From the NCBI RefSeq assembly GCF_007826885.1, contig NZ_ML675588.1:5762-69761 (forward strand): 64,000 nt of DNA, read 5' to 3'. Positions within the stretch are counted from its first letter, which is position 1. Every line of letters begins with the position of its first letter. Source of the DNA: Candidatus Nitrosocosmicus arcticus. GTDB taxonomy: Archaea > Thermoproteota > Nitrososphaeria > Nitrososphaerales > Nitrososphaeraceae. Positions 1-64,000 of the stretch are shown here, in pieces. Position numbers and translations under genes: made by a program. A model generated the notes under the pieces. That model saw nothing but the letters and a program-made list of their open reading frames with translations, made no database searches and was not told the origin of the DNA.

Positions 1-1132
1 TGGTGTTAAGTTGCGGTATTCCGATCTTTCTTAACTCATTTTGGGTTTCCTCATCTATTTTGATCTTGGATTCGATATCTTTTAATTGATTGTTTAATTC
101 GATCTCTTTTTCTCTAAAGGTTTTTTGTTCGATCTCATTGGTTTTCTCCTTTTGATTTAATTGATCAAAGTAATGTTCTACCTCTTTTATCGTAGCTCTA
201 TTTCTTTCATATTCATATGCTACTGTTGATAGTCTCTTCTCATTTTTTATTCTTTCACTGCTCGCAGAATTGGCCTGAACCAAAAATTGCTTTTTCTCTT
301 GGCTGAGGTTTTCGGTTTGTGTAGTTACTTCTTCTAGTTTTTTTGAAACCTCTTGACTTTTAATTTCCTTAAATTTTTGCTCTTCACTGAATTCTGATAT
401 TTTTTTAGTTAGATTATTTAAGCTTCCAGATAGTTTTATCGCTTTTAGTCGGTTAATCTCTGATTCTATTTGCAAATATCTATGTTGATCGTTTCTCTCT
501 TCTTCTAACTCATCAATCCTCTTTCTCACTTCGTCCATTTTAGCCAATGCTATTTCGAGCCTTCTATCTGATTCCTCAAGTTGTTTATAGGCCTGATCTT
601 TCTTTTCATCAAAATATGATAATCCTACTATATCTTCAATTATTTTTCTCCTTTCATCTGAATTTAGTTCTGATATTCTAGTAATCATCCCTTGTTGTAC
701 TATGTTCAGTTTATTAGGCGACGCGACAACTATCTCTAATAGTTCTAAGATGTTATTTCTTGATACTTTCTTTTTGTTCAAATAGTATTGACTTTCTCCA
801 GTGTTGACTCCGGACATTTCTCTTGTTATGGTGACAAGATTGTCATCCACGGGAATTCCTCTATCTTCATTGTCAAAAGTTACGCTGACTTTGACTATTT
901 TATGAGAATTATCATTTGAACTACTGTCATGAAAAAGTGATTGAAATTTGTCTACACGAAGGGCTTTTGGACTGTTCTCTCCTAAAGCAAATATGATAGC
1001 ATCAAGGATATTGCTTTTGCCCGATCCATTTGGTCCAGTTACAGCTATTAGACCTTTTTGAAAATTTAGTGAAATGTTCTTTGATCCAAACGATTTAAAT
1101 CCAAAAACATCTAATTTCTTAATATAGACCAA
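1..1132 (-). CDS. smc: Chromosome segregation ATPase SMC, N-terminal part (runs off window edge)
   Basis: SMC proteins form a ring-shaped ATPase that compacts and segregates chromosomes. This reading frame starts at a TTG at 1132 and stays open to base 1, giving about 377 residues. Near the N-terminus is a textbook Walker A motif, GPNGSGKSN (about residue 32), after the typical SMC opening with VFGFKSFGS. A Q-loop-like stretch (IVQQGMI) and then a long Lys/Glu/Leu-rich coiled coil follow, which is the first arm of the SMC rod. The hinge and C-terminal ATPase half lie outside the window. Rad50 is an alternative, but the FGFKSF opening and the motif spacing fit SMC. The start is inferred because no ATG lies upstream in frame. 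Confidence 0.9.
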   Translation of the reverse strand, partial: MVYIKKLDVFGFKSFGSKNISLNFQKGLIAVTGPNGSGKSNILDAIIFALGENSPKALRVDKFQSLFHDSSSNDNSHKIVKVSVTFDNEDRGIPVDDNLVTITREMSGVNTGESQYYLNKKKVSRNNILELLEIVVASPNKLNIVQQGMITRISELNSDERRKIIEDIVGLSYFDEKKDQAYKQLEESDRRLEIALAKMDEVRKRIDELEEERNDQHRYLQIESEINRLKAIKLSGSLNNLTKKISEFSEEQKFKEIKSQEVSKKLEEVTTQTENLSQEKKQFLVQANSASSERIKNEKRLSTVAYEYERNRATIKEVEHYFDQLNQKEKTNEIEQKTFREKEIELNNQLKDIESKIKIDEETQNELRKIGIPQLNT

Positions 1133-1186
1133 AATTATATTATATTTGGATGTTTTCTTTCTTTATTATTTCTTTTTTTTATAGGC

Positions 1187-3595
1187 TCATTTTTGTATAT
1201 TATTGTTATTGTTTTGCAGCTTTTGAATAGTTATTATTTTGACATTTTTAGCGTGATTAGTGTGTTTAGATTTATCTGAATTCAGTGCTCCTAATGTAAC
1301 CTTATTGGATGTGCTAATTATTTTGAAACCATGCTCGGGGATTAACGACATTATTTTTCTAAAATCCTGTTCATTTTCCACAATAATTTGTATAGTTCCA
1401 TCTTGGCTTAATTTAGACTTGTAAGAATGAAGTAGATTTTTTAGTATCCTTTCTTTATTGACCCTTTTTTCAGAATTATCACAAAAGATTGTGATAATGA
1501 AATTATCGACGAATTTATCTTTTATGAAAGGGAGAATGTTATCAGGGTTGCCTGGAAGAATCTCCAAATTCTCTATTTGAAGCCCTGATAATTTTGCTTG
1601 TGTATTTATTATTTCTTCTTTGTCTTTTACAATTCCTATATAATATTCGTTTTTATTTTGAGGAGCAGTGTTAATTAAATAGTCACAATTACTGGTCGAC
1701 ACATCCATGTTAATTTTTTCATATTTGGTTTTAGCATCCAAAATTAGATTATTTATTTTGTTTGAGGGATTTCCCTCGTGAAAAAATTGATATACATTAT
1801 CCCATTTTTGCCTGAAAACATCTGGAAAGTTTTTTCTGGATATTATGTCTTTAAATAATGAACCTTCTGAGAATAAAGACAAGAATCTGTCAGTTCTAGA
1901 AACAGCTTCTACCAACGGAAAATCTAGTTCTTCGTACAATTTTACCACCCTGTTCCATGCTAAGAGGGGATCAGAACTAAGATAGGTTACTGATAGATCA
2001 GCTAATGATAGAATTTCTGCAATTAGGTTGATTTTCTCTACGGAAAAATCTTGGTCATCTATTTCTTTTAACAACTGATTAAAGTTGTTATAGGCATTTT
2101 CATTAAAGGGATAGTCTGTTCTCCAGATTAATGCTTCAACTATTTTACTTTCGATCTTAGGTTCTTTACCATTTAACATTTCTGGATGAGCAGTCCCAAA
2201 TTCTTGTGTATCTACTAAAGGAGACTCATATTTTCTAAAAAATCTGATTAGTTCTTCACTATTTAACAAAAAATATGCATCATGAATTCTTTTTCTTTTT
2301 ATTTCTGCTATGGTGTTTGCTACTGTGGGAACTCTTGAATACTTTAAACCATAATGCGAGGTGCCTTGCATCGGATCGTAATCATGTAACAATGCTGCAA
2401 CTAGCATTATTTCATAGTCTCTTTTGGTAATCGTGTAACCATGAATTTCCTTTGGTAACATGTTTAGGCTCATATAGGCGACCTCTAGAGAATGATGTAG
2501 ATTATGATATTCGCTCGATCCTTCTCCTAAGCCTACCTTATCGTATTCTTTTTTTAGATATTGGGTCAATAAATGCAATTTAGTCAATGATTCCTCATTG
2601 ATACCTATGGTTCTGGCTTTTAACAAAATAGATTCAATTAGATAATCTAGAGATACACTTGAAAGATTTTCATTCGTGTATTGTATTTGACGCTTTTTAG
2701 CACCGGGAAGTATTTCTTTAGTTTTGCTATACACTATCCTTATAGGGAGACTTTTGTTTAGGTATGTAGAGAGGGATGTCAGAATATTTCCAGAATGTTT
2801 CAGAACAGGTTTTTCTTTGAAAATTATTTCATCAATTATTTTGGGTATGTTTTTATTAACATCTGAAATTATGTTTGTTATTGTATTTATTTCTGTTTGA
2901 GAGAAAATATTAAATCTTTTATATTCTGTGTTAATTACTAGCCATTGCGGAATTATAATCCTAAACATTGCATTTTTATTATCAATTGATTCATTTTTCT
3001 TTCCGGTAGAATCTGCCTGATTGAATTTTTTTAATATCACTACTACGTTGCCTTTTCCTCTTTTAGAAGGGGGATTTGCATCCTTTGTCACTTCCAGCCT
3101 TACATTTTTATTTATTTTCCGCAACTCCAATAATATCTTCCAGTATTTTCCTTTATCAAGCCAGTGGGGTACGTCGTTTTCCCTATCCCAAAAATCTACG
3201 AAACTATGGTAAGCATATCCGTCTTCTAATTGATTTGTTTCCGGATCGAATGTTTTATAGTCATATTCTCCTATGAATGGGTCTAGTTTACGACATAAAT
3301 GCCAGGTATTCCTTATCAATTTTGTAGTAATATCAAACTGTGAATGTGCCATAAGACCCCATATACAACCCAGTGCGCTAGTTATAGTAAATAGCAAGTT
3401 GGTCCAATCTCTATTCCAATCAAGTTCCTTTCCTGAAAAAAAATCTGATACTAGCGGGATGGCGAAAATACCTGTTGTGATCATCGAGGCAAACGATAAT
3501 GTAATGAAAAAGCAACTTGCATAATCATAATAGGACGAATTAAAAGTCCATTTCTTAGTCGACTTGCTTATATTCAAATCAATTTTCCACCCCAA
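1187..3595 (-). CDS. Membrane-anchored HD-domain protein with phosphodiesterase-like motifs
   Basis: This 802-residue protein has two likely membrane helices near the N-terminus (about residues 25-50 and 66-85). A soluble middle part is followed by an HD-type metal-dependent phosphohydrolase domain. Visible metal-binding motifs are EYHNLHH (362-368), LLHDYDP (402-408) and a later Asp in LSLADLSV (about 533). Their order and wording recall class I cyclic nucleotide phosphodiesterases (YHN..H, HD, and a late Asp) more than ordinary HD-GYP proteins. The last 150 residues look like a degenerate alpha/beta, perhaps methyltransferase-like, domain with no clear SAM site. The gene lies 54 bases downstream of the smc start on the same strand. 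The substrate is unknown; a cyclic-nucleotide role is inferred from motifs only. Confidence 0.7.
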   Translation of the reverse strand: MGWKIDLNISKSTKKWTFNSSYYDYASCFFITLSFASMITTGIFAIPLVSDFFSGKELDWNRDWTNLLFTITSALGCIWGLMAHSQFDITTKLIRNTWHLCRKLDPFIGEYDYKTFDPETNQLEDGYAYHSFVDFWDRENDVPHWLDKGKYWKILLELRKINKNVRLEVTKDANPPSKRGKGNVVVILKKFNQADSTGKKNESIDNKNAMFRIIIPQWLVINTEYKRFNIFSQTEINTITNIISDVNKNIPKIIDEIIFKEKPVLKHSGNILTSLSTYLNKSLPIRIVYSKTKEILPGAKKRQIQYTNENLSSVSLDYLIESILLKARTIGINEESLTKLHLLTQYLKKEYDKVGLGEGSSEYHNLHHSLEVAYMSLNMLPKEIHGYTITKRDYEIMLVAALLHDYDPMQGTSHYGLKYSRVPTVANTIAEIKRKRIHDAYFLLNSEELIRFFRKYESPLVDTQEFGTAHPEMLNGKEPKIESKIVEALIWRTDYPFNENAYNNFNQLLKEIDDQDFSVEKINLIAEILSLADLSVTYLSSDPLLAWNRVVKLYEELDFPLVEAVSRTDRFLSLFSEGSLFKDIISRKNFPDVFRQKWDNVYQFFHEGNPSNKINNLILDAKTKYEKINMDVSTSNCDYLINTAPQNKNEYYIGIVKDKEEIINTQAKLSGLQIENLEILPGNPDNILPFIKDKFVDNFIITIFCDNSEKRVNKERILKNLLHSYKSKLSQDGTIQIIVENEQDFRKIMSLIPEHGFKIISTSNKVTLGALNSDKSKHTNHAKNVKIITIQKLQNNNNNIQK

Positions 3596-3821
3596 ATGGA
3601 AATTGGGTTCTGTTTAATTTTCCATTTATTAATATTTAACTTGAATAATCACTCTTTCTATCTTATGAATGTTATTTTGTATTAGCCGCTATTGATATAA
3701 AAATTATTAAATCAACATGTACATATGATGGAATACCATAAAAGTTGGGAAGCTGCTTTGAGATTTTGAACTGGTATTCGAAATTGAAAGGAATACCGTG
3801 AAAAAAATATTGTAGACGCCG

Positions 3822-5177
3822 TTAGTAAATGTTCATTTGTTTCGCTTTATTTACTATATTTCTTATAATGTTCTTCGATGCAGAAAGCTGACTTTGGGGA
3901 TTAAATATGACTTCTAATTCCTCTTTGCTGACATTGTTGATAATTTCTTCTTCTTTTATTAAAGCATCAAAAAAATGTTCGTGTTTTTCAGATGCTTTAA
4001 AGGCTATCGATTGAATATCTCTATATGCTTTGAATCTCGAAATACCTTTTAATATCAAAACCTGCAGGATAAATTCTGCAAATATTTGACCCTTGGTCAA
4101 TTCTATATTATTTACTATTTTTTCGTTGTTTATTTTCAAACCTGCTATGATCTTTATCATTGTACTTATCATATCATCAATAAGGATGGATGACATTGGA
4201 ATAATAAAACGTTCGTTAGCTGAATTTGATAAATCTCTTTCATGCCATAATGCTATATTTTCGAAAGAAACATATAGATTTGATTTAACGATTCTGGCCA
4301 ATGAAGAGATTCTTTCGCTTTTTATCGGATTTTTTTTTACTGGTACTGCACTACTTCCCATTTGTCCTTTTTTAAATGGTTCTTGAACTTCTCCGATCTC
4401 AGTACGCTGCAAGTTTCTAATTTCGATGGCTATTTTATCTAATGTTAAAGCTATTAGTGTAATTGTGAATAACATTTCTGAATATCTCTCCCTTGGAATC
4501 ACTTGCGTTGCAGCTTCGGTAGGAAAGAGGTCTAGTTTCTTTGCAACTATTTTTTGAACCTCTAATGCATTCTCTCTCATCAAAGATCCCGTCCCCACAA
4601 CTCCTAGGGTTTTGCAAAGTAGAAATCTTTTTTTCCCCTCGTTAATCCTTGTTAGATGGTCAAGTAACTCATTTGACCAAATAGCAAATTTAAGTCCAAA
4701 GGAAGTAATACTTGCATGTTGTCCATGAGTTCTACCTACCGCAGGTAAATCTTGATATTCTATTGATTTTTTTAGTAATTCTTTGATTAGATGGTGCAAT
4801 TTTGATTCCACTATCTTAAATACGTCCCGCATCTGCATTGAGGTACTACTATCAACCACATCATTACTTGTCAAACCATAATGAATCCAAGGTTTTGAAC
4901 TTTCTGAACATAACTCGCTTATTGCTTCTACTATCGCAGCGATATCATGATCGCTTATACTTTCTAATTCTTTTACTCTTTGTACTGTTATTTTATTAGA
5001 TGAAACAACCTCTTCTATATTTTTATAAGCTTCTCTCGGAATTATGTTTAATTCAGCCTGTGCACTTGCAACTGCACATTCAAAAATTAATTCATAATTT
5101 AGTTTTCTATCTTCTTCAAAAATGTCTTTCATTTCTTTCGTTCCATATCTTCCGCTGTCTATAGGTAAAATAGGCAT
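3822..5177 (-). CDS. purB: Adenylosuccinate lyase
   Basis: PurB catalyses two fumarate-releasing steps of purine synthesis: SAICAR to AICAR and adenylosuccinate to AMP. The 451-residue length is normal. Family motifs are present: GRTHGQHAS around residues 148-156 containing the catalytic His, and the fumarase/aspartase superfamily signature SSAVPVKKNP around 275-284, which carries the flexible catalytic loop serine. The N-terminus (MPILPIDSGRYGTKEM) matches the PurB opening, supporting the ATG at 5177. It is divergent from rtcB with an 88-base spacer between the two start codons. Function is well supported. Confidence 0.95.
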   Translation of the reverse strand: MPILPIDSGRYGTKEMKDIFEEDRKLNYELIFECAVASAQAELNIIPREAYKNIEEVVSSNKITVQRVKELESISDHDIAAIVEAISELCSESSKPWIHYGLTSNDVVDSSTSMQMRDVFKIVESKLHHLIKELLKKSIEYQDLPAVGRTHGQHASITSFGLKFAIWSNELLDHLTRINEGKKRFLLCKTLGVVGTGSLMRENALEVQKIVAKKLDLFPTEAATQVIPRERYSEMLFTITLIALTLDKIAIEIRNLQRTEIGEVQEPFKKGQMGSSAVPVKKNPIKSERISSLARIVKSNLYVSFENIALWHERDLSNSANERFIIPMSSILIDDMISTMIKIIAGLKINNEKIVNNIELTKGQIFAEFILQVLILKGISRFKAYRDIQSIAFKASEKHEHFFDALIKEEEIINNVSKEELEVIFNPQSQLSASKNIIRNIVNKAKQMNIY

Positions 5178-5265
5178 TAGTCTAAAGTCAAATATTGGTT
5201 ATCTAATTTATTATTTAGGATGATTAATATTTGACAAAATTAAAATATTTATCATAAAGGGAATA

Positions 5266-6744
5266 ATGTCTGGTTCATTAGTAACAAAAAATGGTAAGCA
5301 TTTGGTTAATAAAATTTCTGACTATCAATTTCAGATATATAAAGAAGATTCGCGTGGGATGAATGTTCCTGTCACAATATTTGCGAATGATCTATTGATA
5401 TCTAAAATGGCCCTTGATCGAACACTCGATCAAGCAGTTAATGTCACAACCCTACCTGGGGTAAAAAAGCATGTAGTTGTACTTCCTGATGGTCATGAAG
5501 GATATGGATTTCCTGTGGGTGGCGTGGCTGCATCAGATTTAGAAGAGGGTATCATTAGTCCTGGTGGAGTAGGCTATGATATTAATTGTGGTGTCAGACT
5601 GATTAGAACCAATCTTCTAGAATCTGATATTCATTCTAAACTCAAAATTCTAGTTGATTCTCTATTTTCCTCCATTCCCACAGGTGTTGGAAGTGAGGGG
5701 GCTATTAAGCTGACCAGCTCAGAGCTGGATGATCTACTCATTGACGGCGCAAAATGGTCCGTAGAGAATGGTTATGGAATAGATACCGATCTTGAATCTT
5801 GTGAAGAGAATGGAAAAATGAAAGGAGCAGATCCTATAAATATTTCAACTAACGCTAGGAAACGCGGTTCAATGCAACTAGGGAGTTTGGGTTCAGGAAA
5901 TCATTTTCTTGAGATCCAAAAAGTGGACAAGATATATGATGAAGAAGCGGCCAATACAATGGGAATTAGAAAAGAAGGAGAGATACAAATCTTAATACAT
6001 TGTGGCTCCCGTGGATTTGGGCATCAAGTTTGTAGTGATTACCTACGGTTGTCAGAACAAGCTATGAAAAAATATAATCTAAATGTTGTAGATAGAGAAT
6101 TGGCCTGTGTTCCTAATACATCAGTGGAAGGAGAGAGTTATAGAAAATCCATGTTTTCTGCGCTAAATTTTGCTTGGGCAAATAGACAGATGCTTACTCA
6201 CTGGACCAGAAAGACATTTCAACGAGTTCTTCAACTAAGCGAGCAAGATCTCGGCATGGAATTAGTATATGATGTATCTCATAATATTGCAAAGGTGGAA
6301 CGTCATAGAGTTGATGGGGAAGGCTCTCGTGATTTGGTAGTGCATAGGAAAGGCGCAACACGTGCTTTCCCTCCGGGAATGGAACAACTACCCGTTAAAT
6401 TTCGATCTGTAGGACAACCTGTAATTATTCCGGGGTCCATGGGTACTGCAAGTTGGATTCTTTTGGGCTCACCTAAATCAATGGACCTTAGCTTTGGATC
6501 AACAGCCCATGGGGCAGGAAGAACTATGTCTAGATCAGAAGCAAAAAGAACTCATACGTTGGATGATGTAAAGAAAAAGCTAGAATCACGGGGCATATAT
6601 GTTAAATCTTTAACTAAAAATGGATTGATCGAAGAATCTCCAGATGCCTATAAGGATGTCGATATGGTCGCCGATGTGTCACATAAAGTGGGGATTGCCA
6701 CAAAAGTTGTTAGACTAGTCCCCCTGGGAGTTATTAAAGGTTAA
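5266..6744 (+). CDS. rtcB: RNA-splicing ligase RtcB
   Basis: RtcB joins 2',3'-cyclic phosphate and 5'-OH RNA ends using GTP and manganese. In archaea it seals tRNA exons after intron removal. The 492-residue protein contains the metal site DINCGVR (Cys108), GSLGSGNHFLE (about 206-216), the His-rich HCGSRGFGHQ block (245-254) and STAHGAGR, whose His415 corresponds to the guanylylated histidine. There is no intein insertion, unlike several archaeal RtcB genes. An ATG start lies just downstream of an A/T-rich element. The PDCD5-family gene begins one base after the stop, suggesting co-transcription. Confidence 0.96.
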   Translation: MSGSLVTKNGKHLVNKISDYQFQIYKEDSRGMNVPVTIFANDLLISKMALDRTLDQAVNVTTLPGVKKHVVVLPDGHEGYGFPVGGVAASDLEEGIISPGGVGYDINCGVRLIRTNLLESDIHSKLKILVDSLFSSIPTGVGSEGAIKLTSSELDDLLIDGAKWSVENGYGIDTDLESCEENGKMKGADPINISTNARKRGSMQLGSLGSGNHFLEIQKVDKIYDEEAANTMGIRKEGEIQILIHCGSRGFGHQVCSDYLRLSEQAMKKYNLNVVDRELACVPNTSVEGESYRKSMFSALNFAWANRQMLTHWTRKTFQRVLQLSEQDLGMELVYDVSHNIAKVERHRVDGEGSRDLVVHRKGATRAFPPGMEQLPVKFRSVGQPVIIPGSMGTASWILLGSPKSMDLSFGSTAHGAGRTMSRSEAKRTHTLDDVKKKLESRGIYVKSLTKNGLIEESPDAYKDVDMVADVSHKVGIATKVVRLVPLGVIKG

Positions 6745-6745
6745 A

Positions 6746-7207
6746 TTGGGCGCCGATAAAAATTCAGGCATGGATGATCCAGATCTTGAATTAATTAAAA
6801 AAAGAAAGATGAAAAAGCTGCAAGAGCAATTAGCCACCAAAGAAAAGGACAAGATCAATTTGGAACTCCAGGATAAAACAAATAAAAATAAACCAGAAGG
6901 AGTTGATTCTGAAAGAAATTTCTTGCTGCGCTATCTGTACGATAGAGGTGATGAAGTTTTAAAACTCGCAGAACAGCAATTTCCTTTGCAAACTAAAATT
7001 ATTATAAAGAGATTAAATGAATTGATTCGATTTGGGGAGATTTCTAAAATATCGGGTGGAGATCTGCTTGCGGTATATAGATCATTAGGTTTGAACATTC
7101 GAGTTGATACACACATTTCCATATCTGATCATGGTAAAACGATAAGTTTCTCTGATAAACTGAAACAGTCTAATGATGCAGATCCGGATTCTGATGGATT
7201 ACTATAA
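6746..7207 (+). CDS. PDCD5/TFAR19-family DNA-binding protein
   Basis: The archaeal PDCD5 family consists of small basic helical proteins thought to bind DNA. The frame opens with DDPDLELIKKRKMKKLQEQ, the characteristic start of this family. A charged linker follows, then a helical core (about residues 55-110, NFLLRYLYDRGDEVLKLAEQ to LAVYRSLGL) and an acidic tail. At 153 residues it is longer than the usual 110-120, with extra sequence at the C-terminal end. The TTG at 6746 directly follows the rtcB stop. The internal ATG at 6770 (MDDPDLE) is a strong alternative start that would match the family length better. Likely translated with rtcB. Confidence 0.8.
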   Translation: MGADKNSGMDDPDLELIKKRKMKKLQEQLATKEKDKINLELQDKTNKNKPEGVDSERNFLLRYLYDRGDEVLKLAEQQFPLQTKIIIKRLNELIRFGEISKISGGDLLAVYRSLGLNIRVDTHISISDHGKTISFSDKLKQSNDADPDSDGLL

Positions 7208-7349
7208 GTACCACCTTGTTTATTTTAAGATGTATTTTTTTTAAAGAAAGATTAGGCTTTTCTGAGATTTTTAAATATATGGGTTTCTATCCTAAAATAT
7301 CATTAAATAATCCTAGGACTTGATGTAATATTATTAAATAATTAGATCA

Positions 7350-7369
7350 TTAGTTAATTAATTAACTAA
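7350..7369. repeat. 20-bp perfect palindrome between convergent genes
   Basis: TTAGTTAATTAATTAACTAA reads identically on both strands. It sits in the 233-base spacer between the PDCD5-family gene (+) and a minus-strand exported protein gene. The placement suits a bidirectional transcription-end signal or a dimeric protein site. No loop separates the arms, so as RNA it would form a poor hairpin. Function is unproven. Confidence 0.5.
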
Positions 7370-7440
7370 ATTTCTGATGTTTTATCAGTATTGTCAAGCT
7401 TATCGTCTTTGATATCATGTATGTTGAACAGTATTCTCTC

Positions 7441-8289
7441 CTATGAAATAATTGGATCAACTCTTTGAACAGTTAACGCATGATTATCTGTCAAGGTGTC
7501 GGAGATAATTTCTGTATCTCTGAGTAGTATTTCAGAGGCATTGATATCAATTTTCTCATTTGCATTGTTCTCTGAAATCTTATTCTTGATAATTGACAAA
7601 GGATCAACAATTTCATCGGGATCAATATGGAAGACAGCTGTGAGATTGTTTATTTGATTCTTATCTCTTGGTAGAACTGAAAAATCTACTTTTAAATATA
7701 CTACTTCTTTGTTTAGATCGTCCAAAGTATTCACTGTGTGCAGTACATCTACATTAATTAGATTACCAATTTCGGTTTCGTTTAGAATAATATTCGCTTG
7801 CCGATTATTTAGAAAGTTGTTTACTAATAATCCATTATCAACACTGATTTCTAGTTTTATGATACCCTCTGTGAATTTTTTAGATAAAGCATAAGTAGAA
7901 TTAGTGGCGTTGTTATATTGGATTGGAAATATTTTTGCGCAATTAATGTTAGCAATATTTTCTGAGGGAATATTTAGAATGTTGAAATTATTCTTGACTT
8001 GCTGATCTATTGCAATAGCTTTCCAAATTACGGTTATTGGATAGCTTTTCTTGTTGAATAATGTAATATCCGAATCATATTTTCCGGGTCTCAATGGACC
8101 ACTATCGTCACTGATTGTACCGCAGTTAAATCTTGCATAATAGTTTACTGTTTTGTAGTTTCCTAGATCGTTACTTGGTTGAGTTGGTTGAGTTGAGGCC
8201 AATTCAATAGTTAATGTTCCATTCGATCCTAAAACCATAAATTGAAAAATAAAAACGACTAATGTTACAGTAAATATACATCGGATCAT
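7441..8289 (-). CDS. Exported protein of unknown function
   Basis: The 282-residue product begins with a basic residue and a hydrophobic stretch (about residues 2-21, FTVTLVVFIFQFMVLGS), which indicates export or N-terminal anchoring. The rest is rich in Asn, Ile and Thr with several N-x-S/T sequons, consistent with an extracellular beta-rich domain. A central block around YYARFNCGTISDDSGPLRPG resembles conserved archaeal surface proteins, but I cannot name a family. Two cysteines (in FNCGT and INCAK) could pair. It is divergent from the next exported-protein gene (86 bases between starts), so the two may share a control region. Confidence 0.6.
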   Translation of the reverse strand: MIRCIFTVTLVVFIFQFMVLGSNGTLTIELASTQPTQPSNDLGNYKTVNYYARFNCGTISDDSGPLRPGKYDSDITLFNKKSYPITVIWKAIAIDQQVKNNFNILNIPSENIANINCAKIFPIQYNNATNSTYALSKKFTEGIIKLEISVDNGLLVNNFLNNRQANIILNETEIGNLINVDVLHTVNTLDDLNKEVVYLKVDFSVLPRDKNQINNLTAVFHIDPDEIVDPLSIIKNKISENNANEKIDINASEILLRDTEIISDTLTDNHALTVQRVDPIIS

Positions 8290-8375
8290 GATATAGACGA
8301 GGTTATTTCGTCGATATAATTTTTTTTATTATCTTATCAATAATAATTATATAGCTAAAATTCCTACTTTATTTT

Positions 8376-9425
8376 ATGAAGTTTCTACTGTCGATAATTT
8401 TGATTTTTAGTTTGATATCTAGCCCTTTGTTAACTTTTTTTATATTTTCTAAGAGTGTATACGGTGATGGACTTTTCATGGAAGAATTATCCGCATCATT
8501 TGGTGATAGAACCGCAGATCTGCTGATAAAAATGGATCCACCTGTAGTAACCACAGAGACAATTCAAGATCAAGCCCAAAAACCCACCGTTCAGTTTAAA
8601 CTACTTGATTCAAAAACAAACCAAACTTTCAAAGAGGTTACTTATTTTATTACGATTGAAAAGGATGGGAAACCTTTGCTGTCTGACTGGTTCTTTAATC
8701 CTGGTGGTGACTTGTTAATACAGATGCAACCAAGAAATCAAAGTCAAATATCAGTATATGGGGAACTTGATCCTATACTTGAAGCTTATACCAGTAGGGA
8801 GGGGTCCCCAGTAGTAGCTGCTGGACCAATATTTTTGGATGGAGGTTTATACCACTTTATCGTCAGAATCGTAACCGTAGATTATTCTCGCACAATTTTG
8901 CCAGATGATCAACAACCAGTCTTTGATGGTTGGCTCAGTATTGGAGCAGCAAAGAATGCAAACTTGCCTGTAGATGGTAAATTAATTCCAACCAAAGTTC
9001 TTTCTTATTACGATGAAATAGGGAATATAACGTACAACCAAGCATCTGATTCCATCAACTTTACAATGCCGTTTAATTATGATCCTAAGAGACTGGATGA
9101 TCCTAAGAACACCGTATTTATTCATCAAGAGGTGGAAGTTCCTAAGCCTAGTGTTCTATCCTCTGACGGTGCATACCAAGGTTATACCAATGGAAAAGAT
9201 GTTACAAATGTTTTAATGGTCGATGGAAATAACCAGACAAAGGACATCATACATTTCATGCTTGCTAAACCAATTGTACAGCAAATTTCCAACGAATACT
9301 TGAATAAGACCAATCAAACATCTGCAGACGGACTCATGACATTCTCGCTGGTTCCGTCTAAAAATGGATCTATGGCAATGGGAGGAGTCATGAATCATAC
9401 GATGATGGCTATGCAACAACAATAA
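8376..9425 (+). CDS. Exported protein with Met/His-rich C-terminus
   Basis: The 349-residue product has a hydrophobic leader (residues 4-27) ending near VYGDGLF, consistent with secretion. The mature part is a predicted beta-rich domain: repeated phrases such as TYFITIEKDGK and IFLDGGLYHFIVRI look like paired beta-sandwich strands, a common theme in thaumarchaeal exported proteins. The last 16 residues contain six Met and one His (MAMGGVMNHTMMAMQQQ), a pattern often seen in copper-binding tails. No catalytic motif is recognised. The ATG at 8376 directly precedes the leader. It is divergent from the gene ending at 7441 and followed by another anchored protein on the same strand. Confidence 0.65.
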   Translation: MKFLLSIILIFSLISSPLLTFFIFSKSVYGDGLFMEELSASFGDRTADLLIKMDPPVVTTETIQDQAQKPTVQFKLLDSKTNQTFKEVTYFITIEKDGKPLLSDWFFNPGGDLLIQMQPRNQSQISVYGELDPILEAYTSREGSPVVAAGPIFLDGGLYHFIVRIVTVDYSRTILPDDQQPVFDGWLSIGAAKNANLPVDGKLIPTKVLSYYDEIGNITYNQASDSINFTMPFNYDPKRLDDPKNTVFIHQEVEVPKPSVLSSDGAYQGYTNGKDVTNVLMVDGNNQTKDIIHFMLAKPIVQQISNEYLNKTNQTSADGLMTFSLVPSKNGSMAMGGVMNHTMMAMQQQ

Positions 9426-9532
9426 TTTAAAAATTTCAAATCTAAACCTGGAGGCCGGTTATCCTTGTTCAGTATATTTTTAATTGATTCATTCAGTACA
9501 ATAACAATTTATATTATGAATTTAATTAAGAA

Positions 9533-10312
9533 ATGAATTTGGGTAATCGATTCTCTTTTCTCCCTTTTTTGCTTGTATTGTTTCCACTTACCTTGATTTT
9601 TACTTTTTTGCTATTTTTTTTCTCTTCTGATCCTGGGTTAGTTACACCATCTGGAAATCAGGAACCTAAATTCGGGAATTATGTAGGATTGGCACAAGGC
9701 ACGACTTACAACAATTTACTCTTGTCCATCGATACTCAAACAGCCGGAGGAATCGATGAGGGATTACCAGCGATCAACAATTCTAATACTTTTTATACCA
9801 AAGGATTATTGTCCACTGTACTCTTTCCTGATTATAATGAAATAAACCAAAATTTATCCCGACCTCTTTCTCCTCCATCTCTGAATCAAACTTCTGAATC
9901 CATTATACTCTATAGTTTTCCAAAACTGGTTTCTGGAACTTGGTCATTGAATGTATCAAGAGGTTTAGTTACAGATTTTCATGCCAATTTTAAATTGCTT
10001 ACCGTAAATGGTGTCGAGAAACATTTTATAGAAATCATGAATTTTCAAAATAGCAACGGTTCTTCTGTTACTTTTAATCAATTTTCAAATACTCCAATAA
10101 ACGGAATTGCTGACATAAAAATTGATGATAAGCTATTCCAAAGTAAGTTTCCTTTGACAATTCAAATTTTTAATATTAACACTATGGTCTTGACCATCAA
10201 AGATGAAACAATAGGCAATATTTTCTATAACAATGATTTGTTGGGCATTACTGATTCCTTTAAGAATTTCAAGGGTGATGAACTTTTGATTTTTGAGGAA
10301 GATGAAGAATAA
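9533..10312 (+). CDS. Membrane-anchored extracellular protein of unknown function
   Basis: The 259-residue protein starts with a long hydrophobic segment (about residues 7-33), probably an uncleaved anchor. The remainder is Asn/Ser-rich and likely extracellular, with several N-x-S/T sequons. A segment around PKLVSGTWSLNVSRGLVTDFHANFK reads like the beta strands of an extracellular sandwich domain. The last residues are acidic (GDELLIFEEDEE). No family is named with confidence. It follows the Met-rich exported protein by 107 bases and precedes radA by 71 bases. Confidence 0.6.
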   Translation: MNLGNRFSFLPFLLVLFPLTLIFTFLLFFFSSDPGLVTPSGNQEPKFGNYVGLAQGTTYNNLLLSIDTQTAGGIDEGLPAINNSNTFYTKGLLSTVLFPDYNEINQNLSRPLSPPSLNQTSESIILYSFPKLVSGTWSLNVSRGLVTDFHANFKLLTVNGVEKHFIEIMNFQNSNGSSVTFNQFSNTPINGIADIKIDDKLFQSKFPLTIQIFNINTMVLTIKDETIGNIFYNNDLLGITDSFKNFKGDELLIFEEDEE

Positions 10313-10349
10313 CAATAGTTTCAAAATTATTACTTTGGTCGTCGTCAAT

Positions 10350-10361
10350 TATTTAATATAA
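10350..10361 (+). promoter_or_regulatory. TATA-box-like element upstream of radA
   Basis: The sequence TATTTAATATAA lies about 23-34 bases before the radA ATG at 10384. This is the spacing expected for an archaeal TATA box driving a leaderless or nearly leaderless transcript. No Shine-Dalgarno sequence precedes the ATG. Confidence 0.5.
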
Positions 10362-10383
10362 CAGAAAGTACATATAGTAGAAT

Positions 10384-11496
10384 ATGGTCGAAAAAAGAAA
10401 TAGTGAAAGACTGAACGATGAGGATGTTGTGAATGCTCTTTCCAGCGAAACCCCAGAAATTTCTGATAGCGATTTAGAATCAAAGCCTATTCCTACTATT
10501 ATTGATGATTTAGATATACAAGATATTCCAGGCATTGGGCCAACTACTGCAAAAAAATTACGTGATGCCGGTGTACTAACTGTGATGGACCTCGCAGTTA
10601 CAAGTTCAGAAGAACTTTCTGTGGAGATAAACTCTTCAAAAGAAAGTGCAGCGGCGTTCATTATTGCTGCTCAGCAACTTTTGCGAGATTCTAATCTTTT
10701 AGACAAGGAATTTGTTACTGCAGATGTTGCATTAGAAAAAAGAAAATCATTGTTGCGATGTACAACTGGTTCAAATGCTTTGGATAAACTTCTTTTGGGA
10801 GGTATCGAGACACAAGCTATTACTGAATTTTATGGTGAGTTTGGTTCCGGCAAGTCTCAAATTTGCCATACTCTGTGTGTGACGGCTTGTCAACCAGTTG
10901 AAAATGGTGGATTTGGAAGTGGTTCTATATACATTGATACAGAAGGGACCTTCAGACCTGAAAGAGTAGATCAAATAGCTGCGTCCAGAGGACTTGATCC
11001 AACTAGCGTTTTAAAAAGTATTGCAGTTTGTAAGGTTTACAATAGCTCTCATCTTGAATTGATAATAAAAGATCTTGGAAAATATATTAATGATTTTAAA
11101 GCCAGACTTGTTATCATAGACAGCATTATATCTTTGCACAGGGCAGAATTTGCAGGAAGAGGCACACTAGCCGATAGACAGCAACGACTTAATTCGATGT
11201 TGCACAAAATCATCCGACTTGCTGAGATTTATAATATTTCTGTGGTTATAACCAATCAGGTTCAGTCTTCACCAGATACCTTTTTTGGAGATCCTACAAA
11301 AGCTGCAGGCGGAAATGTATTAGGTCATGCCTCAACCTATAGGATTTATCTCAGAAAATCGGGTGAAAATCGAACCGCTAGGATGATCGACTCTCCCTAT
11401 CATCCATATTCTGACACTAAATTTACTGTAACTGAGAAAGGTGCAGATGATATGGAAGAAGAAACAAGTTCAAAGAGAGGGAAATTAAAGGAATAA
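10384..11496 (+). CDS. radA: DNA repair and recombination protein RadA
   Basis: RadA is the archaeal RecA/Rad51 recombinase that forms filaments on single-stranded DNA and drives strand exchange. The 370-residue protein has an acidic N-terminal extension, then helix-hairpin-helix DNA binding (IPGIGPTTAKKLRDAG, about residues 48-63). The ATPase core follows, with Walker A GEFGSGKSQ (151-159) and Walker B-like ARLVIIDSI. The L2-region motif TNQVQSSPDTFFGDPTKAAGGNVLGHAST is present, as is the Rad51-type oligomerisation linker before the core. No intein is present. The stop is only a few bases from the stop of the convergent coiled-coil gene. Confidence 0.97.
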   Translation: MVEKRNSERLNDEDVVNALSSETPEISDSDLESKPIPTIIDDLDIQDIPGIGPTTAKKLRDAGVLTVMDLAVTSSEELSVEINSSKESAAAFIIAAQQLLRDSNLLDKEFVTADVALEKRKSLLRCTTGSNALDKLLLGGIETQAITEFYGEFGSGKSQICHTLCVTACQPVENGGFGSGSIYIDTEGTFRPERVDQIAASRGLDPTSVLKSIAVCKVYNSSHLELIIKDLGKYINDFKARLVIIDSIISLHRAEFAGRGTLADRQQRLNSMLHKIIRLAEIYNISVVITNQVQSSPDTFFGDPTKAAGGNVLGHASTYRIYLRKSGENRTARMIDSPYHPYSDTKFTVTEKGADDMEEETSSKRGKLKE

Positions 11497-11498
11497 AT

Positions 11499-13259
11499 CT
11501 AATCTTTATTTTTATTGTTGTTGTTATCGTTATTGTTATTTGAAGACCTAGTCGTATCACTGTTTGTGTCTTTTTCTTTGCTATTCTGGCCATCTTTTGG
11601 AGCATTATACACTAAAATAATAATAGGTATTGATATCCGATCAACCACAATACTAAAACCATTGTTTTTATGAGAATGATCAAAAAATCCTTTATAATAG
11701 AAATAGTGGTTATTTAACATATTAATTAGAATGATAACACTTTGACATAATTCCAACAAGGCTTTCCTCTGCTCAATCAATTCAGTATTTTTATTTTTTA
11801 TTTCATCAAGAAGACGGCTTTGGTGTTTGATCGAAGCTTTGATTCCACCATATTTTTTTAACTCGTCTATGAAAGTTTGATAGCTTCTGCCTTTATCGAG
11901 AGTATTTTTAACATTCGCGTTTGATTCATTCTTGCTATCCCAATTATTGTCTGTCTTTGCTGTTTCTAACAGATACTCTTGAAACAACTTATTCATATCT
12001 ATAATCTCTTGCTCAGTAATACCTTTCTGGTAGAGGGAAAGAAGTAAAGGTCCTGTGAATGGGTGCATGGAGAGAATTTGTCTGTTCTTATTTAGTTGAT
12101 CATGTAGCATTGCTAATTCATTTCTTTTTTCCTTGACTCTATCTTCAAATTTGAGTTTGTCATAGTAATTATCCTCGACATCTTTCATAAAAAAAGCAAC
12201 AGGATTTTCAATCATATCAAAATCTTTTAATGGGTGACCTATAGTTTTTGCAATTTCTGAAACCGTTAACCATAGTTGATTTAGTTCTCCAATTCCGAAT
12301 TTCATAGTCTCTAATTGTTTATAAATGTCCAAATTTTTTCTATGCACATCTAAAAGCGATTCATATGCTTTGATATTCTTCTGTAATTTTATTAATTGAT
12401 TTTCACACGATTGCACATGAGCTTCTTTCTGAATTATATCCCATTTTAGATTTGTCCCTTGGTTGTATTCTTCTACTATGCCTGTCATATCATAACCATT
12501 TTCCTTATAATCGTACAGCAATTTGGTAAAAGGTCGAGGATCCTTTTTTAGATCAATACCACATTCTTCCATTAGTGTGTTATTAATTTTAGAAAATATG
12601 TTATGAAAATCTACAATCGAATCGTTTTTTAGTGTCAAGTTTTGAATATTTTGTACTAGTTCTTTCTTTTGTAAATTGTATTCATTAATTTCTGCTACTA
12701 ATTCTTTTTTTCTTTCTTTTTGCTCCTCTAATTCCTTTTTGACCGTTTCGATGTATCCTGAAATCACAGAAATAAATGGTATAATCTTTTTTACGTTAGT
12801 TTGATTCTCATTTGATGGGGTTGGCATTAGTTTATTACTATTATTATATAAATATCCATAGTTTTTAGAGGCGAAATCTATTAAATCTGTAATCCAATCT
12901 ATAAAAGTATTTGGAGTTATTCCATGGGTTTTGCATTTTTTATATATTTCATTAACAAAGAAGGTTAAACTATCCAGATCCGAATCAATGTCTTGATTTT
13001 CCTCTATTCCCAGCGCTTTCAATAATTGAAATGTTCTAAACCCTTTTGCCAACTGTTTAATAGTCATTCCGGACTTTCTTACAATCACTGCAAATTGCCT
13101 TAACTCTTCAATATCTGAAGCGTAGATTCTTTTTTTCCACTCATTGATTTTATTAGATACTGTTCCTTTGCCTACGCCGGTATATGCAGCAATTTCATCT
13201 CTGGATACCCCTTCTAGATAATTTTGAATGATTTGATTTTCAACGTCCTTACTAATCAT
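11499..13259 (-). CDS. Helix-turn-helix protein with long coiled coil
   Basis: The N-terminal 40 residues (YLEGVSRDEIAAYTGVGKGTVSNKINEWKK) form a clear helix-turn-helix of the kind found in resolvase and transposase DNA-binding domains. The rest of the 586 residues is mainly charged coiled coil (about 190-430), with a second helical region to 520 and a low-complexity Asn/Asp/Lys tail. There is no transposase catalytic motif. Such HTH-plus-coil proteins are recurrent in soil thaumarchaea, but their role is not known to me. The candidate operator just upstream (TTTCCGTCA repeats at 13291-13329) suggests it may regulate itself. Convergent with radA; the two stops are about 2 bases apart. Confidence 0.7.
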   Translation of the reverse strand: MISKDVENQIIQNYLEGVSRDEIAAYTGVGKGTVSNKINEWKKRIYASDIEELRQFAVIVRKSGMTIKQLAKGFRTFQLLKALGIEENQDIDSDLDSLTFFVNEIYKKCKTHGITPNTFIDWITDLIDFASKNYGYLYNNSNKLMPTPSNENQTNVKKIIPFISVISGYIETVKKELEEQKERKKELVAEINEYNLQKKELVQNIQNLTLKNDSIVDFHNIFSKINNTLMEECGIDLKKDPRPFTKLLYDYKENGYDMTGIVEEYNQGTNLKWDIIQKEAHVQSCENQLIKLQKNIKAYESLLDVHRKNLDIYKQLETMKFGIGELNQLWLTVSEIAKTIGHPLKDFDMIENPVAFFMKDVEDNYYDKLKFEDRVKEKRNELAMLHDQLNKNRQILSMHPFTGPLLLSLYQKGITEQEIIDMNKLFQEYLLETAKTDNNWDSKNESNANVKNTLDKGRSYQTFIDELKKYGGIKASIKHQSRLLDEIKNKNTELIEQRKALLELCQSVIILINMLNNHYFYYKGFFDHSHKNNGFSIVVDRISIPIIILVYNAPKDGQNSKEKDTNSDTTRSSNNNNDNNNNKNKD

Positions 13260-13290
13260 TCATATGTTTATCTGATTCTCAAATTTATCA

Positions 13291-13329
13291 TTTCCGTCAT
13301 TTCCGTCAATTTTACCGTCATTTCCGTCA
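13291..13329. repeat. Four tandem TTTCCGTCA repeats, candidate operator
   Basis: Copies lie at 13291-13299, 13300-13308, 13311-13320 (variant TTTACCGTCA) and 13321-13329. They begin 32 bases upstream of the HTH coiled-coil gene start at 13259, in its promoter. Read on that gene's strand the unit is TGACGGAAA. Near-regular spacing of about 9-10 bases would place the copies on the same DNA face. Binding by the neighbouring HTH protein is inference. Confidence 0.6.
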
Positions 13330-13637
13330 AAAATTCGTCTATAATCTCTTTGAGGAGAAATTTCTGATAGCGTAATTATGATTATTCTGTAGATGTTAGA
13401 CAATTTACCTGTCTACCGTCCATTATCGATTACAGAGAAATCTCCTTTGTTTGATAATTAACATTTACAAGAGAAGAAAGATCCTCGTTTTGCATTCAAA
13501 GATGTATTACTAATCTAGGTTCAAAATGAAAACGATTTTGGATACATTTTTTTAACCTTTTCCATCGCTAAGGTAAAATGCATTGTAAAGATGCATAAAA
13601 CATAGAGTTTTTAAAAATTGCCTAACATTAAGCATTA

Positions 13638-15065
13638 TTGCCAGTATATCATCCATTCTTAAACTTCACTAGCAGTATAAGGCTTCCCGAATATGGATAT
13701 GTTGGAATTACAGATATAGAAAAAAACATAATCAATACAAGCTATTTTCAACGCCTCCGAAGAATAAAACAAAGTTCCAATCTCTTTATGGCTTTTCCAG
13801 GGGCATCTCATTCAAGATTTGAACACTCTTTGGGTGCCATGCATATTGCTGGTGAGGCTTCCACACATATTATCTTGAATTCCAATAACAAGATCAATTC
13901 TACATCCATAATTGACTTGATGGATTCAATTAATTGCAAAACCGAAATCAAAAAACAAATTCAACTAACAAGACTGGCAGCGCTATTGCATGACATAGGA
14001 CATGCTCCCTTTTCTCATACCTTCGAAGAATTTCTAAAACAAGTCCACCCATCTTTAGATTGGAAACACGAATACTTGAGTTTGGAAATAATACATAAGA
14101 AATTTACCAATTTACTTAAAGAATCCTCTGACAGCAAAATCGAGGCTTATGAAATAATGGCATTATTATGCGATCTATCTCCTAATTTTAGAATTATCGC
14201 AAATACAAAAAGGATTCTACAGGAAATAGGCGTCAGTGAAGAGATTATTGCTAGGATGGATACCTTTCTAGAGACAAATTGGTATTTGAATCATCTAATA
14301 AAAGGAGATCCGTACAATGTGGACAGGCTTAACTACCTGATATTGGATTCTAATAGAACTGGGGCAAAAGAGTATGGTTTTGTAGATGTAGGCAGAATTG
14401 TTCAAAATTTATATTTCTTAAGAGAAGATAAAATTGTAACTGTTTCAACCCATGCAAGAGAAGCAGCAATGCGATTCTTTGAGGCCTATTCCCAAATGCA
14501 CAGATCAATTTACTTGCATAAAATATCCCAAGGTGCTGATGTACATTTGTCTTATATAATGAAGGAGGCCGCAAAAGAATCTGACTCAGTATTTCATAAA
14601 CTATCCAATCCAGACATGGAAGCCATACTAGAATTATCTGATGATGTCATGATACATGAATTAACAAAAGTAAAAAATGAAAAAACAAGGAAACTAGTAG
14701 ACGATTACTTAAATAGGAGTATTTTATCTCTCGTTCATGAATTTGATCTGAGTGATAATAACAAGATTACAAGAATTATGGATTCAATAGGATCAAAGGG
14801 ATTACAAGATGAAATTAGAAAAGAAGCAGGATTGCCTGATGATGGGGTAGTGTTGGTGATAAATATTACTAGTAAGAAGGTAACAAAACCACCTGTTGAT
14901 GAGACTACATTGAAAAGATTAATGTTTTATAATACTAAATCTAAAAAATTAGAATCATTGGATCCCGATTTTATAAGGCAATTTTATCCTAACAAGAAGT
15001 ATCGAATATTCGCCGAAAAAGGAGACAAGGAAAAAATTAAGGGTATTATTTCAACGTGGATATAG
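13638..15065 (+). CDS. HD-superfamily phosphohydrolase, SAMHD1/dGTPase-like
   Basis: The 475-residue protein belongs to the COG1078-type HD hydrolases related to dNTP triphosphohydrolases. The metal-binding series is visible: His in SRFEHSLGAMHIAG (about 57-70), HD in RLAALLHDIGHAPFSHTFEE (about 112-131), and a late Asp in IKGDPYNVDRLNYLILDS. The opening, with VGITDIEKNIINTSYFQRLRRIKQ, is the standard N-terminal element of this family. The TTG at 13638 is the best start because the family motif begins right after it. Likely role: nucleotide pool control or related phosphate hydrolysis; the substrate cannot be read from sequence. It stands alone, with 378 bases between it and the divergent HTH gene. 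Confidence 0.85.
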   Translation: MPVYHPFLNFTSSIRLPEYGYVGITDIEKNIINTSYFQRLRRIKQSSNLFMAFPGASHSRFEHSLGAMHIAGEASTHIILNSNNKINSTSIIDLMDSINCKTEIKKQIQLTRLAALLHDIGHAPFSHTFEEFLKQVHPSLDWKHEYLSLEIIHKKFTNLLKESSDSKIEAYEIMALLCDLSPNFRIIANTKRILQEIGVSEEIIARMDTFLETNWYLNHLIKGDPYNVDRLNYLILDSNRTGAKEYGFVDVGRIVQNLYFLREDKIVTVSTHAREAAMRFFEAYSQMHRSIYLHKISQGADVHLSYIMKEAAKESDSVFHKLSNPDMEAILELSDDVMIHELTKVKNEKTRKLVDDYLNRSILSLVHEFDLSDNNKITRIMDSIGSKGLQDEIRKEAGLPDDGVVLVINITSKKVTKPPVDETTLKRLMFYNTKSKKLESLDPDFIRQFYPNKKYRIFAEKGDKEKIKGIISTWI

Positions 15066-15134
15066 ACAAACACGTTATATTTTTTATTAAATAATAATTT
15101 ATATAAAAATGGAAGGGATTAATAGATTTATTCT

Positions 15135-15659
15135 TTACTCTTTACCTTTTAGCATATCTTTCACTATGGCCCCAGAATCTAAAAAGCCTAGATTGGTGTC
15201 CGGATTGTTGTCATTTGTTGAATGATCATTCAGATTATTTGGGGGGGTCTGTTGTTTCTGTTGTTGGATTGGTTGGGTGACATCCGTCTAGTATAATTTC
15301 AGTTTGGTAATCTACACCGGGAGGCGGAGCAAGACAACCATTCTCCTCAATATAATACGCTCTTTCACTGTTCATTTGAGCATTAGTTTCCTGTTGTGTT
15401 GATGTTGGTGGTGATGTCGATGGATTACTATCATCCTCATTGTTGGTTCCAACATTTCAAGTATCTTGCTGTTTTTCATCTTAGGGGAGTATTAATATCA
15501 CCAGTAGACTCCTCTAGACGGATTCATCAACGCATTACTATTTGAGGTTGCATAAACAGACGAAGATGTGACAAACTTAGAAGGTAAAACAAATATCAAA
15601 TCTATAAAAAGAAAAATAACAAATGCAACAACAAAAATGAGTTTTAGGTTTTGAATCAA
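15135..15659 (-). pseudogene. Broken exported-protein gene
   Basis: Three reading-frame pieces on the minus strand join into one exported protein. First comes a TTG start at 15659 and a signal/anchor helix (IFVVAFVIFLFIDLIFVLP) ending near SSVYATSNSN. Then there is a Thr/Ser/Pro-rich stretch leading to ERAYYIEENGCLAPPPGVDY and TEIILDGCHPTNPTTETT. Last comes a tail ending in SGAIVKDMLKGKE and a stop at 15135. The first piece stops after SRGVYW; the second breaks at a run of seven G (15241-15247), where six would keep the frame into the tail. At least three shifts are needed, so this is a pseudogene or a badly resolved stretch. Confidence 0.65.
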
Positions 15660-15915
15660 AATGATATTTTATTTGTAGTTGTTCATTTTTGATAATCTAT
15701 TCACTATGCAAAAACTATCAAAATAAATTATTATGCAATTGTAAATTACAAAAGAAATTTTTAATAATAATATTTTTATTTATTAATTATGCAAAACATG
15801 TAATCATAAAGGGACCAACCCGGATATAGAGCGTGCTTATGAATATTACTATCTATATAGAATAAATGTAGTCATATACAGCATTTAGTCTTCATTTATA
15901 AAATCAAGACATAGA

Positions 15916-17328
15916 TTGTCATTGTTGTACAATAAAATAATAGCGAATTATGTTAATTCTATGATAGATATCTATGCTCTTCAAATTTCCTACTTTAACT
16001 TGTATAGTGAATACTCCTCTGTTTACTTAAATGTGCTATTAGATGAATCTAAAAAAGGAATCGATAAATCCCTTTATGAAAGATGGATTTCACAAATTGA
16101 TATCAAGTTAGATGAAGAATTACGAACAGATAACTTTATTTCTACATTGTCTAACTTTCTTTTATCTCTGTCACGAGTCATAAAAGATTCAAAATATTAT
16201 GGCCTTGATAAGTTAATTGAAGAGGTAATAAGTTTTAATCTAACTAAATATATCTTAGACAATTCAATTTTTATTCCTAATAGGTATGATAATAAACAGA
16301 ACGTTACTAGCTATAAAATAGTTGGTAAAATAAATAACATTGAATTAATAAACTTTATAGATGAGGATCGTAAAACTAATAATAATACAAAGCCAGTACT
16401 TTTGGTATATGCTCAAATTAATAGATTTAATATAATGGATCTTACACCTGAAAAAAGTGTAGTTAAAAATTTAATGTCGCATGGGCTAGATGTATATTTG
16501 TTAAAATGGGATGATTTAGCATACTATAATTCAAACTCTACAATAGAGGATTATATTGAATTAATTAATGAAGCAATTAAATTAATAAGCTCTAAAACTT
16601 CTATTGATAAAATTCCAATAATAGGTTATTGCTGGGGAGGAACTCTTTCGTTAATATTTTCATCCCTATTTCCAAAAGATGTTTTGTCTTTGACATTAGT
16701 TGCCTCGCCAATAGATTTTTCTAAAGATAATAGTTTGCTTTCACTATGGTCTAAATCTTTAGAATTTGACAAAATAATAAATGAATTAGGACATATGAAG
16801 GGAACTTTATTAGATATTGCATTCATTTTAAGGAATCCTCCAAGACATCTTTTTGACAAATATTATAAATTATCACAAAAAGGAGATGATCCTAAATTTG
16901 TTGAGCTATTTTTTGCGGTTGAAAAATGGTTGAATAATACTCCAGATATTCCGGGACCATTTCATAAAAAATTTATTAACTCGCTATATAAAGAAAATTG
17001 CTTAGTCAAGGGAAACTTGATCCTTTTTAACAATGATTTAGTTAATCTAGAGAAAATCAATTTTCCGGTAATGACTGTAACAGCAGTTAATGACGAATTA
17101 GTATCATTTGAATCCACAGAAGCAGTTTTAGATCATGTCAAAGGCAGTGTTAAACAAATTCAAATTCCTGGAGGACACGTAGGTCTTTGTATCGGTAGAA
17201 AGGCTCATGATAAAGTTTGGCCAGAGGTAGCAAACTGGATAAAAATTAATTATGACAATTCAAATCTAACAACTAATATTAAAAGCTCACACTTAAATCA
17301 AGAAATAGATAGATCGATTTTACTTTAG
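15916..17328 (+). CDS. phaC: Poly(3-hydroxyalkanoate) synthase, class III-like PhaC
   Basis: PhaC polymerises 3-hydroxyacyl-CoA into storage polyester granules. The alpha/beta-hydrolase catalytic set is visible: lipase-box-like GYCWGG with nucleophile Cys239, Asp393 in VNDELVS, and His421 in PGGHVGL. The core from about residue 110 aligns in order with class III synthases (e.g. VLLVYAQINRFNIMDLTPEKS). The 470-residue length exceeds the usual 350-360 of class III. The extra N-terminal 105 residues are helical and resemble part of the PhaE partner (ERWISQIDIKLDEELRTDNF), so this may be a PhaE-PhaC fusion or just an extension. No separate phaE lies nearby. The TTG at 15916 is the chosen start. 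Confidence 0.88.
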   Translation: MSLLYNKIIANYVNSMIDIYALQISYFNLYSEYSSVYLNVLLDESKKGIDKSLYERWISQIDIKLDEELRTDNFISTLSNFLLSLSRVIKDSKYYGLDKLIEEVISFNLTKYILDNSIFIPNRYDNKQNVTSYKIVGKINNIELINFIDEDRKTNNNTKPVLLVYAQINRFNIMDLTPEKSVVKNLMSHGLDVYLLKWDDLAYYNSNSTIEDYIELINEAIKLISSKTSIDKIPIIGYCWGGTLSLIFSSLFPKDVLSLTLVASPIDFSKDNSLLSLWSKSLEFDKIINELGHMKGTLLDIAFILRNPPRHLFDKYYKLSQKGDDPKFVELFFAVEKWLNNTPDIPGPFHKKFINSLYKENCLVKGNLILFNNDLVNLEKINFPVMTVTAVNDELVSFESTEAVLDHVKGSVKQIQIPGGHVGLCIGRKAHDKVWPEVANWIKINYDNSNLTTNIKSSHLNQEIDRSILL

Positions 17329-17344
17329 TAATTAAATAGCAAAA

Positions 17345-17785
17345 ATGTCTAATTTCACACCAAACGATTTTCACTTACTAGCAGTTAATGCGGGGATTAT
17401 AGGATCAATCTTTATCTTCTTCTCCATTTCAGTACAGCTTCCACCTACAACTATTTTTGATATAGATTCCGGAAAATGCTCTTTTGGATTTGAGCTTACT
17501 AGTGAGCAGGCTCAAATCGCTGTCATAATTCCTGTTGGGATACTGATAATACCTTTTGCTATTTCCTCGATTCTTATTATTTCACATATTAAAATTGCAA
17601 GTTTATTTACAAATATTGGCTTTGCACTTGTTATTACAACTGCAATTTTGATTATTAGTTCGCTCTCCTGTAGAATACCTTCGACTTTCTTTAATCTTTT
17701 GATGGTCTTGCCTGCAGCAATATCCATAGTAGTTGTAATTCTGTTATATTATTTTAGGCAAAAAAAACCCATCTCTGGTTCCTAG
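17345..17785 (+). CDS. Four-helix membrane protein of unknown function
   Basis: The 146-residue product has four hydrophobic segments (about residues 11-31, 57-80, 85-107 and 116-137) and a short basic C-terminus. A pair of cysteines (GKCSFGF and LSCRIPS) lies outside or near the membrane faces. It begins 17 bases after phaC on the same strand, so it is probably co-transcribed with it and may be granule- or membrane-associated. That link rests on position alone. No family is recognised. Confidence 0.6.
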   Translation: MSNFTPNDFHLLAVNAGIIGSIFIFFSISVQLPPTTIFDIDSGKCSFGFELTSEQAQIAVIIPVGILIIPFAISSILIISHIKIASLFTNIGFALVITTAILIISSLSCRIPSTFFNLLMVLPAAISIVVVILLYYFRQKKPISGS

Positions 17786-18517
17786 GAAGTATTTTTTACC
17801 TTCCTATTCTAAAAATTTTTAGGCTCGGATAACTTAAGAGAAGAATATAAACTCAAAGATACACCATTTCTTTTATGAACCCCAGAATCAGAACATTTTC
17901 GTAGTGCCCAGAATATGGATTACACTTGTACTTTCGAGGTTTGTCTTAAAAATACTAGGAAAACATTATCCAGATTTGTCAAAAGAAACCATGTCGCCAT
18001 CTGGAATTAGATTCAAAAATACAATCCTCATAAAATATAGTCACTAATAATGGTCGCTAAATGTATCCTATACCAAACAGCCGTTAAAGTTGCTTTTGAA
18101 TTAAAGAAAAGAAATATTTTATACGATAATTTGCCATTAATGTATCGTTGAAAATCTTTGGTAAAAGTAATTCCATTATTTCTTATTCTTCAATTATTTC
18201 GGCTTTTGTAAATCATTTAACCACTTTAATGCAAATTAATAATAGGAATAGCAGCAGCACCTTATTTTCAAGAATCTATTATTTATTTTATTGTAAACAT
18301 TTTCTCTTATAGAATGTTGATCTAAATGATGTCTATAGAAGTATTGTTTCTTACAAAAACTATGATATTATTAACTATCACGTTCAATAAATAACAAGTA
18401 TTACATTTAGTATCTTCTCTTTAGATGCTGACGAAAATTCCATAGCAGATAACAAAAGTACCTTAGATAGAACATTCTTAAAAAAGGTTATTAACATGAT
18501 CACCGACATAAAATAAT
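17786..18517. other. AT-rich spacer without recognised gene
   Basis: This 732-base spacer between the phaC pair and the acyl-CoA synthetase shows no reading frame with family motifs on either strand and no RNA-like fold that I could defend. A weak GGAAG/CTTCC hairpin with a T run just after 17785 could end the phaC transcript. Confidence 0.5.
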
Positions 18518-20617
18518 ATGGGTTCTTCTATTCTCTCCCCACGTTCTATTGCGGTAATAGGTGCTACAGACAAAGTGGGAAGTGTAGGTCATGCAATAAC
18601 TTCAAATATTATTAAAGATTTCAAGGGATTAGTTTTTCCTATAAATCCGACCAAAGATTTCGTCCTAGGTGTAAAAACATTCAAAAGTGTAATGGATGTT
18701 CCCCATGAAGTTGAGTTGGCTGTTATAGTAACGAAGAACACAATTGTTCCAAAGATACTGGAAGAATGTGGAATAAAGAAGGTAGGAGGGGTAATTATAA
18801 TCACCGCAGGTTTCAAAGAAACTGGTAAGGAGGGAATAAAACTTGAGGATGAAGTAAGAACTATTGCTCAAAGATATGGTATTAGAGTAATAGGACCAAA
18901 TTGCCTTGGGGTCATGAATTTAGATCCTGATGTGATGATGAATGCCACATTTCTTAAAAGAATCCCGAAGCCCGGAAACATTGCACTGGTATCTCAAAGC
19001 GGCGCGATATGTGCTGCCTTGGTGGAGGATGCAAGTGCAAAAGATCTCGGCTTTTCTGCGGTAGTCAGTATGGGAAACAAAATGGATCAAACTGAGGTTG
19101 AGATACTTGAAATACTGTCTTCGCATCAGCAGACCAAGGTTATAGTGATGTATCTTGAAGACATGCGAGATGGTCACAAATTTATTAACATTTGTAAGCA
19201 AATAACAAAACACAATAGTATCAAAAAACCTGTTTTAGTCTTAAAATCTGGTCGCAGTGCACGCGGTGCAAAAGCTGCAATGTCACATACAGGTGCGCTG
19301 ATGGGTTCAGATGTGGTCTATGATACGGTACTAAGACAGGCAGGTGCAATACGAGTTGATACCATGGAGGAATTGTTTGATTACGCAGCGGCTTTTGCCA
19401 AACAACCGATGCTATCCAAAGGAGACCTACTAATAATTTCTAATGCAGGAGGTCCTGCTATAATCTCTACCGACATATGCGAAAAATTTGGTTTAAGAAT
19501 GGCTGATATTTCAGATATACGACCAAGGATAGATGCATTGATACCGCCTTGGGGCAGTTCCCGAAATCCAGTAGATATAGTAGGCGACGCGGACCATGAA
19601 CGCTTTAAAAATGTCCTTGATGTTGTTCTTGCTCATCCAAATGTAGGTTCTGTGGTAACAATGTGTACGCCTTCTGCGACCCTTGACTATGACAAGCTTG
19701 CCGAGGTAATTGTTGCAATGTCAAAAAAATATGACAAGACGATGATCGCAAGTCTAATGGGACAAGACGAAGGCCTTAGAAATAAACAGATTCTGGCCAA
19801 TGGATGCATCCCTTATTACAATTACTCCGAAGAAGCAATAAGATCACTCAATGCAGTATTGCAATTTGCCGAATGGTTGAAGCTCCCGGAAGGTGTTATT
19901 GCGAATTATGATGCGAACAAAAATGAGGTTCAGGAATTGTTAAGAAGAGTAAAAGATGAGGGACGATCTACTCTCCTTCAAGAGGAAGGAATGGAAGTTT
20001 TGAACTATTATGGTCTTCCAATTCCACTAGGCAAAATTGCCAAAACTGAAGATGAGGCTGAAATGATTGCAAAGGAACTAGGATATCCAGTAGTAATGAA
20101 AATATCTTCACCACAAATGTCGCACAAATCTGATGCAGGTGGAGTAAGAGTAAATATCAAAAACGGAGAAGAAGCAAGAGATGCCTTTGTACAGATAACT
20201 AAGAATGTCAAGCTATCTAACCCTGACGCTGAAATCAGTGGGATTCTTGTGCAGGAGATGGTCATGGGTGGTAAGGAGATGATAATTGGTTCCAAGCAAG
20301 AGCCTGGCTTTGGAGCTGTGTTGATGTTTGGAATGGGTGGCATTTATGTCCAATTTCTAGGAGATATGGTGTTCAGGGTCGCACCAGTTACGGATATGGA
20401 AACATCCCGCATGATAAACTCAATTAGGACAAGTCAAATTCTCCATGGGGTACGTGGTGAGAAACCATACGATACAAAGAAGTTGGCAGAATGCATACAA
20501 AGAATATCACAGCTTGTTACAGATTTTCCTCAAATCAAGGAACTTGACTTGAATCCTACTGTAGTTTTTGAGGAGGGTAAGGGATGCAAGGTAGTAGATG
20601 TTAGGATGGGTCTTTAG
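18518..20617 (+). CDS. ADP-forming acyl-CoA synthetase (fused alpha-beta)
   Basis: These enzymes make an acyl-CoA from acid, CoA and ATP, releasing ADP and phosphate through a phosphohistidine. The 699-residue protein has the fused order. It starts with a CoA-binding domain (SIAVIGATDKVGSVG), then a CoA-ligase domain with LVSQSGAICAAL and MSHTGALMGSD; His257 there matches the phosphorylated His of the family. The last part is an ATP-grasp domain (about 470-699; YPVVMKISSPQMSHKSDAGGV, ILVQEMVMGGKEMIIG). Thaumarchaea use such enzymes for 3-hydroxypropionate and 4-hydroxybutyrate activation in CO2 fixation. Which of these, or acetate, is the substrate cannot be told from sequence. The ATG at 18518 is well placed. 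Confidence 0.88.
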   Translation: MGSSILSPRSIAVIGATDKVGSVGHAITSNIIKDFKGLVFPINPTKDFVLGVKTFKSVMDVPHEVELAVIVTKNTIVPKILEECGIKKVGGVIIITAGFKETGKEGIKLEDEVRTIAQRYGIRVIGPNCLGVMNLDPDVMMNATFLKRIPKPGNIALVSQSGAICAALVEDASAKDLGFSAVVSMGNKMDQTEVEILEILSSHQQTKVIVMYLEDMRDGHKFINICKQITKHNSIKKPVLVLKSGRSARGAKAAMSHTGALMGSDVVYDTVLRQAGAIRVDTMEELFDYAAAFAKQPMLSKGDLLIISNAGGPAIISTDICEKFGLRMADISDIRPRIDALIPPWGSSRNPVDIVGDADHERFKNVLDVVLAHPNVGSVVTMCTPSATLDYDKLAEVIVAMSKKYDKTMIASLMGQDEGLRNKQILANGCIPYYNYSEEAIRSLNAVLQFAEWLKLPEGVIANYDANKNEVQELLRRVKDEGRSTLLQEEGMEVLNYYGLPIPLGKIAKTEDEAEMIAKELGYPVVMKISSPQMSHKSDAGGVRVNIKNGEEARDAFVQITKNVKLSNPDAEISGILVQEMVMGGKEMIIGSKQEPGFGAVLMFGMGGIYVQFLGDMVFRVAPVTDMETSRMINSIRTSQILHGVRGEKPYDTKKLAECIQRISQLVTDFPQIKELDLNPTVVFEEGKGCKVVDVRMGL

Positions 20618-21203
20618 TTACCGAATAATCATTTATTACTGTATTTACATATTTGGAATTAATGCTCTGCTCACTAATTGATTTTTCCCTCGTTTCTTAA
20701 TAATAGAATTATCATGACTACTATGGTAGCAATCCTGGGAATAGGAATAACTAACAGAAAGTGTTTTCTGAAAGCCTACAAGCAATATAATCCATATTAA
20801 CAGATATTGATAGAGATACCAAAACATACAATATCGTAATTAAAAGGTTTGCCCTTTGTAATCGTTAGCGATCTCACATTAATATTGTGTTTGACTAAAC
20901 ACTGAATGATCATGTTTATATAGTTTATAACGTCAGTCCGAAAATATCCGAATTACTATAAAAGCTAAACTATTTTTTATTTAGTAAGGTAGAGGTGGAA
21001 ATGAAATTGATTTTCTTTAGTAAAGTGGTACGGTATTGTAACATGAGCACAAATGAGAAAACTATAAAGTTCAGTAAATATTTATATTATCAGTTCCACC
21101 CAGTTTAAACAACTAGATTATTACATATTGGACTATGTAATAATCCGAGACATTCTTGAATCAATTTATTTGAATAAGTTTAGAAAGAAGTATCCAAGAG
21201 CAA
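20618..21203. other. Spacer without recognised gene
   Basis: About 590 AT-rich bases between the acyl-CoA synthetase and the Usp gene. Short frames exist, but none carries a motif or plausible leader. Nothing recognised apart from the promoter element listed just after it. Confidence 0.5.
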
Positions 21204-21213
21204 GAATATAAAC
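21204..21213 (+). promoter_or_regulatory. TATA-box-like element upstream of usp
   Basis: GAATATAAAC lies 23-32 bases before the ATG at 21236, the spacing of an archaeal TATA box for a leaderless message. Confidence 0.5.
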
Positions 21214-21235
21214 ATCCGTTTTTATTTCATATTAT

Positions 21236-21754
21236 ATGAAAATTTTGGCATTAGTTGACGGTTCTGAGCATTCATTAAAGGCATTAGACTATTTGATACA
21301 ACTACTGAACCAGTTTGGTTCAAGTCAAAATACATCTAAGAATAATACTAAAAATAATCCCGAAATAATAATCCTGAATGTGTTACCAACCTTTCATACA
21401 CCATCCGGAATTAAAACCGAAATCAAGTCTATCAAAGACAATAAAAGTATTTCATTGGATGAATATACTAATAAAGTGAAAGAAACGATAAAAACGGAAT
21501 GGATTAAAAATCTTGAAGAGCTCAAAACAAAATATGAGAAAACAGGATTTCGTACAAGAACAAAAATACTTAAGGGAAGTCATTCTAGTCGCTATATTGC
21601 TTACAGTATAATCAAATTTGTAGATGACCAACGGGTGGATCTTATAGTTTTAGGGAGTGTCGGTTTAGGAGGGATCTCTAAAAATAGAGCACTTGGTAGC
21701 GTCACTAGAAATCTAGCAGAAATATCTACGTGTCCCGTTTTAATCGTGCCTTGA
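21236..21754 (+). CDS. Universal stress protein (UspA family)
   Basis: Small alpha/beta nucleotide-binding protein of the Usp family. The 172 residues open with MKILALVDGSEHSLKAL (the typical first strand and Asp) and close with the ATP-binding pattern GSVGLGGISKNRALGSVTRNLA followed by CPVLIVP. This indicates the ATP-binding subtype. A Lys/Asn-rich insert (about residues 35-45) and a long charged helix in the middle make it slightly longer than usual. It stands alone. The role is likely a stress-response regulator; the specific partner is unknown. Confidence 0.9.
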   Translation: MKILALVDGSEHSLKALDYLIQLLNQFGSSQNTSKNNTKNNPEIIILNVLPTFHTPSGIKTEIKSIKDNKSISLDEYTNKVKETIKTEWIKNLEELKTKYEKTGFRTRTKILKGSHSSRYIAYSIIKFVDDQRVDLIVLGSVGLGGISKNRALGSVTRNLAEISTCPVLIVP

Positions 21755-21845
21755 TGAAAAAATAATCCTTTTTTTTGTACAAATCAATTATTGTGATTGG
21801 CTAAATCTAACGATTAGTTTAGTTTAACTTAGATTGTACATGTTT

Positions 21846-22043
21846 TTAGAAAATTTCTAAATCTCTTATTATTCTCATTGCTGATTTACTGAAGAGCCTT
21901 TTATCCATTTCTTTCATTTTTTTACCCATTTGTGGTCTAGATTCTATTTTCGATAGATTATCTTTGTCGATATCAGCACCCGGTGCAGTTTCTACCAAAA
22001 CTAATTCGATTTGGATAGAATACTTAATCCTAGATGATGTGGG
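21846..22043 (-). pseudogene. Orphan C-terminal gene fragment
   Basis: A minus-strand frame reads ELVLVETAPGADIDKDN and then a charged helical tail RPQMGKKMKEMDKRLF ending in RDLEIF and a stop at 21846. Composition looks coding. Upstream the frame meets a stop at about 22044 with no good start codon, so this appears to be the tail of a lost gene. The family is not recognised. It lies beside two other damaged genes. Confidence 0.35.
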
Positions 22044-22769
22044 TTATTTTTGGGGAAACGGTATACATTGATAGACCAGTAAGAGGAACCAGGATATTTG
22101 TGAATGTTGTTCATATCAATGCTCCAATAGAGGGCAATTTTTTTGTAGCGGGCGGGAAATTACGGTAAATTCTGATGTTTCAGGAAAATTGTGGCTGCTG
22201 GAGGACTGATAGATTTGAAAGGTAAAACAACAAATGCAATATTAGCAGCTGATAACATAAAAATCGATCCAACATCAGTCATTACTACGTTGCAGGTGTC
22301 GTAGTATTTAGTATTTTGGGTTTCATACTCATCAAGTTATTACCAACTCAGTTTAATGGGGGTTAGATTGGTTATGGGCAGGTCCATCATAAAAAACCTC
22401 TAGTAGGATTTCTACTAATTATTTTGTTCGTGGTTATAATAGTACTATCAGCCGTAATAGTAGTGGGACTGCAGTTTCGGCTTTTGGATTATTGATTCTT
22501 CTTATAGAATTGATCCTTTCATCTTTAATGGTATCATTTGCAATCGGAAAAAAATCCTAAAGTTACTTGGACGAACTTCGTCGACAACAATCAATAATAT
22601 ATCTTCTTTCTTAATCGGATTCGTAATACTCAATCTTTTATACGTAGTGCCTAGTCCATTTTTTGGCCAAATAGCGCAAGTAATAGTGGTGAGTCTTGGA
22701 TTTGGTTCGATTTATTACACTGTTCGCCTGAATCGATCTTCCCTGCCTAATAATCAGTTGATGAAATGA
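22037..22769 (+). pseudogene. Broken polymer-forming (bactofilin-like) membrane protein gene
   Basis: Frame pieces joined across shifts give a beta-solenoid start (GETVYIDRPVRGTRIFVNVV, then INAPIEGNFFVAGGE, SDVSGKIVAAGGLIDLKGKT) typical of polymer-forming bactofilin-like domains. Hydrophobic helices follow (FLLIILFVVIIVLSAVIVVG, ILLIELILSSLMVSFAIG, FLIGFVILNLLYVVPSPFFG). The end is RLNRSSLPNNQLMK and a stop at 22769. One missing G after GCGGGCGGG (about 22152) and one missing A in GGAAAATTG (about 22187) restore the first part; more shifts follow near 22300-22460. The intact protein would have exported repeats plus C-terminal membrane helices. Confidence 0.6.
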
Positions 22770-23234
22770 ATGTCGTAATTTAGATCTTCATGTCTAAAAA
22801 GTTGATATCATAAGTCGTCTGATATATGATGAAAGCAATAGTAATGAATCAAGAATCAGAAAAAAGCTAATTAAATTCGATTACCGGTCCGAAGTGGTAA
22901 AACTAAACAGTTAGAAATTCTTTGCCAAACTACAATAGTTTAAACAATTCATTGGGGACTTGATAAGTTTTATTTTATGTAATAGCAGTAGTAGTCCAAC
23001 GATTTGATATTATCATTAATCATTATATTTTTCATAACAACTGGTAAAGTAAGTTTAGTTTAATAAATTTCCTCTATACCTATTTTTATTTACTTTAAAA
23101 CTACCAAAGCCAAGATGTAAACCCTTGTTAACATGAACTGGATTATTAAATCCTGATAACTATCGCAGTTGGTCATACATAGGCTAAGTTATTACGTCTA
23201 TTTGACTGTCACTGTAATTTGTGCATGAAACTGA
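22770..23234. other. Spacer within damaged region
   Basis: About 465 AT-rich bases between the two broken genes. I see no convincing reading frame, RNA or repeat. Confidence 0.45.
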
Positions 23235-23757
23235 ATAATATATAACATATGGAGAATAGATGAAATAGTATTGAATTGGTCCATTGAAGATTTTGTATAT
23301 GGCGCTATTGATGGAGCTGTTACAACTTTTGCAGTTGTAGCAGGTATTGTAGGGGGCATCACTTTCTCCATCAGTTGTTCTGATTTTAGGGTTTGTAAAC
23401 TTGTTTGCCGATGGTTTTGCAATGGCGATAGGTAATTATCTATCTGCAAAATCGAAAATTGAGTACATTGAAAGAGAACGAAAAAGAGATTGAAGGTTTA
23501 ACCCAACAAAAGATCGACGAGATCACAAACATTTATTCTGAAAAAGGGTTTGAGAATGAATTATTAAAAGATGTCGTAAATGTTATTACATCAAAAGAAA
23601 GGATTGGGTAGATATTTTAATAAAGGAAAAGATAGGCTCAGCAGACATCAAAAATCAAAATCCCCTTTCTAAAGCCATTACAACATTTACTGCTTTTAGC
23701 TTGGTTGGGCTAATACCCCTTATTCCTTTCCTCCTCGTGTTTAGTTTTTCATCATAA
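23235..23757 (+). pseudogene. Broken VIT1/CCC1-family iron/manganese transporter gene
   Basis: Joined frame pieces read DFVYGAIDGAVTTFAVVAGI, then LSPSVVLILGFVNLFADGFA and AIGNYLSAKSKIEYIERER. Next come a cytoplasmic metal-binding-style helix pair (EIEGLTQQKIDEITNIY) and a last helix pair ending GLIPLIPFLLVFSFSS with a stop at 23757. This order is that of VIT1/CCC1 vacuolar-type Fe/Mn exporters. Three shifts break it: an extra G in GTAGGGGGC (about 23350), an extra A in CGAAAAAGAG (about 23480), and extra bases near AAAGGATTGGG (about 23605). If intact it would move Fe2+ or Mn2+ across the membrane. Confidence 0.7.
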
Positions 23758-23977
23758 TAATCTGAGTAAATATTCAATCTACAAAAATGTAAGAAATCTA
23801 GAGTACCTATAAAAGCCTTGCCAGGTTTTTTGTGATCGCATTTTTTATAGATTCCTTACCAAGTATGATTCCCAATACGTTTTTACAGTTAGTAATTATT
23901 CAAAACTTGCCTTTTCTGACCTTGATTCTGGAGGAAAAATTACCATGTGCTTAATTTTGATTAATAGATTTTAACTA

Positions 23978-24919
23978 TTAATCAAAACTAAAGTCTATCC
24001 CACTGTCTCTTATGGTGTCTTCTACAGAGTCCATTATACTGCCACCGTCATTATCATTGTCGTCACTATTGCTATCATCATTTCTATTGCTGTCGTCACT
24101 ATTGCTATCATCATTTCTATTGCTGTCGTCACTATTGCTATCCTCCTCAATTTCCTCCTCATTATTAGTGGTGGTAACATCTGTAGCATCATCAGTTGTT
24201 GGGACGTCTGTAGTATCAGTAGATGTAGCTGCACTAACCTGTCCTGGACTGCTTCCTGCTATCTTGCAACAGATTGGACCATTTCCTGTATCTTGGTTAA
24301 ATTGTTGAATTTGTGCAAAAGGCTGTAATCCACCTGCAACCTGACTCATATTACCGCCATTAGCTGTTGAATTTGAAGACTCTAACATCATGGTATAGCT
24401 AGATAACTGTGCTTGTGTAAAGTTAGTAGCTGTGATATTTACTGAATAATAGGCTTGTAATGTTTGAGGACCATCTAAACAAAGGATTTTGGATGTTATT
24501 TTGTTGTTTCCTTCATTGATGTTTGTATAATTATTTGATACTGTGTATTGCCAGTTAGAATAATCATTGGCTCCTTGAATGCCTGTAGGATTAACATTCT
24601 GATATGGCTTTACGTTATTTATGATAACAGAAACATCACAATCTGATGTTGCATTATCCTTTGAAACTCCTTGAATTACAAGTGAACTGTTTGAATTTAA
24701 TGGGACTAGATTTCCTTTATCTGGGGAAATTATCTTTACTCCGCCTGTAAGCTTTGTAATATTTGACACTGTGTCAGAAGAAGCAATGGGAACAGAAGTG
24801 TTTGTACTTGCCGAAGTATTTTGCTGTGCTAATACTTGGACGTTTGCATTATAATTGATGTTAGATAGTAATAATACTATCAATAGTCCTGAAAAAATAA
24901 TACCAAGCCTTTTTATCAT
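23978..24919 (-). CDS. Exported protein with Asp/Ser/Asn repeat tail
   Basis: The 313-residue product has a clear signal peptide (KRLGIIFSGLLIVLLLSNI) ending near VLAQQN. The mature region is Ser/Thr/Asn-rich with many N-x-S/T sequons. It contains an Ig-like stretch (GGVKIISPDKGNLVPLNSNSSL and a WQYTV block) with a Cys pair (SDCDVS, ILCLDG), and a further CC near PICCKIAG. The C-terminal 70 residues are acidic low complexity built on NDDSNSDDSNR units, encoded by a 33-base tandem repeat. Likely a surface protein with a cation-binding or spacer tail. The family name is unknown to me. Confidence 0.7.
   Translation of the reverse strand: MIKRLGIIFSGLLIVLLLSNINYNANVQVLAQQNTSASTNTSVPIASSDTVSNITKLTGGVKIISPDKGNLVPLNSNSSLVIQGVSKDNATSDCDVSVIINNVKPYQNVNPTGIQGANDYSNWQYTVSNNYTNINEGNNKITSKILCLDGPQTLQAYYSVNITATNFTQAQLSSYTMMLESSNSTANGGNMSQVAGGLQPFAQIQQFNQDTGNGPICCKIAGSSPGQVSAATSTDTTDVPTTDDATDVTTTNNEEEIEEDSNSDDSNRNDDSNSDDSNRNDDSNSDDNDNDGGSIMDSVEDTIRDSGIDFSFD
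24058..24142. repeat. 33-bp tandem repeat, about 2.6 copies
   Basis: Two identical 33-base units (24058-24090 and 24091-24123) and a partial third to about 24142 encode the DDSNSDDSNRN repeats of the exported protein. The exact identity of the units suggests recent expansion by slippage or recombination. Confidence 0.8.
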
Positions 24920-24935
24920 GTTTAATTTTGATACT

Positions 24936-24949
24936 TATATATATATTAA
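24936..24949 (-). promoter_or_regulatory. TATA-box-like element for the repeat-tailed exported protein
   Basis: On the minus strand TTAATATATATATA lies about 17-30 bases upstream of the ATG at 24919. This fits an archaeal TATA box and a short or absent leader. Confidence 0.45.
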
Positions 24950-25098
24950 AGTTTGAATAGATTTTTCTATATGATAAACTAGTGATGTGTTCTTATGAAA
25001 GTGAGTTTCTCTCCTTTCTCCACACACACGAGTGACCTGTTCATTTTTTTAACTGAATAGACCATAAACTTTAACAATTCCGAAATAACATTATCGAC

Positions 25099-25281
25099 GT
25101 GGAAGAAAATACTGACAGAAATCAAAAAAGTCTGCTTACATTCTCAAACATCCAATACTTGGTCGAGGGTTTAGACGTATTACTTCATACAAATCTAGAT
25201 GGTGATAAAAGGACAAAAGTAATCAAATTAAGGGACGATCTTACAGATTACATCAATAATTTCTTCAATGAATATTCTTAG
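25099..25281 (+). CDS. Small helical protein of unknown function
   Basis: A 60-residue product starting at GTG 25099. It is charged and probably all-helical: an N-terminal polar tail, then FSNIQYLVEGLDVLLHTN and TKVIKLRDDLTDYINNFFNE. Composition and codon use look coding, and it precedes the AK6-SmAP3-TGT run on the same strand by 68 bases. No family recognised. Confidence 0.5.
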   Translation: MEENTDRNQKSLLTFSNIQYLVEGLDVLLHTNLDGDKRTKVIKLRDDLTDYINNFFNEYS

Positions 25282-25349
25282 AATGTTGTTTAATTCATCC
25301 TTTAGATAATGAGAAAATTTTAAGAATATGAGATAATGGTAATTGTATC

Positions 25350-25925
25350 TTGAAAATAATACTTTCTGGAACACCTGGTGTTGGCAAACATACCGTCGCT
25401 GCTATACTCTCATCTTTGTTTGATAAAGTACCAATTGTTGATATAAATAAGATAATTTTATCTGAAAATCTTTTGATTTCTTCCCAAAGAGGAAATCATG
25501 ATGTAGATATTCAAAAGTCATTTGATTTTTTGACTTTGATGCTTTCTAAAAAAGAATATCAGGATAGTATCATCGTTGGGCATCTTGCACCTTATGTAGT
25601 AGATCCGCTGTTAGTAGACCTTGCAGTAATATTAAGAAGGTCTCCATACGAATTAAGAAAAATATATGAAGACAGATTATATTCACAAACTAAAATTAGT
25701 GACAATATGGTTGCTGAGATCTTGGGCATAATATCTTATGATGCATTAAAAAACTTTGAATTTTCTAAGCTTTCTGAATTGGAGATCGCAACTGGTGTTT
25801 TACCATCCTTATCTGCTCAAAAGATTGTCAATATGTATATGGATAAGAAGCAAAGATCTTTTGGAAACATCGATTGGTTGCCACTCATTCAAAATGATCC
25901 GAATATGTTGAAATTTTTGAAATAA
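25350..25925 (+). CDS. AK6/Fap7-like adenylate kinase family protein
   Basis: Archaeal AK6-type kinases are small P-loop proteins related to Fap7, which takes part in small-subunit rRNA maturation. The 191-residue frame starts at TTG 25350 with KIILSGTPGVGKHTVAAIL. The P-loop is GTPGVGKHT (residues 7-15), where the usual Ser/Thr after Lys13 is His14. An AK6-style middle (HLAPYVVDPLLVDLAVILRRSPYEL) and a lid region (KIYEDRLYSQTKISDNMVAEIL) follow. A few later residues contact nucleotide in the family; I cannot check them here. It is followed by the SmAP3 and tgtA genes, consistent with an RNA-processing role. Confidence 0.75.
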   Translation: MKIILSGTPGVGKHTVAAILSSLFDKVPIVDINKIILSENLLISSQRGNHDVDIQKSFDFLTLMLSKKEYQDSIIVGHLAPYVVDPLLVDLAVILRRSPYELRKIYEDRLYSQTKISDNMVAEILGIISYDALKNFEFSKLSELEIATGVLPSLSAQKIVNMYMDKKQRSFGNIDWLPLIQNDPNMLKFLK

Positions 25926-25944
25926 CTCTAGACTGAACTAACTT

Positions 25945-25956
25945 CATATATATATA
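25945..25956 (+). promoter_or_regulatory. TATA-box-like element upstream of the Sm-like gene
   Basis: CATATATATATA lies 26-37 bases before the ATG at 25982. This is the usual position of an archaeal TATA box with a start at or very near the first codon. It implies that the Sm-like and tgtA genes can be transcribed without the upstream kinase gene. Confidence 0.55.
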
Positions 25957-25981
25957 CCTTAAGACATTATCCTCTTGGATT

Positions 25982-26395
25982 ATGGCTGCTTTAATTTCAA
26001 GAAGATTTGCTGAAGAAAGTGTACAATTTTTAGGAAAAAAGGTTTCAATTGAGACTTCCGACAATAAAACTTATTCTGGTATTTTGACTGGTTTAAATGA
26101 AAAATTTGATTTAATATTGGACCATGTAGACTCTCAACAAATCCAAAAACTAATGATAAACGGTTTATTCGTAAAAGAGGTAAAGCTCTTAGAGAAGCCA
26201 TTTGATTTGAAAGCTCTTTCTGAAAGATTGTCAAGAGTATTCCCTGGATTAGTAAAGATTCGAGAGGATGTAGGCGCAATCATTGTGATGGATAAAATCA
26301 AAGTGACCGAATCTGGAATCGAAGAAGGATCTGGTTTGTCTGCTTCACGTGTAAAAGCTATATACGATGAATTCCTTAGGGAGTCAAAGAATTAA
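25982..26395 (+). CDS. Sm-like RNA-binding protein of SmAP3 type
   Basis: Residues 1-70 form an Sm fold: FLGKKVSIETSDNKTYSGILTGLNEKFDLILDHV is the Sm1 motif region and MINGLFVKEVKLL the Sm2-like strand pair. The C-terminal 65 residues (about 72-137) form an extra alpha/beta domain ending GLSASRVKAIYDEFLRES, as in archaeal SmAP3. Such proteins assemble into rings that bind U-rich RNA. The Sm2 motif differs from the classic IRGxN pattern (MINGLF), as is usual for the SmAP3 branch. The tgtA start follows the stop by 2 bases. Confidence 0.8.
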   Translation: MAALISRRFAEESVQFLGKKVSIETSDNKTYSGILTGLNEKFDLILDHVDSQQIQKLMINGLFVKEVKLLEKPFDLKALSERLSRVFPGLVKIREDVGAIIVMDKIKVTESGIEEGSGLSASRVKAIYDEFLRESKN

Positions 26396-26397
26396 TC

Positions 26398-27984
26398 TTG
26401 GTATTTGAGGTGAAATGTACTGATTTAGCTGCTCGGATCGGTAAATTAACCACTCCTCATGGTTCTTTTGAAACTCCATCTTTTATACCTGTAATTCATC
26501 CAGTCAAACAACAAATCAGCCCAAGTTTTTTAAAAAGTCTTGGCTTTGAATGTATAATAACAAATGCCTATATAGCATTCAAGTTTTATGGTGAAAAAGC
26601 CGAAAAACAGGGAATTCATCAAATCGTTAATTTTGATGGACCTATAATGACAGATTCAGGGGGTTACCAAGTGCTAGAATATGGTAAAGTCAATGTAACA
26701 CCTTCGATAATGGCCCAATTTGAACTTGATATTGGTAGTGATATTCCAGTTCCATTAGATAAACCAACAGGCTACGGTTTGCCTTATAATACGGCCAAAT
26801 CCTATGTGGATGAAACTATTTCAAATATAGATGAAACAATCGATATCATAAGGAAAAATCGAGCTGATCAGAATGATGATAATAGCAATGATGATATTTT
26901 ATCATCAAAAGGTGAAATATGGACCGGAACAATCCAGGGAGCTGAGCATTTTGATCTAGTACGGTATTCCGCCTCACTTTTGGATAAAAAGGGCTTTTCA
27001 TTTTTTGCAATCGGTAGCCCAGTTGAACTGATGGAAGCTTACGAGTTTTCTACGCTCGCCCGTCTCATAGAAGCTACCAAATTATCCATACCAAACAAGC
27101 CTATCCATTTATTTGGTGCAGGTCATCCCTTAACAATACCTCTTGCTGTTGCATTAGGTTGTGATACATTTGATTCCGCATCGTATATTTTGTACGCAAA
27201 AGCTAATCGTTATATGAGTCCTTCAGGGACACTGAGGTTAGAAGATCTTTCATATTTACCGTGCTGCTGTCCTGTTTGCTCATATTATTCAGTTAAAGAG
27301 TTGATCGAGGAAATCCCTCAAACCAGAATTATTAATCTTGCTAAACATAATTTGTATGTTCTAAAACAGGAGATGTCTGCAGTAAAGCAATCAATTTATG
27401 ATGGTAGGCTTTGGGAATACGTACTACAAAAAGCAAGATCTCATCCCAAATTAATGGATGCGATTCATGCAATTAAGAATTTTGAATATATTCAACAAAA
27501 TACTCCTGTCTTCAAGCAAAAGGCAATCTATTTGTTTGAACCAATAGATCAGTTTAGACCAGAGCTAAAAAATTATCGCAATATGCTAATTGATAACTAC
27601 AAATCGCCCAGCAATAATATCTTACTTTTATATCCAGATCAGGGGATAAGACCATTCTATTCCTCCTCTGTATTACAAAAACTTTCCAGTACATTTCCTG
27701 ATGCTTCTATTTGTCTTTATAATCCTTTTTTTGGCTTGATTCCAGTTGAAATATCAGATATTTATCCTACCTCTCATAATATCTTTACAAAACATTTTGA
27801 CGAATATGACCCTAAAAGTTATACTGAATTCCTGAAATTATTAAACTCTTTCTTAAAAAATAATACTTTTAAATCAATTCATATAATTGCTAATAAGTTC
27901 ATTAAAAAATTACTCCCTATTATTGAACTCCCAAAGGAGACTGAAGTCATAATTGAAGATTTTATTGGTTATAAATTAGATTAA
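26398..27984 (+). CDS. tgtA: Archaeosine tRNA-guanine transglycosylase
   Basis: ArcTGT swaps guanine 15 of the tRNA D-loop for preQ0, the first step toward archaeosine. The 528-residue frame starts at TTG 26398 with FEVKCTDLAARIGKLTTPHG. Catalytic Asp86 lies in MTDSGGYQVLEYG, with GCDTFDSASY (254-263) supplying the second active-site Asp. The zinc site is CCCPVC (289-294) plus His317, the C-x-C-x2-C-x22-H pattern. After the TGT core about 200 residues remain, enough for the C1/C2 domains, but no PUA-like end (no EGRxLA-type motif) is visible. It is therefore shorter than the 580-residue euryarchaeal enzyme. Probably co-transcribed with the Sm-like gene. Confidence 0.93.
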   Translation: MVFEVKCTDLAARIGKLTTPHGSFETPSFIPVIHPVKQQISPSFLKSLGFECIITNAYIAFKFYGEKAEKQGIHQIVNFDGPIMTDSGGYQVLEYGKVNVTPSIMAQFELDIGSDIPVPLDKPTGYGLPYNTAKSYVDETISNIDETIDIIRKNRADQNDDNSNDDILSSKGEIWTGTIQGAEHFDLVRYSASLLDKKGFSFFAIGSPVELMEAYEFSTLARLIEATKLSIPNKPIHLFGAGHPLTIPLAVALGCDTFDSASYILYAKANRYMSPSGTLRLEDLSYLPCCCPVCSYYSVKELIEEIPQTRIINLAKHNLYVLKQEMSAVKQSIYDGRLWEYVLQKARSHPKLMDAIHAIKNFEYIQQNTPVFKQKAIYLFEPIDQFRPELKNYRNMLIDNYKSPSNNILLLYPDQGIRPFYSSSVLQKLSSTFPDASICLYNPFFGLIPVEISDIYPTSHNIFTKHFDEYDPKSYTEFLKLLNSFLKNNTFKSIHIIANKFIKKLLPIIELPKETEVIIEDFIGYKLD

Positions 27985-28050
27985 GTTAGAATAAATGGAA
28001 TGATTTGGATTTCTATTTTATGATTCTGTAGTATGATTGGATAGAAATAA

Positions 28051-28713
28051 TTAAAATTTAGCGCCTACGCTATCTTTAATTTCTTTAGATAATTCTGTAT
28101 ATCCATTTTTATCTATTATTACTGCGTTTATGCTGTCTCCGGTACCTGCATTTCTTCTAATTGCTGCGGCAATGGCTTGAATTGCTACTTTATAAGCTTC
28201 ATTTACGCTCATTCCTTCTTTAAATTCTGACTCTAAATATCCATATGCAACGGGGGACCCACTACCAGTTGAAATAAAGCTTTCTGTAGTCATCGAACCG
28301 AATAAATCTATATTATAAATTTGTCCTTTTTGCTGACGAAAATCAAATCCTCCCATGATAATTTGAACATAAAAGGGAAAGTATCTTTGATTAAATAGAA
28401 TGTTGGAACAGAGTCTTGCAGCAGAACTGACTGGAATGGGCTCTTTTTTAGATAATCTGTATATATTTGCGTTGTATCTCATTGTATCAACTAGATTTTG
28501 AGCATCTGCAACACCACCTGCAATTGTCATACCTAAATGATTATCAACTTTTTGTATTTTCATTACATGCCTGTCTGCAATAAATAATCCTGCACTTGCT
28601 CTTGTATCTGCAGCTAATACTACACCATCACTACAGGTAAGAGCACAAGTAGTTGTTCCTTTTTTAATTTGATCTAAAATTTGTTGAGGATATCGATCAT
28701 CATTAACATGCAT
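28051..28713 (-). CDS. psmB: 20S proteasome beta subunit
   Basis: The beta subunit forms the proteolytic chamber of the archaeal 20S proteasome. The 220-residue precursor has a 19-residue propeptide ending QIKKG. Thr20 becomes the catalytic Thr1 (TTTCALTCSDGVVLAAD), Asp36 equals Asp17 and Lys52 equals Lys33, all at the expected spacing. GGVADAQNLVDT and the GSGSPVAYGYLE loop match the family. With the active Thr, this is a catalytic rather than a degenerate subunit. The gene is divergent from leuC across a 98-base spacer. Confidence 0.96.
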   Translation of the reverse strand: MHVNDDRYPQQILDQIKKGTTTCALTCSDGVVLAADTRASAGLFIADRHVMKIQKVDNHLGMTIAGGVADAQNLVDTMRYNANIYRLSKKEPIPVSSAARLCSNILFNQRYFPFYVQIIMGGFDFRQQKGQIYNIDLFGSMTTESFISTGSGSPVAYGYLESEFKEGMSVNEAYKVAIQAIAAAIRRNAGTGDSINAVIIDKNGYTELSKEIKDSVGAKF

Positions 28714-28811
28714 TTATATCAAATGCTAAAAGACTACATTTAAGCATTGTTAATTCTCAATTAATTATAAAATAATTATTATTATAGTCCTTTTGTTATT
28801 ATATCTTATAG

Positions 28812-30227
28812 TTGGCACAAACTCTATACGACAAGATTTGGGATAATCACGTAGTATATTCTGATGAAAGTAGTGATTTGTCGCTTTTATATATTGATAG
28901 ACATTATGTGCATGAAGTAACTTCACCTCAAGCTTTTGATGGCCTTAGGATTAACGAGAGAAGTGTTAGAAGACCTGATCTTACTTTTGCTACTGTAGAT
29001 CATAACGTTCCAACTACGAACCGGTCCTTGCCCATTGTGGATCAAATCTCATCGTTACAGATAAAAACATTGGAAAATAATTGCAAAGAATTTGGAATAA
29101 GACTTTTTGATATTCATGATAAGTATCAAGGGATAGTTCATGTAATTGGCCCAGAATTGGGATTGACGCTCCCAGGAAGTACGATTGTTTGTGGTGATAG
29201 CCATACCTCTACTCACGGGGCATTTGGATCCCTGGCTTTTGGTATAGGTACCAGTGAAGTAGAACATGTATTGGCGACTCAATGTCTATGGATGAAAAAG
29301 TCAAAAAATTTTGAAATAGTTTTGAATGGCGGTTTAAAGCAAAACCATGCTATATCTTCTAAAGATGTTATATTAAACATTATTAGAAAAATAGGTACAT
29401 CTGGTGGGTCAGGATCAGTGATTGAATATAAGGGAAACTACATTTCATCCCTCACAATGGAAAAACGCATGACTATTTGTAATATGTCTATCGAAGCAGG
29501 TGCTCGAGCAGGTCTTGTTGCTCCAGATGATATTACTTTTGAATATGTAAGGGGAAGAGTCTTTTCTCCCAAAAATGAATTATTTGATAAACAAATAGAG
29601 AATTGGAAGGATCTCAGATCTGATAACGGAGCGCAATACGATAAGACTTTCTCCATTGATATCGATAATCTTGCTCCTCAAGTTACTTGGGGCACTAATC
29701 CAGCTATGACTATCGATGTGGACTCTGCAATACCTTCTCCTGATGAATATTCTAAAGGAAATGATGATGAAAAAAAATCTGCTATTAAGGCCCTCGAATA
29801 CATGAATCTGAAACCGGGTTTACCAATTACTGATATTTCCGTGGATCGAGTTTTTATCGGTTCTTGTACAAATGCAAGGTTGGAAGATTTAATCGAAGCT
29901 TCTAATGCGGTGAAAGGAAAAAAAGTGTCTTCTAATGTTAAAGCAATGGTCGTCCCCGGATCACAGCAGGTAAAAATTGCTGCCGAAAAGTTGGGGTTGG
30001 ATAAAATTTTTATCAATGCTGGTTTTGATTGGAGAGAGCCCGGGTGTAGTATGTGTTTAGGCATGAATCCTGATATACTTCAAGCTGGTGAAAGATGTGC
30101 TAGCACTTCAAATAGAAATTTTGAAGGACGTCAAGGTACCGGGGGACGTACTCACCTTGTTAGTCCTTTGATGGCTGCGGCCGCTGCAATAGCCGGAAAG
30201 TTTGTTGATGTGAGAGAATGGGTTTAA
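28812..30227 (+). CDS. leuC: 3-isopropylmalate dehydratase large subunit
   Basis: LeuC with LeuD converts 2-isopropylmalate to 3-isopropylmalate in leucine synthesis, using a 4Fe-4S cluster. The 471-residue frame starts at TTG 28812 with [12 protein letters not shown]. Cluster cysteines are visible in [13 protein letters not shown] and [11 protein letters not shown], and the [13 protein letters not shown] block is present. Length and wording match the bacterial-type LeuC (about 466-470 residues) rather than the shorter archaeal HacA/LeuC form of about 420. leuD follows by 36 bases, forming an operon. Confidence 0.95.
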
Positions 30228-30263
30228 GTTTGATTTATTACAGATAAAAATTACTGGTGAACT

Positions 30264-30866
30264 ATGGAACCTTTTAAGAATCTGACAAGCAAGGTAGTTC
30301 CGCTTGATATTGCGAATATTGATACAGATCAGATCATTCCAAAGCAATTCTTAAAACTTTTGGGCAAAACTGGATACGGTGAATATTTATTTTTTAATTG
30401 GCGTTATGATAACCAGGGAATACCATTAGAGGATTTTGTATTAAACTCGCCCCTATTTAGTGGAAGACAGATTCTCTTAACGCGTGAGAATTTTGGTATA
30501 GGAAGCTCAAGAGAGCATGCGGTCTGGGCCCTTAAGGATTACGGATTCAAAGTAATACTTGGGGTATCTTTTGCAGATATTTTTTACAATAATTGTTCTA
30601 AAAATGGTGTTTTGGTCATCAAAATGGACAAAAATACAATCGAGGATTTCTTTTCCTCCAAAATAAACGAAAACTTTGAAATTGACTTAATACAACAACA
30701 AATTAAGATAAATTCTGAAGTCTTTGGTTTTGATGTTGATCCTACGTTAAAAAATTACTTGGTAAATGGATTAGATGAAATTTCCAAAACTCTAGAACTA
30801 GGAAATCATATCAAGAAATATGAGGATAAGAATAAAGTTTCTGTGGAATATGAAAGTATGATATAA
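30264..30866 (+). CDS. leuD: 3-isopropylmalate dehydratase small subunit
   Basis: LeuD is the swivel subunit of isopropylmalate isomerase. The 200-residue protein carries IDTDQIIPKQFLK (substrate specificity region), LLTRENFGIGSSREHAVWAL and GVSFADIFYNNCSKNGVL, which are signature blocks. The length is that of the bacterial type (about 200) rather than the archaeal type (about 160-170), in keeping with the neighbouring leuC. ATG start at 30264, just downstream of leuC; the two subunits are surely co-translated. Confidence 0.95.
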   Translation: MEPFKNLTSKVVPLDIANIDTDQIIPKQFLKLLGKTGYGEYLFFNWRYDNQGIPLEDFVLNSPLFSGRQILLTRENFGIGSSREHAVWALKDYGFKVILGVSFADIFYNNCSKNGVLVIKMDKNTIEDFFSSKINENFEIDLIQQQIKINSEVFGFDVDPTLKNYLVNGLDEISKTLELGNHIKKYEDKNKVSVEYESMI

Positions 30867-30990
30867 ACATTAAGATGAAATATTATAGAAAAAAAAATAG
30901 TTGAATTTACAAAGGGTAAATCTAATTAAATTTATTACTGTCACGATTGAAGAGTTTCTTATAAGATATATAACTACTATTTTTTAAGAT

Positions 30991-31284
30991 ATGAAAATAA
31001 TTACATCAAAATTGACTCTGTTAATCATACTATCGACAATTATTATTGTTGGTAATTTGACGATTTCACAAACCAGTATGGCTGATAATATTGATGAAAG
31101 TTCTATATCTTTACACCCTATTTCTGCACAAAACCTTGATGCTACTTCTGATTCTAGTCAATATCATGACTCTTTTATTTGGTCAAATCCAAGTTCTTCT
31201 AAAATGACTGATGTTTTAACTGCTAGTTTTACAAATATCCTTGATACACAAATTTACACCGGTTTAGACAAGATTGCAAACTAA
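30991..31284 (+). CDS. Small exported protein of unknown function
   Basis: A 97-residue protein with a signal peptide (KIITSKLTLLIILSTIIIVGNLTISQ) ending near SMADNI. The mature part is only about 65 residues, Ser/Asp-rich, and has no cysteines or known motif. A TATA-like GATATATAAC lies 17-26 bases before the ATG, supporting expression. It converges on the PsbP-like gene across a T-rich spacer of 14 bases. Confidence 0.55.
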   Translation: MKIITSKLTLLIILSTIIIVGNLTISQTSMADNIDESSISLHPISAQNLDATSDSSQYHDSFIWSNPSSSKMTDVLTASFTNILDTQIYTGLDKIAN

Positions 31285-31293
31285 CAAAACGTC

Positions 31294-31300
31294 TTTTTTT
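31294..31300 (+). terminator. T7 tract ending the small exported-protein gene
   Basis: Seven consecutive T follow the stop codon of the plus-strand gene by about 10 bases. Archaeal RNA polymerase often terminates at such T tracts without a hairpin. Inference from sequence only. Confidence 0.35.
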
Positions 31301-31952
31301 AGATTGACAGATGAACATTCGTGAACATCTTGTCAAAAATTAAGATGTATTTGTCAAATTCCTTTTGCTCAGCTAAAAGGGAAAAAATATAGATATTATT
31401 GTTAATAGTCAAAAAAATCTGTTTAGTTTTAAACAAAAAGCCTGCATTTTCAAAGCTGTATGTTATACTCTCAGCAGTTTTGTTTATGCTATCAATATAT
31501 ACGGTGGATATGTTGTCAAATCTAAATCCATGATTCTGATTCACAAGTTTCTGAACTACATCTTGTGTATTGATGCTTTCATTGATTGTAAAGTTATTTT
31601 TTGGTTTCAATATATCCAAGACGATGTTTTCTTGAAAGAGATCTTCAGGGTTTTCTTTTGGCGATAGAAATACTATTATATCATTAGTCTGATTTTCGTC
31701 ATTCTTTTTATCTTCAACAATCTCCCAATCTGCGGGATATATTATGCTTAGAGTGCTATCATCCGTTGTGTAATTTGACCAAATAGTTTCTTGAGCTAAT
31801 GCTTTATTCACTGTAAAAAAAGAAAGTTCCTTTGTAGTGTCTAATAGGCTATTGTGGCCAAACCCACTATAAAAAAACAAGAGTAATACACATGGTAATG
31901 CGAAAATTATTAAGTTGACTTTCCCAATATACATACTGAATTCTATTACCAT
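31299..31952 (-). CDS. PsbP-superfamily exported protein
   Basis: The 217-residue protein has an N-terminal hydrophobic helix (KVNLIIFALPCVLLLFFYSGFG) with a Cys, then a linker and a PsbP-like domain. Visible elements are WSNYTTDDSTLSIIYPADWE, the conserved YPxDWE entry, VFLSPKENPEDLFQENIVLD, and the final strand pair TKQIFLTINNNIYIFSL. PsbP-like proteins are numerous in thaumarchaea and are thought to be extracellular or membrane-bound, but their function is unknown. It is convergent with the small exported-protein gene and divergent from eif6 (92 bases between starts). Confidence 0.7.
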   Translation of the reverse strand: MVIEFSMYIGKVNLIIFALPCVLLLFFYSGFGHNSLLDTTKELSFFTVNKALAQETIWSNYTTDDSTLSIIYPADWEIVEDKKNDENQTNDIIVFLSPKENPEDLFQENIVLDILKPKNNFTINESINTQDVVQKLVNQNHGFRFDNISTVYIDSINKTAESITYSFENAGFLFKTKQIFLTINNNIYIFSLLAEQKEFDKYILIFDKMFTNVHLSI

Positions 31953-32044
31953 ATTATAATTAGTATTTTTTACATTTCTATTTATTATTATATTACTCTT
32001 TAATCAATAGGTTCATATGATAATCTACCTATGTTCTAAATTAT

Positions 32045-32710
32045 TTGGGTATTTTCAGGTATGACTTGTATAAAAGTCCTAATGTAGGTATATTTGCAAA
32101 ATCTAACGATAAACTAGTTTTACTTCCACATGGTTATGCTGAGACGAAGTTTAAGAAAATAACGGAAATTTTAGAAGTGAATCCAATTTTTGTTTCTATA
32201 GCAGGAAATAGAATAATTGGTCCTATGGTGGTCCTAAATAATAATGGAATGCTGCTGCCTTCAACAGCATCAGAGGATGAGGTGGTGCATCTAAAACATG
32301 AAACTGGATTGAATGTATCCAAGCTAGATTCAAAATTGACGGCTATAGGCAATCTAATATCCACTAATGATAAAGGAGCAATAGTGTCTCCATTATTCAA
32401 GAATGAGTTTGATAAACAAATAGGTGATGTTTTAGGAGTAGAGGCTCACACCATGTCTGTTGCTGATTTCAATCAAACTGGTTCGCTCATTGTATCAACA
32501 AATGGTGGTGCTGCCGTACATCCAAAGGCCACAGAGAAGGAGGTCGAAATTATTTCATCAGTCTTAAAGGTGGAGGTAGAACCTTTAACTATCAATGGTG
32601 GTATTCCGTATCTATCATCGGGCATTGTTTGGAACACTCAGTCTTTGATTGTAGGTAATCTGACCACAGGGCCAGAATTAATAATGTTGAGTAGGGCGTT
32701 CAAAATGTAG
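32045..32710 (+). CDS. eif6: Translation initiation factor 6
   Basis: aIF6 binds the large ribosomal subunit and prevents premature joining with the small subunit. The 221-residue protein shows the five-fold pseudo-repeat of the family, with blocks such as SPNVGIFAKSNDKLVLLP, GNRIIGPMVVLNNNGMLLP, STNDKGAIVSPLF and GGIPYLSSGIVWNTQSLIVG. The TTG at 32045 gives the right N-terminus. In many archaea this gene sits with L31e/L39e and rpl18a; here it stands alone. Confidence 0.95.
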   Translation: MGIFRYDLYKSPNVGIFAKSNDKLVLLPHGYAETKFKKITEILEVNPIFVSIAGNRIIGPMVVLNNNGMLLPSTASEDEVVHLKHETGLNVSKLDSKLTAIGNLISTNDKGAIVSPLFKNEFDKQIGDVLGVEAHTMSVADFNQTGSLIVSTNGGAAVHPKATEKEVEIISSVLKVEVEPLTINGGIPYLSSGIVWNTQSLIVGNLTTGPELIMLSRAFKM

Positions 32711-32824
32711 TATTTTCAACGTCTGGTGACCTTGATCGTAAATCAAATTTTCATACTATTAAAGTAAATCATTTATTTGTACTTTTGAAGATGATGGTGG
32801 ATATTCAGTCATCTATAAATTTAA

Positions 32825-33163
32825 TTAATTACCGAATTTCTTTATACTTTTAAGGATATTCTTGGATGTTTTTTTAATACCTTTTAATTCTTTTAGAACT
32901 TGTCTTTCGTAATACGAGAGCTGTTCGTTTTCTTTATTGTCTAATTCTGTTAAAATAGAACTTGATACGTTGATACCGTCCTTTTTTATAGGATCTACTG
33001 CATCCTTATTTTCCTTTTTGATTTTACTGTTTTCTACATTTTTTTTATTGTTTTTTATAAGATCTACTGCATCCTTATTTTCCTTTTTGATTTTACTGTT
33101 TTCTACATTTTTTTTATTATTATTACTATTAATTACCATATTTGTTATATAATCTACTCTCAT
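32825..33163 (-). CDS. Lys/Asn-rich protein with 23-residue duplication
   Basis: A 112-residue, highly charged product. Two 23-residue near-identical units (KKNVENSKIKKENKDAVD core) occupy the middle, encoded by a 69-base DNA duplication. The last 40 residues (QLSYYERQVLKELKGIKKTSKNILKSIKK) form a basic helix. No signal peptide or catalytic motif. Composition makes the coding assignment uncertain, but the conserved frame through both repeat units supports it. Convergent with eif6. Confidence 0.5.
   Translation of the reverse strand: MRVDYITNMVINSNNNKKNVENSKIKKENKDAVDLIKNNKKNVENSKIKKENKDAVDPIKKDGINVSSSILTELDNKENEQLSYYERQVLKELKGIKKTSKNILKSIKKFGN
32992..33120. repeat. 69-bp direct duplication
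   Basis: GATCTACTGCATCCTTATTT begins at 32992 and again at 33061. The copies are nearly identical for about 60 bases before they diverge in a T/A-rich end. The period (69) is a multiple of three and keeps the frame of the Lys/Asn-rich protein. Confidence 0.75.
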
Positions 33164-33565
33164 AATAAATATCTTAATTATTTTAGTTTTTATTGAGTTT
33201 ACAAGGTTTATTCCAAAAGCATATCATCTGAAAAAAAATCTAAAATTGCTCTTCCAGACAAATTTGTGATTTTAGATACAGATTTTCATTTCATATTAGT
33301 CGTAGCATAGCATAGCAGTTCGCACGAAACTAAAATTACAAACCAAAACTAAATCCTAGCCGTTATATGAATCGCATCCTACAAAATGATGTTTAATAAA
33401 ATCCTACATGAATGCTTAGAAATAATTTAAACATTAGTGGTGAGTCAATTAGGCATTCTAAGAGCCTGATTTATTTAGTCTAAATATTTCAATGGACCTG
33501 GTATGTAAAATATTGATATTGATATAGACTATATACAATATGACTATAAGAAATACAAACTATGT
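33164..33565. other. Spacer without recognised gene
   Basis: About 400 AT-rich bases. A short repeat CATAGCATAGCA near 33306 is the only pattern seen. No frame or RNA fold could be supported. Confidence 0.4.
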
Positions 33566-33805
33566 TTGTACATGAATCCGCAAATGTTCGTGGACTGTGA
33601 ACTTGATAAATTAAACGAGCTAAAAGATAATTATAAATGGCTTTATTCCAATTATGAAGTTTTTAGAAAAGATTACAAGAATCAATTTGTAGCAGTAAAA
33701 GATGAAGAGCATTTAGACAATGATATTAATCTGGAGAGATTATTACAAAGATTAAAACAAAATAATTTCAATGGGCCAATTGCAATTGAGTACATCTATG
33801 GTTAA
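33566..33805 (+). CDS. Small DUF5678-like protein
   Basis: The 79-residue product carries WLYSNYEVFRKDYKNQFVAV, then KDEEHLDNDINLERLLQRLK and a final strand AIEYIYG. This order (helix, FVAVKD strand, -LEELL- helix, IEY strand) matches the small DUF5678-type domain found in many archaea. Function unknown; often regulatory or toxin-antitoxin-adjacent in other genomes, but no partner is seen here. The first codon could be TTG at 33566 or, more likely, the ATG at 33572. Confidence 0.55.
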   Translation: MYMNPQMFVDCELDKLNELKDNYKWLYSNYEVFRKDYKNQFVAVKDEEHLDNDINLERLLQRLKQNNFNGPIAIEYIYG

Positions 33806-34070
33806 TTCCTTTACTTTTTCTTACAGTACGAAACTGGTTCACTACTATACAATTTTATATCATTTCAAGTAATATCATTTTTGTTACTATGATTAATAAG
33901 ATACCTTTTATCTTTTAAATAAATCTCGGAAGAATGGATGTAAACAAAACCCTTTAGAATCAATTAATTATGTGAACCTGGATAAACCTTAAAGGGAAAG
34001 TCTTATATGGCAAAATTCTTCATTGTTGAAATCTTGTACAACCAAAGATACAACTTTATTTTCACTTTGT

Positions 34071-34391
34071 CTAATTACAAATTTGTGATTTATGCTTTTG
34101 GTACATACTAGAGTAATAGTTATGGCTGTATACCACATCTTCTCTTGGAATTATGACCTCCTTTACTGATACTGTAGCTGGTGACAAATTAATAATATAT
34201 TTTCTATTACAGTTAATATTATAAACAGATGTGTATTGGAATTTTCCTGTTTTTTCAAAAGTTATCTCATGACCATGAATGTCCATGTAACTTTCATTTA
34301 GAATTTCGGATATTTTTAGCTTTAATCCGTCAGTCATTTTTTTCATTTTATCTTGTCTAATTATGAGTTTACTCATCAGCATTATTATCAT
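34071..34391 (-). CDS. Small conserved-looking protein of unknown function
   Basis: A 106-residue frame beginning MIIMLMSKLII; the internal Met at residue 6 is an alternative start. The sequence mixes a helical first half (KMKKMTDGLKLKISEILNES) with a strand-rich second half (EITFEKTGKFQYTSVYNI, KYIINLSPATVSVKEVIIPRED) and a His/Tyr-rich end. Composition suggests a real folded protein. No family recognised and no neighbour link. Confidence 0.45.
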   Translation of the reverse strand: MIIMLMSKLIIRQDKMKKMTDGLKLKISEILNESYMDIHGHEITFEKTGKFQYTSVYNINCNRKYIINLSPATVSVKEVIIPREDVVYSHNYYSSMYQKHKSQICN

Positions 34392-34764
34392 GTTTCAATA
34401 TATTATCAGTAGATAACATAGATTGTAATTGAATTCGTTTCAATTTACTTAAATATAACTGCGAATTGAACAAAGTGTTTGGATTAATGCATCTTTCTAA
34501 ATAGTAATGAACCTAATACCATACTACACTCCCATATAAAACAAAAAATCCAATTATATAATTAATGTAAAATATGAACAAGCAAGGATCCAGAATTTTC
34601 TGTATTGGATCCATCTTCTTGTAAAAGATTTATCGATCATTTGTCAATAAAATTAATAAATAAAAAATATATCAACATTACAAATTGATGGAGAAATATT
34701 TCTTTTAAAAGGGATCAATTCATCTAAATTCTAATCATAAAAAAATAAAGATAATGACCTGTTT

Positions 34765-36210
34765 TTAAGAGTTTGGAATATTCATGAATAACAGTTGCCC
34801 TCCTTCATTTATTGAGTGAGCTTGGACGTCCAATATCCATGTTCCTTGGCCAAAATACTCTGATGCATCTATGATTCCACTTGATTCCCATTCACCATGT
34901 TTGGCATTTTCATCCTCATGCTGGTTGACATACGCTATAGGGGTAAACTCATTTGTTTGTAAATCTATTTTGATTATCTTTGCATTATTTGTAACGTTGT
35001 ATGGAGTTGTTGCTTCAAAGCGGTTATAATCATTATGGTCCTCTTGAATCATTATACTATTTAGGCTTGTATCCAGATTATCCGGATTTATGAGTACGTT
35101 ATGCCCAGGTGCAGATTGATCATTCCCGTCTGCCATCACTTCAATCGTGACTTTAGTTGGATCAGCAGGATCGGTAAACGTGAACTTGTATATTCTACCC
35201 TCGGTGAAATTTTGACCATTTACAGAGGAGGCCGGAATAGGTTCATCGTTTTCATCTAAATCGCTACCTGTTTCAAGCATGTAAACAACATTTTCAAATC
35301 CTTGCCTTTTATCCATTGCACCATCTTCTGGTCTTATAAATTGAAATCCCCCTTTTTCTATTGCCTCGGCATGCAGATCTGTCTCATTTTGTAGTTTATG
35401 ATCCCACACCAGAGGTATAAACTTGCCACCGACTGTATTGTTGTTATAGTAAATATCAGCCCAGTTTGATGCGGTTGAATTTATAGTATCGTTATTCTCT
35501 AGACCAAACACAAATAGCTGACCTTTATCGCTTAAAAGATCGGTAGGAGAATCTGCGACATACAAGTAAACTTCTGATTCTGTGGCATCACCATCTTCAA
35601 ATCCAATCATTACTGTTTTATTAATTGTATTTGCAAAATATGGAACGGGGATAGTATTTTCATGAGAAAATTTTCCTAACCAAGGAAGTTCCTTAATGGT
35701 GTTATTTACGGTATCTATTGAAATAACAAGACCATTGTTTGTTTCTTCGTTTGTAAAGTATACTGGGTGTATAAACCCTTGTCCGTCAACTAAGTAACTA
35801 GAACACAGAGCTTCATACCCCTCTGTGCCATTGATAATTAATGTCCCGTTAATTACTGATAGATCAGATTGATTTAGTGTTATTTTGGAGACCTTTGCAA
35901 ATCCATCCTGTCCGTCCTCTGTTGCATTTTCAAGTTCATGATTTATGAATAGTTCTACTTTTCCATCTTCAAGTTGCACCGCACCTATGCCATCTGGAGC
36001 TTGGGGAAACTTGAATCCATTAGTAAGATTGTCGTTTGTAATTAGTAGAGCGGTTATGCTACTATTATTTGCTACATCAAGTGCCAAAGTAACGTAAGAC
36101 TCTTTTTGAGTCTTAAATGAATCCGCATATGCTTGTCCACTATTGATGAAAGCAAAGGGCATCAACAATAATGAACCTATAATTATTAAAGAAATATTGT
36201 TCTGTTTCAA
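34765..36210 (-). CDS. Exported DUF839/PhoX-like beta-propeller protein
   Basis: The 481-residue protein has a signal peptide (ISLIIIGSLLLMPFAFI, ending near AYADSF). Family-type blocks follow in the order seen in DUF839/PhoX proteins: GAVQLEDGKVELFINHELEN, ENTIPVPYF, GFEDGDATESEVYLYVAD, FQFIRPEDGAMDK and a late GQLLFMNIP. PhoX members are calcium-dependent phosphatases working outside the cytoplasm, but many DUF839 proteins are uncharacterised. The acidic DGD and RPEDG blocks suit metal binding. I cannot confirm the full PhoX catalytic set. It would fit the pst genes later in the window. Confidence 0.7.
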   Translation of the reverse strand: MKQNNISLIIIGSLLLMPFAFINSGQAYADSFKTQKESYVTLALDVANNSSITALLITNDNLTNGFKFPQAPDGIGAVQLEDGKVELFINHELENATEDGQDGFAKVSKITLNQSDLSVINGTLIINGTEGYEALCSSYLVDGQGFIHPVYFTNEETNNGLVISIDTVNNTIKELPWLGKFSHENTIPVPYFANTINKTVMIGFEDGDATESEVYLYVADSPTDLLSDKGQLFVFGLENNDTINSTASNWADIYYNNNTVGGKFIPLVWDHKLQNETDLHAEAIEKGGFQFIRPEDGAMDKRQGFENVVYMLETGSDLDENDEPIPASSVNGQNFTEGRIYKFTFTDPADPTKVTIEVMADGNDQSAPGHNVLINPDNLDTSLNSIMIQEDHNDYNRFEATTPYNVTNNAKIIKIDLQTNEFTPIAYVNQHEDENAKHGEWESSGIIDASEYFGQGTWILDVQAHSINEGGQLLFMNIPNS

Positions 36211-36928
36211 CTGATTTTTTACTAATGGGTCAACTATTAACCATTATCTAAATACTTTATAGGTCTCTACTATGATGTGGTATTATATAGAGATAACGGA
36301 TATCTATATAGAACTTCTTTTCTTTTTGTCCTGATACCAAAAACCAAATCTAAGTATCAAAAATCCATGTCAATGACCATATATTCAGAGTTATAAGAAA
36401 AAGAGTAACTGGGCAAATTGCTCTTATTCCATAACATTGGTTGATCCTAATCACTACACTTAACTATTATTCGATTCCCTTATTTTTCTACAATCTTTAT
36501 CCTATGCGTTCTATAATGAAATTGTAGATAGACTTTATTAGCTATGTGTCTTTCTTGCCAAACAAGATATCTGGAACGTAAAGCCAAGGGTAGAGTAGTA
36601 ATATGTACAATTGATGCAGTAAGCATGATATGAATATTCTTCTGCAGGGAACGGGAAAAAACACAGCTCACACATTTGATATCTAAAAATTATGGCGTTA
36701 TTACCAAAGCAGCATGAAAAAAGTTACCTTGCACTCAATAACGTGATGTTTTGTAGTATAATATATTACCATTAACTAGTATTCTCCTTAGCTCGTTGCA
36801 TACAGCATAATTCAAAAAATATTATGACCATGTGCTTACTGTTTTTTCCATTCACATATTTGCTATATGAACTATATAGCACTATATGATCTATAAACTA
36901 TAAATATAAGAAAAACTACTATTTTAGT
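36211..36928. other. AT-rich spacer without recognised gene
   Basis: About 720 bases. A minus-strand frame at 36480-36671 has no motif or leader and is not supported. Several short ATATAG-type elements occur, possibly promoters, but none could be tied to a gene. Confidence 0.4.
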
Positions 36929-37066
36929 ATGAAAAATAATTCTCCTAAATCATCTTTACTATTAATTCAACCTTACATGGAAAATTTTCAGAAGAATTTT
37001 GCAGAAGTAAAAAATAAAAGTAGCGCATATTTAAATAATAATACTGAAAAGGATTTTTTGATTTAA
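36929..37066 (+). other. N-terminal piece of the coiled-coil gene, in another frame
   Basis: An ATG at 36929 opens a 45-residue frame (MKNNSPKSSLLLIQPYMENF, then NFAEVKNKSSAYLNNN) that ends at TAA 37064-37066. Adding one T to the T6 tract at 37054-37059 would fuse it directly to the frame of the next entry (reading EKDFFDLNQEIKKLEYNQL). It is probably the true N-terminus of that gene. Confidence 0.5.
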
Positions 37067-37083
37067 ATCAGGAAATAAAGAAA

Positions 37084-37857
37084 TTGGAATATAACCAATT
37101 GGTTTTTCCTAAGAAGATTAGAAATCAAAAAAGCCTTAAAACAATAAGAGACATGTCAAAATCGCTGTCAAAAATTGAAAGAGAGTTAAGGGCATATGAG
37201 TTAATCGACAAAGAGATCTTGAATAAAAAAGGTTCAGGGGGGGACCAAAATTATATAAAGAATTTTGAAAACACGCTTAAAGTAAGAAAACAAAATTTAT
37301 TATCGAAATCAAATAATATAGTTCAAAAAGTAGAATCTGTTAATTTACCCATAATTGATGCGCAGTTTGATGACAAATCTCTACACAAAAGAACAAAAAA
37401 GTTGTCTTCTAACGTAGATAAACTAACAAAAGGGATAGGAAAGAAAGTCATGAAGTTTGATACAGGTGACATCATTGTACCTAAAAATAATAATGTTTCA
37501 AAAAATATATTCAAACTACAAAAAAGATGTGAGAAATTAAAATTAATTCTGGACACCTTGACTCATCTTCCGCAACAATCTGATATAAGAGGAGGTTATC
37601 AAAACACCAACAACGTCGTCATAAAGAATTGTAACAAAATACACAGAGTACTTCAAGACATCAATAGCATTAACTTTGCAACAAGGTTACTAAAACAAGC
37701 TGGGTCGGAACACTATTTGATGAAGGCTGTTGATAAAATAAACGATGATTTACAAGATAAACAAAGAGAATTTATAGACATATGCAAGCATTTTTCGGAG
37801 AGCAAGACCATACCTGTTAACGAAACAAAAGTAGATGCCCCGCCAAAAAATGCCTAA
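37084..37857 (+). CDS. Coiled-coil protein of unknown function (5' end frameshifted)
   Basis: The 257-residue frame is Lys/Asn/Glu-rich and almost all helical. Heptad-like stretches run at about 15-45 (SLKTIRDMSKSLSKIERELRA), 75-130 and 150-240, and the end is Pro/Lys-rich. No catalytic motif. The frame lacks a good start: TTG 37084 is used here, but the coding signal continues upstream in another frame, as noted in the preceding entry. Possibly a structural or scaffold protein. It precedes two zinc-ribbon ORFs on the same strand. Confidence 0.55.
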   Translation: MEYNQLVFPKKIRNQKSLKTIRDMSKSLSKIERELRAYELIDKEILNKKGSGGDQNYIKNFENTLKVRKQNLLSKSNNIVQKVESVNLPIIDAQFDDKSLHKRTKKLSSNVDKLTKGIGKKVMKFDTGDIIVPKNNNVSKNIFKLQKRCEKLKLILDTLTHLPQQSDIRGGYQNTNNVVIKNCNKIHRVLQDINSINFATRLLKQAGSEHYLMKAVDKINDDLQDKQREFIDICKHFSESKTIPVNETKVDAPPKNA

Positions 37858-37900
37858 GTCTATCATAAAATTCATTAATATTTATTGGAACTTCTAAGGA

Positions 37901-38119
37901 TTGAGAAAGTTTTGCAAGGATGTTTGTCATCTCTATAAGGCCTACAAAGATGAATATTCTAAAGGGTATTATTCGGAAGGATATAAGAGATGCATAGAGT
38001 GCAATTTATTTTTAGATTGGGATGGAATGAGGTGTCCTTGTTGTGATCATGTTCTTAGGATAAAACCTCATAACAACCGATGTAAAGCACGGTTATTAAA
38101 ACTATCTATCAGAATGTGA
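37901..38119 (+). CDS. Small zinc-binding protein, paralogue of the ORF at 38563
   Basis: The 72-residue product has cysteines in the order C-x3-C (CKDVC), C-x2-C (CIECN) and C-x-C-C (CPCCDHVLR), then a basic tail. These could bind one or two zinc ions. The ORF at 38563 repeats the order and ends the last knuckle with -CCxxLLR. Thaumarchaea carry many such short zinc proteins of unknown function. The TTG start at 37901 lies 43 bases after the coiled-coil gene. Confidence 0.65.
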   Translation: MRKFCKDVCHLYKAYKDEYSKGYYSEGYKRCIECNLFLDWDGMRCPCCDHVLRIKPHNNRCKARLLKLSIRM

Positions 38120-38562
38120 TTAGTCGAAGAAGCAAAATGAACTGGGACAAATCCAATTTTATAGTCCATTTAATGAAGAATCTTGTCTCTACATTTATAG
38201 ATCATAAACTTGCATGAAATCAGCTTGCTAAAGCGCTATTTGATATACCTCAGATGAATTGCTGTACAAAATTCTTATTTACGTCTTTGACTAAGCCTAT
38301 TACTAAGTGATGATAACAGTTATCCATGAAACAAAAGATAGTTTAGCAAATATAATCAAAGACCTTTAGAAGTTGTTCAAATAGATTGACAAATATGAGA
38401 AAATGACATATTTCCAAAGTAACAAAATAAGCTACAGTCAGAGTAAAAGGTATTCGGTACAGACATAAATTATGACGGTGTAATTACTGACTCTTCATTA
38501 ATAATATCTATACTTAAAAAACAGGAAACATGGGGGGAAAAGGATATCAATGTTAGGAAATA
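38120..38562. other. Spacer between two zinc-ORF paralogues
   Basis: About 440 AT-rich bases, no supported frame or RNA. If the two zinc ORFs arose by duplication, this spacer shows no leftover similarity that I can see. Confidence 0.4.
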
Positions 38563-38781
38563 TTGCAATCTATGCCCTGTAAAGGTAAATGCGCGAAAGA
38601 AAAACCTATAAAAGGATCCTATAAAGATAATACCGCTAATTCAAAATGTTCTATGTGTGGAATCAGATATCATTCTCATTCAAGTAGATGCTATTGTTGT
38701 AATACCTTATTAAGGAAAAGAAAATCAAGACATCATTCTTTGAGACTCAAAGAACAGGCCAATCTGATAACGAGATATTGA
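38563..38781 (+). CDS. Small zinc-binding protein, paralogue of the ORF at 37901
   Basis: The 72-residue product shows C-x3-C (CKGKC), C-x2-C (CSMCGI) and C-x-C-C (CYCCNTLLR) with about the same spacing as the ORF at 37901. A His/Ser-rich loop lies between the last two knuckles and the tail is basic (KRKSRHH). Sequence outside the cysteines has diverged strongly, which argues for an old duplication and for the frame being real. DNA or RNA binding is plausible from the basic tail but unproven. Confidence 0.65.
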   Translation: MQSMPCKGKCAKEKPIKGSYKDNTANSKCSMCGIRYHSHSSRCYCCNTLLRKRKSRHHSLRLKEQANLITRY

Positions 38782-38828
38782 TTAGTTTCTCTTTTCTTGT
38801 ACGTTCCAGTTCTGGTGTAAAATCTAGA

Positions 38829-39641
38829 TCAACTATGGATATTTGATTCTAGATTATTGAGATAAGATTCTATCTTTCCAAGACCTCTTCTAGTTAAAAT
38901 ATGATCTTTGTCATAGTCTTTAGATTCTTCTAATTCATTTTTCTCATAAAGGTGTATTGCCGCTAACCCAGTTTCCAATTTATTATATGACCATTGTCTA
39001 AAAAAGTCGTCTTTTATTATGTCTTTGACAAATTGATTAATCTTTGTCTGATTTCCCTTACTCTTTGATTCTATCTCAAGTTCTAAGAAACCAATGGGAT
39101 TTTTAGATTTTGCAAAAACTGTAACATAATCGAATGCGAATTCAAATTCTAGTTGGCTTGTTGTGTCATTTACTGCATTTATAATAGATCTTTTTGTTTC
39201 CTTTTCTAAAATAGTGTTTAACCCCAAATTACAAAAGGTCTTTTTTGGGTCATCATCATATTTATTTCTTGAATACTGAAACTGATCACTAATTACCTCT
39301 AATTTGTTCACTAGTTCTTCATAGAATAGATGGGACCATGATTTCTCCATCTCGATCCTATCAAAATATTCTTCATTCTTTTCTTTGTCCTGTTTTAGTG
39401 TAATCTTGATGCTTTCATTATTTGTAGTTCTGATCCGTAAATTGGTTTCATTTTTTTTCAACACATTGTCTTGAATATCAAAATATTCATCGTTTATGAT
39501 CACCGTTCCAGCTTCTGTTGCCTTGTATCCGTGTATGCTAATCATCTTTTTGATTTTTTCTATAATTAACCTGTTATCACTAGACAATATTAAAATCGCA
39601 GTTTCAATTTCACTCACGAATAAATTAAACTCATAGCCCAT
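38829..39641 (-). CDS. CYTH-domain protein (triphosphate tunnel metalloenzyme family)
   Basis: CYTH enzymes form a beta tunnel that holds triphosphate substrates (tripolyphosphate, thiamine triphosphate, or ATP in class IV cyclases). In this 270-residue protein the family blocks are YFDIQDNVLKKNETNLRIRT (substrate-binding Arg pair), SIKITLKQDKE, RIEMEKSW, FEFAFDYVTVFAKSKNP and IGFLELEIESKSKG. The usual N-terminal ExExK motif is altered: the matching region reads EIETAI, keeping both Glu but not the Lys. This may change substrate or activity. It stands alone, upstream of the thymidylate-kinase-like pair and the CHAD gene. Confidence 0.8.
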   Translation of the reverse strand: MGYEFNLFVSEIETAILILSSDNRLIIEKIKKMISIHGYKATEAGTVIINDEYFDIQDNVLKKNETNLRIRTTNNESIKITLKQDKEKNEEYFDRIEMEKSWSHLFYEELVNKLEVISDQFQYSRNKYDDDPKKTFCNLGLNTILEKETKRSIINAVNDTTSQLEFEFAFDYVTVFAKSKNPIGFLELEIESKSKGNQTKINQFVKDIIKDDFFRQWSYNKLETGLAAIHLYEKNELEESKDYDKDHILTRRGLGKIESYLNNLESNIHS

Positions 39642-40389
39642 ATTTTCCTTTCCTTCATATGCGTATTGTCTTGGGGCTTCCTTTCTTAGTATTATCTCAC
39701 GAGGAATTTATGGCCTGATATTTCAATCATTACCAAAATAAAAGTACATACCAATGCTAAAGTTATTGGACGAATCCTAGGTATTATATTATCCTTTTAA
39801 GGCGTTATCTGTCGTGTCATTGAAATTAAATAACAAAATTATGTCTGATGTCTGATTTGATGTTTATACCTGTGAAATACAAACCAAAGAAAGGGCAGGT
39901 CTGTAAGTAATGTGTGATATATGGCCTTACCCTTTCTTCGTAATTGTCTCCATGAACACGTGTAAAATATATCTTCCTCATGACAGAAGTATGTTTTGTA
40001 TAGATTGTTAATAGATAATATAGTATGGAAATAAATGTCATAATTACTTTATCCTGTATTTCAATTCATTTGAGATAGGTAGGTATGATTTTTCTAGTTT
40101 AACATTGTGATATATCTTACTTCGTTTCTTTTGATTCTCTCTATCATTTAATGGACCAAAGTTCCAGAAATTATTATTACATTTAGATAATACGTAGAGT
40201 CAATTAATCATTATTGTGAATGTGGATACAAACTGATTAAAACAATTTAGAATATATGCCATATTCAATAATTCTTAATCCAGAGATTAGTTCCTCATCT
40301 CCTAAATAGTTAATCGGAAGTCCTAATAATTTTTGCGTCTCCAATATCTACTATATCCAACTAATTGAATTCCTTATTATCAACAATAG
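39642..40389. other. Spacer without recognised gene
   Basis: About 750 bases. A minus-strand frame at 39826-40041 has no recognisable motif and is not supported. The strong inverted repeat listed next follows it. Confidence 0.4.
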
Positions 40390-40460
40390 GTAGGCGGAAC
40401 GATTTACCAACCTTTGAAGAACCTTTGAACTTGTTGGTGTGAATTTCGTTAGCCGCCTAC
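40390..40460. repeat. GC-rich nested inverted repeat, possible structured RNA
   Basis: GTAGGCGG (40390-40397) pairs with CCGCCTAC (40453-40460). AACGA (40398-40402) pairs with TCGTT (40446-40450) across a 2-base bulge. Inner CCAAC (40407-40411) pairs with GTTGG (40433-40437). The loop holds two copies of CCTTTGAA. The GC content stands out in an AT-rich spacer. It is not a tRNA: no T-loop motif or cloverleaf spacing. It could be a small RNA, a 5'/3' leader structure or a remnant of a mobile hairpin. Confidence 0.5.
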
Positions 40461-40541
40461 TGGGTTTTACCACAAGTTTTATTAAAAAACTAGCGGAAGG
40501 CGAGTTAAATTATCTATTAGTTATAAGTAAATAAAATACTG

Positions 40542-40727
40542 TTAATCAAGTTCTGAACCACACTTAAAGCACTTGAGATTTCCAACAATATATTCACCCA
40601 TTTTAAAACCACATTTAATGCAATCTATTTTATGCTTTCCATAACTTTCCTTTTCCTCTTGTGAATCCTCAAGCTCTTCTAATCTGATATATTGAAACAA
40701 CAAATTAGGAATGACAATAATTTTCAT
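40542..40727 (-). CDS. Small zinc-ribbon protein
   Basis: The 61-residue product ends in a classic zinc ribbon: CIKCGFKMGEYIVGNLKCFKCG, two C-x2-C knuckles about 14 residues apart. The first 35 residues are hydrophobic then acidic (LEELEDSQEEKE). An isolated gene. Zinc binding is secure from the motif; role unknown, though such ribbons are often nucleic-acid or protein-binding. Confidence 0.6.
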   Translation of the reverse strand: MKIIVIPNLLFQYIRLEELEDSQEEKESYGKHKIDCIKCGFKMGEYIVGNLKCFKCGSELD

Positions 40728-40915
40728 TCTACAAATACTATTACTGAATGTCTTTTAATATTTGCCAATATGTTTTAGATGATTCTATATAGTTATGGTA
40801 AAAATTGTTCCTATTTTGTGAATTTTGTGCCGGGAAATAGAGAACGGTTTGATTGAAATTTATATATTATGTAAATTTATTGAAGAGCAATATTGGATAT
40901 AATGTAACAGCTAAA

Positions 40916-41276
40916 TTAAATCCCCTCCCATAAAACGAATCTATTTTGTTCTGAATCTTTACAATAAATGAAATATCCCATATCCTTAACTTCTGTTTTT
41001 TGAACCAATATTTTTCCACCATTTTCATCCACCTTCTTAGCATATTCTTCCACAGAAGGGACATATATCACAGTATGATCTGCAGGTGCTCTTTTTTTAA
41101 TCATACCGCCCGAATAAGACGACGCTCTCCCATCAACATCATTCTTGGTATTTATGAGGTAATAATCAAACCCAGCTGAAGTATTTTTTTCTATTTGCCA
41201 TCCAAAGAGCGTAGAATAGAATTTCGTTACTCTTTCAATCATCGAAAGGTATTTCAAAAAAATTTACTTTTGGCAT
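40916..41276 (-). CDS. VOC/glyoxalase-like protein, frameshifted near the start
   Basis: The main frame (from about 41240 to 40916) reads IERVTKFYSTLFGWQIEK, then a beta-alpha-beta body with GGMIKKRAPADHTVIYVPSVEEY and a final FVLWEGI, typical of vicinal-oxygen-chelate proteins related to glyoxalase. The true start appears to be ATG 41276, reading MPKVNFFEIPFDD in another frame. The join at about 41237-41241 needs one added base. A TTG at 41257 would give a shorter protein lacking the first strand. Possible roles include detoxification or a metal-dependent isomerase; the active-site metal ligands cannot be fixed here. Confidence 0.65.
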
Positions 41277-41868
41277 AATAAAATCATTTAGAAAAGTATT
41301 ATAAAATAATTATCTAATCAAATGTGTTAGAATATTTTGAAAAGGTTTTTGTACATGATCTACATGTTGATTTGTTTCATTCTATAGTATTTTTGATAAT
41401 ACGATATTTCAGCCCAACTGCCGAGACTTAAGATGTCCTCTTATCCTACTGAAATTTACCGCAAAATAATCATGTTATGATAAATCAATTACAATGTTAT
41501 AGTTGTTATTAGTCTTGTTTTTCTTTACTAAAATCTTATCTCCTTTTAACTTATTTAACAACAAAAAAATGGCAATCTATCATCAAAGCATTTTATAAAG
41601 CACTTTTTGTATCTTGCATTTCATTTCAACTGTGTATGGCATCGTAGTCAAATAATCTTCTAAAACACCTTTCTCATTAAAGTATTGAAATAGTCTGGTC
41701 TCTAATAAAATGACGATGACCATATATGATTCATTTAGAAAATTTGTTTGGACTGAGTTCTATATATAATAATGTCATACACAATAAATATATCCTAATT
41801 CATGTTAAATTGAGAATGAAGCTTCATAGTTATTCTGACGTTTATCTATTTTATGAGCCTGTGTATAT
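41277..41868. other. Spacer without recognised gene
   Basis: About 590 AT-rich bases between the VOC gene and the kinase-like pair, divergent in orientation. No supported frame or RNA; promoter elements for the kinase pair are probable but not identified. Confidence 0.4.
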
Positions 41869-42588
41869 GTGGTGATTATGTTGCAAGTATTTGGAAATAA
41901 TAATCTTAACAATGTTAAAAATGACGAATCCGGAGTCCTCATTGTAGTTGAAGGAATAGACGGATCAGGCAAATCTACACAAATTCATTTGGTGGATAGA
42001 TGGTTACGCTCTAAAGGATACGATGTTTTTTTTACAGAGTGGAATTCTTCCGAGACCGTGAAAGAAATTACCTCCAAAGGAAAAAAAAAAGTAAGCTTAA
42101 CACCGATGACTTTTTCACTATTACATTCAACAGATTTTGCTGACAGATATGAAAAGAATATTTATCCGTTGCTGAGAGCTGGTTATATCGTTCTTGCAGA
42201 TAGGTATATCTACACAGCGTTAGCAAGAGATACAGTAAGGGGATGTGACAAATCTTGGGTGAAGAATATGTACAGTTATGCTCGAAAACCTGATTTAACT
42301 TTTTATTTCAGGGTACCAATCGAAACCGCGGTAGATAGAATTATTTCCGGACGACCAAAACTGAAACACTATGAAGCTGGGATGGATCTTGGACTAAGTA
42401 AAGATGAATATGAAAGTTATAGAATATTTCAGGGAAGAATTGTTGATGAGTATGAATCGATGGTTAATGATGAAAATTTTATAGTAATTGATGGGACACT
42501 TGATATAGAAAAACAACAAAATATTGTAAGAAGAAACGTATTGAAGACGTTAAAATTGAAAAATCGGATACAAGGAAATACTACTTGA
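41869..42588 (+). CDS. Thymidylate-kinase-like P-loop protein, first of a tandem pair
   Basis: The 239-residue protein has the Tmk-family P-loop EGIDGSGKST (28-37) with intact Lys35. It has the DRY element ADRYIYTALARDTVRG and a lid/substrate region with KLKHYEAGMDLGLSKDEYESY. The strand LTFYFRVP before the lid is also typical. Genuine dTMP kinases have DRYxxSxxAYQ rather than DRYIYTALAR, so the substrate may not be dTMP. GTG 41869 or, more likely, ATG 41878 is the start. It is followed after 33 bases by a paralogue. Both lie upstream of CHAD and SixA genes, so a phosphate or polyphosphate link is possible but inferred. Confidence 0.8.
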   Translation: MVIMLQVFGNNNLNNVKNDESGVLIVVEGIDGSGKSTQIHLVDRWLRSKGYDVFFTEWNSSETVKEITSKGKKKVSLTPMTFSLLHSTDFADRYEKNIYPLLRAGYIVLADRYIYTALARDTVRGCDKSWVKNMYSYARKPDLTFYFRVPIETAVDRIISGRPKLKHYEAGMDLGLSKDEYESYRIFQGRIVDEYESMVNDENFIVIDGTLDIEKQQNIVRRNVLKTLKLKNRIQGNTT

Positions 42589-42621
42589 ATAGTATTGAAA
42601 AAGGGTATTAGGGAATAGAAA

Positions 42622-43392
42622 ATGACCTCAAGAATATTAACAAAGAAAAAATATTCGACTAATGATGACAAAGGCAATAATAAAATTAAATTTATCGACC
42701 ATTCAGGAATAAAATATCTTAAAGACATTGAAATCCATGGATCGTTCATCGTAATAGAAGGACCAGATGCCTCGGGAAGGAGTACTCAAATTCAAAAAAT
42801 AACCGAGAAATTAGAGGCTGATGGACACGCAGTGGTTAATACCGGACTAAAAAGATCTGCTCTCATTTCGAAGGGGATAATTGAAGCGAAACGAAACTAT
42901 CAAGTTGGAAGAAGAACTATGGCATTGTATTATGCAGCAGATTTCGCCGATCAGTTGGAAAATAAAATAATTCCTGCCCTTAAAGCTGGGTTTGTCGTAA
43001 TTTCTGACAGGTATATCTATACCCTTATTGCGAGAAGTTCGGTTAGAGGAATAAATAAAAATTGGTTACATCAATTACATAGTTTTGCAATTAAACCCGA
43101 CCTTATTTTCTATCTGAATGTGGATCCATATAATTTGATACATAGAGTCTTCAAAAAGAATAAATCGCTTGATTATTATGAATCGGGAGCAGATCTAGGT
43201 ATTTCGGCAGATATTTTTGATTCCTTTATTAAATATCAATATTTATTGAAAAAAGAATTCAATGTTATGCAAAAAAAATACGGACTTATTGATATCGATG
43301 GTGATAAAGACATTGAAGATATTAACGACCAAATTCAATCAAAAATAAGTGAATTTCTAAATCATAATAAGAAGAATATTACCATAATTTAA
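42622..43392 (+). CDS. Thymidylate-kinase-like protein with altered P-loop, second of the pair
   Basis: The 256-residue paralogue of the preceding protein keeps the fold: P-loop position EGPDASGRST (46-55), DRYIYTLIARSSVRG, LIFYLNV and the lid LDYYESGADLGISADIFDSF. The P-loop Lys, essential for phosphate transfer in nearly all kinases, is Arg53 here. The protein may therefore be inactive, act as a regulatory partner of the first, or use a different chemistry. It also has a 40-residue N-terminal extension. 33 bases separate the two genes, so they are surely co-transcribed. Confidence 0.8.
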   Translation: MTSRILTKKKYSTNDDKGNNKIKFIDHSGIKYLKDIEIHGSFIVIEGPDASGRSTQIQKITEKLEADGHAVVNTGLKRSALISKGIIEAKRNYQVGRRTMALYYAADFADQLENKIIPALKAGFVVISDRYIYTLIARSSVRGINKNWLHQLHSFAIKPDLIFYLNVDPYNLIHRVFKKNKSLDYYESGADLGISADIFDSFIKYQYLLKKEFNVMQKKYGLIDIDGDKDIEDINDQIQSKISEFLNHNKKNITII

Positions 43393-43900
43393 CTATGCAA
43401 TATGACATCTTGAGTTTGCTGTTCCTTGGATAGGCGAGGATTACGACAATCCGTTTCATTCTTATCAAATGATTTGTTGATATTGTTTTCCATGATGCCT
43501 GCAACTCAATTGATTTTATAGAAATCCAATTCAATGGAATAATACTTGGTCACACGGTAAGTTATTTTTCATTTGCTCCCGATTTGTTGAATAATTAAAA
43601 AGTAATTCTTGTGATTATTATTTTTAATACTATTTTATTGCGAATACACCGAATACATCGAAAATCAGTTGAAATTGTTTTCTGAAATCAGAATGAATTC
43701 AGATAACATCTCATTTTCTCTTTATGATGATGAAATAGTTGTAATGCATTACTTGTAATATTTCTTTAGATCACATTAAAGAATTTTGATTTCTAGTTTA
43801 AATGATAGTTAGTCACTACTCCATTATAGGTATTGTCTGTTATATATTATATAGTAACTATTAGGACAATCGTTAAATCCCTTACCGCGATAGCTTAATT
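43393..43900. other. Spacer without recognised gene
   Basis: About 510 AT-rich bases after the kinase pair. No supported frame or RNA; a zinc microprotein gene starts at its end. Confidence 0.4.
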
Positions 43901-44062
43901 ATGGTGAACGAGAGCACAACACTATATCCAGAGGAAGGGAAATTATGCATGGGTTGTTTTCATCAAAGATTTAATCATCGATATAACGTTAAACAACAAA
44001 ATAATAGTCTTCTTTGTGATCACCCTAAATGCAATTGTATCCAATTTGTAGAATGGGTTTGA
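43901..44062 (+). CDS. CxxCFH zinc microprotein (53 aa)
   Basis: ATG 43901 to TGA 44060-44062. The frame reads MVNESTTLYPEEGKLCMGCF, then HQRFNHRYNVKQQN, then LCDHPKCNCIQFVEWV. Potential zinc ligands are C-x2-C-F-H near the start, and C-D-H-P-x-C-x-C near the end. A second gene at 56122-56289 repeats the same design with diverged sequence, supporting reality. Too short for routine gene calling. Function unknown. Confidence 0.6.
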   Translation: MVNESTTLYPEEGKLCMGCFHQRFNHRYNVKQQNNSLLCDHPKCNCIQFVEWV

Positions 44063-44181
44063 TAATCCTTAATCATAATCTTTTGACCGTACCGTAACAT
44101 ACGCCTTAAAGGATATTTGATTAATATTTAATTTCTTAAAAAAGAAAATAACAAGGTAGTGTCAAAATCTATTTTATTCTT

Positions 44182-44325
44182 TCAACATCGATGCAAATAT
44201 CCATCAATATAATATATTATTCCGTTATTTTGTACAAATGAAGGTAGAGATTCTTCTGTGAAGCGACAATGTTTGTTTCCATACATTATATCTTCAATAA
44301 GGTTCTCACGCCTCATTAAGGCCAT
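44182..44325 (-). CDS. Possible 47-aa microprotein
   Basis: ATG 44325 to TGA at 44182. It reads MALMRRENLIEDIMYGNKHC, then RFTEESLPSFVQNN, then GIIYYIDGYLHRC. Balanced amino acid mix and Cys/His positions look like a small real protein, possibly metal-binding. No second copy was found in this window, so support is limited. Confidence 0.3.
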   Translation of the reverse strand: MALMRRENLIEDIMYGNKHCRFTEESLPSFVQNNGIIYYIDGYLHRC

Positions 44326-44438
44326 CTTTATTCCTGGAAGATAATATATATTTTAAATTAGAACCTTTGAAAGGCTACTTTTTTCTTATTTTTCCGTCTC
44401 ACTTTGATTTATTATATTACCAAATTATCCATGTTAGA

Positions 44439-45347
44439 CTATTTTGAGCCACCAGTCACCATCAATGATTTAGATGTGGTAGATCTGTTAAAATTAACGA
44501 AATTATCAAATTTTGTCTTTCTTATCTTCATAATATTTGTTAATGCATTTGTGATTGTGGGACTATTTGATCCTTGACGTTGCCTCAAATAATCAATAAC
44601 AATGTCATAGTCATGGATATCTCCAAGGATCTCTTGAATTTTTTCAAGGTGTTCGAGGATCTTGTGATCATTATTGTCAACTAATTTATTTGTAATATCA
44701 TTTGTGTTTGATTTAGTAGTATTATCATTCTCTTTATTTATTACAAGTTCGATCAAGTAGCGCAATTTCTTTGAATCTTTCCTTAGTTCGTGTAATTCCG
44801 TGATTCTACTTTCGTCACCGATTACTACTGGAATTTTATCTTCTATTCTATTCTTTAACTCCCTAGTGATCTTTGCCAATCTTTTCATCGCATTCCCTTT
44901 AAAGTTCTTATCAGTCTTATTTTTGTCGTATAAACTAGGGACAATTAATTCCCTTAAACTTAGAGCAATTGTTCTAGCTTCCTCGAGTTGATGTCCTCTG
45001 TCCTGCATTAAGGGGTTCTCATAATATTCAAGTTGCTGTTCAGACATTTTACCTTCTTTAGCCAACTTTTCCAGGATTATATCAATATCTCTTATCTTAC
45101 TGTTAGTTTTGAAAAATCTTTTACCTACTCGAGCAAACTCTTCAACTTTCTTTTTTTTTCGTATTTGTTTAGGACTTGATTGATACGTCGCTTCGAGTCT
45201 CCGTAGCGATGTTCGCATATGATGAATGTTATCTTCCGTTGGATTTTCTAAATACTTGTCTAATTTTACATAAACCCTTTTAAAATTTTGAGTACAGTTA
45301 TGAACATACGTGTTAACGTCAAAATGAATGTAGTAATATTCTAACAT
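44439..45347 (-). CDS. CHAD-domain protein (polyphosphate-binding family)
   Basis: CHAD domains are helical bundles with conserved basic residues that bind polyphosphate. In this 302-residue protein the two half-repeats show the motifs TEDNIHHMRTSLRRLEAT (about 36-53) and RITELHELRKDSKKLRYLIELV (about 185-206), each with the His/Arg set that lines the polyphosphate groove. A Thr/Asn-rich linker and HLEKIQEILGDIHDYDIVIDYL complete the second half. Arg/Lys content is high throughout. CHAD commonly sits near CYTH and SixA genes; here CYTH is about 5 kb away and sixA follows 280 bases beyond on the same strand. Confidence 0.9.
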   Translation of the reverse strand: MLEYYYIHFDVNTYVHNCTQNFKRVYVKLDKYLENPTEDNIHHMRTSLRRLEATYQSSPKQIRKKKKVEEFARVGKRFFKTNSKIRDIDIILEKLAKEGKMSEQQLEYYENPLMQDRGHQLEEARTIALSLRELIVPSLYDKNKTDKNFKGNAMKRLAKITRELKNRIEDKIPVVIGDESRITELHELRKDSKKLRYLIELVINKENDNTTKSNTNDITNKLVDNNDHKILEHLEKIQEILGDIHDYDIVIDYLRQRQGSNSPTITNALTNIMKIRKTKFDNFVNFNRSTTSKSLMVTGGSK

Positions 45348-45627
45348 ACGGTTAGATATTATTATTATTATTATACTATTTTAAGTATTAGGATCTATTA
45401 CTATAAGATGGATATTCTATTAGATATTCTTATGGAATGGATTTCACTCCAAAATATGCCAAATGGGAAAAAGGGAAAAGAGTAATATGCAATATATATA
45501 ATGTAATTGAGATATCCAATTATTCTTAAAAAAGATACACAATCAAGATTAAAAGTCTAAATATTTCTATTTTTGTTCTCTATTTCGCCGTGTTGACAAT
45601 TTCTTAATAAGTAATATGCATACACAG

Positions 45628-46152
45628 CTATTCGATTTTTTTAGGTCTCCAAATATTTACAAGTTCAGATCTAAAATTGCAATGTAGGTTGATAGATTTC
45701 CAATTTTCAATGCTTAAATTTATTTGAACAAGGGTACAGGTCGGTATCTTTATTGTTTTATTGATTATAATGCCTACCAACTCTTCTAGATCGGGATTGT
45801 GTCCAATGATTAGTAATTTTTGTTTGTCATTAGCTACCGCAGTTAGTGCATTAATGTATGCATCAATACCACCTTGATGCAATGAAAAATTAACCTCAAC
45901 GAGATTATTATAGCCAGAATATCTACATATGTATTTAGTAGTTTCAATAGCTCTAAGCGCTGAAGAGGTTATTATCGTATCTGGCATCATATTTGTTTTT
46001 TTTAAATATTCTCCCATTTTGATAGCTTCGCTTCTACCTCTCTTGTTAAGGGGCCTATCGTGATCATCTAATTTTTTATCCTTCCAGCTGGATTTTGCAT
46101 GTCTGAGTATTAATAAAACTTTGTAAATTTTCTCACCCCAACTAACACGCAT
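45628..46152 (-). CDS. sixA: SixA-type phosphohistidine phosphatase
   Basis: SixA proteins are small histidine phosphatases of the phosphoglycerate mutase superfamily. The 174-residue frame has the RHG-type motif LILRHAKSSWKDK (His18), the second-half GHNPDLEEL motif with its His, and the family opening DDHDRPLNKRGRSEA. Bacterial SixA removes phosphate from histidine on signalling proteins. In archaea and many bacteria the genes are adjacent to CHAD, as here. Substrate not established. Same strand as the CHAD gene. Confidence 0.9.
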   Translation of the reverse strand: MRVSWGEKIYKVLLILRHAKSSWKDKKLDDHDRPLNKRGRSEAIKMGEYLKKTNMMPDTIITSSALRAIETTKYICRYSGYNNLVEVNFSLHQGGIDAYINALTAVANDKQKLLIIGHNPDLEELVGIIINKTIKIPTCTLVQINLSIENWKSINLHCNFRSELVNIWRPKKIE

Positions 46153-46482
46153 GAAAATACTGTTGATAACATACTAAAAAAGTAACCTATAGGGTATTCT
46201 TGGAATTATCATAAGGGAATTAACCAATCTCTACTGTTTCTATCTTCTTATACTATATGATATCTTAATTCACAATTTGTCAAGAAAAAAAAGATAAAGC
46301 CATGTAAATTGCAGAACCTAAATAAAAAAGGATCTAGGGTATGAAAAAGATGGTCTGACCTTAATTTTACTCCTGTCCGACTGCGCTATTTCCCTTATTA
46401 CTATTAAATTCGAGCGCAACGTTATTGCATGAAAAGCCTGTATTATTTTCCGATTCACAAACGGCTGTTTGATTAGAGAATG
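46153..46482. other. Spacer without recognised gene
   Basis: About 330 AT-rich bases upstream of sixA. Nothing recognised. Confidence 0.4.
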
Positions 46483-46632
46483 TTAACTAGCCCAACTATT
46501 GGATCGAATCATTCTCATTTTTGCATGCAAATTATTTGTTAAACTCATTGTGAGTAATCCAATTACTAAAAATCCTACAAAAAAGCCTGTTAAATTTCTA
46601 TTAGTTTGTTTCATTACAGTGAGTGATTTCAT
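46483..46632 (-). CDS. Possible 49-aa single-helix membrane or exported peptide
   Basis: ATG 46632 to TAA at 46483. It reads MKSLTVMKQTNRNLTGFFVG, then FLVIGLLTMSLTNNLHA, then KMRMIRSNSWAS. A basic start, one hydrophobic segment and a possible cleavage site after NLHA look like a signal peptide or single-span peptide. No homologue in the window. Modest support. Confidence 0.4.
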   Translation of the reverse strand: MKSLTVMKQTNRNLTGFFVGFLVIGLLTMSLTNNLHAKMRMIRSNSWAS

Positions 46633-47545
46633 AATATATTTATGAATTGTAAAATATTATTTGATTAAAGTTCGATTATCGATGAGTCATAAGATATTAC
46701 ATAGTATCTTATTTCTCATAGTTACTATAAACATAAATGATTCATATAGTAAAATATTTTATAATACCAACTCATCTAGTTAGAGTGATTATAGGGACAT
46801 TACTCATAACAAGAGATTTCCTTCTATTAGAAGAAAGTAATGAAGTTGGATCTAACTCATGATAAATGATCCAAGTAATAATGGATCCACACCAGATTTT
46901 TCCTTTCGACATAATGCACGATGGGATAGAGATCACTAGCTAATAGTAACAATATTTATTCATCCTTTGTAAATAATGGAAGGAAATAGATTAATTATTT
47001 TTATAAAAGTTAAAGGCATCAATTGGAAGTCCACCTGGTGAACTCTCTCATACTTTTGTGTATAAGTAATGTCATAAACCGTCATCAAGCCTATCGAGAC
47101 GTTTTGATAGCATCTCCACATTACTATTACACCTATGACATGATTGTAGCCTTTACTTTCATGGTTAATCAAGTGTTTCTGTAATTCATAATTATGCCTG
47201 GTTCGTTTATAAATTCGTTGTATATTTTGACAATAGTTCATATATTTTAGATTTTTACAATAGTGGATTTCCTCATATACCTTAATGGACAACTTTATTA
47301 CAACTGTATTAAGAAAAGATCGTGAACAAGCTCAAAGGATTCAAGCGTTTCATAACATGTCAATCTATATTCAAAAAAGATTATTAATCCAGCCATGACA
47401 TTGGTACTTGAAATCCCATAAGACTTGTTAAGGTTTCATTTTCTGGCAACAGATCATTTTACTATTTGATCCTTTTTGATAAATCTGATATATACATATA
47501 TCATTCGAGGAATAAATTAAATGACCTCTGACAATCATGATCTAA
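46633..47545. other. Spacer with one unsupported frame
   Basis: About 910 AT-rich bases. A minus-strand frame of 110 residues (46960-47292) has mixed composition but no motif, and is left out. No RNA could be supported. Promoter elements for the next gene probably lie near 47490 (GATATATACATATATC). Confidence 0.4.
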
Positions 47546-48151
47546 ATGTTAGAATCCACAGAAATTCGCTGGTTTTTTAAAGGAAGTGTCCCCTCTAACA
47601 TAAGTAAAATTTTGGCTGAGACAAGTCCAGATGTTTATGAGAGCCGAACTGATTATTATTTATTCGTACAAGGTTGCGATAATATTGGTATAAAAATAAG
47701 AAATTCTAGATTGGAGATTAAATGGCGTAGAGATGTTCAGCCGTATGATGTGGATAAACTGAATATTAGTGGCAATATCGAACGATGGAAAAGATGGGAA
47801 TGGACTAATAAAACAGCATCAACCGAGATCGAACAATTAACTAATGGGGGTGATGTAAATCCATGGATAAAGGTAGACAAGAACCGAATACAGAAGAAAT
47901 TTGATCTCCGTGATGATATCTTAGTTGCTGTCCCCCTTGGTGAACTACACTCTGATTTTGCTATGGAGGTTACCGAATTGAAATCAAATGGAAAATCATG
48001 GTGGACTATTGGCTTTGATTCGTTTACCGTACAGGATCGTTCTTTTTTTGACCAAATTATTGAAACCTGTCTAATACTACCAGCTGGAGTAGATCTGAAA
48101 AAGGAATGGTCATTCGGATATCCTCATTGGTTATCTCATGTCGTTAATTGA
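47546..48151 (+). CDS. Conserved protein, possible CYTH-like fold
   Basis: The 201-residue product starts MLESTEIRWFFKGSVPSNI and continues with RTDYYLFVQGCDNIGIKIRNSRLEIKWR, SGNIERWKRWEWTNKT, LVAVPLGELHSDFAMEVTEL and SWWTIGFDSFT. The alternating charged strands (IKIR, LEIKWRR, AMEVTEL) and the paired Lys/Arg look like a triphosphate-tunnel (CYTH-like) family seen in bacteria, but this is a resemblance only. The EIRWF opening could replace the ExExK element. Its position among CHAD, SixA and CYTH genes supports a phosphate link. Strand opposite to sixA. Confidence 0.6.
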   Translation: MLESTEIRWFFKGSVPSNISKILAETSPDVYESRTDYYLFVQGCDNIGIKIRNSRLEIKWRRDVQPYDVDKLNISGNIERWKRWEWTNKTASTEIEQLTNGGDVNPWIKVDKNRIQKKFDLRDDILVAVPLGELHSDFAMEVTELKSNGKSWWTIGFDSFTVQDRSFFDQIIETCLILPAGVDLKKEWSFGYPHWLSHVVN

Positions 48152-48301
48152 CTACAATTCTACCTTTAGCATCATCTTAAAAGGTGTCAATAAGCTATAT
48201 TCTAACCTGTTTATGTTATCCGCCTTCTTTCCAAGATGTTATTTTCGTATCTCTGTCGGTGGAAAGTATTAGTGCTTCAGATTAACAGACATAATCCATA
48301 T

Positions 48302-49213
48302 TTACTGACGCTCTAACGTTTCCCTATCCCATTTGGCAGTAGTGGCGGCAGCTACATAGGTACTCTGAAGAAAATTCAATAATACCTCATCAGATGAATT
48401 TGATGCACGAACTATATCATATGGTAACATAAACTCTCCCATGTTAGACTCATACACTGCTTCTCTTGGCTGGATGGCAAATTCCTTATATCCATTTGGC
48501 TCAGGATAGGCATAGGAGTAAAAAATCGGGCTATCTATATGACCACCACCTGGCCAGAAACCACAACTACTTACTTCATGTGAATATGCTTCAACTGCAA
48601 CAAATCTAGCCACGTTAGGCGCTCCTGGATGCATGGGAGCTGTCCGTCCAGAAAAACGTGTCACAGCCAAATCAAAAGCTCCCCAGAAAAAATGAACAGG
48701 ACTCACTTTACCTGTGAATTGTGAACGGAACTCCGTAAACACTCTATATACTTGAGATAAAATATGCCAAAAGCGCCCTACATATTCACGATCATATGAT
48801 TCATGTTTGTAATCCTCTTCAAACGGGGTCCGATCTGGAACCTCGACTGGTGTTGTCCAGATAGGAACATATATGTTAATATCTCCTAGGGCAGACATTA
48901 TTTCTTGGTAAAAATTAGCTACTGGACGAGATTCCAAGGTAATTTTTTTGGTGATACCTTCACTTGTTTGAATAATAAGTAAGTGATCAATAAAATCAAA
49001 ATCTATCTGCAACTGTAGATTGCTATAGGACATTGCCGAGGTTGTAAGTCCCCTAGAGTTGATATACAGAGTAGTATTCCACCAATGATTCACTAGAGGT
49101 TCTAGTGCAAGTCGTATTTTTCCAACTATTTGAGTCAATCTGTGTAGTGTATCATAGGTATCTTTCCATTCTGATAATGGCAGCGCTGGCCAGATATTCT
49201 TATTTAACGACAT
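48302..49213 (-). CDS. DUF5996-family protein
   Basis: The 303-residue protein shows the family features: WPALPLSEWKDTYDTLHRLTQIVGKIRLAL at the start, NHWWNTTLYINSRGLTTSAM, an FDFIDHLLII strand, and a His/Trp-rich catalytic-looking half (SPVHFFWGAFDLAVTRFSG, SHEVSSCGFWPGGG). The family is mostly bacterial and its function is unknown to me. Its presence here suggests transfer, though thaumarchaea share it. Isolated, with a short spacer to the preceding gene. Confidence 0.8.
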   Translation of the reverse strand: MSLNKNIWPALPLSEWKDTYDTLHRLTQIVGKIRLALEPLVNHWWNTTLYINSRGLTTSAMSYSNLQLQIDFDFIDHLLIIQTSEGITKKITLESRPVANFYQEIMSALGDINIYVPIWTTPVEVPDRTPFEEDYKHESYDREYVGRFWHILSQVYRVFTEFRSQFTGKVSPVHFFWGAFDLAVTRFSGRTAPMHPGAPNVARFVAVEAYSHEVSSCGFWPGGGHIDSPIFYSYAYPEPNGYKEFAIQPREAVYESNMGEFMLPYDIVRASNSSDEVLLNFLQSTYVAAATTAKWDRETLERQ

Positions 49214-49739
49214 ATCTAATCATACGTGTTCTTTATCAATAACTGTTATTATATGATACTTTCATCGATAAAATTTTTTATGTTATCGTCGTGATACCAT
49301 AATTATACCTCTGCCTCTAGAAAATGCTATAGTAAATCTCTAGACGAGAGGAAAGAGAATGACAACTCAATAGTGGTGCAAAGATTATCAGTCCATTTCT
49401 TATGTTTCCATGCATAATTGATGGTGATAATGATATTACCCATAAAGGAACTATCTAATGTGGTTCCTTAATGTTCAATAGCTTAAATGACGTTATAAAA
49501 AACTATGAATATCACAGATAGATTAGGAGATGTCAACCCCAAGGTGGTAGATACAACAAAGATATTGCAGAAAAAGCAAAAGGCAAGATAGATTAACAAC
49601 CGTTTCTTTCTTTTATCACTCGTAACTAATGACTTTCTCATTATCTCCATTTTGGTATATAGATCCTATAGTCATAATTTTATATGAAGATCTATGAGTA
49701 AAATGTATTTATACATAGATTAGTTGTTAAAATATTAAC
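49214..49739. other. Spacer without recognised gene
   Basis: About 530 AT-rich bases. A weak AAGGAAC/GTTCCTT hairpin around 49445-49470 is the only structure seen. Nothing else recognised. Confidence 0.4.
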
Positions 49740-49955
49740 ATGGTAACAGAATTCGACAATATTTCTAATTACTTGTCAACGGAGCCCCCGTTAGCTCCAT
49801 CCTTAACCAAATCCATGCCAAGTATATACAAATGTTCATCTACAACCTGTAACGAAAAATCTATTTCAAGATGTACTATATGTTCTGAATATTATTGTTA
49901 CACTCATGTATATGGCCATATACATTCAATAGAACATTTTGAAATTCTAAAGTAA
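49740..49955 (+). CDS. Small B-box-like zinc-finger protein
   Basis: The 71-residue product has a Ser/Pro-rich start and then a dense ligand cluster: KCSSTTCNEKSISRCTICSEYYCYTHVYGHIHSIEH. Cysteines at C-x4-C, C-x2-C and a later C, followed by several His, match the cross-brace pattern of B-box zinc fingers, which in eukaryotes mediate protein contacts. The ATG at 49740 is preceded by an A/T-rich stretch. Archaeal B-box-like proteins are known but their role is not. Isolated gene. Confidence 0.6.
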   Translation: MVTEFDNISNYLSTEPPLAPSLTKSMPSIYKCSSTTCNEKSISRCTICSEYYCYTHVYGHIHSIEHFEILK

Positions 49956-50474
49956 AATATCTATTTATTTTAATTATGCCTAAATATTGCTTGAGTTAGA
50001 AGGGGTAAATAACTTTTAACCTTATCTTTGGAATGCTTAAAACCATTGAGTTGTAAGTCTACCAACTTGCAAGAAATTTTCACTCAATTTTTTGAAGGAT
50101 TAATATTGAATTTCCCTACGTATATTTCATATCAATATTTACCATAAATTAGTATCTTTTCTTGTATTGATTTCAGATATATTTATTAAATATGGTTTGT
50201 GAAAATAATTTTCTTATTGCATAGCCACATATAATATGTCCGGAGCGTATCGTATAATTTATTACTATTGTGTTGAAACACTCGGTCAACTTATCAAATT
50301 CAAGTATATGTCGGTAATATTCAGAATATGATAAAATCTACTAATATATCCTATATACCTGCAAATTTGAATTCAGGGCACTTACTGACCCAGTATGTAT
50401 TTAACCTTTACATAAGGTATGATTATAGATGCCATACAAGTATCATAGGTAACTTTATATCGTAAAAAATTTTC
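49956..50474. other. Spacer without recognised gene
   Basis: About 520 AT-rich bases. No supported frame or RNA. Confidence 0.4.
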
Positions 50475-51442
50475 TTGTCATTATCTTTGAAGTTAATATT
50501 TTTTAATAATACTAATTTTAAGACATCGCTTTCCTCTACTGAGGATGATATCTGTTCTAGTATTTCTGCAAAGTTGATGGGACAACATTTGGCTTTGAGA
50601 AACATTGCAGTTTTAAACACCGTTTACAATATCAAATCTATTGAAATCCCATCCGAGCTCTACTTATTAAACAACTTAATTCACGAGTATTTTCCCGCCA
50701 TTACCATAACAATTACGAAAACTAGAGAAGTTTTTCAAAAATCAAGCAATCATTATTCGCCCTCACAAAACGGCTCTCTACAAACTGATTTATTGGCAAG
50801 TTTGAACGAATCCACTTCATCCATAAGGATTCCATTTAATTCTATACTGCATATTAATTCAGAAACTGAGCTAGTAATTGATGAAACAAATCATCCATGG
50901 GATTTTTTGAAATCAATCCAAAAGATTTTGAATGTGGGGGTAACCTCTACAAAGATATCATCAAGAGCAAAAATATCTAAAACAAGCATAATAGAGGGAC
51001 CTTGCATAATTGAAGAAGGTGTAGTATTAGATGACTTTTGCAAACTTAAGGGACCTGTTTATATTGGGAAAAATAGTTTTATTGGAATGGGTTCTCTAGT
51101 AAGAATAGCATTCTAGAACAGAATACGAAAATAGGTTTTAATTGTGAGATAGGTAAATCATATTTTGCGGGAAATGATAAGATTTCTCATAATAATGTAA
51201 TATTGGATACCATAGTGGGACAGAATGTATGGTTTGGGGGATATTCCGGTACCGCCAACGTTTTGTTAGATAGAAAAAATGTAAGATATAAGATAAATGA
51301 TAATCTTGTAGACACCGGAACAGATCATTTTGGATCGGTCATAGGTAATAATTGCTGTATTGGTGCATCTGTAATTATATTACCTGGAAGAAAAATTCCA
51401 CCCAATACTCAGATTCAAGCGGGGACGATAATCAAATCTTGA
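50475..51442 (+). CDS. GlmU-like left-handed beta-helix protein, frameshifted
   Basis: Two frames combine. The first (50475-51116) has a nucleotidyltransferase-like opening (KLIFFNNTNFKTSLSSTEDD, then LMGQHLALRNIAV) and the first beta-helix turns (SSRAKISKTSIIEGPCIIEE, LKGPVYIGKNSFIGMGSLVR). The second (to 51442) continues RNSILEQNTKIGFNCEIGKS, VGQNVWFGGYSG, GSVIGNNCCIGASVIILPGRK and QAGTIIKS, the hexapeptide repeats of sugar-phosphate acyltransferases. One added A near 51104 joins them. The product resembles the bacterial GlmU-like family with a shortened N-terminal domain. Likely role: sugar-nucleotide or glycan precursor synthesis, inferred. Confidence 0.65.
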
Positions 51443-51705
51443 ACAATAACAGTAATTTAATTTATAGAAAGAAAGAAACTAAACATAAGAACGTATCACT
51501 CGTCTGGACATATATGGTAATCAAAATAACACAATTATGTAAATTTTGTTATTAATAATAAGGATATTAAAAGACTATTTTCGAAAATGATATATTACAA
51601 TTTCTTCTTTTTCTGTTAGTTTATTTACATTTTTTTCGGTACTCTGACCTCGACTATCTTATCGTTAGGAAAAACGAACAGATTTCCGAATTATTTTAGA
51701 AATAT

Positions 51706-52185
51706 TTAATTCTGTGTTCTTATTTTCATGCCATAGTTAGATGCCAATCTGGCAAACGTTTGTTTTTGTCCGTTATCCATTGACTGGGGCTTTACATTAT
51801 TGTTAGAAACTTCCACGCCTACTTCAACAAAGAGTTGCTCCATTCCGGCTGGGGATAATACAATTATTATCTTTGCAGTCTCAGTAGTTTCATTTTTGAA
51901 ACTATGTAAAACATTGGGTGGAATATTAACGAACATTCCAGGCTTGGCTTCAATTCGTTGGCCGTCCACATTAAATAATAGTTGTCCTTCAATAATGTAA
52001 AACCCTTCATGTTCACGTGTTTGAATGTGCGGAATCGGGCCTCCTCCTGGAAAAACCTTAGCTTCGATAAAACTGTAAGTCCCAGCAGTGTCTTCCTTTG
52101 ATGCAAGTATTGAGTTGATGTCGCCAGCTACAGCTATATGTTTTCCTTTGTTAGGTTCAATGACTTTTACTTTGCTGCTTTTCAT
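51706..52185 (-). CDS. Cupin-domain protein
   Basis: The 159-residue product carries cupin motif 1, GGGPIPHIQTREHEGFYIIEG (two His and a Glu for metal), then the intervening strand LLFNVDGQRIEAKPG and cupin motif 2 PPNVLHSFKNETTETAK (third His). The metal site is complete. Such single-cupin proteins may be metal enzymes or sugar-binding proteins; nothing further can be said. Isolated and on the opposite strand to the GlmU-like gene. Confidence 0.85.
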   Translation of the reverse strand: MKSSKVKVIEPNKGKHIAVAGDINSILASKEDTAGTYSFIEAKVFPGGGPIPHIQTREHEGFYIIEGQLLFNVDGQRIEAKPGMFVNIPPNVLHSFKNETTETAKIIIVLSPAGMEQLFVEVGVEVSNNNVKPQSMDNGQKQTFARLASNYGMKIRTQN

Positions 52186-52570
52186 ACTGAAACTCGATAC
52201 TTCTAAAAAATAAAGATTTACTTATTGGATAATATCGACAATAAGAAATTGGACTTTTGTTGAATTCTTTTTCATAGGAATAGAAAATAGCAAAGATTAA
52301 AGTCAATTCTTGGTTTGATTTCCATATTGAATATCTGTCTAACAATACAAAAGTATATTCTCTATATAGTGCCTATACGAAATGCTCAATATCTAATAGT
52401 TGCAATAGTATGTACCATGTTATTTACTATCAAAGAGCATGACAAAGAAACTATCCATAATAGTATTAGATATTCTAGTAACAAGATAGTGGGTGAACGT
52501 CGGATAGTTATCTCATTCAAGACCGATAGAAATTATCTCCTTAACGCCGAAAAGGAGAAAAATAAGAAGT
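52186..52570. other. Spacer with one uncertain frame
   Basis: About 385 bases. A frame at 52315-52578 (87 residues) overlaps the next gene's start and lacks any motif, so it is left out. Confidence 0.4.
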
Positions 52571-52846
52571 ATGATTGAAACTGTCAGTAGAAACAGCAAC
52601 AGTAATTTTATATCTTTTACTCCCGAACAATTATTAGTATTAGAGGAGATATTAGAAAAGGAAGTAAGTTATTATCTAAAAAATAGAATGTTTCAACAAT
52701 TTATTAAAGATTGTAATTTATTATCCGTTCAAGATGAGCGGAGAAACGACATAACACGATATCAAAATATAGGTAAGATGCGACTCAAGGTTGTAAAAGC
52801 TTTAAATGCTGTAGATGATCGTTCTGAGAATATAATGTATAATTGA
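52571..52846 (+). CDS. Small conserved-looking helical protein
   Basis: A 91-residue product with a polar start, then helices (PEQLLVLEEILEKEVSYYLK, FQQFIKDCNLLS) and a charged tail. Coding-like composition. No motif recognised. ATG at 52571 preceded by a GGAGAAAAATA stretch, which could act as a ribosome-binding site. Confidence 0.5.
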   Translation: MIETVSRNSNSNFISFTPEQLLVLEEILEKEVSYYLKNRMFQQFIKDCNLLSVQDERRNDITRYQNIGKMRLKVVKALNAVDDRSENIMYN

Positions 52847-53183
52847 GAAAAAATGGTATTGTTACTGGTTATTATATTTAATACACTGAGTTAAACCATA
52901 AGGTTGATCCTACTCAGTGATTTTAGCACCGCTAATCATCTTATATCTTTATCCTGTCAAAACTAAATTAGTTACAAATAAGTAACTTTAGAATGACTGT
53001 CCTATATCGAGGATCTGGTTGTAAGTATGAAGCTGGATAAGAGATCGACTATCATCTTAATTACGTTTTAAAATCATACCTGGTATCATAGATCGGATAA
53101 GAACTATATTATTTGGCTTTTCCTCATACATTACGACAATTCTGGAGACAATGGATAAAAGACATCCAAACATTGCTTAGAAC
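52847..53183. other. Spacer without recognised gene
   Basis: About 340 AT-rich bases, no supported frame or RNA. Confidence 0.4.
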
Positions 53184-53519
53184 ATGACCATTAGAGAATT
53201 GTCCATCAAAATAGGACATAAAGATGTTCACACAAGTGATGAGCGATTTCATCTTGATGGCCTACGAATTGGTATTTTCGGGATGAATAATATTCAATGT
53301 GATTATCAATTAGTGATGACCATGATAAACAATGAATCTCCATATACTATTACCCTGGAACCTGCTGGAATAGCTTCTGAAACATTGACATTATTCATAC
53401 ATGATTTACTAAATAAATATACTCTAACTACTCAGGAGGTAATTGTAACTGACTCGGAAGGGCTTCCCCATCATTTAAAGAATCTTATATTCAGATTAAA
53501 ATATACACAATACAAATAA
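53184..53519 (+). CDS. Small protein of unknown function
   Basis: A 111-residue frame with an alpha/beta-like pattern: MTIRELSIKIGHKDVH, DGLRIGIFGMNNIQCDYQLV, YTITLEPAGIAS, LFIHDLLNKYTLTTQEVIVT. The mix of strands and helices suggests a folded domain. No family recognised. Isolated; ATG start at 53184. Confidence 0.5.
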   Translation: MTIRELSIKIGHKDVHTSDERFHLDGLRIGIFGMNNIQCDYQLVMTMINNESPYTITLEPAGIASETLTLFIHDLLNKYTLTTQEVIVTDSEGLPHHLKNLIFRLKYTQYK

Positions 53520-54041
53520 TCAAAGCAAAAAGCAGTCTAAATAATATGAATAATAAGACCCTCAACGAACACGTTAGAACGAATGTTTGTGAGAAAAGGA
53601 ATCATGAAAAAGGGCTATTAATTATAGAATCCACAACATTGAATATTATTGAATGTTTCCGACCAATGCTTCATCTTCTGTTAGACCTGAATATCGGTAT
53701 GTTAAATCGCATATTCCTATCCATAGACTTGTTGATTGGGGTAGTTATGATGTCAAGCAAGTTAGATCTGTGACTATGTAATAGTTCTTCAAAATATTTT
53801 CACTTGAAAAGATCCTTTCCTCATTTGGCTAACATCCATCCATACATAAAATCTAGATGTGATTGAGATCATTGCAACAAATGACTAATCAGTTTTTTAT
53901 TTTTGGTTCGATTCAATTATCTCTCAAACCACTCATGTAGTACCCTTTAGAATAATATTTAAGATGAATTTTTATTCCTATTACTAACTATATGATTTAC
54001 TTACACATCTTTTATAGATACCTTGTTTTGTAATTCATTGA
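53520..54041. other. Spacer with one weak frame
   Basis: About 520 bases. A frame at 53546-53773 (75 residues) lacks motifs and conserved-looking blocks and is left out. No RNA seen. Confidence 0.4.
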
Positions 54042-54317
54042 ATGCGATTAAAAATTAAGGTCATAGAAGAAAGTGACGCATTAACCAAGCCATTTAATAT
54101 CAAATTTAACAAGGGGAGCAAGATACTGGGATTCCATAGCGATGATTATCAGGATAAGATACTAGTTTATTTTGAGAATGATGAGACTGAAGAGAAGAAA
54201 GTGAGGACCTTTCGCTTTATGGAAGACGGCGATAGTATATCAAATCCAGAAGAATACCGGTATCTTGGAACTAGAGACAGTAGTTCTCGATTTCTTTTTG
54301 AAATATTGAGTCGTTGA
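54042..54317 (+). CDS. Small protein, possibly DUF7352-like
   Basis: The 91-residue product reads MRLKIKVIEESDALTKPFNI, then KFNKGSKILGFHSDDYQDKI, VYFENDETEEKKVRTFRFM and EEYRYLGTRDSSSRFLFEIL. The beta-rich pattern with a late YRYLGT block recalls a small domain seen in phage and archaeal hypothetical proteins; the resemblance is tentative. ATG at 54042. Isolated. Confidence 0.5.
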   Translation: MRLKIKVIEESDALTKPFNIKFNKGSKILGFHSDDYQDKILVYFENDETEEKKVRTFRFMEDGDSISNPEEYRYLGTRDSSSRFLFEILSR

Positions 54318-55054
54318 TTAAGAAGTTGTATTTTAGAAAAGGTTGAAAACATTTTCAATGTACCAATTAATAGTGATAGAACATAGGAGGTTAAGGAAAT
54401 CCAGTTCGTGCAAATCTTTCTAGATTTACGAGACAATTGTCTATATTTCATCTAGATTATATACAATAAGTCTAAATCCTATTGATACCATAATATTCGT
54501 ATTCTAGGAGACATGCTTCATAGAATTAGGATCGGGTCATGTAGCACACTGTTGCTTTCTAGTTACCCTATCCTTTTGTTACCTTCAACTTAACACTATG
54601 GGGATGTTTTGTCATAGAAATACTAAAAAATGTTTACTATGTTTCAAATATGGCATTACGCAATAAATACAAAAGGAAGAGGACATAACAATCGCTTATG
54701 ACGAGAACTTTTTTATTCGTATTGTGCAATATAGGAACAAACTCCCATTTTGGAAATCGTTTTTCTTATTGACTTGTAAGATACTTTCATATCATCCAGA
54801 TCGGGCAATGTCATAAGAATTCGGTAATGTAATAATAATAATAATTATTCCAAGATAAGCACTATATGAATTCATAAACATAGCATTCTCTGTTAGATAA
54901 TTGATGATCATCATGCAGCACTGGACCAAACTATTCAAAATAGAGCCTGTCTATCTATATCTGTTAAAAAGTTCTTGGCATTAAACCAAGAAACCCAATA
55001 ATAAAATAGTCTACAGTAAAAGAATACTTCAACTATTAATCTTGTGTCGTGTCT
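54318..55054. other. Spacer without recognised gene
   Basis: About 740 AT-rich bases, with a short AATAATAATAATAATT run near 54830. No supported frame or RNA. Confidence 0.4.
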
Positions 55055-55566
55055 CTAATTATTTGGTTCTTCGTCATCTTCTTCCTCTTGCAACGAAAGT
55101 TGTCCTCTAATCTCTCCCAGCGGGAAATCAGATGTCTGAATATTTACATAATCATTACCTTCGGTCATATTTCCAACTAAATCATTGATTGTCGCATCAG
55201 TCATTGGACCTTTCAAGTCTTCATTTGTAATGTTCCCGGCCAAATCTACAATAGGTACACCTACTGGATTTTTGGTTTCAAATAATGATACTACAACTTT
55301 TCCATGTTCGTCACTATCTCCTTGATGAATTCCAATATGCTTAACATTGGCCAAGTCTTCGGCATACAAGTCGTATTGCAAGGTATCATTATTACCAATA
55401 ATGATAATATTACCAAAGGCATTCGTGTTTGTAGGAAGTGGTTGTTCTTCGCCTGTTAGTTCAGTTACAAAAATTTGAGCATAGATATACTAGGCATAAC
55501 GAATGATACCAAACCTATCATCGCGCTTCCTGCGATTAATATGGTAAATATAGACTTGTAATTCAT
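55055..55566 (-). CDS. CHRD-domain exported protein, frameshifted
   Basis: CHRD domains (chordin-type) occur in secreted proteins. The main frame (to 55055) reads LQYDLYAEDLANVKHIGIHQ, GDSDEHGKVVVSLF, GPMTDATINDLVGNMTEGND and FPLGEIRGQLSLQ, the standard CHRD half. Upstream, ATG 55566 opens a signal peptide in another frame (MNYKSIFTILIAGSAMIGLV, SFVMPSIS). The join at about 55483 would give the classic cleavage site YAQ and continue IFVTELTGEEQPLP. One added base repairs it. Role in thaumarchaea unknown; likely extracellular. Confidence 0.7.
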
Positions 55567-56121
55567 ATGCTGGAAAATTGAACTTGTGTTAATAAGAATG
55601 ACTCACATGTTTTATGATAGTCATATATATCTATAGACATCATTTATTACATCATATTAAATAAATTCAGTAGGTTATTACGTTGATTAATCTAATGTTT
55701 GGAATGATTTTATACGAATCCAATTCAAATAGGTATAACATTGTAATTATTAGTATAACATCATAATTATTGCAGTACTTACTATTGGCTTTTCCTTCTA
55801 ATTGTTTTTAATTTCTTAATATAAATTCTCTGCATGAGATCTAAAATCAAAAATTACCATGGTTACTAATTTATCATTGTCGTTTAATAAATACTGGTTA
55901 AAGAATCTTTTATTGTTATCTTGCCAAGATTATTACCGTACCTAATGAACTGTGTAGGGGCAGAACACCCTCATTTCTATTTAATTTCTGACAAAATTGA
56001 ATTTATTATGATAGGATAGGTTGAGATTTTATGGGATCTGTTTCATCAATTAGAGATTTTCATTGAAACCGTCATAACTATTATATTAGATTGATATCTA
56101 TAGACATTTTGGTTATCTATA
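55567..56121. other. Spacer without recognised gene
   Basis: About 555 AT-rich bases between the CHRD gene and a zinc microprotein. Nothing else recognised. Confidence 0.4.
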
Positions 56122-56289
56122 TTGATAAAGACTCTTGCCACGAGAAGCGACGCAGAACTATATAAACCCTGTATGAATTGTTTTCATGCAAAAGAGGGCC
56201 ACCTATATTATGAGCTCCAAGATAATAATAAACACCCATGCATGAAACTTGGATGTAACTGCAGTCAATATAATTATGACCTTAAATAG
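56122..56289 (+). CDS. CxxCFH zinc microprotein (55 aa)
   Basis: TTG 56122 to TAG 56287-56289. It reads MIKTLATRSDAELYKPCMNC, then FHAKEGHLYYELQDNN, then KHPCMKLGCNCSQYNYDLK. The pattern C-x2-C-F-H near the middle and H-P-C, C-x-C near the end is the same design as the microprotein at 43901-44062, which lies about 12 kb away. The two share the CFH and CNC signatures but little else, so they are old paralogues. Zinc binding is likely; function unknown. Confidence 0.6.
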   Translation: MIKTLATRSDAELYKPCMNCFHAKEGHLYYELQDNNKHPCMKLGCNCSQYNYDLK

Positions 56290-56512
56290 CGTTTAATGAT
56301 TTTAAAACCCATCTATTTCTTTACTTCAAATAAGTTCTCTGTAGAAGGTTGAATACATCACTTCCTAAAGTACCGGTAGCCACGGTGACTAGAATCTTTT
56401 CACCCATGTACAAATGGTTGTTACGGAATATTTATTCTTGGCGATGATTTGTGTGGGAAGGTGTAAACATTTTATAGCAAATAAATAATCACTATCACCC
56501 AGTAGACAAAAA

Positions 56513-57328
56513 ATGACAGTTGATATCGTTCAATCTTTAATTCTGGGAATCGTGCAAGGAATAACGGAGTGGTTGCCAATATCTAGTTCAGGTCATCTAG
56601 CACTAACCCAGCTATTACTTAATATTCATGTACCTATCTTCTTTGATTTAATTCTTCATATAGGAACTCTGGCGGGTCTCCTAGGGTTTTATCGAACTGA
56701 TTTGTCAATGATTTTCAGGTCTGTTTTCTTTTCTCGTTCCATGTCTTTACAAGCCGTCAAAGAATATCGAAAACTATTGATGCTTATCGTAATTGGAACC
56801 ATTCCTACTGCAGTTATCGCATTTGCACTAAAGTCTTTGTTCGAATTTTCATTTTATGATTTCTTTTTATTATCTATAGGATTCTTGATAAGTGGTATAT
56901 TCATTTATATCACTAAATTTTTCAAGAAAGGTTCCAAGGAAATTAATAATCTTGACGCTGTTTTAATCGGGATAGCACAGGGATTCTCTGTATTCTCAAG
57001 CATTTCTCGAAGTGGTATTACAATTTCTTTAGGAATGATAAGGCAAATTGATCATGCTCAATTGGTCCGGTTTTCATTCCTGTTATCTATTCCGGCCATT
57101 ATTGGGGGCTCTGTATTTGATTTTGTTCTAATGGATGATGCCCAGTTATCTACAATAGGAGAAATTCCACTCTCGTCTTATATAGTTGGATTTTTATCAG
57201 CCGCAATAATTGGGTATATAACAATAAAACTGTTAATAGATATCATAAACAGAGGAAAACTGTACTATTTTGGATACTACTGTTTAGGACTAGCAGCGAT
57301 ATTACTAATATATTCATTCATCTTATAA
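56513..57328 (+). CDS. uppP: Undecaprenyl-diphosphatase family protein (UppP/BacA)
   Basis: UppP removes a phosphate from polyprenyl diphosphate carriers; in archaea the likely substrate is dolichyl or a related lipid diphosphate used for glycosylation. The 271-residue protein has several membrane helices. Motif 1 is GIVQGITEWLPISSSGH (12-28), which contains the key Glu, and motif 2 is FSSISRSGITISLG (about 162-175). The Ser/Arg pattern matches BacA-type enzymes. An archaeal start with TATA elements upstream is probable. Fits a phosphate-rich neighbourhood, with the pst genes 2.5 kb downstream. Confidence 0.9.
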   Translation: MTVDIVQSLILGIVQGITEWLPISSSGHLALTQLLLNIHVPIFFDLILHIGTLAGLLGFYRTDLSMIFRSVFFSRSMSLQAVKEYRKLLMLIVIGTIPTAVIAFALKSLFEFSFYDFFLLSIGFLISGIFIYITKFFKKGSKEINNLDAVLIGIAQGFSVFSSISRSGITISLGMIRQIDHAQLVRFSFLLSIPAIIGGSVFDFVLMDDAQLSTIGEIPLSSYIVGFLSAAIIGYITIKLLIDIINRGKLYYFGYYCLGLAAILLIYSFIL

Positions 57329-58192
57329 TTGAAATTCGAATGTCGCAACTAATCTTCGTGAGAAAAAGGCAATTCAGTGTTAATATTTCATTTAGATAAT
57401 ATCGGATATGATATATCTTGTTCTTGTTTTAACTAATTTACTCTAACCACTCGATAATTTTTATGGAGTAAGGTGGGACCTCATCTCACATACAGGTCGT
57501 CAGACTATCCTATTTCCATTCTTTATTTAATCTATATTGCTGTGCGGATAGGAATGTTGATAACAAAAAGTTCAGACTGAAATAGACATGGTTCATAATA
57601 TTGATATCTTTTTTAGTATTAGTGAATCTGAGCCAGTAACAACACTAACAAAAAGCGTATCAGGAGAAATCAAAAAGGTAGGAGTAGCTTGAATCCTATT
57701 ACATATTGAAAAGCAATCAATAATCTATGCCCTATGAATACGTTCTCATATGACTGTGAATATAAACACCTTGTTAGCTGAATTGAAATAAAATAATAGA
57801 TCATATCTAGTTAACAATCAATTTATTGGTATTGTCGTTGTAATTCCAAATCATTCCAGACCGAATAAAGTCTCCAATCTATCCAATCTATGTTCAAGAA
57901 CGAAGTGTCATATGATCACTTATTAATGATATTAAATTCTTATTCTCAATTTCTATCGATCCTCATTCTGACACAGCTCTTTTTTTACGGCCTGGTACAA
58001 GACTAAATTGTTGAATATCGTTCCAGATAGTAATCAACTCATGATGATTTCACTATATACATATCATCACGATCACACTGATTCTATTATAATTCCAGAT
58101 TAGGTTGCAGAATTGTGTTTTCAGAATTAAATTATCGATCTATATACTATAGTGAACATTTAGATAATTAATTAATATACTATATAGTTAGG
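57329..58192. other. Spacer without recognised gene
   Basis: About 860 AT-rich bases. I scanned for frames and found only short ones with no motif. Promoter-like ATATAG elements occur close to 58160-58185, just before the next ATG. Confidence 0.4.
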
Positions 58193-58621
58193 ATGGATAT
58201 GGAAGAAAGACAATTCCTCCATAACTTATGCACAAACGCACTCCAAGTTGATGTTTCCATAGAATTTGCTGGCATTATTGACTCAAATGGCAAGCTACTA
58301 GTAGGAAAATCAAGAAATATATCTTGCAACCTCTGTTTCTTAAAAAGGAAAACTACTTCTCCATTTAGATATTCAAGTCATTACGGTAATCCCCTCTATA
58401 AAGATAAATCCTTGTCAACAAGTAATATAAAAAGTATAGTGTCTCTTCAATCTAGTTTGATTGATACTCATGCGCTGTTCAGACTCATTAATCTATATGA
58501 TGATGTTTTTCTGGCATATATTCCAATAAATGAACTAAATGATCGCTTCCTCTATATTTATATTAGAACGGATGAATATTTGGAAGATGTTCTCTTAAAA
58601 CTCGACTCTACTTTTTCATAA
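58193..58621 (+). CDS. Small protein, possibly roadblock-like
   Basis: The 142-residue product starts with a helix (MDMEERQFLHNLCTNALQVD) and then VSIEFAGIIDSNGKLLVGKS, a strand-turn that resembles roadblock/longin-type domains found in thaumarchaeal proteins. C-terminal LFRLINLYDDVFLAYIPINE and RFLYIYIRTDEYLEDVLLKL continue the alpha/beta pattern. Function unknown. ATG at 58193, preceded by an A/T-rich stretch. Single gene. Confidence 0.55.
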   Translation: MDMEERQFLHNLCTNALQVDVSIEFAGIIDSNGKLLVGKSRNISCNLCFLKRKTTSPFRYSSHYGNPLYKDKSLSTSNIKSIVSLQSSLIDTHALFRLINLYDDVFLAYIPINELNDRFLYIYIRTDEYLEDVLLKLDSTFS

Positions 58622-58742
58622 TAAATATAATTTGTTCCTACTAAATTACAAATCTGAATTATAAATTTAACATTTGCCAACTCGTTTCAATTTAGAGTAA
58701 TTATTATTGATCAATTTTTAAAAAGGAGGAAGTGTTAAGTTA

Positions 58743-59210
58743 CTATGTATTGGTATTTCTAACTAGAGGGACATAATAGCCATACTTGTTTTCTTTTCTA
58801 AGAAGTTCTAGAATTTTGCCTGCTTTGTTATTGGTTCTCCTTAAATAATCAAATACTAAAGTACAAGATAATTTTTCCATGATTTTTATTATTGAATTGT
58901 ATACTCTTTTGATAATCCCGTCCTTTACTTTTGACCTTCTATTAAGTTGCTCTATTGTAGATTTAGAATCGCTTCTAATGATGATTATTTTTTTATTCCC
59001 TCTTTTTTTTAGTTTAGTTTTTAACATTTTGAGATTATCAGAAATTGCAAAATATACTGCCAACATTTCCATTCTCTGGACGCCGTATCGTTCATTCTTC
59101 CTGTAAGGTTTTAGCGTTCTTATTTTGCTTTTATTTTGAAAATGATTATGCCAGGAGATATATCCAGATGGTGATCCGTCTACATCAATTGCGATATTTA
59201 TTTTGCGCAA
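58743..59210 (-). CDS. RNase H-like protein
   Basis: The 155-residue protein has an RNase HI-type order: first strand INIAIDVDGSPSG (Asp9/Asp11), then RMEMLAVYFAISDNL (Glu48), IIIIRSDSKSTIEQL (Asp81) and TNNKAGKILELL (about 126-137). In active enzymes the last block has an acidic residue (NxxAD); here it is NNKAG, so the fourth acidic ligand is absent. Activity may be weak or altered. The protein could degrade RNA in hybrids or act as a nucleic-acid-binding module. Opposite strand to the preceding gene. Confidence 0.7.
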   Translation of the reverse strand: MRKINIAIDVDGSPSGYISWHNHFQNKSKIRTLKPYRKNERYGVQRMEMLAVYFAISDNLKMLKTKLKKRGNKKIIIIRSDSKSTIEQLNRRSKVKDGIIKRVYNSIIKIMEKLSCTLVFDYLRRTNNKAGKILELLRKENKYGYYVPLVRNTNT

Positions 59211-59817
59211 CTAATTTTTGTATAAACTATGTCATAATATAACCATTATCTATATAGTTACCATAAAATGTATAAACTTTATCTAATGATACCGGATCTA
59301 CTTACTGATCATAAATTAAATTATCTAAAGTAACAAACTGCTTTTCGGACATCATTAATAATTTGCGCTAATGATTCTAATGAATTATCCTCTTGCATAG
59401 AATTCAAGATAAAATATGAAAGAATAGTGACCATTCCTCGGCCGCCGCTGAATGGTCACTGAGTGTGCTCGCAGATGGAAAAAGGTATACTAATTATTAA
59501 ACCCGAGCGTCTTAAGACTTGTCATAGTTTTCTATATAGAGTTAGTTCTTCGATATCTAAAAAGCCATGAATAAAGACCCTCATTTTCTCATTTTCAACC
59601 ACCATTTACTGATAGATAATTCATAATTAGACCCGTAAAACTTGTTCTGCATGAAAATTACTTAAGGACGCCTTATTGATAAAATCGACATTATCATACT
59701 AGAACTTTAGGGAATAATTTTCTTCAAGTATTTATTTATACTACATTAATCTATTCTATATAGTGTATGAATATAATATAGACAATTGATTAATAATTAT
59801 ATAGTTATATAAATCTG
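59211..59817. other. Spacer with a strong hairpin, upstream of pst genes
   Basis: About 600 bases leading into the pst promoter region. Apart from the 11-base inverted repeat at 59426-59460 I recognise no gene. An AT-rich element (ATTATATAGTTATAT, about 59796-59810) lies close to the pstS ATG. Confidence 0.4.
59426..59460. repeat. Perfect 11-bp hairpin with GC-rich loop
   Basis: AGTGACCATTC (59426-59436) and GAATGGTCACT (59450-59460) are exact inverted copies separated by a 13-base GC-rich loop (CTCGGCCGCCGCT). It stands 357 bases before pstS. It could be a transcript-end signal, a small RNA or a protein site; no poly-T run follows on either strand, which argues against a simple terminator. 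Confidence 0.6.
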
Positions 59818-60912
59818 ATGACTAATTTAACTAACTATAGGATATTAGGTATATCACTTTTAGCCGTATCGCTATTAGTTCCAGTTTATGTGAATTCAGT
59901 AAATGCACAACAGGTTACTATTAATGGAGCCGGAGCAACCTTTCCATTTCCTTTAATAGATACTTGGAGAGTGGAATATCAAAACGTAAATCCTGATGTA
60001 AGTCTTAATTATGCCTCCATTGGTAGCGGTGGCGGAGTTAAACAATTTCTAGAAAAAACAGTTGACTTTGGTGCAACTGATGCTCCCCTAACTGCAACCG
60101 AATTACAACAAGCAGGAAATCCAGTTCATATTCCAGAAACAATAGGTTCAGTTGTTCTTGCATATAATCTTCCAGAAGTAACAACGCCTATTAACCTAAC
60201 AGGCCCAGTTATAGCTGATATATTTCTAGGAAAAATCGCTAAATGGGATGATCCAAAAATCAAAGAACTTAATCCAGACGTAGCATTACCATCTGAGGAT
60301 ATAATTTCAGTTCACCGCTCTGATGGCTCTGGCACAACTTTTGTATTTACAGACTACTTAGCTAAAGTAAGCAGCGAATGGCTTGACAGTATCGGCGTTG
60401 GAAAATCTGTCCAGTGGCCTTCTGGTATAGGAGCACCCGGAAATGAAGGAGTGGCAGCATCAATTCAAGGATCACCTTATTCCATAGGATATATCGAACT
60501 AGCCTATGCTCTAACAACACAGATGAATTTTGCATCAGTACAAAACAAAGAGGGTAACTTCATTACTCCGTCACTTAATTCAACTATGGATGCAGTAAGC
60601 GCAGCCGCAGCAACACTACCTCAAGGCTCAGAATCATGGACCAATGTAACGTTGACAGATCCATCTGGACCTAATTCTTATCCAATCTCTAGTTTCTCCT
60701 ATCTTTTGCTTTATAAAGAATTGAGTACAAATCCATCCATAGATGAACAAAAAGCAAAAGCAATAGTTGATTTCATAGAGTGGGCTGTAACTGATGGTCA
60801 ACAATTCGCAGAACCGTTGGGATATGTTCCATTACCTCAATCTGTCGTTGATATCAATGAAGCAACATTGAAATCATTGACTTTTAATGGAAACCCAATA
60901 CTCACCAACTAA
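59818..60912 (+). CDS. pstS: Phosphate ABC transporter, substrate-binding protein
   Basis: PstS captures phosphate outside the cell for the PstCAB transporter. The 364-residue protein has a signal peptide ending at VNAQQ (about residue 32). It then has TINGAGATFPFPLIDTWRVEYQ, IGSGGGVKQFLEKTVDFGATDAP and SVHRSDGSGTTFVFTDYLA, the loops that bind phosphate. LKSLTFNGNPI closes the fold. ATG at 59818 follows an A/T-rich promoter. It heads the pstSCAB set; the next gene starts 89 bases after. Confidence 0.95.
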   Translation: MTNLTNYRILGISLLAVSLLVPVYVNSVNAQQVTINGAGATFPFPLIDTWRVEYQNVNPDVSLNYASIGSGGGVKQFLEKTVDFGATDAPLTATELQQAGNPVHIPETIGSVVLAYNLPEVTTPINLTGPVIADIFLGKIAKWDDPKIKELNPDVALPSEDIISVHRSDGSGTTFVFTDYLAKVSSEWLDSIGVGKSVQWPSGIGAPGNEGVAASIQGSPYSIGYIELAYALTTQMNFASVQNKEGNFITPSLNSTMDAVSAAAATLPQGSESWTNVTLTDPSGPNSYPISSFSYLLLYKELSTNPSIDEQKAKAIVDFIEWAVTDGQQFAEPLGYVPLPQSVVDINEATLKSLTFNGNPILTN

Positions 60913-61001
60913 CTTTTATTTTTTTCTATATAGATTATATGTTCTATATTGATTATATATGTAAAATATATTATTAAATAGTTTTACTTGTTTGATATAC
61001 T

Positions 61002-62003
61002 TTGTCTCTAAAAGATTCTAAAAATACTCATGCCGAGCTGGTAAAGAAACTAGATCTGCAATCCAGAAAATCGATTTTTGGAGATAATTTTTTCAAAGCT
61101 TTGGTAATTGGGGCATCCCTTTATACTCTGTTGATGGTTGCACTTGTATTTTTTGCCTTAGCGGAGGGCTCTATACCTATTTTTCTTAAAGAAGGCATTA
61201 ACTTTGTAATTGGAACTGATTGGAATGCTGTTGATGGGCGAGAGTCCTTTGGAGCCTTGCCTTACATAATAGGAACACTTGTTAGCTCAGTAATTGCAAT
61301 GGCTATTGCGGTTCCTATTAGTGTAGGAATAGCCATATTTATTACAGAAATGATTCCAAAAAAACTGGGAACCGTTTTATCTTTTGTAGTTGAGCTCTTG
61401 GCAGCTGTCCCGAGCATCATTTATGGTCTGTGGGCATTATTTGTATTCAGGTTCTGGATTAGAGACTTCATAGAGGAGCCTCTTCATAATACATTAGGAG
61501 ATTTTTCTCTTTTTGCAAGAGCTCCTTTTGGTTTGGATGTTTTTACGGCAGGAATAGTTCTTGCGATAATGATTATTCCTATAATTTCAGCCGTATCGAG
61601 GGAAGTCATTAAGGCTATTCCTCATTCACAGAAAGAAGCTGCGTACGCACTGGGTGCAACACGATGGGAAATGGTCAGAACTGCTATTCTGCCCTCTGCA
61701 AAAACTGGTTTGATGGGAGCATCCTTTTTGGGATTGGGGAGAGCGATTGGAGAAACCATGTTAGTTACACTGATTATAGGAAATGCAATTGGTTTGGCTG
61801 CTATCCCGACATCTTTGTTTTCACAAAGTCAAACTCTTTCTAGTATTATTGCAAATGAATTTAATGAAGCATCAAACGATCTCCATCTTTCAGCATTAAT
61901 TGGTTTAGGATTGGTCCTTTTTGTAATTACTATTTTTATAAATGTCGTTGCTATTTATATAATTTCAAAGGTTTCCAAATCCTATTCTAACTTGAGGGAA
62001 TAA
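61002..62003 (+). CDS. pstC: Phosphate ABC transporter permease PstC
   Basis: PstC and PstA form the membrane channel. The 333-residue protein has six hydrophobic segments. It carries SVIAMAIAVPISVGIAIFIT, VPSIIYGLWALFVF, and the cytoplasmic EAA-type loop REVIKAIPHSQKEAAYALGATRWEM with a following GRAIGETMLVTLIIGN. The TTG at 61002 is the start (no ATG nearby). pstA follows with only 1 base between stop and start. Confidence 0.94.
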   Translation: MSLKDSKNTHAELVKKLDLQSRKSIFGDNFFKALVIGASLYTLLMVALVFFALAEGSIPIFLKEGINFVIGTDWNAVDGRESFGALPYIIGTLVSSVIAMAIAVPISVGIAIFITEMIPKKLGTVLSFVVELLAAVPSIIYGLWALFVFRFWIRDFIEEPLHNTLGDFSLFARAPFGLDVFTAGIVLAIMIIPIISAVSREVIKAIPHSQKEAAYALGATRWEMVRTAILPSAKTGLMGASFLGLGRAIGETMLVTLIIGNAIGLAAIPTSLFSQSQTLSSIIANEFNEASNDLHLSALIGLGLVLFVITIFINVVAIYIISKVSKSYSNLRE

Positions 62004-62004
62004 T

Positions 62005-62925
62005 ATGATCAAAGATACTAAAAATAAAGATAAAGACTACAAATCAATAATTCAAGAACATATTACGAAAAATGCCCCAAAAAGAAAGGCTTTTAATAAT
62101 TTTATGACCATTTTGCTATTTGTTTTTGTAATAGTTGCGATTATACCTTTGTGCTCTATTTTGGTTGAAGTGTTTAAGAATGGTTTTGGCGCTCTAAGCT
62201 TTGATTTTCTATTCAAACCTCCGGGTTCGATAGGTTCAGGAGATGGGGGTATAGGTCCAGCCATTCAAGGAACTTTGATGGTTGTAGGATTTGCTACTTT
62301 AATTGGAGCTCCTGTAGGAGTTTTGGCAGGGGTGTTCCTCTCCGAATATTCTGGTTCTAGCAGATTGTTTGCCTATTTCCTTAGACTCTTTAATGATGTG
62401 TTGACTGGTATTCCTTCGATTGTGATAGGAATTGCAGGATATATCACAATTGTACTAACCCTGGGCTCCTTTTCAATCCTGGCCGGAGCCTTTGTTTTAT
62501 CTATAATAATGATTCCCATTATTGCAAGGGTTTCTGAAGAGACATTAAAACTAGTTCCAAACACTCTAAGAGAGGCAGCTTATGGTCTAGGTCTTCCAAA
62601 GTGGAAGGTGGTATGGCATATAGTGATAATGGGCTCTAAAAGCGGTATAACAACAGGCATCGTACTTGCCATATCTAGAATCGCTGGCGAAACCGCACCA
62701 CTAATAATGACTATTTTAGGTACAAGTCTCTTTTTCAGCGCCTTTAATTCCCCTGTTGATGCTTTGCCTTTGAGAATCTGGAGATTGGCTTCGCAGCCAT
62801 ATCCATCAGCTCATGAACAGGGTTGGGGTGCTGCACTGTTGCTCATATTGCTCGTATTGTCATTAAGCATTGCCCTCAGGATGTTTGCACAAAAAAGGAG
62901 TATCACGTTTAAATCGGTTACTTGA
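62005..62925 (+). CDS. pstA: Phosphate ABC transporter permease PstA
   Basis: PstA is the partner permease. The 306-residue protein has six hydrophobic segments. Family blocks are VGVLAGVFLSEYSG, LRLFNDVLTGIPSIVIGIAG, EETLKLVPNTLREAAYGLGLPKWKV (the EAA loop) and RIAGETAPLIMT. ATG at 62005 lies one base after the pstC stop, indicating coupled translation. The next gene (pstB) starts 88 bases on. Confidence 0.94.
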   Translation: MIKDTKNKDKDYKSIIQEHITKNAPKRKAFNNFMTILLFVFVIVAIIPLCSILVEVFKNGFGALSFDFLFKPPGSIGSGDGGIGPAIQGTLMVVGFATLIGAPVGVLAGVFLSEYSGSSRLFAYFLRLFNDVLTGIPSIVIGIAGYITIVLTLGSFSILAGAFVLSIIMIPIIARVSEETLKLVPNTLREAAYGLGLPKWKVVWHIVIMGSKSGITTGIVLAISRIAGETAPLIMTILGTSLFFSAFNSPVDALPLRIWRLASQPYPSAHEQGWGAALLLILLVLSLSIALRMFAQKRSITFKSVT

Positions 62926-63013
62926 TACTTTATTTATCTACCTTATCTATATAATACTATATATTTCGTATAGAAAAGGAATATTATGAATTTTTGAGTT
63001 ATAAAGATATCTC

Positions 63014-63946
63014 GTGGACAATTTGAACAACTCCTTAAGGTCTTCTATTAAAGATAAAATTGATGATGTTTCACCTCACCCTAAAACCAAGGCTGAAACT
63101 GATGTTACTAATACTCATACCGAAGGTGATGTTTTGCCCTCTATCAAATCTAAGCCTGAGCGCAATTTTGATTCAGAACTCAAAATAGAGAATCCTAAAC
63201 TATCAATCCAATCTTTGAAAGCCTGGTTTAGTGGTAAACTAGCTTTAAAGGATATCAATCTTGATGTTAAGGAAAACTGTATCACCGCATTAATTGGTCC
63301 ATCTGGATGTGGTAAAACAACACTGTTAAGATGCATTAATAGGATGCATGATTTAACTCCAAGTGCTACTGCTGACGGCAAAATTATTTTAGACGATCTA
63401 AATATCTATGATAAACAAACAGACCCTGTCCTTATAAAGCGACGAATGGGGATGGTCTTTCAAAAACCAAATCCTTTTCCTACTATGAGTATATATGACA
63501 ATGTAGCAGCTGGTTTGAAACTCAATGGTATTAAGGATAAAAATCTGATAAAGGAAATAGTTCACGATAGTTTACACGGAGCTGCATTATGGGAAGAAGT
63601 AAAAAATGATCTTGATAAACCAGGGATAAGTTTGTCTGGTGGTCAACAACAAAGACTTTGCATTGCAAGAGCTCTTGCAATGCAACCTGAAATTCTCTTG
63701 ATGGATGAACCTACTTCTGCTTTAGATCCTATTGCATCTTCAAAAATTGAAGAGTTGATGAATGACCTTAAGAAGAATTTGACTGTAATAATTGTAACTC
63801 ATAATATGCAACAAGCGGCTCGAGTTTCGGATTATACTGCATTTATGTATTTAGGAGAGTTAATCGAATTCGGTCAAACCGATCAAATATTTAAATATCC
63901 AAAAAAAGAGTTAACTGAAAGATATATTTCCGGCAAGTTCGGATAG
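63014..63946 (+). CDS. pstB: Phosphate ABC transporter ATP-binding protein PstB
   Basis: PstB is the ATPase that powers phosphate import. The 310-residue frame starts at GTG 63014 and has a 55-residue N-terminal extension rich in Lys/Asp/Thr before the ATPase. Walker A is GPSGCGKTT, the Q loop is FQKPNPFP, the ABC signature is LSGGQQQRL and Walker B is [13 protein letters not shown], with a switch His in [18 protein letters not shown] is a PstB-type mark. The N-terminal extension is unusual in length. A phoU gene could follow beyond the window. Confidence 0.96.
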
Positions 63947-64000
63947 GCTTATTTACTAAGATTTTAACATTTTAATCAAATTGGTACGATTACTTGATTT

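Follow-up and report, generated by a model that had tools for sequence, protein, structure and literature searches.

Among the closest described systems are the one-domain zinc-finger microproteins of Haloferax volcanii (C(P)XCG proteins such as HVO_2753 and HVO_0758), which, like the proteins considered here, are archaeal and shorter than 70 residues, occur in many copies per genome, have predicted metal sites and carry no fused domain (PMC11241148, PMC6562870). Deletion of haloarchaeal zinc-finger microproteins of similar size results in conditional phenotypes involving stress, biofilm formation and swarming (PMC6562870). A predicted zinc site is not always an occupied one: of the 14 predicted Haloferax zinc microproteins that could be made, five were without zinc, and AlphaFold2 is unable to tell metal binding at such sites (PMC11241148).

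In a stretch of 64,000 nucleotides from Candidatus Nitrosocosmicus arcticus (contig NZ_ML675588.1, positions 5,762 to 69,761; hereafter, the window), a sequence-only reading had proposed two paralogous Cys/His-rich microprotein genes, here called A and B, as representatives of an overlooked family. Syntenic orthologues and an alignment of 47 diverse members, without a Pfam or NCBIfam family to hold them, bear out that proposal.

Genes A and B encode related seven-ligand microproteins

Both open reading frames were confirmed on the forward strand, at 43901-44062 and 56122-56289. The features of the two loci are as follows.

41869-42588 and 42622-43392, forward strand: tandem thymidylate-kinase-like genes in the context of gene A (PF02223; E = 1.5e-24 and 5.5e-25), syntenic
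43873..43878, forward strand: TTAAAT, a putative TATA-like element kept in four orthologues, about 28 nt ahead of the gene A GTG
43904..44062, forward strand: gene A, 52-aa microprotein with a most likely GTG start; orthologues at the same position in G008, G009 and G016
Gene A, candidate ligands (53-aa numbering): C16, C19, H21, H26, C39, C44 and C46, with aromatic F49
44439-45347, reverse strand: CHAD-domain gene in the context of gene A (PF05235), syntenic
45628-46152, reverse strand: histidine-phosphatase gene in the context of gene A (PF00300), syntenic
56040..56121, forward strand: sequence conserved upstream of gene B, probably its promoter with the 5' leader, limits approximate
56122..56289, forward strand: gene B, 55-aa microprotein with a probable TTG start; orthologues in G008, G009 and G016
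Gene B, candidate ligands: C17, C20, H22, H27, C40, C45 and C47, with aromatic Y50
56513..57328, forward strand: BacA/UppP undecaprenyl-diphosphatase-like gene in the context of gene B (PF02673; E = 6.9e-63), syntenic in three other genomes

The length of 55 aa first read for gene B is probably right, but that of gene A probably needs to be shortened by one residue. Counted from ATG 43901, the frame of gene A gives 53 aa; in an alignment of four genomes, this ATG reads AAG in two orthologues, whereas GTG 43904, one codon downstream, is kept in 4/4. Because it is common to all four genomes, unlike the ATG, GTG 43904 is most likely the start, giving a product of 52 aa. For gene B, TTG 56122 is kept in all four genomes, and an ATG follows four codons downstream in the orthologues, where the window has CTT; TTG 56122 is probably the start in the window, as a best guess rather than a certainty. 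In G016, a one-base deletion near the 3' end of gene A alters the last few residues beyond the final ligand and may be an assembly error.

The two products are paralogous, as first supposed, with 44% identity over a 36-residue core (blastp, E = 2e-8), and a tblastn search of the whole genome with gene A returned gene B as the sole other match (E = 6.5e-5). Their Cys/His ligands had been read almost correctly; the full set is C2H2C3, with seven ligands. The linkers, which had been thought to differ, are the same in both: 12 residues separate the second His from the third Cys, and 4 separate the next two Cys. Variation in these linkers (5-15 residues in the first, 2 or 4 in the second) appears only across the wider family. 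The signature C-x2-C-x-H-x4-H-x(5-20)-C-x(2-4)-C-x-C-x2-[FYW] has exactly two occurrences in the window and none in 300 simulated windows of matching composition. This bears against the null explanation that the frames of A and B are open by chance and their Cys/His patterns a coincidence, to which the shortness of the frames and their non-ATG starts might otherwise lend some weight.

A further suggestion was that A and B may belong together with other zinc microproteins of this gene-poor zone. It found no support: the Cys-rich short open reading frames at 40542-40727 and 49740-49955 differ in the layout of their ligands (two CxxC pairs in an AN1-like arrangement), and the true relatives of A and B lie on other contigs. 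Nor are A and B a functional pair by location, because copies of the family are scattered (from 1 to 14 in each genome of related ammonia-oxidizing archaea), and A and B each stand alone beside unrelated housekeeping genes.

The TTAAAT element upstream of gene A was judged by eye, without a statistical test, and several paralogues have, also by eye, a T/A-rich element resembling it at a similar distance; its spacing is compatible with a leaderless archaeal transcript. Upstream of gene B, CGTCATAACTATTATATTAG is kept in all four aligned genomes, while the flanking sequence has diverged. A search for an operator common to A and B did not establish one: TAACTATTA lies upstream of both, but a longer pattern that was tested proved no rarer than chance.

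Synteny and purifying selection

Similar short open reading frames do occur in relatives. Orthologues of A and B in the Nitrosocosmicus-like genomes G008, G009 and G016 are flanked by the same neighbors where contigs allow, with those of gene B upstream of the BacA/UppP gene; neighboring genes gave no evident operon for either. G008 has a third family copy some 1.3 kb ahead of gene B. The only named close relatives matched by gene A were Candidatus Nitrosocosmicus genomes: Dino_bin19 (whose contig is that of G009), WA-bin7 and strain SS.

Nonsynonymous change has been constrained in both genes. By the NG86 method, dN/dS was 0.14-0.24 for gene A (0.16-0.21 between the window species and the three relatives) and 0.13-0.31 for gene B (0.13-0.16 in the same comparisons). 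YN00 either failed on these short genes or gave higher and noisier ratios (0.24-0.73), so a neutral simulation, in which the number of changes was matched to each observed pair over 5000 runs, is the safer evidence of constraint. Amino-acid changes were fewer than simulated in 6/6 comparisons involving the window species, with P from 0.0062 down to 0/5000; pairs among G008, G009 and G016 pointed in the same direction, mostly short of significance, as these had little power. The comparisons indicate that A and B genuinely code for proteins and are under purifying selection. The earlier claim of selection on a zinc site thus stands for the ligands, given dN/dS well below 1 and seven invariant positions; that the metal itself is zinc is something we infer.

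Distribution and turnover of the family

The extent of the family had been underestimated: there are about eight members in this genome alone and many in relatives. The family profile (A3) was built from 47 members of 39-68 aa, mostly 40-55, whose signature is C-x2-C-x-H-x4-H-x(5-15)-C-x(2,4)-C-x-C-x2-[FY], which genes A and B carry exactly. The seven ligand columns (C, C, H, H, C, C, C) are invariant in 47/47 members; with a phage member added, 48/48 fit the ligand pattern and 47/48 have F or Y in C-x2-[FY] after the last Cys. Members examined are stand-alone short open reading frames without a recognizable fused domain, and the longer frames that were read have internal start codons shortly before the motif.

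At E <= 0.001, the A3 profile matched 63 of the 70 genomes of the window's own family (8 copies in the genome of the window, up to 14 elsewhere). In the sister family f2 of the same order (genomes of 1.2-2.0 Mb), it matched 62/62 genomes, nearly always as a single copy, and no f2 genome was among the same-order genomes of the phylum sample that lacked a match. A smaller, earlier profile, built without f2 sequences, had already matched 29 f2 genomes. The sister family f3 gave no match in its 4 genomes, and three genomes in the phylum sample, of a single genus in a distant family, were also matched. Family f2 is probably Nitrosopumilaceae and f3 Nitrosocaldaceae. Among control bacteria, 1/148 genomes was matched, inside a 244-codon frame; Cys-rich composition alone is therefore insufficient to produce A3 matches. 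Chance open frames fit poorly with the contrast between that single control genome and the relatives, where the profile has well over 100 matches, and also with orthologues under purifying selection, and the null explanation is refuted as far as sequence allows, its remaining probability being practically negligible.

The f2 copy belongs to a subfamily, MNCKRCHHT...GKC-IP-CTC-QY...IDEDLL, that also occurs in three genera of the window's family and in 0/15 genomes of the window's own genus, which hold several diverged copies instead. In the family tree, this subfamily is a clade with 98/100 support, gene A with its orthologues is one with 100/100, and beyond these the tree is too short for the subfamilies to be ordered. 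In genome G007, a block of about 1.4 kb that includes a gene A-type copy has recently been duplicated (99.9% identical), and in Nitrosocosmicus sp. SS a gene A-like copy has decayed, being disrupted by a stop codon and a shift of frame. Individual copies are therefore gained and lost in Nitrosocosmicus; the single-copy subfamily is stable, unlike these.

No curated domain library names the family: neither A nor B matched Pfam or NCBIfam at curated cut-offs, and the wider family gave weak matches only. In the open literature on the consensus peptide and on zinc microproteins of these archaea we found no description, though the family may have appeared earlier under an orthologous group or a hypothetical protein. 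Two groups of outside matches were rejected. Deltaproteobacterial tblastn matches (L124, L125) lie in another frame inside a much longer solute-binding-protein-like gene, and the motif of a Nocardia plasmid match (E = 8) does not fit.

A putative metal site and a possible regulatory role

The seven invariant Cys/His residues most likely hold metal, and the metal is probably zinc. The arrangement that best uses all seven would have two metals sharing a ligand: seven exceeds the four needed for one zinc, and seven residues would suffice for two tetrahedral zincs (eight positions) if one cysteine bridged them. The AlphaFold2 model of gene A is middling (mean pLDDT 78, pTM 0.53) and has almost no regular secondary structure, as is common in small metal fingers, and that of a single-copy subfamily member was weaker (pLDDT 65). 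The gene A model matched no solved fold, and a search of BFVD gave weak matches only, two of them to uncharacterized mycobacteriophage proteins (E = 1.2-1.4).

We propose that the seven Cys/His residues bind two zinc ions, or less likely one, and that the metal staples into a fold a chain that would otherwise be too short for one. The exposed surface, variable between paralogues, would bind a partner, either protein or nucleic acid, and each copy could thereby serve as a small conditional regulator or adaptor. The birth and death of copies, with up to 14 in a genome, is expected of conditional accessory regulators rather than of a core part. A regulatory role is also plausible by analogy with the functions of Haloferax zinc microproteins of similar size (PMC6562870). 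As a whole, the reading of the family as stand-alone C2H2C3 metal (probably zinc) microproteins acting as small conditional regulators or adaptors, about eight of them in this genome, has in our judgment about an even chance of being right. Neighboring genes of family loci gave no pointer to a partner or pathway.

The density of Cys/His residues (7 in about 30) might instead suggest metal buffering: as small metallochaperones or metallothionein-like proteins, the family members would store zinc or copper or hand it on, and copies would track metal load. Copy number does vary in the window's family and is single in f2, and ammonia oxidizers are rich in copper enzymes. However, metallothioneins tolerate ligand drift, while here the ligand spacing and the hydrophobic aromatic are fixed, as in a structured finger, and no metal-transport or metal-regulator genes were recognized beside the genes read, which makes buffering unlikely. 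The grouping of the five cysteines as a close pair and a close triplet might alternatively point to redox sensing by thiol switches, with disulfide formation or metal release on oxidation in place of a permanent structural site. In some phages a glutaredoxin/NrdH gene adjoins the family gene, and a thioredoxin-domain gene lies near the single-copy subfamily, but these neighbor links are not co-operonic. Disulfide switching would not require the two histidines, which are as invariant as the cysteines, and we give redox sensing a slim chance.

A bolder extension of the structural metal site, which we advance tentatively and consider rather doubtful, is a new metal-binding fold of about 35 residues, with two metals in a shared cluster, used by a set of small regulators that in some lineages number up to 14 diverged copies, and adopted by actinophage relatives too. 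If this were true, the new fold would belong to a microprotein that almost all sampled genomes of two ammonia-oxidizing archaeal families retain. Retention, nearly always once, in all 62 sampled genomes of f2, a major ammonia-oxidizing archaeal family, and as several diverged copies in Nitrosocosmicus suggests that the family is probably useful there, and the seven-ligand signature makes it easy to find and test.

Comparison with known systems

The ligands of the Haloferax microproteins are two C(P)XCG pairs, whereas those of A and B are arranged as C-x2-C-x-H-x4-H followed by C-x(2,4)-C-x-C, and no C(P)XCG motif (knuckle) is present in the sequences of A or B. Churchill (PF06573; PDB 2jox), a protein with a zinc binuclear cluster according to the title of Lee et al. 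2007 (cited in PMC7614390), matches locally at LCKNCHHVIARHEY with C-x2-C-x-H-x4-H, in the first half only. The match is not significant (PDB, E = 0.96; Pfam, E = 0.011 in 1/47 members, with A and B unmatched), and we treat it as a lead rather than as a relation. One member matched FAM221A/B (PF14753) below cut-off (E = 0.015), against a model of about 200 positions; no scanned member exceeded the cut-off, and there was no match in the window's own genome. FAM221A/B may have a Cys/His-rich layout resembling that of the archaeal family. RING-type and cyclotide matches were set aside as weak, like those to Churchill and FAM221.

By sequence comparison, the nearest named relative of the archaeal family is phrog_1311, a phage family of unknown function, which matches a paralogue on contig 2 of the window's own genome (E = 1.9e-4). 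The relation is at the level of the family: A and B are not filed under phrog_1311 because neither has a significant profile match of its own (the best for gene A is phrog_1657, E = 0.74). In the reverse direction, the archaeal profile found two places in mycobacteriophage Dante (E = 4.3e-5 and 0.003), one of which has relatives in about 230 phage records.

These matches, together with copy turnover in Nitrosocosmicus, could be taken to mean that the family spread by exchange with viruses and serves phage-host interplay, the Nitrosocosmicus copies being accessory. Yet A and B sit at conserved sites beside housekeeping genes, a member is present in 62/62 f2 genomes with its neighborhood conserved where read, and viral contigs, scanned for the single-copy subfamily, gave no matches. 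A mobile or virus-linked role is thus quite unlikely.

What the phage and archaeal proteins share is the ligand order and local spacing, C-x2-C-x-H-x4-H ... C-x2-C-x-C-x2-F, and a stand-alone form of about 47-51 residues (47 aa in Dante gp079). They differ in the middle linker, which is short in the phage proteins (5 residues in Dante gp079, compared to mostly 10-15 in archaea), and in their hosts, the phages being those of actinobacteria. Because ligand order and spacing agree, common descent of the two families is likely, if unproven for so short a chain, and would connect these archaeal microproteins to a common, uncharacterized mycobacteriophage family.

Gain and loss of gene A-type copies

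Copies of the gene A type (gene A being one of the two genes in the window for predicted C2H2C3 metal microproteins) have been both duplicated and lost among related genomes:

L038 7660-9094 and L039 3390-5620: duplicated blocks with a gene A-type copy, related genome G007
L123 1989-2087: decayed gene A-like copy, Nitrosocosmicus sp. SS

The duplication in G007 is recent; its blocks are 99.9% and 97% identical and are separated, in one copy only, by about 0.8 kb. In the decayed copy, the open frame stops soon after the second His, and downstream similarity resumes in a different frame.

Genomic neighborhoods

In genomes of f2, a sister family (probably Nitrosopumilaceae), the single-copy subfamily gene lies within a conserved neighborhood (L086-L096, around position 7000). 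Its neighbors include a gene for a 77-aa hypothetical protein and what we take, by sequence recognition, to be a zinc-type alcohol dehydrogenase gene and a thioredoxin-domain (YyaL/SPATA20-like) gene. Besides genes A and B, the window contains the following features:

41869-43392, plus strand: two thymidylate-kinase-like genes in tandem
40542-40727, minus strand: 61-aa ORF ending C-terminally in two CxxC pairs
54042-54317, plus strand: 91-aa ORF that resembles DUF7352 at a score close to the threshold
49740-49955, plus strand: Cys/His-rich 71-aa ORF that weakly resembles an AN1-type zinc finger

Each kinase-like gene is about 87-94% identical to its own orthologues, and the two are markedly unlike one another. 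The 61-aa ORF, which had no match in a Pfam search, occupies the same place in relatives G009 (93% identity) and G016 (80%) and is likely a further overlooked metal microprotein. Also kept in G016 is the 91-aa ORF, whose DUF7352 score is 25.3 bits against a cut-off of 27. The match of the 71-aa ORF to PF01428 (AN1-type zinc finger; E 0.0036) likewise remained under the cut-off, and its ligand layout is unlike that of genes A and B.
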